Shown here: positions 1 through 32,586 of the stretch, piece by piece
Position numbering within the stretch: position 1 is the stretch's first letter
Layout of the letters: every line of letters starts with the position of its first letter
Notes under the pieces: model-generated
The model's database searches: none
Told to the model about the DNA's origin: nothing
What the model saw: only the letters and a program-made list of their open reading frames with translations
Assembly: GCA_902559345.1 (NCBI GenBank)
Contig: CACEHH010000011.1
Coordinates: forward strand, 1 to 32,586
Direction: 5' to 3'
Length of the DNA: 32,586 nucleotides
Source: an uncultured SAR86 cluster bacterium
GTDB taxonomy: Bacteria > Pseudomonadota > Gammaproteobacteria > Magnimaribacterales > D2472
Translations under genes and position numbers: made by a program

Positions 1-850
1 TACTGTCACCATTTGATATTCCGCCTAAAATTCCTCCTGAATTATTTGAAGAGTATCCAGTAGAAGTTATTTCATCTCTAGCTTCAGACCCTTTAAGGCT
101 TAAAAGATCATCTGCATTACCAATAGATACTGATTTAACTGCATTGATTGTCATGATTGCTTTTGCAAGATTTGCATCCAGCTTCTCAAAAACAGGATCA
201 CCAAGTCCAACCGGACAGTTTTCAACAACAACGCCTAACTTTGCACCAACAGAATTACCCTCTTCAATTAAATCATTAAACATTGAATCTAGATCAGAAA
301 GCTTCGATTCATCACAAAAAAAGTATTTATTATTTATATCTTTATGATTAATTACATCGGCCTTCACTTTTCCTATTTCAGAAACAAAACCATTTACAGA
401 AACATCTTCTTTTTCAAGAATCTTTTTTGCAATCGCGCCGGCAGCTACCCAATTTACTGTTTCTCTGGCACTCGCTCTTCCGCCGCCTCTATAGTCTCTA
501 TGGCCATATTTTGCTTGATAAGTAATATCTGCATGATTTGGTCTAAAAACATCTTTAATGTTTGAATAATCCTTAGATTGTTGGTCTTTGTTGTAAATAA
601 TCATTCCTATAGGTGTTCCAAGAGTTTTCCCTTCAAAAACTCCAGATAAAATCTCTACAGAATCATCCTCTTTTCTTTGTGTAGTTACATCTGATTGACC
701 AGGCTTTCTTTTATTTAATTCATGCTGAATATCTTCTTTTGTTAGTTCTATCTGAGGTGGACAACCATCTAAGATGCAGCCCATAGCCGTACCATGACTC
801 TCACCAAAGGTCGTAATTTTAAATATTTTTCCAAACGTATTACCTGACAT
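1..850 (-). CDS. aroC: Chorismate synthase, partial (C-terminus beyond window start)
   Basis: Reverse-strand translation from ATG at 850: [37 protein letters not shown]...[43 protein letters not shown]...; FGESHG and RPNHAD / [10 protein letters not shown] motifs of chorismate synthase. Absent from the ORF track because it is open at the window edge. Confidence 0.97.
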
Positions 851-889
851 GGCGATAATTATAGTCCAAAAAGCTAAAAAAGCCTTATT

Positions 890-2341
890 TTATGGGATTT
901 TTGAAAATAATGATTGAAAATCAATAACAGAAGTTTCTTCAAGTTCCTTTTGGTTCATGCAAAGCTTGAATATCTTACTAGAAACTTCTTCATCGTATGT
1001 GATAGTTAAATTATCCATAAATTTCTTTTCTAATACCGGTATACCCTCTTCTCTTCTTCTTTTATGGCCAATAGGATATTCAACCTCAACTTCCTCGGTT
1101 GAAGTACCATCGTTAAAATGAATCTGAATTCTGTTTGCAATTGAACGTTTATCTGCCTCAAGATATTCTTTTGAATATCTTTTATCCTCGTTAATTATCA
1201 TTTTCTCTCTTAATGCATCAATTCTTGGATCTTTTGCAACATCATCTTCGTAATCTTCAGCAACTAAATTGCCTTTCAATAAACCAATGGCAACCATATA
1301 TTGCAAACAATGATCTCTGTCAGCAGGATTATCTAACTCACCTACTTTTGAAATAATTCTGATTGCAGACTCATGAGTGGTAATTTCAACAGATTTGATT
1401 TCATCGATTTTGTCCTTGATATTGTCATGCAGTTTTACTGCAGCCTCTACTGCAGTTTGAGCATGAAATTCTGCAGGAAAGCTAATCTTAAAAAGTATAT
1501 TTTCCATGACGTAGGTTTCAAAAGCTTGAGCCAAAGAAAGTTTTTCTCCATCAAACGAAACATCTTCAAAACCCCATACGGGTGCAGATAAAACTCCTGG
1601 ATATCCCATTTCACCTAACATAGTAATCATTGCTAGCCTAACTGCTCTGCTAGTAGCATCTCCAGCAGCCCAACTTTTTCTAGAACCAGCATTTGGAGCA
1701 TGTCTGTATGTTCTCAAACTTTGACCATCCACCCAAGCTTGGCTTACAGCATCTTTAATTTGATTGACAGAACCGCCCAATAATTTTGTAGCTACTGCCG
1801 TTGAAGCAACCTTTACTAATATGACATGATCAAGACCAACTTTATTAAAACTGTTTTCAAGTGCTAAAACACCTTGAATCTCATGCGCCATAATCATAGA
1901 TTCAAGAACAGTTCTTATGGTCAATGGCTCTTTTCCATTAGCAACATTTTGTTGTGAAATAAAATCACATACCGATAATATTGCGCCTAAGTTATCAGAA
2001 GGATGGCCCCATTCTGCCGCAAGCCAAGTATCGTTATAATCAAGCCATCTAACAATACATCCTATATCGAATGCTCCTTTTACTGGATCTAATTCATAAT
2101 CTGTACCAGGAACTCTTACACCAAAAGGCACTTTGGTATCTTTTACAATTGGGCCAAGCATTTTTGTGCAGGCAGGAAACTGCAGTGCTAAAAGACCACA
2201 CCCAATGGTATCCATTAAACAATTTCTTGCAGTATCTAAAGCTAAATCAGATTTAATTTCGTAATTTGAAACATAGTTAGCTATTTCAGAGATAAGTCCA
2301 TCAAAACCTGGTCTGACATTCAGATCAACATTTGATGACAT
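890..2341 (-). CDS. prpD: 2-methylcitrate dehydratase (MmgE/PrpD family)
   Basis: 483 aa ORF with PrpD-like sequence ([35 protein letters not shown]); adjacent to prpC and prpB. Confidence 0.93.
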
Positions 2342-2344
2342 ATT

Positions 2345-3466
2345 TTAAGACCTATCTGCGATTTCAACCCAGTCTGAAGATTCAACTCCGATGTAATCAG
2401 CACTTGGTCTAATAATTCTATTGTTTGCTCTTTGCTCCATGCAATGTGCAGCCCAACCAGAAACTCTGGACATAACAAATATTGGGGTAAACAACTTTGT
2501 TGGTATGCCCATATAAAAATATGCAGGAGCATGGAAAAAGTCTGCATTAGCAAACATCTTCTTTTCGTCAGCCATAACTTTTTCAACCTCTTCAGCTACT
2601 TGATAAAGAGTGTCTGTATCAGCAAGCTCAGATAATTGTTTGGCATATTCTTTGATAACAGCATTTCTTGGATCTCTAATTGAATAAACAGCGTGGCCGA
2701 ATCCCATTATTTTTTCTTTATTGTTAAGCATTTCAATAATATTAGATTTAGCTTCTTCTTTTGATGTCCAGTTTTCTATTAATTCCATAGCTTTTTCATT
2801 AGCGCCCCCATGCAATGGACCTCTTAATGAACCTATCGCAGCAACAACACATGAATGAATATCAGACATTGTTGAAGCACAAACTCTTGCTGTAAAAGTA
2901 GAGGCATTAAACTCATGTTCGGCATATAAAATTAGAGATACATCCATAACTTTCTTATGCAGGTCAGATGGTTTTTTGCCATGAAGGATATGTAAAAAAT
3001 GTCCAGCCATACTATCTTCATCATTTACCAAATCGATATCTTCTCCTTCGTGTGAGAACTTGTACCAGTAAGTAACAATTGATGGCATAGTTGCTATCAT
3101 TCTATTAATTGAATCTAATTGATTTGAAAAGTCACCTTCAGGCTCTAGATTTCCCAGCATAGATGTTCCAGTTCTCATTACATCCATTGGATGAGCCGTA
3201 GCAGGTATTTTTTGAAGAACTTCTTTTAAGGAGTTAGGGAGATCTCTATGACTTCTTAGTAATGCTTTGTAGTTATTTAATTCGTCTTGATTGGGTAATT
3301 TGTCATAAAGTAAAAGATAGGCTACTTCTTCAAATGTTGATTTTTCTGCAAGTAATTCAATTTTATGGCCCCTATAAGCAAGTCCTTCTATTTGACCAAC
3401 CGTAGAAAGAGATGTCTCTCCAGCTACTTGTCCTCTTAGGCCCGCTCCTTCTAATTTTTTTGTCAT
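2345..3466 (-). CDS. prpC: 2-methylcitrate synthase / citrate synthase family
   Basis: 373 aa; citrate synthase motifs (LRGPLHGGANEKAMELIE, GFGHAVYSIRDPR); flanked by prpB and prpD. Confidence 0.94.
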   Translation of the reverse strand: MTKKLEGAGLRGQVAGETSLSTVGQIEGLAYRGHKIELLAEKSTFEEVAYLLLYDKLPNQDELNNYKALLRSHRDLPNSLKEVLQKIPATAHPMDVMRTGTSMLGNLEPEGDFSNQLDSINRMIATMPSIVTYWYKFSHEGEDIDLVNDEDSMAGHFLHILHGKKPSDLHKKVMDVSLILYAEHEFNASTFTARVCASTMSDIHSCVVAAIGSLRGPLHGGANEKAMELIENWTSKEEAKSNIIEMLNNKEKIMGFGHAVYSIRDPRNAVIKEYAKQLSELADTDTLYQVAEEVEKVMADEKKMFANADFFHAPAYFYMGIPTKLFTPIFVMSRVSGWAAHCMEQRANNRIIRPSADYIGVESSDWVEIADRS

Positions 3467-3475
3467 TTATATCCC

Positions 3476-4345
3476 TTAATTTTTTGGCAATTTATCGTCA
3501 AGCTGTTTCTCAAAGTTGTAGTAATCTAAAACCTCATACAACTCCTCACGGGTCTGCATTATATCTAAGAGAGCCTCTTGTGTCCCGTCTTTAATTATTG
3601 AATTATATATTTTTTCTGCAGATTGGCTCATAGCTCTAAAAGCTGAAAGCGGATAAAGAACCATATCAACACCGACTTCTTTCAATTGTTCTTGAGTAAA
3701 TAAAGGTGTTTTTCCAAATTCAGTAATATTTGCTAAAACAGGAACCGAACAATGATTTTTGAGTTTTTTATAATGCTCTATTGATGTTACAGCTTCTAGA
3801 AATATGCCATCCACACCTTCTTCAATATAAGATTCACATCTTTTGATTGCTCCATCAATACCCTCAGATGCAATTGCATCAGTTCTTGCCATTACAAAAA
3901 AAGAATCATCTACTTTTGAATTAATCGCAATTTTCAATCTGCTTCTCATTTCTTCTATGGAAACTAATTGTTTATTGGGTCTATGTCCGCACCTTTTGTC
4001 AAAAACTTGATCTTCAATATGCACCGCTGCGCAACCAGCTTTACCCATTTCAATAATAGTTTCTGCGATCTGATCAGACTCACCCCAACCAGTATCAATA
4101 TCTACAAGTAAAGGTAGTGAGGTCGCAGAAGTAATTCTTTTAACATCAATTAAAACATCTTGCATAGTAGTGACGCCTAAATCGGGCAAACCATATGAAG
4201 CAGCTGCAACTCCACTACCTGATAAATAAATAGCGCTATGTCCAGATTTTTCAGCTAGTTTTGCAGAATATGCATTTATTGTTCCGGGTATGATTAAGGG
4301 TTTGTTTTTATTGAGAGCATCTCTAAATTTTTGACCTGACTGCAT
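3476..4345 (-). CDS. prpB: 2-methylisocitrate lyase
   Basis: 289 aa; isocitrate lyase/PEP mutase family (LPLLVDIDTGWGE, AAVHIEDQVFDKRCGHRPNKQLV). Confidence 0.95.
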   Translation of the reverse strand: MQSGQKFRDALNKNKPLIIPGTINAYSAKLAEKSGHSAIYLSGSGVAAASYGLPDLGVTTMQDVLIDVKRITSATSLPLLVDIDTGWGESDQIAETIIEMGKAGCAAVHIEDQVFDKRCGHRPNKQLVSIEEMRSRLKIAINSKVDDSFFVMARTDAIASEGIDGAIKRCESYIEEGVDGIFLEAVTSIEHYKKLKNHCSVPVLANITEFGKTPLFTQEQLKEVGVDMVLYPLSAFRAMSQSAEKIYNSIIKDGTQEALLDIMQTREELYEVLDYYNFEKQLDDKLPKN

Positions 4346-4346
4346 T

Positions 4347-5006
4347 TTAATAAAATTTTACTCCTCTAATGATCCTATCTTTATTGTTTTGTCTTCTCCA
4401 CCTATTAGTATCTCTTAAACTATAAACACATCCACAATATTCTTGCTGATAAAAATGTTCTCTTTTTGAAATTTCAATCATTCGTGAGGACCCACCCTCT
4501 TTTCGCCAATTAAAATCCCAAAAAATGATATTTTCATATCTTGCTGCAGATCTATGACCAGAGTCATTGATTTGATTCATATCTTTCCATCTGGAAATTC
4601 CTAACGTGGTAGCAAATACATTGAAATCATTTTCATAAGCAAATAGAGCAGACCTTTCAAATCTCATGTCAAAACATTTTGTACATCTTGCTCCCCTTTC
4701 TGGTTCATCTTCAAGACCTTTAACTCTCTCAAACCAATTATCTTTGTCATAATCTCCATCAATACACTCAAAACCAACTTTTTCACAAAACCTTCTGTTT
4801 TCATCTTTTCTTATCTCATACTCATCTATTGGATGAATATTAGGGTTATAAAAATATACTGTAGTCTTTATATTTGATGCAGCAATTGCCTCTATAATTT
4901 CTCCTGAGCATGGAGCGCAACAACTATGTAATAGAAGCTTATCTTCATTATTAGGTAGTTGAAGCTTAGGTCGTTTATAGTTATTTAATTTGTAGTTTTC
5001 ACTCAT
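4347..5006 (-). CDS. queH: Epoxyqueuosine reductase QueH
   Basis: [65 protein letters not shown]208/QueH cysteine pattern. Start taken at the ATG at 5006 (MSENYK), which overlaps thrH by a few bases, rather than the upstream ORF start at 5072. Confidence 0.9.
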
Positions 5007-5613
5007 GATCAACATAAATTGAATTTGTAAGTATTGCTTCTTCGAGATCATTATAACTATCAAAAGAGTCAATTTCAGGATGCAATGAAGATATTTTTAT
5101 TGGTGCATTTATAAAAAAACCTTTGTCAGCTATCTCAAACATCTGAATATCATTATGTGAATCGCCTGCTGCAAAACATCTATACCCCATTTGTTTAAAG
5201 TATGAAATTGCTTGATGTTTTGCCTTTGGATGTCTTAGTTTATAGGAAATAATTTGATCATTATTTATTTCTAAATTATGGCAAAGCAAAAAAGGAAATC
5301 CTAACTTTTTCATTAAAGGTTTCGCTATGTCATGAAATGTATCTGAGAGTATTACTACTTGAAAGTTTTTTCGTAAATTAGAAACAAAATCCAAAGCACC
5401 TGGTAATAGTTCAAGTGATGCTGCTGCTTCTTGAACATCAGATAGCATAATCCCTTTTTCAGTCATGATTTGTAACCTCATATCCATTAGCTTTTCATAG
5501 CTAGGTATATCTCTAGTTGTTTGACCTAGTTCCTCAATACCTGTATTTGAAGCGACTCTTTCCCAAATTTCTGGCGTTAACGTTCCCTCCATGTCTAAAC
5601 ATACTATTTCCAT
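4999..5613 (-). CDS. thrH: ThrH-type phosphoserine phosphatase / homoserine phosphotransferase (HAD superfamily)
   Basis: [41 protein letters not shown]...[31 protein letters not shown]...AAGDSHND; closely matches the Pseudomonas ThrH pattern as I recall it. Confidence 0.9.
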
Positions 5614-5616
5614 AAT

Positions 5617-6519
5617 CTATTCATTTTTAATTCCATAAGGAACATGTCCTGATGTAGTGTTATCTATTGCGCTCATAATATGCTTTTTTTGATCATCAAA
5701 GAAGATATCTGCATCAAAAGATTCAAGAAATTGACTTTTAGACATTCCGCCTAAAAATAATGATTCATCAATTCTTACACCCCACTCTCTAAGAGTTTTT
5801 ATAACCCTTTTATCAGAAGGAGCTGATCTTGCTGTTACAAGTGCAGTTCTAATTGGACACTCATTGATTTCAAAATCATTCTGAATTTTATTTAATTCCA
5901 CTAAAAAAGACTTAAAAGGTCCTTCTTTCAAATTTGTATCAGCGTTAGCTTCATTCTCAATAAATGCTTCAAGTCCTTTCTCTTGATAAATTTTTTCAGA
6001 ATCATCTGAAAAAATTACTGCATCTCCATCAAAAGCTATTTTTAATAAATCTGACTTTGATTCTTTATGATTTTCAGAAGGCCTTGAGATAATTGTTGCA
6101 GCAGCAACATCACTTTCAATAGCAAGTTTTACATCCTCAATACTGCTGGATAAAAATAAATGTACTCCAAAATCTTTTACATACCTATGTGGACTTTCGC
6201 CTCCACAAAATGCTGCTCTTGATATATTTAAATTATGATCTTCAATTGAGTTCCTAATTCTTAACCCAGTATCAGATGTATTTCTTGACAAGAGAATTAC
6301 TTCAACCCGATCAGAGTTCTCATAAAGCTCATTTATTTTTAAAATTTTTTTTACTAAGTTAAAAGCCTCTCCTGGTGCAAGAGTATTGTCCTCATTTTCA
6401 ATTTGATAATCTTGATATGACTTTAAACCATGTTTTTCATAGATTTCATGGCTTTCATCAAGATTGAAAAGTGCCCGTGAAGAGATGCCAATTATTAATT
6501 TAGATTTTTCTTTAGTCAT
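5617..6519 (-). CDS. Cytosolic 5'-nucleotidase (NT5C1-type, PF06189-like)
   Basis: 300 aa; IGISSRALFNLDESHEIYEKHGL..YQ, PGEAFNLVKKIL, VEVILLSRNTSDTGLRI, FLGGMSKSQFLESFDADIFFDDQ. Confidence 0.85.
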   Translation of the reverse strand: MTKEKSKLIIGISSRALFNLDESHEIYEKHGLKSYQDYQIENEDNTLAPGEAFNLVKKILKINELYENSDRVEVILLSRNTSDTGLRIRNSIEDHNLNISRAAFCGGESPHRYVKDFGVHLFLSSSIEDVKLAIESDVAAATIISRPSENHKESKSDLLKIAFDGDAVIFSDDSEKIYQEKGLEAFIENEANADTNLKEGPFKSFLVELNKIQNDFEINECPIRTALVTARSAPSDKRVIKTLREWGVRIDESLFLGGMSKSQFLESFDADIFFDDQKKHIMSAIDNTTSGHVPYGIKNE

Positions 6520-6524
6520 AAATA

Positions 6525-6554
6525 TTGAAAATATATTATATTTCGTATTATACT
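6525..6554 (+). promoter_or_regulatory. Candidate sigma70 promoter for lexA: TTGAAA (6525-6530), 18-bp spacer, TATACT (6549-6554)
   Basis: Read from sequence; the -10 overlaps the SOS box. The ORF-track start at 6525 (TTG) coincides with the -35 and is probably not the translation start. Confidence 0.6.
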
Positions 6555-6570
6555 GTACATATATTCAGTA
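6551..6570. promoter_or_regulatory. LexA-binding SOS box
   Basis: TACTGTACATATATTCAGTA, close to the gammaproteobacterial consensus TACTGTATATATATACAGTA (CTG-N10-CAG), 11 bp upstream of the lexA ATG. Confidence 0.92.
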
Positions 6571-6581
6571 TTTTTATTATT

Positions 6582-7199
6582 ATGAAAGAAATAACCTCAC
6601 AACAACAAAGAGTATTAGATTGTATTCAAATTTACTTAAATAAAACAGGTTTTCCTCCTACAAGAGCAGATATTTGTAAAGAATTGGGATTCAAATCACC
6701 CAATTCTGCTGAAACACATCTTCGAGCACTAGAAAAGAAAGGATTTATTTCGATTGAAAAAGGAACTTCAAGGGGGATATCAATAACAAATAATCAAGAA
6801 TATCCAACAAATAATGATGAATACCCAGTAATTGGTCTTGTTGCAGCAGGGTCACCAACTTTGGCTGAAGAAAATATTGAGAAAACAATAAATTGCCCTA
6901 ATTCATTTTTTGAATCAAATTTTGATTATTTCTTAAAGGTCAAAGGTCTCAGTATGAAAGATGCTGGAATTATGGAAGATGATTTAATAGCTGTTAAAAA
7001 AACTACTGATGTAAAGAATGGTGATATTGTTATAGCCAGGTTAGAAGATGAAGTCACTGTAAAATTCTTTAAAAGAAAATCTCCTAAAATCGTTGAGTTA
7101 GAGCCTGCTAATGAAGAGTTTGAAAACATTATAATTAATCTTGAACAAGATGAGCTTCATATTGAAGGAAAGAGCGTAGGATTATTAAGAAAAAATTAA
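6582..7199 (+). CDS. lexA: LexA repressor
   Basis: MKEITSQQQRVLDCIQIYLNKTGFPPTRADICKELGFKSPNSAETHLRALEKKGFISIEKGTSRGI; cleavage-site context VAAGSP, catalytic Ser context KGLSMKDAGIMEDD and Lys context DEVTVKFFKR. Confidence 0.97.
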   Translation: MKEITSQQQRVLDCIQIYLNKTGFPPTRADICKELGFKSPNSAETHLRALEKKGFISIEKGTSRGISITNNQEYPTNNDEYPVIGLVAAGSPTLAEENIEKTINCPNSFFESNFDYFLKVKGLSMKDAGIMEDDLIAVKKTTDVKNGDIVIARLEDEVTVKFFKRKSPKIVELEPANEEFENIIINLEQDELHIEGKSVGLLRKN

Positions 7200-7489
7200 T
7201 GAATAGTAGTTTGTTTCTTTGAAAATTTCTCTCTTTGTTTGTCAAAAAAATCATCTAAATCACTTACATTTCCACTAACGCTTTCTATACCAGCTCTTAT
7301 CATTTCTTTTGCTACCGAAAGTTCTTGGCCCTGAAGAAAATCTTTAGATTCATTTGAAAATTCTATCTTTACAATAGGATTATCATGGTCGTCGGATCTT
7401 CTTAATACAATACTCCCGTCTGGTAACTGAGCTAATTCTAGATAATTAGAAGTGTCTTTCATATATTCCTTAAGCTTAACACTCATCAA
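7196..7489 (-). CDS. Small conserved protein of the lexA-topA interval (function unknown)
   Basis: 97 aa ORF in tight coding arrangement; position resembles the small hypothetical genes between lexA/sulA and topA in Pseudomonas (recalled synteny, not verified). Confidence 0.7.
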   Translation of the reverse strand: MMSVKLKEYMKDTSNYLELAQLPDGSIVLRRSDDHDNPIVKIEFSNESKDFLQGQELSVAKEMIRAGIESVSGNVSDLDDFFDKQREKFSKKQTTIH

Positions 7490-7925
7490 GAGTTTTGCGA
7501 AGCAACTCTTTGAATGCTTTATATTTATCTAATATTAAATTAAATTTTTTCAAGTCATTTATTTCAGAAGTAGTTATTAAGTTTTTATTATCTTCTCTAA
7601 AGAAAATATTTTTTGATATTTCTATAAGACTAATTAATCCATCTGGTGATAGTTCTTTTAAAATAATATTTCTAATAACCATTAAATTAGAAAGCTCATT
7701 CCATTTAAATACATAATTTAGATGTTCGATTGGTTTTAATTCATTCTTAAAATTTAGAAATATATCGTCTGCTAGATGCGATAAACTATTTTCAATACAT
7801 ATAAGAAATAATAACTGATCTTTGTTATTACCTGGCGAAAGGTTTATTAAAATTTCTTTTGAAATATCTATATAAAGGTTAGAAAGGTCTTTATTTTTCA
7901 CTAACTTTTTAAATTTTGAACCCAC
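7476..7925 (-). CDS. Hypothetical protein upstream-coupled to the 97 aa protein (possibly DUF6586-like)
   Basis: 149 aa, helical-looking sequence; overlaps topA 3' end and the downstream gene; same positional argument as above. Confidence 0.65.
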   Translation of the reverse strand: MGSKFKKLVKNKDLSNLYIDISKEILINLSPGNNKDQLLFLICIENSLSHLADDIFLNFKNELKPIEHLNYVFKWNELSNLMVIRNIILKELSPDGLISLIEISKNIFFREDNKNLITTSEINDLKKFNLILDKYKAFKELLRKTLDEC

Positions 7926-10513
7926 TCACCATTGGAGAATGTTGCAGTCCATTTTGTTTTCTTTCCATCTTTTTCAGATGCAACATAATGAATGTCATCT
8001 GTTCGGTTATATCTAATAACATATGGATTTCCATCCTTGTCTCTTTCTGGAGCACTTAATAAATATAAATGCTTATCTTTATTAGGTAAAAATCTACAAG
8101 CATTTATAAATTGATCTTTTAAATCTTTTATTTCATCTACCATTGGGGCTCTAGTTTCTCTATTTTTAGGATATTGGCTAGCAGCTAAAAACAATCCTTT
8201 CATGCTGTCTCTAAGCAAATAATGATCTTCACATTTTATACATTTCAAATCAGGTAGTTCTATTGGCTCCATTGTTAATGGCTTAGGTTCTCCATTTCTT
8301 TGTAATGCTCTTGTTGCTCCACAATTATCATTTAAACATCCAAAATATTTTCCAAACCTCCCAGTTTTTAATTGCATATCAGATCCACATTTATGACACT
8401 CTAGAGTTGGGCCATCATATCCTTTTATTTTAAACTGACCGTCTTCAACAAGATGCCCATCACAATCAGGATTCTTTCCACAGACATGAAGTTTTCTATT
8501 CTCGTCTATAAGATAATTATCCATACTGGTACCACACTTTGGGCATCTTTTTTTAATCAAAAGATTTTCAGCTTCTTCACTATCATCGATACTAATTGCC
8601 TCATCTCCAGAGATTAAATTAAGTGTTTTTTTACATTTATCATCGCCTGTATTTTGATATCCTGAACAACCCAAGAAAACACCATTTGAAGAATTTCTAA
8701 TAACCATATTAGTTTTTCCACATGTGCAGGTAATATCTGTAGGAGTAGCTCGATTTCCTCTCATACCATTTTCATCAGATGCTAAAACTAAATCTTTTTG
8801 AAAGGCGCTATAAAATTCATCTAAAACATTTTTCCAATCAAGCTCACCCCTAGCTACTCTATCTAAATTATTTTCAAGATTAGCAGTAAACTCATAATCC
8901 ATGATGTCATCAAAACTTTCTATTAATCTTTCAGCAACTATATGGCCAATTTTTTTAACAAAGAATCTCCTATTCTGAATTTCGACATAACCCCTATCCT
9001 GAATTGTAGAAATAATATTTGCATACGTTGATGGTCTTCCAATGCCTTTCTTTTCTAATTCTTTTACAAGTGCTGCTTCAGAATATCTTGATGGTGGTTT
9101 TGTAAATTTCTTATCTAACCTAACCTCATCAAGGTTAAGGATTTCTCCTTCTTCTAAAGGCGGTAAAATATCATCATTATCTGATTTAATTGCTTGAGAG
9201 ACTTTTGTGTAACCATCAAAAATGATTTCTCTACCTTTTGCCGAGAAAATATATTCATCAACATTAATCTTAGCTGATGTTGATAAATATTCCGCATCTG
9301 GCATTTGACAAGCAATATATTGTTGCCAAATTAATTGATAAAGTCTTTTTTCTTCTTCAGTTTGATTCATAAGATCATCTGAAGTCATATAGGCATTTGT
9401 AGGCCTTATAGCTTCGTGTGCTTCTTGAGCATTATCAGTGCTTGAATAAATTCTAGGGGCATTAGTTAAGTACTTTTCACCAAATCTCTCACCAATAAAA
9501 TTTCTGGCATCTTGAATTGATTCTTTACTTAAACTTGGAGCATCAGTTCTCATGTATGTTATATGACCAGCCTCATAAAGCTTCTGTGCAACCCTCATTG
9601 TTCTTTTTACATTAAAACTTAATTTGGTGCTTGCAGCTTGTTGAAGTGTAGATGTTATAAATGGAGCCCTAGGCTTTGTTTTGACTGGTTTCTTTATTAT
9701 TTCATTTATTGATAAGTCTGTATTTTTAACAAGGTTTTCAATATTTCTTGCCTCTTCTTCCTTTAATAAAGGTTCAGACTTTTTTCTATTTAAATAAAAG
9801 GGAATATTTATTTCATTCTTGAGCAGATTCATAGAAACTTCCCAAAATTCTTCAGGTATAAATTCTTGTATCAATCTTTCTCTTTCATCTAAGACTCTTA
9901 AAGCTACGGATTGAACTCTACCTGCGGAAAGGCCTCTAGCAATTTTTTTCCATAGTAATGGAGATAGCTCAAAACCAATTACTTTGTCTAAAAATCTTCT
10001 GGCCCTATATGCTTTAACTAAATCTAAATCTATATCTTTTGGGTCATTAAAAGAATCAATGATTGACGATTTTGTTATTTGATTGAATCTTACCCTAGAG
10101 TATTGATATTTTTCGGGGCCAAGTGCCTCCTTAAGATGCCAGGCTATTGCTTCACCCTCACGGTCAAGATCAGTTGCAAGATATATATGCTCCACACCCT
10201 TAGCTGCTTTTTTCAATGACTTTATTACTTTTTCTTTTTCTGGGATTATTTGCCATTCTGCAGTCCAACCATTATCTGGATCTATACCCATCCTTCTTAT
10301 TAACCTATTTCTATCATTGATGGTCTTAAGTCTTAACTTTTCTTCAGCAGAAACATCTTTTGGTATCGATGCTCTTTTAGAATTAGGTGATGCTTTTTTA
10401 GGAAGATCTCTTATATGACCAACACTTGATTCAACAATATATTCAGATCCAAGATATTTTGAAATAGTTTTAGCCTTTGCTGGAGATTCAACTATTACTA
10501 ATGATTTTGACAT
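7901..10513 (-). CDS. topA: DNA topoisomerase I with C-terminal zinc-finger repeats
   Basis: 870 aa; MSKSLVIVESPAKAKTISKYLG, TDLDREGEAIAWHL, SAGRVQSVALR, ITYMRTDAPSLS; CxxC zinc ribbons (CTCGKTN, CPKCGTSM, CHKCGSDM). Confidence 0.98.
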   Translation of the reverse strand: MSKSLVIVESPAKAKTISKYLGSEYIVESSVGHIRDLPKKASPNSKRASIPKDVSAEEKLRLKTINDRNRLIRRMGIDPDNGWTAEWQIIPEKEKVIKSLKKAAKGVEHIYLATDLDREGEAIAWHLKEALGPEKYQYSRVRFNQITKSSIIDSFNDPKDIDLDLVKAYRARRFLDKVIGFELSPLLWKKIARGLSAGRVQSVALRVLDERERLIQEFIPEEFWEVSMNLLKNEINIPFYLNRKKSEPLLKEEEARNIENLVKNTDLSINEIIKKPVKTKPRAPFITSTLQQAASTKLSFNVKRTMRVAQKLYEAGHITYMRTDAPSLSKESIQDARNFIGERFGEKYLTNAPRIYSSTDNAQEAHEAIRPTNAYMTSDDLMNQTEEEKRLYQLIWQQYIACQMPDAEYLSTSAKINVDEYIFSAKGREIIFDGYTKVSQAIKSDNDDILPPLEEGEILNLDEVRLDKKFTKPPSRYSEAALVKELEKKGIGRPSTYANIISTIQDRGYVEIQNRRFFVKKIGHIVAERLIESFDDIMDYEFTANLENNLDRVARGELDWKNVLDEFYSAFQKDLVLASDENGMRGNRATPTDITCTCGKTNMVIRNSSNGVFLGCSGYQNTGDDKCKKTLNLISGDEAISIDDSEEAENLLIKKRCPKCGTSMDNYLIDENRKLHVCGKNPDCDGHLVEDGQFKIKGYDGPTLECHKCGSDMQLKTGRFGKYFGCLNDNCGATRALQRNGEPKPLTMEPIELPDLKCIKCEDHYLLRDSMKGLFLAASQYPKNRETRAPMVDEIKDLKDQFINACRFLPNKDKHLYLLSAPERDKDGNPYVIRYNRTDDIHYVASEKDGKKTKWTATFSNGEWVQNLKS

Positions 10514-10572
10514 ATTTTACGTACTTCCTTTTTTATGAATATCATTAAACTGGTCTGATATGCAAGATAAAT

Positions 10573-11016
10573 TTAAAAATAATTTATTTCATTTAGTTTC
10601 TTTAATATTATTTTTAAATCCTCAATGCCTTTTTTTTCATCCCATAAAAATGATATTGAGGAGTTTGTAAAAATAACTTCAAATAAACTATCAGAGGTAT
10701 CTTGTATGTGCTTATTTAAACCTTCGAAACTATCTGAATATTTTAATTTCACGGGAGAATACAAGATTAATTCTTCTTTGTCTCTAACAAAATGGGCATC
10801 TCGTAGATTAGTTTTATTTTTAATTTGGTAGCTGGTATCAGAAGAATGTTGATTTTTAAATTTATTCTCGCCATACAAAGTTGATGAAATTTTACATCCC
10901 AGCAATTTAGCATCCATTCTAACCTTAGATATTTTTTTGGAGGCTTTTGATGGAAGCGCTATTGAAATAGATCCAATTAAAAGCAAAAAAGCAGCAAAAA
11001 TAAATATGTACTCCAT
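10573..11016 (-). CDS. Hypothetical protein with N-terminal membrane anchor
   Basis: 147 aa; N-terminal hydrophobic segment MEYIFIFAAFLLLIGSISIALPS; stop/start nearly adjacent to pyrD. Confidence 0.65.
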   Translation of the reverse strand: MEYIFIFAAFLLLIGSISIALPSKASKKISKVRMDAKLLGCKISSTLYGENKFKNQHSSDTSYQIKNKTNLRDAHFVRDKEELILYSPVKLKYSDSFEGLNKHIQDTSDSLFEVIFTNSSISFLWDEKKGIEDLKIILKKLNEINYF

Positions 11017-11017
11017 C

Positions 11018-12010
11018 TTAATTGCCTAGAATATCTTTTATTAAATCAGGTCCTTTAATAATAAAACCAGTATATATTTGTATTAGATCAGCGCCTGAAT
11101 CAATCTTTTTTTTGAAATCTTCTCTTGATAAAACCCCTCCAACTCCTATCAATGGCATATTCTGTGATTTAGATTTTATATAAGATAGCTTTTTAGTGGA
11201 TTCATCCATTAATTTTTCTCCAGATAGCCCTCCATCGATCACCTTAAACTCTTTACTTAATATATTTGATTTATCAATAGTGGTATTTGTTGCTATTATC
11301 CCTATGATTGAAGATGATTCTACTAGTTTTATTATTAAATCAATCGATTCATTTTTTTCATCAGGAGAAATTTTAAGAAAAATAGGTATATTAATTTTGA
11401 AATCTTCAACTGCTCTATCTACTTCATTAATTAGTTTAGCTAAATTAGCTTCGCTATGTAGATCTCTTAAATTTGGAGTATTTGGTGAAGAAATGTTTAT
11501 AGTGATGTAATCTGCGTATTTATTAACTTTTTCAAGACAAATAAGGTAATCATTAATCCTTTGATTGCCAGATGAATCCTTATTAGCGCCAATATTAACT
11601 CCTAGTATGCCTTTATATTTTCTTTTCTTTAGATTTTTTAATAAATGATCAACGCCTTTATTATTAAACCCGAGGCGATTAATAATTGAGTTTTCTTTAT
11701 AATTTCTAAAAACTCTTGGTTTTGTATTTCCATCTTGTGGAACGGGAGTGACTGTTCCAACTTCTAAGAATCCAAAACCTAACTCACCCAAGGCATCAAT
11801 ATAATCACCATTTTTATCAAGTCCTGCAGCTGTACCAAGACGATTTTTAAAAATCATTCCTGCAAATTCAATTTCATCAATATGATTATCATCAAAAGTG
11901 ATAAAGTATTTTAATAATCTTAATTTATAGAGAATCTTAAGGGACTTTAATGAAAAAGAATGTGCTAATTCTGGTGGTAATAACTTAAAAAGCTGAAGAA
12001 AATAATTCAA
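11018..12010 (-). CDS. pyrD: Dihydroorotate dehydrogenase (quinone), class 2
   Basis: GMIFKNRLGTAAGLDKNGDYIDALGELGFGFLEVGTVTPVPQDGN, VNISSPNTPNLRDLH, GVGGVLSREDFKKKIDSGADLIQIYTGFI. Confidence 0.97.
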   Translation of the reverse strand: MNYFLQLFKLLPPELAHSFSLKSLKILYKLRLLKYFITFDDNHIDEIEFAGMIFKNRLGTAAGLDKNGDYIDALGELGFGFLEVGTVTPVPQDGNTKPRVFRNYKENSIINRLGFNNKGVDHLLKNLKKRKYKGILGVNIGANKDSSGNQRINDYLICLEKVNKYADYITINISSPNTPNLRDLHSEANLAKLINEVDRAVEDFKINIPIFLKISPDEKNESIDLIIKLVESSSIIGIIATNTTIDKSNILSKEFKVIDGGLSGEKLMDESTKKLSYIKSKSQNMPLIGVGGVLSREDFKKKIDSGADLIQIYTGFIIKGPDLIKDILGN

Positions 12011-12867
12011 ATAATTTCCTTTATAATTTTTTCGATATCGTTGCTAATCGATTTATCTCTCAAAGCGAGTGCAATAGTAGCATGAACAAATCCTTGTTTG
12101 CTACCGCAATCAAATTTTTCTCCTGTATATACTGCTGCATATACCTCTTCGTGTTTTAAAAGTATTTTAATTGCATCAGTTAACTGAATTTCTCCTGATT
12201 TATCAAAACCAGTTGATTTTAAAAAATTAAATATTGAAGATTTAAAAATATATCTTCCACAGACTGCTATATCTGATGGAGCATCAACCTTATTGGGTTT
12301 CTCTACAATGTCTTCAATATTGATCACATTATTGTCAATACTACCCGGTTTTATTACACCATATTTATGTATGTTATCTTTATCAATTTTATTAACTGCA
12401 ATAACAGATGCATCAACTCTCTTGTAGAGGTCTAGCAATTGACTTAAACATGATTTTTCTGAAAAAAATAAATCATCTGGAAGTAATACTGCAAATGAAT
12501 CTCCATCAACAATATCTTCAGCTTGGAGAATTGCATGTCCAAGGCCATTCTGATCATTTTGGTTTACATAATGAAATTTAACATCTGTAAAAATTCCTGG
12601 GTTCAATCTTTCGACCATCTCATCTTTACCAGATGATCTCAACCTATCTTCAAAATCTTGGTTTTTATCAAAATGTTTTTTTATTGAATATTTTTCTGGG
12701 CTTGTGATAAAAATAATTTCATTAATGCCAATATTTATAGCCTCTTCAACAGCATATTGAACAAGCGGTTTATCTATTATTGGAAGCATTTCTTTTGGAG
12801 TAGCCTTTGAAGCTGGCAAGAATCTTGTTCCAAATCCGGCTACTGGTAAAACTGCTTTTTTAATCAT
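12007..12867 (-). CDS. galU: UTP--glucose-1-phosphate uridylyltransferase
   Basis: MIKKAVLPVAGFGTRFLPASKATPKEMLPIIDKPLVQYAVEEA, GLGHAILQAEDIV, FDCGSKQGFV. Confidence 0.97.
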   Translation of the reverse strand: MIKKAVLPVAGFGTRFLPASKATPKEMLPIIDKPLVQYAVEEAINIGINEIIFITSPEKYSIKKHFDKNQDFEDRLRSSGKDEMVERLNPGIFTDVKFHYVNQNDQNGLGHAILQAEDIVDGDSFAVLLPDDLFFSEKSCLSQLLDLYKRVDASVIAVNKIDKDNIHKYGVIKPGSIDNNVINIEDIVEKPNKVDAPSDIAVCGRYIFKSSIFNFLKSTGFDKSGEIQLTDAIKILLKHEEVYAAVYTGEKFDCGSKQGFVHATIALALRDKSISNDIEKIIKEII

Positions 12868-12870
12868 GCT

Positions 12871-13497
12871 TTAAGATATTTTTTTATAATATTTATACAT
12901 CATACCAAACATCATTCCTGAGACTAAGCCACCTAAATGTGCAAAATTTGCAACTTTGCCAAAGCCAAACATATCTAACACTTCAAAAAAACCCAATAAT
13001 AGCCATACAATCATAAAAATATATAATGCGGGAGGAAGCCCATACCTATCATTTTCAGATTCCATTTCAAGAATCATACAATATCCTAATAACCCGTATA
13101 TAACTCCTGATAGTCCTCCAAAATAGCTTGAGTTTGTCCAATAATATTGTAAGAAATTGCTACAAATTGATGAAATTAATACAAGAAAGACAAAAGCAGA
13201 CTTACTATCTATTCTCTCAATCTTTTCACCAAGAACATATATCCAAAGACAGTTGAAGGCTAAGTGAGCAAAAGAAAAATGAATCAAAATAGGACTTATT
13301 AGCCTCCACCACTGATTATCTATAAAAAATGTTTGATTAAATGATGCCATCGAAATAATGTATCCACTATTAGAAACATTAATTTCTGTGAAGGTTAAAT
13401 GCTTAATAACATTAGAAATAGAGCCAAGATTAGAAATTACAGCTATGACAACTGCTAATAATATTAATGGTATGTATAAATTTTTGGTTAGTTTCAA
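12871..13497 (-). CDS. Rhomboid family intramembrane serine protease
   Basis: 208 aa multi-TM; Ser motif GGLSGVIYGLLGY and His motif ANFAHLGGLVSGMMFG; WWRLISPILIHFSFAHLAFNCLWIY. Confidence 0.93.
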   Translation of the reverse strand: MKLTKNLYIPLILLAVVIAVISNLGSISNVIKHLTFTEINVSNSGYIISMASFNQTFFIDNQWWRLISPILIHFSFAHLAFNCLWIYVLGEKIERIDSKSAFVFLVLISSICSNFLQYYWTNSSYFGGLSGVIYGLLGYCMILEMESENDRYGLPPALYIFMIVWLLLGFFEVLDMFGFGKVANFAHLGGLVSGMMFGMMYKYYKKIS

Positions 13498-13498
13498 C

Positions 13499-14359
13499 TT
13501 AATTCTTTGAAAGATTTAAACTCCATCCCAACTTCTCTCTACAAGCTTCAAAAAAGTCATTATCTTCAGGATGAACTAATTTAAGAGTTTTTTCCATTTT
13601 TAAGATAGATATCTTTACGCCATATGGAATATCTATATCATCTTGCCCATCAACACATATTTTTGCATGATCATTCGGACCATCAAATATCTCCATTTCA
13701 ATATCTGCATCTGATGAAATTATAAAAGGTCTTGAAGAGATGCTTTGGGGTAACATCGGCAGTATTGTCCATACATCAAGGCTGGGATGAATTATTGGTC
13801 CTCCAGCTGATAAAGCATAGGCTGTGGAGCCTGTTGGAGTTGCTATAATCAACCCATCTGATCTTTGTTCATAAACAACTTTATTATTTACATATAATCT
13901 ATATCGCATTAACTGCGCATATGCGCCAGAATGAATAACCACTTCGTTTAATCCATATAAGTGATTTTCATTAAATTTAGCTGAAACTAGGTTTCTCTCC
14001 TCAATCTTAAAATTTCCTTGTAGTATTTCAATTATAGTTTTGTCAAAATTATCTACTTTAATATCAGTCAAAAAACCAACATTTCCCATATTTACTCCTA
14101 AGATTGGAATTTCATATTCAAGGTATTGTCTTGCAGAGTTTAATAATGTCCCATCACCACCAAATACGATTATGATATCAACCTCTTTTACGAATTGTTC
14201 ATGTGTAACTACTGAAACTAATTTATGCTTATACGATGAGGACTCATCAATAAATATATTTACATCGCAGTTTGATAAGGAGATAACCATATTATTAAGA
14301 GCTTCATCTTGGAAGCCTTGGCTATTTTTTTTAACAAAAATTCCTATATTTTTAAACAT
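13499..14359 (-). CDS. nadK: NAD kinase
   Basis: VFGGDGTLLNSAR (GGDGT), GVNMGNVGFLTDI, RSDGLIIATPTGSTAYALSAGGPI. Confidence 0.97.
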   Translation of the reverse strand: MFKNIGIFVKKNSQGFQDEALNNMVISLSNCDVNIFIDESSSYKHKLVSVVTHEQFVKEVDIIIVFGGDGTLLNSARQYLEYEIPILGVNMGNVGFLTDIKVDNFDKTIIEILQGNFKIEERNLVSAKFNENHLYGLNEVVIHSGAYAQLMRYRLYVNNKVVYEQRSDGLIIATPTGSTAYALSAGGPIIHPSLDVWTILPMLPQSISSRPFIISSDADIEMEIFDGPNDHAKICVDGQDDIDIPYGVKISILKMEKTLKLVHPEDNDFFEACREKLGWSLNLSKN

Positions 14360-14486
14360 GATACAAATTATACTCTTATTAAAAATTTAGTATTAACAAG
14401 CTTTTTGATTTTTTTAAATTCACAATGCTCGAAAAAAATTAATAAGTGCATATAATATTCGAGAAATATAATAAAACTAGTTAAAT

Positions 14487-15680
14487 ATGAGTAATTTAGA
14501 TACATTTAGAAAAGAAACAAAAAAATGGCTTGATGAGAACTGCCCTCCTTCTATGAGAAGCGGAGCTGATCCAGATATACCAATTGATGAGGTCTGGGGC
14601 GGTAGAAATGCAGAATATAAAAACCCTGAATCAAAGCTATGGTTAGATAGGATGGGTGAAAAAGGATGGACTATGCCGACGGTTCCTGTTGAATATGGCG
14701 GGGGTGGGCTAACGAAAGATGAAGTAAAAATTCTAAATGAAGAAATGTTTTTCATCGGAGCAAAAGCTCCTCTATTAAGTTTTGGTATATGGATGCTTGC
14801 TCCAGTTCTATTAGAGTATGGAACTGAAGAACAAAAAAAAGAACATCTACCAAAAATAATAAAAGGTGAGATTAGATGGTGTCAGGGTTATTCTGAACCC
14901 GGCTCTGGTTCAGATCTTGCCAGTTTGGCTACAAAAGCAGAAGATACTGGTGAAACATTTCTTGTAAATGGTCAAAAAGTTTGGACATCCTATGCAGATA
15001 AGGCTGATTGGATTTTTGCTCTTGTTAGAACTGGTGCTAAAGAGCCAAAACATAATGGAATAAGTTTCTTATTAATTGATATGGAAACTAAAGGTGTGAG
15101 CACTAAACCTATAACTCTAATTTCTGGTAAATCGCCTTTTTGTGAAACTTTCTTTGATGATGTTAAAGTTCCTAAAGAAAATTTAATTGGTGACTTAAAT
15201 GCGGGTTGGACTATTGCAAAAAAACTACTTCAACATGAAAGAGCATTTATATCTAATTTCGGTCTTGCAGCTGGCATGGGAAGTAGCAGAGATATAGTCA
15301 CTATTGCAAAAAAACATCTAGGAGAGGAAAACGGTAAAATTAAAAATAGTTTTTATAGATCAGAAATTTCTTCTCATAAAATTAAAGAACATGCCTTTGG
15401 ATTAACTTTAAAAAGAGCTGGAGATGAAGGCGGTAAAGCAAGTGCTACTGCATCTATGTTTAAGCTTTATGGAACCGAACACAATAAGAAAAGGCATGAA
15501 TTAATGGTAGCAGCTTCTGGTGTAAATGGAGTTGCTTGGGATGGTGATGAATTTGATGATGGTGATAAAAATTTAACTAGAGCTTGGTTGAGAACAAAAG
15601 GAAATTCGATAGAAGGAGGAACTTCAGAAGTTCAGTTAAACGTAATATCAAAAAGAGTTCTTGGTCTTCCAACACAATAA
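14487..15680 (+). CDS. Acyl-CoA dehydrogenase (FadE-like)
   Basis: 397 aa; WCQGYSEPGSGSDLASLATKA, NGQKVWTSYADKADW, C-terminal IEGGTSEVQLNVISKRVLGLP. Confidence 0.95.
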   Translation: MSNLDTFRKETKKWLDENCPPSMRSGADPDIPIDEVWGGRNAEYKNPESKLWLDRMGEKGWTMPTVPVEYGGGGLTKDEVKILNEEMFFIGAKAPLLSFGIWMLAPVLLEYGTEEQKKEHLPKIIKGEIRWCQGYSEPGSGSDLASLATKAEDTGETFLVNGQKVWTSYADKADWIFALVRTGAKEPKHNGISFLLIDMETKGVSTKPITLISGKSPFCETFFDDVKVPKENLIGDLNAGWTIAKKLLQHERAFISNFGLAAGMGSSRDIVTIAKKHLGEENGKIKNSFYRSEISSHKIKEHAFGLTLKRAGDEGGKASATASMFKLYGTEHNKKRHELMVAASGVNGVAWDGDEFDDGDKNLTRAWLRTKGNSIEGGTSEVQLNVISKRVLGLPTQ

Positions 15681-15686
15681 AAGATT

Positions 15687-16826
15687 ATGAAACTAGTATT
15701 AACTGAAGAAGAACAATTTTTAAAAGATACTGCAAAAAGCTTTGCAGATGAAAGATCTCCAATAACACACTTTAGATCTCTAAGAGATAAGAATGATCCT
15801 GTTTTATGGGATGAAGAAGTTTGGAATGAAATGGTGAAGTTAGGGTGGCCAGGCATTCTTATTCCAGAGGAATATGGAGGTTCAAATTTCGGCATAACAG
15901 GAATTGGGGTTGTTCTTAATGAATGTGCAAAAACACTAACCCCCTCTCCTTTGTTTGCAACTGGAGTTTTGGGTGCATATGCCATCACAAATTTTGGAAC
16001 TGATGAACAAAAACAAAATTATCTTCCTAAAATTGTAAGTGGTGACTTAACTACTGCATTGGCAATAGACGAATCTAGTCATCATGATCCAAAGGAAACA
16101 GACGTGACAGCAAAAAAAGAAGGTTCAAATTTTGTTATAGACGGTAAAAAAACCTTTGTTATTGATGGTTCTAGTGCTGATTTATTGATTGTATTAGCGC
16201 GAACATCTGGCAATAAAGGAGATTTTGCTGGATTAACCTTATTTTTAGTTGATAGCAATTCAGCGGGAATTAAAAAAATAAAACTTGATATGGCGGATTC
16301 TAGAAATTATGCAAATATAGTTTTTGATAATGTTGAGATAAGTAATTCTAATGTTTTGGGAGATATAGAAACTGGCGGTGAAACTGTTGAAGATATTCTT
16401 GATATAGGGAGAATTGCCATAGCTTCAGAAATGCTTGGAAATGCTGAAGCAGCTTTTGATACAACCTTAGACTATCTTAAACAAAGAAAACAATTTGGTG
16501 TACTTATTGGTTCATTTCAAGCTCTTCAGCATAGAGCTGCAGAAATGTTTTGTGAGCTTGAACTCACAAAATCTTCAGTCATGGCTGCAATGAAAGCTGC
16601 AGAGGAAGGATCTAATGAATTACAAAGACTTTCTAGTTTAGCAAAAACAATGGCTGGTGAAACTCTTCATTTAGTTTCAAACGAGGCTATTCAAATGCAT
16701 GGTGGAATTGGTGTCACAGATGAATATGATATTGGTTTTTTTCTTAAAAGAGCTAGGGTTGCTGAACAAATTTTTGGAAGTTCAAAATTCCATACAGAGA
16801 GATATGCAAATCTCAGTGGATTTTAG
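15687..16826 (+). CDS. Acyl-CoA dehydrogenase family protein, partner subunit
   Basis: 379 aa; RKQFGVLIGSFQALQHRAAEMF, AIQMHGGIGVTDEYDIGFFLKRA; lacks the GGTSE-type C-terminal motif of the upstream neighbour. Confidence 0.93.
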   Translation: MKLVLTEEEQFLKDTAKSFADERSPITHFRSLRDKNDPVLWDEEVWNEMVKLGWPGILIPEEYGGSNFGITGIGVVLNECAKTLTPSPLFATGVLGAYAITNFGTDEQKQNYLPKIVSGDLTTALAIDESSHHDPKETDVTAKKEGSNFVIDGKKTFVIDGSSADLLIVLARTSGNKGDFAGLTLFLVDSNSAGIKKIKLDMADSRNYANIVFDNVEISNSNVLGDIETGGETVEDILDIGRIAIASEMLGNAEAAFDTTLDYLKQRKQFGVLIGSFQALQHRAAEMFCELELTKSSVMAAMKAAEEGSNELQRLSSLAKTMAGETLHLVSNEAIQMHGGIGVTDEYDIGFFLKRARVAEQIFGSSKFHTERYANLSGF

Positions 16827-16844
16827 GAGATTATTTGCAATAAA

Positions 16845-17732
16845 ATGAAGAAGATTAAATCAAGTTTTGTAGGCTTGATAACTTTTATTCTTATAGTTGT
16901 AGAATTGATTATTGGGTTCGGCATTTTAACAATAATTAATATTCCTAGAATTATTTTCCCATTTAAATTTTTTAAAGTTTTACTTAGTAAAGTTTCAAAC
17001 TATATTGGAGACATAACAGTTTATGGTCTTAAATTAATTATGTTAATCATGCATGGTAATAACATTAATGTAATTGATGATACTGATGAATATGCTCGAG
17101 ATAAATGGTATATGGCAATGTCTAATCATCAATCTTGGGCAGATATCTTTATCCTTTTGGTTGTGGCGAATTACAAAATTCCTTTACTAAAGTTTTTTAT
17201 GAAAAAAGAGCTTTGGTGGATTCCTTTTATCTTCTTGGCTAACAAAACTCTTAATATGCCATTTGTAAATAGACATTCTAAAGATGCGATTGAAAAGGAT
17301 CCATCTCTTAGAATGAAGGACTATAAAAATACTATAAAGTCTTGCAAGAGATTTTTAAGAAGTCCTTCAACTATTTTTAGTTATGCTGAAGGAACAAGAT
17401 TTACAAAAGAAAAACATGTCAACCAAAGCTCTCCATATAAAAATTTATTGACTCCTAAAACTGGTGGATTGGCAACATCTTTATCAGCAATACCAAACAT
17501 AGATACTTTAGTAGATTATTCTATAGTTTATAAGAGCAATAAAAGAGATGCATGGTCTTTTTTAAGTGGCGAAATGAAAAATGTGACAGTTTTAGTAAAA
17601 AAATATGAAATTCCAAATAGTCTTAAAAATAAAAATTACTCAGAAGATAGCGGATATAGAGAAGATTTTAAGACTTGGATTGAAAAAATATGGCAATCAA
17701 AAGACAACGATATTGAAAAACTAAAGATTTAA
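16845..17732 (+). CDS. Lysophospholipid acyltransferase family protein (PlsC/YihG-like)
   Basis: HX4D motif in MAMSNHQSWADIFIL; FVNRHSKD; FSYAEGTRF; N-terminal TM segment. Confidence 0.88.
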   Translation: MKKIKSSFVGLITFILIVVELIIGFGILTIINIPRIIFPFKFFKVLLSKVSNYIGDITVYGLKLIMLIMHGNNINVIDDTDEYARDKWYMAMSNHQSWADIFILLVVANYKIPLLKFFMKKELWWIPFIFLANKTLNMPFVNRHSKDAIEKDPSLRMKDYKNTIKSCKRFLRSPSTIFSYAEGTRFTKEKHVNQSSPYKNLLTPKTGGLATSLSAIPNIDTLVDYSIVYKSNKRDAWSFLSGEMKNVTVLVKKYEIPNSLKNKNYSEDSGYREDFKTWIEKIWQSKDNDIEKLKI

Positions 17733-18206
17733 TTCTTTTCTACTAACAACCCATCCGTTTGTATCAACATAAATCCAATCGCCTGGATTAATTTGAACGT
17801 TGCCAATTTCAATTTGAACATCTTTTTCTCCGACACCAATAGATTTATCAGTTTTTTTTGGGTATGGATTCAAGGCATATACTCCAATTTTAATATTCTT
17901 TATTACTTCTATATCTCTAATACATCCATTTGTAATTATGCCATTCCAGTTATTATCAAAAGCTTTCTTAGCTATTTGATCTCCAACCATTGAACATAAT
18001 TCAATGCCTGTATGATTTATAAATAGAACCTTGCCGTCTCCATCTTGATTAATTAGTTCTTTAACAATGCTGTTTGAATGTTCACATTTCGCAGTATGAA
18101 GCTGGCCATAGAATTTGCTTATGCCTCCATAGGAAGTTAAAAATAAATTCCCTATCTGAATATCTTCATTTCCATCACATATATCAGGCACTGTAAAATT
18201 TTTCAT
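17721..18206 (-). CDS. rraA: RraA family protein (RNase E regulator / HMG aldolase-like fold)
   Basis: 161 aa; FYGQLHTAKCEHSNSIVKELINQDGDGKVLFINHTG, WNGIITNGCIRDIEVIKNIKIGVYAL. Confidence 0.85.
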   Translation of the reverse strand: MKNFTVPDICDGNEDIQIGNLFLTSYGGISKFYGQLHTAKCEHSNSIVKELINQDGDGKVLFINHTGIELCSMVGDQIAKKAFDNNWNGIITNGCIRDIEVIKNIKIGVYALNPYPKKTDKSIGVGEKDVQIEIGNVQINPGDWIYVDTNGWVVSRKELNL

Positions 18207-18281
18207 AATGACCTATTTTAATTCATTCTAAATTTAAAGTAAGTAATATAAACTATGATTAGATATTTTTAAGGAGAGATT

Positions 18282-19436
18282 ATGAAATCACAAATTTGCG
18301 ATATTCTAAATATTGAATTTCCATTAGTTGCATTCAGTCATTGTAGAGATGTGGTAGCTGCAGTATCAAAAGCTGGAGGAATGGGTGTCCTAGGAGCTGT
18401 TGGCCTTACTCCTGAAAAATTAGAGATAGAGTTAAATTGGATAGATGAGCATGTGGGTGGGAAGCCGTATGGAGTAGATGTATTAGTTCCAAACTCTTAT
18501 GTTGGCAAAGGAGAAAATTTAACAACTGAAGATCTCAGAGCTATGATTCCTCAAGAACATAGAGAGTTTAGAGCAGATATACTTGATCAACATGATATTG
18601 ATTCATCAGATCTGAGGGGTGATTCAGAATCACATAAAGCAGAACAAAGCTCAAATCAAGTTTTGGGTGCAGGTCTAGATGGAGCTAAAGAAGTTCTAGA
18701 AGTTGCATTCTCTCACCCTATTGGACTTGTAGCTAATGCTCTAGGAGTTCCGCCTAAATGGATGTTGGATATGGGCAAACAAAATAATGTTCCGGTAGCG
18801 GCACTTGTTGGTGCTAAACAACATGCTGTAAAACAAGCAGAGGCTGGTGTAGATATTATTGTTGTATCAGGAACTGAAGGTGGTGGTCATTGTGGAAGTG
18901 TATCAACTATGGTTCTAGTTCCTGAGGTTAGAAGAGCACTTAAACCTTATGGGGATGTTCCTATTCTTGCTGCAGGCGGTATTTGTACTGGAGAGCAAAT
19001 GGCTGGTGTTATGGCTATGGGAGCTGATGGTGTTTGGTGTGCATCAGTATTCTTACCAACAACTGAAGCTGAGACATCAGACAATATAAAAGAAAAACTA
19101 GTAGCAGCATCTTCAAGCCATACTGTTAGATCAAAGAGCAGAACTGGTAAACATTCAAGACAACTTACTTCTCCTTGGGTTGAAGCATGGGAAGATAAAG
19201 ATGCACCAGAACCACTTCCAATGCCACTTCAAACAATGGTAAGTGAGCCAGCTCTTAGAAAAGTAGCTGATCAAGCTGCCATTGGTCATGAAGGCGCAAA
19301 ACAACTCGAAACATACTGGGTTGGCCAAGGTATTGGGCTAGTAAATGAAAGCATAGGCGCGGGACAAACAGTTCAAAAATTTAAAGAAGAATTCATTGAA
19401 TCCTATGAGCGAATTAATGGTTTTTTTGACAACTAA
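18282..19436 (+). CDS. Nitronate monooxygenase-like FMN oxidoreductase
   Basis: 384 aa; N-terminal ICDILNIEFPLVAFSHCRDVVAAVSKAGGMGVLGA; VVSGTEGGGHCGSVSTMVLVPEV; ILAAGGICTGEQMAGVMAMGADGVW. Good RBS (aaggag) upstream. Confidence 0.85.
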   Translation: MKSQICDILNIEFPLVAFSHCRDVVAAVSKAGGMGVLGAVGLTPEKLEIELNWIDEHVGGKPYGVDVLVPNSYVGKGENLTTEDLRAMIPQEHREFRADILDQHDIDSSDLRGDSESHKAEQSSNQVLGAGLDGAKEVLEVAFSHPIGLVANALGVPPKWMLDMGKQNNVPVAALVGAKQHAVKQAEAGVDIIVVSGTEGGGHCGSVSTMVLVPEVRRALKPYGDVPILAAGGICTGEQMAGVMAMGADGVWCASVFLPTTEAETSDNIKEKLVAASSSHTVRSKSRTGKHSRQLTSPWVEAWEDKDAPEPLPMPLQTMVSEPALRKVADQAAIGHEGAKQLETYWVGQGIGLVNESIGAGQTVQKFKEEFIESYERINGFFDN

Positions 19437-19459
19437 AAAACGTATTGGACTTTCTTTAA

Positions 19460-21400
19460 TTGCTTAAACTTAAATATTTTTTTAAAAAATCTTTCATAAT
19501 ATTTTGCTTTCTTTTGTCAGTTCTAACTGTTTTGTTAATCTTTAATTATTTTAAACCATTGGAAAAAATTAAAATAAACCACTCTCTATATGATGAAGTT
19601 AAGATCTTAAATATAGATGGAAAAAAATTTAGAGATCTAAATAAAAATAATAAATTAGATGTATATGAAGACTATAGAGTCGATTCTGTGAAAAGAAGTG
19701 AGGACCTTATTAGTCAAATGAGTCTTGAAGAAAAGATTGGTCAAATGTTTCATCCACCTTTTATTCTAAAGCCTGATTTATGGATGTTTATCTATGAAAT
19801 AGCGATAAGAGGTAATAGATTAACTGAATCTCAGATTCTCTTTGATAATATTTCGCATTTCAACCTTTATGGGAACCCTAGCCCCGAGGAATTAGCTAAT
19901 AAAATAAATGATTTTCAAGAAATAGCATCAAGAACAAGATTGGGTATACCAATTACAATAAGTTCTGATCCTATCCATGAGGTTCCTAAAGGTGGAGGAG
20001 TTGCTTCTTTTTCAATTGATGGGTTTTCAAAATGGCCTTCTCAGCTTGGATTTGCAGCAACAAATAATCCGTCAATAGTTAAAAATTTTGGTGAAATTGC
20101 AAAGGAAGAATATCTTGCAGTAGGCATTAGAACTGCCCTGCATCCAATGTCTGATTTAGCGACAGAGCCTCGATGGGCTAGAAACTTTGGTACATTTGGC
20201 TCTAATGCATTACTTTCCAGCGAAATGACCATAGCATATATGAATGGATTTCAAGGCAATAAAATTAATAACAGAAGTGTTCATACAATGGTTAAGCACT
20301 TTCCCGGTGGCGGGCCGCAAGAAGATGGATTAGATCCTCATTTATTTAGTGGGAAAAATCAAACCTATCCAGCCGATAATTTTGATTATCACTTAATACC
20401 TTTTGAAGAAGCAATTGCAAATAACTTAAAGGTAATAATGCCTTATTATGGAATACCCATTTCTCAAACAAGTGAAGACGTGGCTATGGCATACAACAAA
20501 TACATTCTTACAAATTTATTAAGAGAGCGCCTTGATTTTAATGGAGTTATTTGTTCAGATTGGGGGATTATAACTGGTCGGCATTGGGGAGTGGAATCTC
20601 TTTCTATTGAAGAAAGATATAAAAAATCTATCAACGCAGGGATTGATCAATATGGAGGCGAATCAGATACTTCATATTTAATTAAACTAGTTAAAGAAAA
20701 TAAAATTCCTGAAGAAAGAATCAATGAGTCGGTAAAGAGAATCTTAATTAATAAATTTGAATTAGGTTTATTTGATAATCCTTATGTGAATGAGAATGAA
20801 GTAAAGTCAAAAGTTAATACCAAAGAAAATATAGAAGCCGGGCTAGACGCACAAAGAAAATCTATAGTTTTACTTGAAAATAAAGATGTCTTGCCTCTTA
20901 AGAAAAAAACTAAAATTTTTATAGATGGTCTAGATAAAGATATTGGTAAAAAATATGGTAGTGTTGTTGATAATCCTTCTGATGCTGATGTAATAATAAT
21001 GTATGTACATACGGTATTTAATGGCAATCAAGAATCTGGTTTAAATCGATTATTTGATAATTTTTTAAGCACTTTATTTCCAAATGGGGATTTAAATTTT
21101 AATAGTGAAATAAAATCGAAAATTAAAAAATACTCCAAAAATAATGAGCTAGTAATAGTTGTGGATTTAAACAGACCTGCGATTTTAGAGGATATTAAAG
21201 ATTATTCATCGGCTCTTATTGGAACTTTTGGTGTTTTAGATGAAATTATATTTGAAGGAATTTTTGGGGAGTTTAATCCATCAGGCAGGCTGCCATTTGA
21301 AATACCCTCATCAATGGAAACTGTCCTAAATCAAAAAGAGGATTTGCCTGACGACTCTGAAGATCCAACTTATGAATATGGATATGGTATTAGTTATTAA
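19460..21400 (+). CDS. Glycoside hydrolase family 3 (beta-glucosidase-like), N-terminal membrane anchor
   Basis: 646 aa from a TTG start; FRDLNKNNKLDVYEDYR, VHTMVKHFPGGGPQEDGLDPH, nucleophile context GVICSDWGII, GRLPFEIP, YEYGYGISY. Confidence 0.9.
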   Translation: MLKLKYFFKKSFIIFCFLLSVLTVLLIFNYFKPLEKIKINHSLYDEVKILNIDGKKFRDLNKNNKLDVYEDYRVDSVKRSEDLISQMSLEEKIGQMFHPPFILKPDLWMFIYEIAIRGNRLTESQILFDNISHFNLYGNPSPEELANKINDFQEIASRTRLGIPITISSDPIHEVPKGGGVASFSIDGFSKWPSQLGFAATNNPSIVKNFGEIAKEEYLAVGIRTALHPMSDLATEPRWARNFGTFGSNALLSSEMTIAYMNGFQGNKINNRSVHTMVKHFPGGGPQEDGLDPHLFSGKNQTYPADNFDYHLIPFEEAIANNLKVIMPYYGIPISQTSEDVAMAYNKYILTNLLRERLDFNGVICSDWGIITGRHWGVESLSIEERYKKSINAGIDQYGGESDTSYLIKLVKENKIPEERINESVKRILINKFELGLFDNPYVNENEVKSKVNTKENIEAGLDAQRKSIVLLENKDVLPLKKKTKIFIDGLDKDIGKKYGSVVDNPSDADVIIMYVHTVFNGNQESGLNRLFDNFLSTLFPNGDLNFNSEIKSKIKKYSKNNELVIVVDLNRPAILEDIKDYSSALIGTFGVLDEIIFEGIFGEFNPSGRLPFEIPSSMETVLNQKEDLPDDSEDPTYEYGYGISY

Positions 21401-22656
21401 CTAATTTTCTTTCTGGCTTTGAATTCTAAAACTGTTGCATTAATACAATATCTTGGCATTCCATTTGGACCATCATCAAAAACATGGCCAAGATGTATAT
21501 CTGAAGATACTGACCTAATTTCAGTTCTTCTCATACCATAACTATTATCAGGTAACTCATATACAGAGCCATCAACTGGCTTGGTAAATGAAAGCCATCC
21601 AGAACGAGAAACAAATCTATCATCAGTATCAAATAGTGGTTCTCCGCTTAACTTATCTATAAAAACTCCGTCAGGCGTATTTTTAAAAATCTGATATTCT
21701 TTACAAAACCTTGAGTCAGTTCCTTTATTAAAAGCAACATTGTATGCCTCGGTATTACCCAATTTAAATCTACCTAAAATTTGATAGAAATCTTTAGATT
21801 CTATATATCCCTGATAACTATAAACCTCTTTTCCATCCTCTAAAAAAATTACAGAGGGAGTTGCCCAAGTTGGCGATTTAATTTGTAATCCATGAAGCTG
21901 ATCTGAGGTCCTGTATGTTAATGGGATGCTGCCTTTGTACTTATTTGTGACATCATTTTTAAGTTTTTCGCAGTAAGGACAATAATCTTGTGAATCTAAA
22001 ATTAAAATATGCTTTCCAGCAAGTAAGTTAGTGTTATCAAGAAAATCTTTTGCATTTTGATTAAAAACAATGCCTGTAGAAAGATCTGGACAGTAGCCAT
22101 TTGGATTCTTTTTTAAATAGTCTTGATGATAGTCCTCCGCGAGATAAAAATTATCTAGCGGTTCAAGTTTTGTAGCAATTTTTCCATACCCACCATCATT
22201 TAGCAAAATCTGATACATATTCATTAATCTTATTGCGAGATTTTTTTGGGATTCGTCTTCAAAAAGAATTGTTGATCTGTATTGAGTTCCAACATCATTG
22301 CCTTGTCTGTTGTATTGTGTTGGATTATGACTTTCAAAGAAATGCATTAAAATTTCTTCTAAAGTTATTGCATTACTATTGAATGTAATTTTCACAACTT
22401 CAGCAAAATTGTTTTCGTTGTATTTATTCTTAAATTGAATTATTGATCTATAGTTAGGCTTAACACCATAGCCATTTGCATAACCAGATTCTGCATCAAT
22501 AACTCCTTCAAGCGCCTCATAGCCCTTTTCAGCACCCCAAAAACAACCGGAACCAAGATAAATAGTTTGAATATGGTTCGTTTGATTTCCACAAATACTT
22601 GGAGCTGCAAGAAACGCAATCAAGAAGTATGCAAATGATTTTTTATTTATCTTCAT
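21397..22656 (-). CDS. Periplasmic MsrA - thioredoxin-like - MsrB fusion (methionine sulfoxide reductase)
   Basis: 419 aa; signal peptide; MsrA motif GSGCFWGAEKGYE; thioredoxin-like CPYC centre (ILILDSQDYCPYCEKLKND); MsrB C-terminus SRSGWLSF..., HLGHVFDDGPNGMPRYCINATVLEF. Confidence 0.93.
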   Translation of the reverse strand: MKINKKSFAYFLIAFLAAPSICGNQTNHIQTIYLGSGCFWGAEKGYEALEGVIDAESGYANGYGVKPNYRSIIQFKNKYNENNFAEVVKITFNSNAITLEEILMHFFESHNPTQYNRQGNDVGTQYRSTILFEDESQKNLAIRLMNMYQILLNDGGYGKIATKLEPLDNFYLAEDYHQDYLKKNPNGYCPDLSTGIVFNQNAKDFLDNTNLLAGKHILILDSQDYCPYCEKLKNDVTNKYKGSIPLTYRTSDQLHGLQIKSPTWATPSVIFLEDGKEVYSYQGYIESKDFYQILGRFKLGNTEAYNVAFNKGTDSRFCKEYQIFKNTPDGVFIDKLSGEPLFDTDDRFVSRSGWLSFTKPVDGSVYELPDNSYGMRRTEIRSVSSDIHLGHVFDDGPNGMPRYCINATVLEFKARKKIS

Positions 22657-23260
22657 ATTTATAACCTTTGCTTTTTAAAAATGCCGGTCTTGAAAATAAA
22701 TTTTCTGACCACCTTTTGATATTTGGCTTAAGCGCTTGCTCTATTCCTAATGTTGTAGCTAAATTTATGGCATAACTCACGCATATATCAGCCAGTGTAA
22801 AACGATTAGAACATAAATACTCTTTATCTTCTAAAGACTTTTCTAAAAGTTTAAGCCTTGAAACAAACCATCTGCTATAACCATCTACTGCAGCATCAGC
22901 AACTCCTGGTTCTTGAAATTTATATCTAAGAACAACAGTTTGAGGAAAAGTCAAAGTTGCATCAGCATGAAATAGCCAATTTAAATAATTTGGATAATCT
23001 TTTTCATCTGCTTTTACTTGAAGGTCGGTTGGCCCATATTTTTCAACAATATACTGGGAAATTGCAACTGATTCAGTCATTTTAATATCCCCATCAATCA
23101 TATATGGTACAGTTCCAAGAATATTTATATCTAAATATTCTTTCATAAAGACTCTAGGAGGAAATGGCATCATTACTAATTCATAGTCTAAGCCCATCTC
23201 TTCAGCAGTCCATATTGGTCTAACTGCCCTTGAGTTTTCTGTACCGTAAATTTTTATCAT
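22643..23260 (-). CDS. Glutathione S-transferase family protein
   Basis: 205 aa; N-terminal thioredoxin fold-like MIKIYGTENSRAVRPIWTAEEMGLDYELV, TVPYMIDGDIKMTESVAISQYIVEKYG; C-terminal LADICVSYAINLA. Confidence 0.9.
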   Translation of the reverse strand: MIKIYGTENSRAVRPIWTAEEMGLDYELVMMPFPPRVFMKEYLDINILGTVPYMIDGDIKMTESVAISQYIVEKYGPTDLQVKADEKDYPNYLNWLFHADATLTFPQTVVLRYKFQEPGVADAAVDGYSRWFVSRLKLLEKSLEDKEYLCSNRFTLADICVSYAINLATTLGIEQALKPNIKRWSENLFSRPAFLKSKGYKYEDK

Positions 23261-23293
23261 TTTTTTTAAAATAAGATTTGAGTATTTTACATC

Positions 23294-23335
23294 TTAATAG
23301 TGGTAATATTAAGTATAATATATTACCATTATTAA
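23294..23335. promoter_or_regulatory. Imperfect inverted repeat (16-bp arms, one mismatch, 10-bp spacer) enclosing TATAAT; candidate operator
   Basis: TTAATAGTGGTAATAT (23294-23309) / taagTATAAT / ATATTACCATTATTAA (23320-23335); in the divergent GST / carboxylase intergenic region. Confidence 0.7.
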
Positions 23336-23355
23336 TAATTTTTGCATTTATCATT

Positions 23356-25017
23356 ATGAAACAAAAAAATATCTTACCAAAATTAAAGTCAAATCTAGAT
23401 ACAAAATCTGAGCAATATCTTAAAAATAAAGAAATGATGCATGAAAAGCTTAAATTTCTTGATGGTCTTCTTGATCTCGCTGATATCGGTGGTGGAATGC
23501 ATCACCATGAGAGGTTGGCAAAAAGAGGAAAAATGCCAGTTAGGCAAAGAGTTATGAATGTTCTAGACCAAGATAGTCCATTCTTAGAAATACAACCATT
23601 TGCAGCCTATGGAACTAATAACTATAACGTAGGTGGCGGGTGTGTGTCAGGTGTTGGAATTATCTCTGGTGTTGAATGTGTTATCTTTGCAAATGATCCA
23701 ACTGTTAAAGCTGGAGCAATGACGGTCTATGTTGGTGAAAAATGGAAAAGAGCAAAAGAAATTTCCAGAGAAAATAAAATTCCTTTTATTAGTTTTGTAG
23801 AATCTTCAGGAGGAGACCTAAGCGTTTCAAATTCTGATAGTGGAGATACTCCGCCTATTGCACCGACCATTCAACAAGGTCACTTTGCCTCAACTGGAAG
23901 ATTTTTTTATGAAATGACAGAACTTTCAAAATTGAGAATACCTGTAATATCTGTTGTTTTTGGTTCCTCTACTGCTGGTGGAGCATATCAGCCTGGAATG
24001 TCGGATTACAATATATTTATTAAAGATCAATCTAAAGCTTTTCTTGCAGGACCTCCTCTAGTAAAAATGGCTACTGGAGAAGAATCAGATGATGAAACTC
24101 TAGGAGGCGCTCAGATGCATTCCGAGGTTTCTGGCCTCTCAGATTATCTGGCTGAAGATGAAATGGATGCTCTTAGAATTTGTAGAGAAGTTGTATCTCA
24201 TCTTAATTGGTCAAAACTTGGGCCAGATCCTGAAATTGAACCATCAGAACCGGCTTACGACAATGAAGAACTGCTGGGTATTTTAAGTGAGGATCTTAAA
24301 TCTGCTGTTGATATTAAAGAAATCATAGCTAGATTTGTTGATGGCTCAAAGTTTGAGGAGTTTAAACCTCTGTATGGATCTTCTTTAGTATGTGGATGGG
24401 CTTCTGTTCATGGGTATCGAATTGGTATATTGGGTAATAATGGGCCGATATACCCAGAATCAGCAGAGAAAGGTGCTAGTTTTATTCAACTTTGTAACAA
24501 AAGAAATATACCACTAATATTTCTTCACAATGTTACTGGATTTCTTGTTGGGAAAGATTTTGAAAGACAGGGAATTATTAAAAAAGGTTCTCAACTTATA
24601 AATGCTGTTTCTAATTCAATGGTTCCTCACATAACATTTATCGTGGGAGCTTCATATGGAGCAGGAACATATGCAATGTCTGGTAAAGCTTTCAATAACA
24701 GATTTACTTTCTTATGGCCAACAGCAAAAATTGCAGTAATGGGTCCGGAACAAATGGCCGGCGTGATGTCTATTGTAAGAAAAGCAAAAGCAAAAAGAGA
24801 TGGAAAGCCTTTTGATAAAAAAGCTGATGAGCAACTCAAAGCTATGGTGGTAGATTATTTAGAAAAGTTATCTCATGGTCTTGTAGCTAGCAGCATGCTT
24901 ACTGATGATGGAATTATTGATCCAAGAGATACTCGAGATGTTATTGGATTTTGTTTATCCATAGTTAGTAATAATGAAATTGAAGGGGCAAAAGAATATG
25001 GAGTATTTAGATTATGA
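23356..25017 (+). CDS. Acyl-CoA carboxylase, carboxyltransferase (beta) subunit
   Basis: VFGSSTAGGAYQPGMSD, GPPLVKMATGEESDDETLGGAQMHSEVSGLSDYLAEDE, IGASYGAGTYAMSGKAF, GPEQMAGVMSIV. Start proposed at ATG 23356, not the TTG at 23278, which would put the dyad inside the CDS. Confidence 0.93.
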   Translation: MKQKNILPKLKSNLDTKSEQYLKNKEMMHEKLKFLDGLLDLADIGGGMHHHERLAKRGKMPVRQRVMNVLDQDSPFLEIQPFAAYGTNNYNVGGGCVSGVGIISGVECVIFANDPTVKAGAMTVYVGEKWKRAKEISRENKIPFISFVESSGGDLSVSNSDSGDTPPIAPTIQQGHFASTGRFFYEMTELSKLRIPVISVVFGSSTAGGAYQPGMSDYNIFIKDQSKAFLAGPPLVKMATGEESDDETLGGAQMHSEVSGLSDYLAEDEMDALRICREVVSHLNWSKLGPDPEIEPSEPAYDNEELLGILSEDLKSAVDIKEIIARFVDGSKFEEFKPLYGSSLVCGWASVHGYRIGILGNNGPIYPESAEKGASFIQLCNKRNIPLIFLHNVTGFLVGKDFERQGIIKKGSQLINAVSNSMVPHITFIVGASYGAGTYAMSGKAFNNRFTFLWPTAKIAVMGPEQMAGVMSIVRKAKAKRDGKPFDKKADEQLKAMVVDYLEKLSHGLVASSMLTDDGIIDPRDTRDVIGFCLSIVSNNEIEGAKEYGVFRL

Positions 25018-26936
25018 CCTTTGATTCATTATTAATAGCTAACAGAGGTGAAATAGCTTGCAGAATTATCAAAACTGCAAAAGAGATGGGCATTAGATCT
25101 GTCACGGTTTATGTCGATGCCGACAAAGATGCTCTATTTGTTAAGCAAGCAGATGAATCAATAAGATTAAAGGACGGGGGATATCTTGATGGAAATCAAA
25201 TAATCGAAGCTGCAATAAGAACAGGAGCACAAGCAATACATCCTGGTTATGGATTTCTTTCAGAAAATGCTTCTTTTGCAAGAAAGGTAAAAAAAGCTGG
25301 AATAATATGGGTTGGTCCATCTCCAAATGTTATTTCAGTGATGGGTGATAAATTAAAGGCTAAAGAATTAGCAATTAAAGCTGATGTACCTACCCTGCCA
25401 ATGACATCAAAACTAACCGAAGCAAAGAAAATTGGATTTCCTATTCTTATTAAAGCTGCTGCTGGTGGTGGTGGAAAAGGAATGAGAATTGTGAATAAAG
25501 AAAAAGATCTTAAAGAGTCGATAGTAAGTGCTAAAAGAGAAGCAAAAAGTGGGTTTAATGATGAAAGGATTTTTATTGAAAGATATGTCGAAAAATCAAG
25601 ACATATTGAAATTCAAATTTTAGGCGATTCTGCAGGAAATATAGTTCACTTGGGCGAAAGAGAATGCTCAATACAAAGAAGGTATCAAAAAATAATTGAA
25701 GAATCTCCTTCATCAAGAATATCTAAAGAAACTAGGCATAAGATGGGTGAAGCGGCAGTAAAACTGGCAAAACAAATTAGATATGAATCAGCCGGAACTG
25801 TTGAATTTTTATTTGATGATAAAACTGAAGAATTTTGGTTTTTAGAAGTCAATACAAGACTTCAGGTAGAGCACCCGGTTACTGAGGAAGTAACTGGAAT
25901 AGATCTTGTAAGTGAACAACTCAAAATAGCTAGAGGTGAGTCTCTTAAATTCTCTCAAGAGGATATTTCATGGCAAGGATCTTCAATTGAGGCAAGGCTT
26001 TATGCAGAAGATCCAGCTAACAACTTTCTCCCAGAGATTGGAACTTTATTAGCATTTGAAAAAAATAATTCTGCTGAGGCAAGGTGGGATACTGGCGTAA
26101 AGACTGGAACGGTTGTTGGAACAGATTTTGATCCAATGCTTGCAAAAATAATCTCATATGCCCCAACCAGAACTGATGCAGCTAGTAAATTAGCCAAGGC
26201 TCTTCAATCTGCTCACATTGGGGGAATTAAAACAAACAGAGACTTCTTAATTAATTGTCTAAAAACTAAAGAATTTCTAGATGGTGATACTACCTCTGAT
26301 TTTATTGAAAGAGTTGATCCATGCCGAGGACTTGAAATTGATGAAACAGAAATTGAACACGTTATGGTTATTGCAGCAATGTGGATACAGCAACAAAATA
26401 GAAATAATTCTAATGTAGCTAAGTTTATGCCCTCAGGTTGGACAAATGGAAGGCTTCCAAATCAAATAATAACTTTTGAATTTGAAGACAAAGAGTTCGT
26501 TGTTAAATATAAAAAACAACGAAATCATAAATTTATCTTTTCTACAAATAAAGAAGCTTTTATCTATTCAGATGATTCAAAAGGCATTGATTTAATTTTT
26601 GATGGTAAAAGGCATTATTCCCGTATCACATTATCAGATAACAATATTTTGGTTCACATGCCTTTTGGCGATGTTATGCTAAAAATTAAGCCGAGATTTA
26701 ACATACCAGGTTCAGAAATTACTCAAGGTGGTCTTGTTGCGCCAATGCCTGGAAAAGTAATTGATATTAAAGTAAAAAAAGGTAAAAAGGTTAAAACTGG
26801 AGATACCTTGGTTATTATTGAAGCAATGAAAATGGAGCATTCTATAAAGGCTACTGAAGACGGAACAGTTTCTGAGCTTTTGATTTCATTAAATGATCAG
26901 GTAGAAAATGGTGCTTTGTTAATGGTGGTGAAATAG
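25014..26936 (+). CDS. Acyl-CoA carboxylase, biotin carboxylase + BCCP (alpha) subunit
   Basis: LLIANRGEIACRIIKTAKEMGI, IKAAAGGGGKGMRIV, FLEVNTRLQVEHPVTEEVTGIDLV; biotinylation site EAMKMEHS. ATGA overlap with the upstream gene. Confidence 0.95.
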   Translation: MTFDSLLIANRGEIACRIIKTAKEMGIRSVTVYVDADKDALFVKQADESIRLKDGGYLDGNQIIEAAIRTGAQAIHPGYGFLSENASFARKVKKAGIIWVGPSPNVISVMGDKLKAKELAIKADVPTLPMTSKLTEAKKIGFPILIKAAAGGGGKGMRIVNKEKDLKESIVSAKREAKSGFNDERIFIERYVEKSRHIEIQILGDSAGNIVHLGERECSIQRRYQKIIEESPSSRISKETRHKMGEAAVKLAKQIRYESAGTVEFLFDDKTEEFWFLEVNTRLQVEHPVTEEVTGIDLVSEQLKIARGESLKFSQEDISWQGSSIEARLYAEDPANNFLPEIGTLLAFEKNNSAEARWDTGVKTGTVVGTDFDPMLAKIISYAPTRTDAASKLAKALQSAHIGGIKTNRDFLINCLKTKEFLDGDTTSDFIERVDPCRGLEIDETEIEHVMVIAAMWIQQQNRNNSNVAKFMPSGWTNGRLPNQIITFEFEDKEFVVKYKKQRNHKFIFSTNKEAFIYSDDSKGIDLIFDGKRHYSRITLSDNNILVHMPFGDVMLKIKPRFNIPGSEITQGGLVAPMPGKVIDIKVKKGKKVKTGDTLVIIEAMKMEHSIKATEDGTVSELLISLNDQVENGALLMVVK

Positions 26937-26943
26937 GCATTAT

Positions 26944-27558
26944 ATGGAAAATATTGAATATAAAAAGAATTCATTCCATAACAAGAACTCAAAAATATAT
27001 ACAAAGAGACACTATGAAATTATAGATGCTCTTGAGGAATTACTAGAACAGGGTGTCCCCGAAATAACTATGTCCGAAATTGCAAAGAAATTAAAAATTT
27101 CTTTGAGAACTCTATATGAAATTGCACCTAGTAGAGACCAATTAATTTTAATGACAATGGATAATATTCTTAAAAAATTAGGTAAATATGCAATGGATTC
27201 TGTCTCAGAAATTGATTCGCCAATAAAAAAATTAGAGAAATATCTTTTTATTGTTAATCAAGCTGTAGGGCCAAAGTTTGATAGATTTCTAAAAGACATG
27301 GAAAAAATTAATGGCTCAAAGAAAACTGCAGATTACCATGAAAACTTTATTAAAAGTTATATTACAAAGCTTTTAGAAGAGGCTATTGCAAAAAAAGAGA
27401 TCAAATCAGTTGATGTCAAAGCTTTGTCTATTCTTTTAGGAGGTATTGGAAGGGAATTTTTTAAGGAAGATAATAAAAAATCGATTGACTTAACTCCTGA
27501 GGAATCTGCTAACTCAATTACAAGAATTATTTTAAATGGGATTAAATTAGCAAACTAA
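26944..27558 (+). CDS. TetR/AcrR family transcriptional regulator
   Basis: 204 aa; HTH MSEIAKKLKISLRTLYEIAPSRDQLILMTMDNIL. Confidence 0.85.
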   Translation: MENIEYKKNSFHNKNSKIYTKRHYEIIDALEELLEQGVPEITMSEIAKKLKISLRTLYEIAPSRDQLILMTMDNILKKLGKYAMDSVSEIDSPIKKLEKYLFIVNQAVGPKFDRFLKDMEKINGSKKTADYHENFIKSYITKLLEEAIAKKEIKSVDVKALSILLGGIGREFFKEDNKKSIDLTPEESANSITRIILNGIKLAN

Positions 27559-29330
27559 TGAAAGAAGAATTTATAAGAATTGCAAACTGTAGTGGCTACT
27601 ATGGTGATAAATTATCTGCAGCAAAAGATTTGGTAGATGGTGGTCCTATTGATGTGCTTACTGGAGATTATCTTGCTGAATTAACAATGGCAATTCTTTT
27701 TGGTCAAAAAATGCAAAGAGGTGAGGACAAAGGCTACGTTGGCACCTTTCTAAAACAAATTAAAGAAATTGCTATGTCTTGCAAAGAGAAAAATATCAAA
27801 ATTGTTACCAATGCCGGTGGTTTAAACCCTAAATCAATGGCATTAGAAATTGAAAAAATATTAGAAGAGCAATCATTAGACATGAAAGTAGCCTATATAA
27901 GTGGTGATGATTTAATGCCAAAAATTTCTGATTTAACAGAATCTGGAGAAAATTTTATAAATATTGATAAAAATATAAAACTAAATGACTCAGGTTTTTC
28001 TCCTTTAACAGCGAATGTATATTTAGGTGCTTGGGGCATCAAAGAAGCTCTTGATAAAAGTGCTGATATTGTTGTTTGTCCAAGAGTAACTGATGCTGCG
28101 GTGGTGATTGGTCCTGCTGCTTGGAAATTTAATTGGAAAAGAGATAACTATGATGCACTAGCTGGTGCGCTTGCTGCAGGACATATTATTGAATGTGGTT
28201 GCCAAGCCACTGGTGGAAATTATTCTTTCTTCAAAGAAGTTCCTAGTTTTGATAATGTTGGTTATCCGATTGCTGAAATTTTTGAGGATGGTAGTTTTAA
28301 TATTACTAAACATTCAAATACAGGTGGCTTGGTATCTGTAGGAACTGTAACTGCCCAACTTTTATATGAAATAAGCTCGCCAGCATATATAAATCCAGAT
28401 GTCGTAGCTCATTTTGATACACTCAAAATTGAAGAAATTGAAAAGGATAAAGTATTTATAGCTGGTTGTAGGGGCAGTTCTCCACCAAATAAACATAAAG
28501 TATGCATTAATCTTGCTGGAGGTTTTAGAAATGGAATGGAGATCATTCTTACAGGTTTAGATATTGAAGATAAAGCTAAAGTATTTACTAATGCCCTATT
28601 CAATTCTGTAGGAGGCAAGGATCAATTTGATGATGTTTCAATTCAGCTACATAGAACAGATAAAGATAACCCTTCAAGCAACGAAGAAGCAATGGCCTCA
28701 CTTTTACTTTCGGTGAAATCCAAAGATCAAAATCTAGTTGGCAGACTTTTTAGTGCAAAAATAATTGAATTAGCGTTAGCAAATATACCTGGATTCTTTG
28801 CACAAGGTGGGGTTAAGTCTAGCGGTCCGGTCATTGTTTATTGGCCAGCTCTTGTAGATAGTAAACATATTAAAGAAAAAGTTCATATTGATGGAGATGA
28901 AATAGAAATTATACCTACAAGCCAGTTAGAATTTGAAGAAATTTATTATCAAAAAGAACCTATTAAAATAGAAAATGTTGAAATAGAAAATGAAAAAGAT
29001 ATATATTTTGGTGACCTTTATGGAACTAGATCTGGCGATAAAGGCGGCTGTGCAAATCTAGGTATTTGGGCTAAGAACTCTCATTCCTTTGCATTTCTTT
29101 ATAATTTTTTAACTGTAAATAAACTTAAAGAATTATTACCAGATCTAAAAGAATTTAAAATTGAAAGATACGAACTTTCAAACATATACTCACTTAATTT
29201 CTATATTCATGACATATTACAAGATGGTGTCTCTTCTAATGATAGGAAAGATGCTCAAGCTAAATCTTTGGGTGAGTATTTAAGAGCAAAAAAAATAAAA
29301 GTTCCACAAAGTATTATTGGAGATTCATAA
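27558..29330 (+). CDS. AtuA-like (DUF1446) acyclic terpene utilization family protein
   Basis: 590 aa; IANCSGYYGDKLSAAKDLVDGGPIDVLTGDYLAELTMAIL, IVTNAGGLNPKSMA, VCPRVTDAAVVIGPAAW, HIIECGCQATGGNYS; C-terminal YGTRSGDKGGCANLGIWA. Confidence 0.92.
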   Translation: MKEEFIRIANCSGYYGDKLSAAKDLVDGGPIDVLTGDYLAELTMAILFGQKMQRGEDKGYVGTFLKQIKEIAMSCKEKNIKIVTNAGGLNPKSMALEIEKILEEQSLDMKVAYISGDDLMPKISDLTESGENFINIDKNIKLNDSGFSPLTANVYLGAWGIKEALDKSADIVVCPRVTDAAVVIGPAAWKFNWKRDNYDALAGALAAGHIIECGCQATGGNYSFFKEVPSFDNVGYPIAEIFEDGSFNITKHSNTGGLVSVGTVTAQLLYEISSPAYINPDVVAHFDTLKIEEIEKDKVFIAGCRGSSPPNKHKVCINLAGGFRNGMEIILTGLDIEDKAKVFTNALFNSVGGKDQFDDVSIQLHRTDKDNPSSNEEAMASLLLSVKSKDQNLVGRLFSAKIIELALANIPGFFAQGGVKSSGPVIVYWPALVDSKHIKEKVHIDGDEIEIIPTSQLEFEEIYYQKEPIKIENVEIENEKDIYFGDLYGTRSGDKGGCANLGIWAKNSHSFAFLYNFLTVNKLKELLPDLKEFKIERYELSNIYSLNFYIHDILQDGVSSNDRKDAQAKSLGEYLRAKKIKVPQSIIGDS

Positions 29331-29331
29331 G

Positions 29332-30118
29332 ATGAAAAAATTATCCTTAAAAGGTTTAAAGTTTAGGGCAACAGAACTCGGTATAGAAAATAATATTATG
29401 ACGATAACTCTAAACAGGCCCAAAAAAAAGAACGCTTTAAATAATGTAATGTTGAATGAAATTAATTATGCCCTAGCTTATGCAAAACAAGAAAAAAATA
29501 TTAGAGTGGTTGTGTTTGCAGCAAAGGGTGATATTTTTTGTGCAGGTGCAGATTTATCAAGAACTAAATCTGAATCGAATGTTCCAAAATTAGATAATGC
29601 TGATGATATTAGTCTATCGCTAAGGCATCTATACAAACCAGTCATATGTAAAATTCAAGGACCTGTTCTTGCTGGCGCCCTTTTGCTTGTAACTAACTCA
29701 ACTCATGCGGTTGCAATTAATGAAGCAACTTTTTCAGCGCCAGAAATCCATAGAGGGTTATGGCCATTTATGGTTATGGCAGGTCTGTTTAGAGTAATGC
29801 CCAAAAGAGCAGGACTTGATTTTATAATGAGAGGAAAGCCTATTGATTCAAAAAAAAGCGAAGGATTGGGGTTTAATAAACAAGTCTGTTAAAAAAGAAG
29901 AACTTAATGAAAAAGTTGATAAACTAGCAAAAGAACTTGCAGGTTTGGCACCAGAAACAATGCAATTTGGTCTTGAAGCATATGAAAAACAAGATGCAAA
30001 AAGCTTTGATGAGGCGCTTCCATACTTAAAAGAACAAATAGCAAAATGCTTTGAGGGAAAAGATGCTAAAGAAGGAATAGCTGCTTTTCTTGAGAAGAGA
30101 AAACCAAATTGGGACTAA
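29332..30118 (+). CDS. Enoyl-CoA hydratase/isomerase family protein, frameshifted at an A8 run (29850-29857)
   Basis: Frame 1: NRPKKKNALNNVMLNE..FCAGADLS..APEIHRGLWPFMVMAG, stop at 29892. Frame 2 continues AKDWGLINKSVKKEELNEKVDKLAKELAGLAPETMQFG...FLEKRKPNWD. Skipping one A joins them as PIDSKKAKDWGLINKSV. Confidence 0.9.
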
Positions 30119-30130
30119 CCAGGAGATATT

Positions 30131-31358
30131 ATGGATTTAAGTTTTGGATCTGAATATAAAGATTTTAAAAATGAAGTAAAAAAATTCTGTAAAAAGTATT
30201 CAGGTGTTCATTTTTCTGACTCATCTAAGGTTCCTTTATCAGGAGCTTTCAAGTCTGGTGAAATTAAAATGAAGAGATCGGATTGGCAAAAAAAATTAAT
30301 AAAAAAAGGTTACTTTGCAAGATCAATTCCTAAAGAATATGGGGGCTATGGCGGTGAAAGTGACATTATTAAAAGTAGGATAATTGCTCAAGAATTTGCA
30401 AAAGCAAAAATTCCACCTCCAATGGGTGGACAGGGAATAGATATGTTGGTGCCTACTCTTCTTGAGCTTGGAACAGAAAAACAAAAACAACAATATATTA
30501 AACCGACATTACATGGTGAAATAATTTGGTGCCAAGGATATTCTGAACCTAATGCTGGAAGTGATCTTGCAAGCCTACAAACTAAAGGTGAGTTAATTGA
30601 TGGTAATTGGGTTATTAACGGTCAAAAAATTTGGACAAGTACTGCGCAGTTTTCACAAATGATGTTTTGTTTAGTTAGGACTGAGCCTGAGGCATCTAAA
30701 CATGCCGGAATAAGTTATCTATTAATTCCAATGGATACTCCCGGAATTGAAATTAGACCTTTGGTTGATATGACTCTTAATGCTGGATTCAATGAAGTGT
30801 TTTTTACAGATGTAACAATTCCAGAAGATAATATTGTTGGAAAGCGTGGTGAAGGCTGGGCTGTAGCAAATGCGACACTAGGGCATGAAAGAGGCTCACT
30901 TTCTGATCCAAATGCAATGATGAATAGATTAAATTCTCTTATTGAAAGAATGAAATGTGAAACCATAAACGGTGAAAAAGCTATTGATAATCCAGTCTAT
31001 AGAGATAAACTTATGAAAATTCAAGGCAAAGTAATTGCGTTCCAATCTAACTCACTAAGAGTTTTATCAGCAAAATTAAACAAAAATCAAGATGTAAAAA
31101 TTGCAAGAATGTTGCAAAAACTAATTGGAACTGAATTAAGACACGAGCTTGAAGGCTTTGCAATAGATATTATGGGTGAATTAGGAACATTATATGAGAA
31201 CAGTCCAAATTTAAGAGATGGAGGTTCATGGCAAATAGGATATATGTATTTTTTAGGATTGATAATTGGTGGTGGAACAAGCCAAATACAAAAAAAATAT
31301 TATTTCTGAGAGAGGCCTTGGAATGCCAAAAGAACCAAAAGTTCAACAAGGAGCTTAA
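30131..31358 (+). CDS. Acyl-CoA dehydrogenase, frameshifted near the C-terminus at an A8 run (31290-31297)
   Basis: WCQGYSEPNAGSDLASLQTKG, GQKIWTSTAQFSQ; as written ends SQIQKKYYF* at 31309. Skipping one A gives GGGTSQIQKNIISERGLGMPKEPKVQQGA* ending at 31358, matching the usual ACAD C-terminus (RNIIAERVLGLP-type). Confidence 0.92.
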
Positions 31359-31359
31359 T

Positions 31360-32448
31360 ATGTATTTTGGATTATCAGAAGACCAGATTTTTTTCCAAGA
31401 TAATGTAAAAAAGTTTTTAGAAGATCAAGCTCCTTTAGATATCGTTAAAAAGATAGTTGAAGGTAATAGTTCTGAAATTAAAGATCAACTTCATCAAGGT
31501 TTAATAAATTTAGGTATTAACAATATTTTAGTTCCGGAAGAGAATGGCGGCCTAGGTTTAGATTTATTATTTGCAACAGCAATAAGTCAGAGTCTTGGTT
31601 CCAGCATAGCAACACTTCCATTTATTGGTCCCTATGTTATGGCTCCAATTGCAATAAAGCATGGGGCTAGTGGAAAACAAAAAAATAACTTATTTGAAGG
31701 AATGTCTAATAATTCTATAAACTTTGGAATTGGATTCTCAGAATACTTTGGCTCGAGAGACTCTAGCGGTATAACTTTCTCAAAAAATAAAGTGAATGGT
31801 AAGACCTTATTTGTTTTAGATTCTGACTATGCTACTCATGTATTACTTTGTGATAATACTGGTAAAATTGGAATTGTTTCTCTAGATTCAAAAGGCGTAG
31901 ACGCTATAAACTTAACAACTGTTGATAAGACAAGAATATATAAAGAAATGTGCTTTAATAATACTCCTATTGAAATATTAGAAGACACAAAAAATACTAC
32001 TAAAGCTATTGATAAATCTATTGATGCAGGCAGGATTGTTGTATCAGCTGATTCAGTAGGAGCTTCCCAAACAATGATTGATAAAGCAGTTGAATATTCT
32101 AAAGAGAGAAAACAATTTAATAGAGTAATTGGGAGTTTTCAAGCTGTTAAGCATATGTGTGCAGAAATGACTGCTGAATTAGAGCCATGTTTTTCGCTTG
32201 TATGGCATGCAGCTCATAGCTTTGATAATGATGAAACAGATTCTAGATTAATGGCATGTCATGCAAAGTCACATATTTCAGAAGTATCAAAAATGGTCTC
32301 AAAAAAAGCAACCGAAGTTCATGGGGGAATGGGATTCACTGATCTCTTGGGCTTGCACTACTGGTTCAAAAGAATAGGCCTTAATAGACATATTTTAGGA
32401 TCACCTGAGGTAGTTCGAAAAGAAGCGGCAAAAGTGCAAGGATTATAG
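31360..32448 (+). CDS. Acyl-CoA dehydrogenase family protein, partner subunit
   Basis: MYFGLSEDQIFFQDNVKKFLEDQAPLDIVKKI...RKQFNRVIGSFQAVKHMCAEMTAE...EVHGGMGFTDLLGLHYWFKRI. Start at ATG 31360 preceded by aaggag; the ORF-track start at 31228 lies in the upstream gene. Confidence 0.93.
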   Translation: MYFGLSEDQIFFQDNVKKFLEDQAPLDIVKKIVEGNSSEIKDQLHQGLINLGINNILVPEENGGLGLDLLFATAISQSLGSSIATLPFIGPYVMAPIAIKHGASGKQKNNLFEGMSNNSINFGIGFSEYFGSRDSSGITFSKNKVNGKTLFVLDSDYATHVLLCDNTGKIGIVSLDSKGVDAINLTTVDKTRIYKEMCFNNTPIEILEDTKNTTKAIDKSIDAGRIVVSADSVGASQTMIDKAVEYSKERKQFNRVIGSFQAVKHMCAEMTAELEPCFSLVWHAAHSFDNDETDSRLMACHAKSHISEVSKMVSKKATEVHGGMGFTDLLGLHYWFKRIGLNRHILGSPEVVRKEAAKVQGL

Positions 32449-32453
32449 GATCT

Positions 32454-32586
32454 ATGAAATATTTATATTTCTTAATCTTTATTTTTACAATTAATGTTTC
32501 AGCTTATGATTATGAGCCAATTGAGTTGAGCGAAAATAAAAAAGATTTAAGTAAAGAGATATATTTAAAATTAGAGAAGGGTCACT
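32454..32586 (+). CDS. Secreted/envelope protein, partial (N-terminus only)
   Basis: ATG at 32454: MKYLYFLIFIFTINVSAYDYEPIELSENKKDLSKEIYLKLEKGH..., signal peptide with VSA cleavage-type motif; open to window end. Confidence 0.65.
   Translation, partial: MKYLYFLIFIFTINVSAYDYEPIELSENKKDLSKEIYLKLEKGH

Follow-up and report, generated by a model that had tools for sequence, protein, structure and literature searches.

In Mycobacterium tuberculosis, the operon Rv0976c-Rv0971c comprises AtuA, fadE13, accD2, accA2, fadE12 and echA7. The genes Rv0971c-Rv0976c (given as echA7, fadE12, accA2, accD2 and fadE13) are induced 20-300 fold under hypoxia and in stationary phase, with a role that the published text leaves undetermined, and Ehebauer et al. 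(2015) left the substrate and role of AccD2-AccA2 open: Mycobacterium smegmatis without accD2-accA2 showed wild-type growth on isovalerate and no build-up of methylcrotonyl-CoA, and its lipids were unchanged by the deletion. In the carboxyltransferases (CTs) of the MCC and GCC types, Phe191 in MCC versus Gly162 in GCC sets substrate size, MCC carrying in addition a 3-residue insertion before the Phe; this Phe/Gly position governs which substrate is preferred, and the activity of wild-type GCC on methylcrotonyl-CoA is very low (PMC4673880). An extended N-terminal helix of CT-beta separates both types from PCC-beta, which lacks it (PMC4673880). AtuA has tentatively been named HIHG-CoA:acetate lyase (PMC4847356); the title of a published reference reports LiuE as the lyase that takes part in the terpene catabolism of P. 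aeruginosa, so that AtuA may have another function.

The window, the whole stretch of 32,586 nucleotides analysed here, belongs to contig C11 of a 0.92-Mb, 34-contig, 72%-complete genome (GC 0.33). Open reading frames and Pfam matches bear out the coordinates, strand and gene identities that a first-pass annotation had given for a seven-gene operon at 23356-32448 (+), and the overlaps at 25014-25017 (CT/BC) and 27558 (TetR/AtuA) are exact (Table 1). Two gene calls had to be revised. The hydratase had been read as a protein of 191 aa, but its frame is interrupted near 29860-29880; the C-terminal portion, encoded up to 30118 in a different frame, corresponds to the final third of Pfam ECH_1. The frame of the first acyl-CoA dehydrogenase (ACAD) is broken at an A-run near 31290, and the second ACAD, for which a start at 31228 had been proposed, thus begins at 31360, with a good ribosome-binding site ahead. 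In relatives (for example L060-L062 and L073), each of the two interrupted genes is one continuous open frame, so that the true gaps of the operon are about 0-12 bp. Both frame breaks are most likely due to an error in assembly or sequencing, with recent decay as the lesser possibility. Promoter and terminator matches did not rise above those in shuffled sequences. Elsewhere in the window, positions 21397-22656 encode a 419-aa fusion of MsrA, a thioredoxin-like domain and MsrB, in that order. Beyond the first-pass annotation, the present analysis adds the actinobacterial AccD2-AccA2 counterpart of the operon, the lyase fold of AtuA and the two frame breaks.

Table 1. Features of the operon and its flank (positions are those of the window)
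Feature	Coordinates	Strand	Evidence
CT (carboxyltransferase, beta subunit), probable third-lineage MCC/GCC type, AccD2-like	23356..25017	+	Pfam Carboxyl_trans; PDB; tree
Hypervariable insert and HFAST-G segment of CT, at the MCC Phe191 / GCC Gly162 site	23821..23898	+	Alignments; model
BC (biotin carboxylase and BCCP, alpha subunit), AccA2-like	25014..26936	+	Pfam; BC tree
TetR-family regulator within the operon	26944..27558	+	Pfam TetR_N; retained in the window's own family
AtuA (DUF1446 and AtuA_ferredoxin), proposed C-C lyase, fused CmlA-CmlB-like	27558..29330	+	Pfam; AlphaFold2 model; fold match 9evf; co-linear profile match
ECH (enoyl-CoA hydratase, crotonase family), interrupted frame	29317..30118 (start about 29317)	+	Pfam ECH_1 on both parts; intact in L060-L062
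First ACAD, large-type, PimC / ChsE4-like, interrupted frame	30131..31358	+	Pfam, NCBIfam; best PDB match 4x28_A
Second ACAD, small-type, PimD / IpdE2-like, without middle-domain match	31360..32448	+	Pfam, NCBIfam; PDB matches including 6wy8_A; ribosome-binding site
Divergent glutathione S-transferase, neighbour kept in several relatives; candidate pathway member at most	22643..23260	-	Pfam; synteny

CT and BC have the architecture of the MCC/GCC type, the best PDB matches of CT being MCC and GCC, and the CT model contains a long N-terminal helix at 19-44 whose start aligns with those of MCC and GCC. We inferred a maximum-likelihood tree of 78 CTs with a PCC-type outgroup, from which the PCC-type sequences split off by a long branch (support 100). 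This distant position, the N-terminal helix that PCC-beta lacks and the unchanged lipids of the M. smegmatis deletion strain make it highly improbable that the enzyme is an alpha-carboxylase of the propionyl- or acetyl-CoA type serving biosynthesis or propionate use, a reading that a methylcitrate-cycle cluster for propionyl-CoA (prpD, prpC, prpB) in the window at 890-4345 would favor. Within the tree, the MCC clade (support 100; human, P. aeruginosa and M. tuberculosis AccD1) and the GCC/AtuC clade (support 100) are joined with a support of 99. The CTs of the window's order (support 100) lie outside both clades, and so do the actinobacterial AccD2-type CTs (support 99, one Dietzia sequence aside). 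When the order and the actinobacterial CTs were constrained to group together, the likelihood was better than that of the free search by 9.35 and the best obtained, although the grouping is not significant, whereas constraining the order with MCC cost 27.8 (AU p 0.139) and with GCC 17.7 (AU p 0.241), a sister position being rejected in neither case. On the BC tree, the window's order groups with the actinobacterial AccA2-type proteins (support 98).

Outside the order, the best CT matches among 299 Pseudomonadota genomes reach an identity of at most about 47%, and every one of them that was placed in the tree sits within the MCC or the GCC clade; actinobacterial CTs reach 48-53% identity to the window CT. 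Together, these sequence comparisons place the carboxylase in a probable third lineage, which includes actinobacterial AccD2-AccA2 and belongs to neither the leucine nor the Pseudomonas terpene pathway. Two genomes outside the window's class (L084, L085) contain an AtuA-CT-ECH-BC cluster with ACADs nearby, in which CT lies on the GCC side of the tree, distant from AtuC, as a further variant.

The unusual CT segment ahead of the AGGAY motif that had drawn attention to this gene is real, and each of the 38 CT sequences of the order (35 genomes) carries it at the corresponding position. Counting positions along human MCC, Phe191 falls in DHF-GRTF. The window CT reads HFAST-GRFF at this site, and the pattern HFA-x-[ST]-GR holds for 38/38 sequences, preceded by an insert that varies in length and sequence across the order and that, at about residues 152-179 of the window CT, is modeled with a pLDDT under 50. 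The MCC signature (Phe191, the 3-residue insertion and FPDREHFGR) is absent, with Ser or Thr occupying the site in every sequence. Compared with GCC, the site likewise has no Phe and has a GCC-like spacing, but Gly162 is replaced by Ser/Thr and the preceding insert is longer. This spacing is also that of AccD2; actinobacterial CTs carry F[VI]PGG in 80/80 genome loci and FVFAG in Rhodococcus plasmid copies. With no Phe gate, a spacing like that of GCC and AccD2, and Ser/Thr at the site, the pocket is most naturally read as one that would accept a substrate larger than methylcrotonyl-CoA. The suggestion that the operon holds an Atu/Liu-like toolkit with an open substrate is thus supported: CT could have fallen inside the MCC or GCC clade with a conserved pocket, but it lies outside both, and the selectivity site holds neither Phe nor Gly.

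The same evidence bears on a variant leucine/isovalerate pathway, in which the carboxylase would be the only MCC-family enzyme of these small genomes, acting on 3-methylcrotonyl-CoA, and AtuA would replace HMG-CoA lyase. Most genomes of the window's genus do encode just one such CT and lack any other MCC, and AtuA has a lyase fold. We nevertheless consider this pathway unlikely, given a CT that lies outside the MCC clade and lacks the Phe191 signature, the control of preference by the Phe/Gly residue, with wild-type GCC so weak on methylcrotonyl-CoA (PMC4673880), and the normal behavior on isovalerate of M. smegmatis devoid of accD2-accA2, in which methylcrotonyl-CoA did not accumulate.

Genomes of the window's order, which is probably SAR86-like, are small (about 0.8-1.8 Mb). 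The class is presumably Gammaproteobacteria, since a genome whose CT closely resembles the P. aeruginosa geranyl-CoA carboxylase carries the same class label. A CT match was found in 48 of the 60 searched, the sole match in a few of them being weak and of another CT type, and the identity of clear orthologues ranges from 59-61% up to 95%. AtuA is present exactly once per genome in 15/15 genomes searched. The CT-BC and AtuA-ECH pairs are neighbors in every locus of the order read whole, the second pair being inverted relative to the first in four of them (L065, L069, L070 and L075), and this constant association argues that the gene set is not due to chance. The complete set of seven genes occurs in six loci, all from the window's own genus or family; the two ACADs are joined to the operon in the window's own family, and the TetR gene is found there and in one other locus. 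In one sub-lineage of the window's own genus (L072 and L073, from genomes G009 and G024), genes for an acyl-CoA ligase, an MFS transporter and a second hydratase lie upstream, the ligase and the transporter being what one would expect if a free acid were imported. The operon of this sub-lineage is a mosaic, with a CT that groups with another family of the order and an AtuA that groups with the window's genus. Conserved flanking genes in other families were considered as candidates for missing enzymes; read by sequence, they begin like XseA and an EamA-type permease, and we took them as unrelated. In one family of the order, a Baeyer-Villiger-type flavin monooxygenase gene (L071, 3396-5015) is divergent from CT.

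The actinobacterial counterpart was assessed on 80 loci from named genomes. Complete Mycobacterium loci read AtuA-FadE13-CT-BC-FadE12-EchA7, with the last two genes exchanged in one locus (L129), and thereby agree in content and order with the published Rv0976c-Rv0971c operon. M. tuberculosis is not among the 80 loci, and the link to its operon is therefore made through other Mycobacterium species and the published gene list. Some of the actinobacterial relatives adjoin Mce, SCP2, thiolase/OB-fold and MaoC genes.

The hydratase of the window retains one Glu of the catalytic site instead of the usual two, as do AtuE, LiuC and EchA7; the two positions are those that we take to be catalytic across the crotonase family. 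The large ACAD resembles PimC, 4x28 and 6wy8_B, and the small ACAD, in which Pfam finds no middle domain, resembles PimD, IpdE2 and 6wy8_A. These resemblances make it probable that both ACADs assemble into a single heteromeric dehydrogenase. A second ACAD pair, the large type followed by the small type, lies about 7 kb upstream at 14487-16826; downstream of it are genes for an acyltransferase, an RraA-like protein and a nitronate monooxygenase, in a synteny that is retained in relatives.

A sterol side chain had been listed among the possible substrates, and carboxylation at C-28 of C24-branched sterol side chains would assign the operon a defined step, one that published work attributes to an MCC-like carboxylase (PMC3546705, PMC10049677). 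The likeness of the large ACAD to the cholesterol-type 4x28 and of the small one to the Tcur enzyme 6wy8, as well as the Mce, SCP2, thiolase/OB-fold and MaoC neighbors of some actinobacterial relatives, are in line with this role. However, the sterol ring hydroxylase KshA is absent in 14/15 related genomes that do contain AtuA and the operon, and the window's own family lacks the ChsH2-type zinc ribbon. A sterol substrate is for this reason very unlikely. One larger genome of the order (G036; loci L064, L180, L201 and L202) has four KshA_C matches and four ChsH2-type zinc ribbons, together with the only HMG-CoA lyase found, and may belong to a steroid degrader.

Sequence and profile searches of the PDB with AtuA returned no match, and the fold search alone succeeded. 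The AlphaFold2 model, built from 35 sequences (pLDDT 84.9, pTM 0.87), has a single PDB fold match with E under 0.001, namely 9evf_A (E 1.7e-20, TM 0.68 by target length), from a citramalate lyase structure containing ADP and pyruvate; 9evf_B is also among the fold matches, with a TM of 0.66 and a weak E-value. The depositors name the chains of 9erq and 9evf as AtuA-family / citramalate lyase subunit A (CmlA) and DUF4387 / subunit B (CmlB). A two-subunit DUF1446-DUF4387 pair from another proteobacterium (L196), whose protein belongs to Pfam AtuA (PF07287), matches 9erq/9evf at 4.7e-161 and 2.9e-25. Alignment with hhalign of the window's AtuA family against the CmlA/CmlB type gave a probability of 96.7% (E 3.2e-10) over 422 co-linear columns that run through the small-subunit motif and include the R..D, EC, YE and RS motifs, which are invariant in the AtuA alignment. 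The fold match and the co-linear profile match together indicate that the AtuA of the window is a fused CmlA-CmlB-like protein, and the modeled likeness to a citramalate lyase structure supports a role for AtuA as a lyase, constituting the main new evidence in its favor.

On the AtuA tree, the window's order and the actinobacteria are set apart from proteobacterial AtuA (support 100). This separation makes a true Atu pathway of the Pseudomonas type, acting on citronellol or geranyl compounds, distinctly unlikely: enzyme types and the AtuA family are shared, but CT and AtuA fall outside the Pseudomonas AtuC and AtuA clades, AtuA is only 31-34% identical to its Pseudomonas namesake, Ser/Thr stands where GCC has Gly162, and the AtuB and AtuG dehydrogenase genes are absent from the operon. 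HMG-CoA lyase, which completes the Liu pathway, had been noted as missing from the window, and this absence extends at the curated cut-off to 13 of the 14 near-complete related genomes; among the 15 genomes searched, the enzyme exceeds the cut-off in one (G036), versus AtuA in all 15.

We propose, with a probability of roughly 0.6, that the operon is a self-contained cassette for the removal of beta-branches (decarboxymethylation) through dehydrogenation, gamma-carboxylation, hydration and cleavage, with AtuA as the C-C lyase. From homology we infer an order of steps in which a beta-methyl-branched acyl-CoA would first be desaturated between its alpha and beta carbons by the putative ACAD heteromer and then carboxylated on the methyl (gamma) carbon by the BC/CT pair, after which the hydratase would add water to the resulting glutaconyl-type product. 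AtuA would then split the 3-hydroxy-3-carboxymethyl-acyl-CoA into acetate (or acetyl-CoA) and a 3-oxoacyl-CoA, taking over the job done elsewhere by HMG-CoA lyase. The most likely substrate is an isoprenoid acid, and a phytol-derived or other acyclic one is our guess; phytol is abundant in the sea, which makes it attractive in this respect. More tentatively, AccD2-type carboxylases might constitute a third gamma-carboxylase branch that, with AtuA as a non-HMG-type lyase, makes up the whole pathway for a larger isoprenoid acid, one retained across the streamlined genomes of an entire order of marine gammaproteobacteria and common to the hypoxia-induced operon of M. tuberculosis. If true, this would give abundant marine bacteria a route to use branched isoprenoid carbon without HMG-CoA lyase, and the link to the marine cassette, together with a lyase function of AtuA, makes the M. 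tuberculosis AccD2-AccA2 question testable.

Compared with known systems, AtuA shares its fold, a co-linear profile and the R..D, EC, YE and RS motifs with CmlAB (9erq, 9evf), but at about 15-20% identity, as one fused protein instead of two subunits, and the named substrate of CmlAB is citramalate, a free hydroxy-acid and not a CoA ester, ADP being bound in 9evf. The Liu pathway offers the same dehydrogenase, biotin carboxylase pair and hydratase; the window differs from it in a CT outside the MCC clade that lacks the Phe191 motif, and in having AtuA, with the HMG-CoA lyase gene absent from most genomes. The Pseudomonas Atu pathway (AtuA-H) presents the same chain of enzyme types, including AtuA, and a pocket without the Phe gate, yet the CT and AtuA of the window fall in separate clades, SDR genes are absent, and CT differs by Ser/Thr in place of Gly162 and by the variable insert upstream. 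In the AccD2-AccA2 operon, BC and AtuA group with those of the window, CT lies outside MCC and GCC alike, and the enzyme kinds and a small residue at the selectivity site are the same. Its CTs, however, read F[VI]PGG and lack the long insert of the window CT, its gene order differs, and many of these actinobacterial loci also carry a TIGR03084 gene. With ACADs and hydratase only 26-31% identical to those of the window and their best matches mixed, the core shared by the two systems is confined to CT, BC and AtuA.
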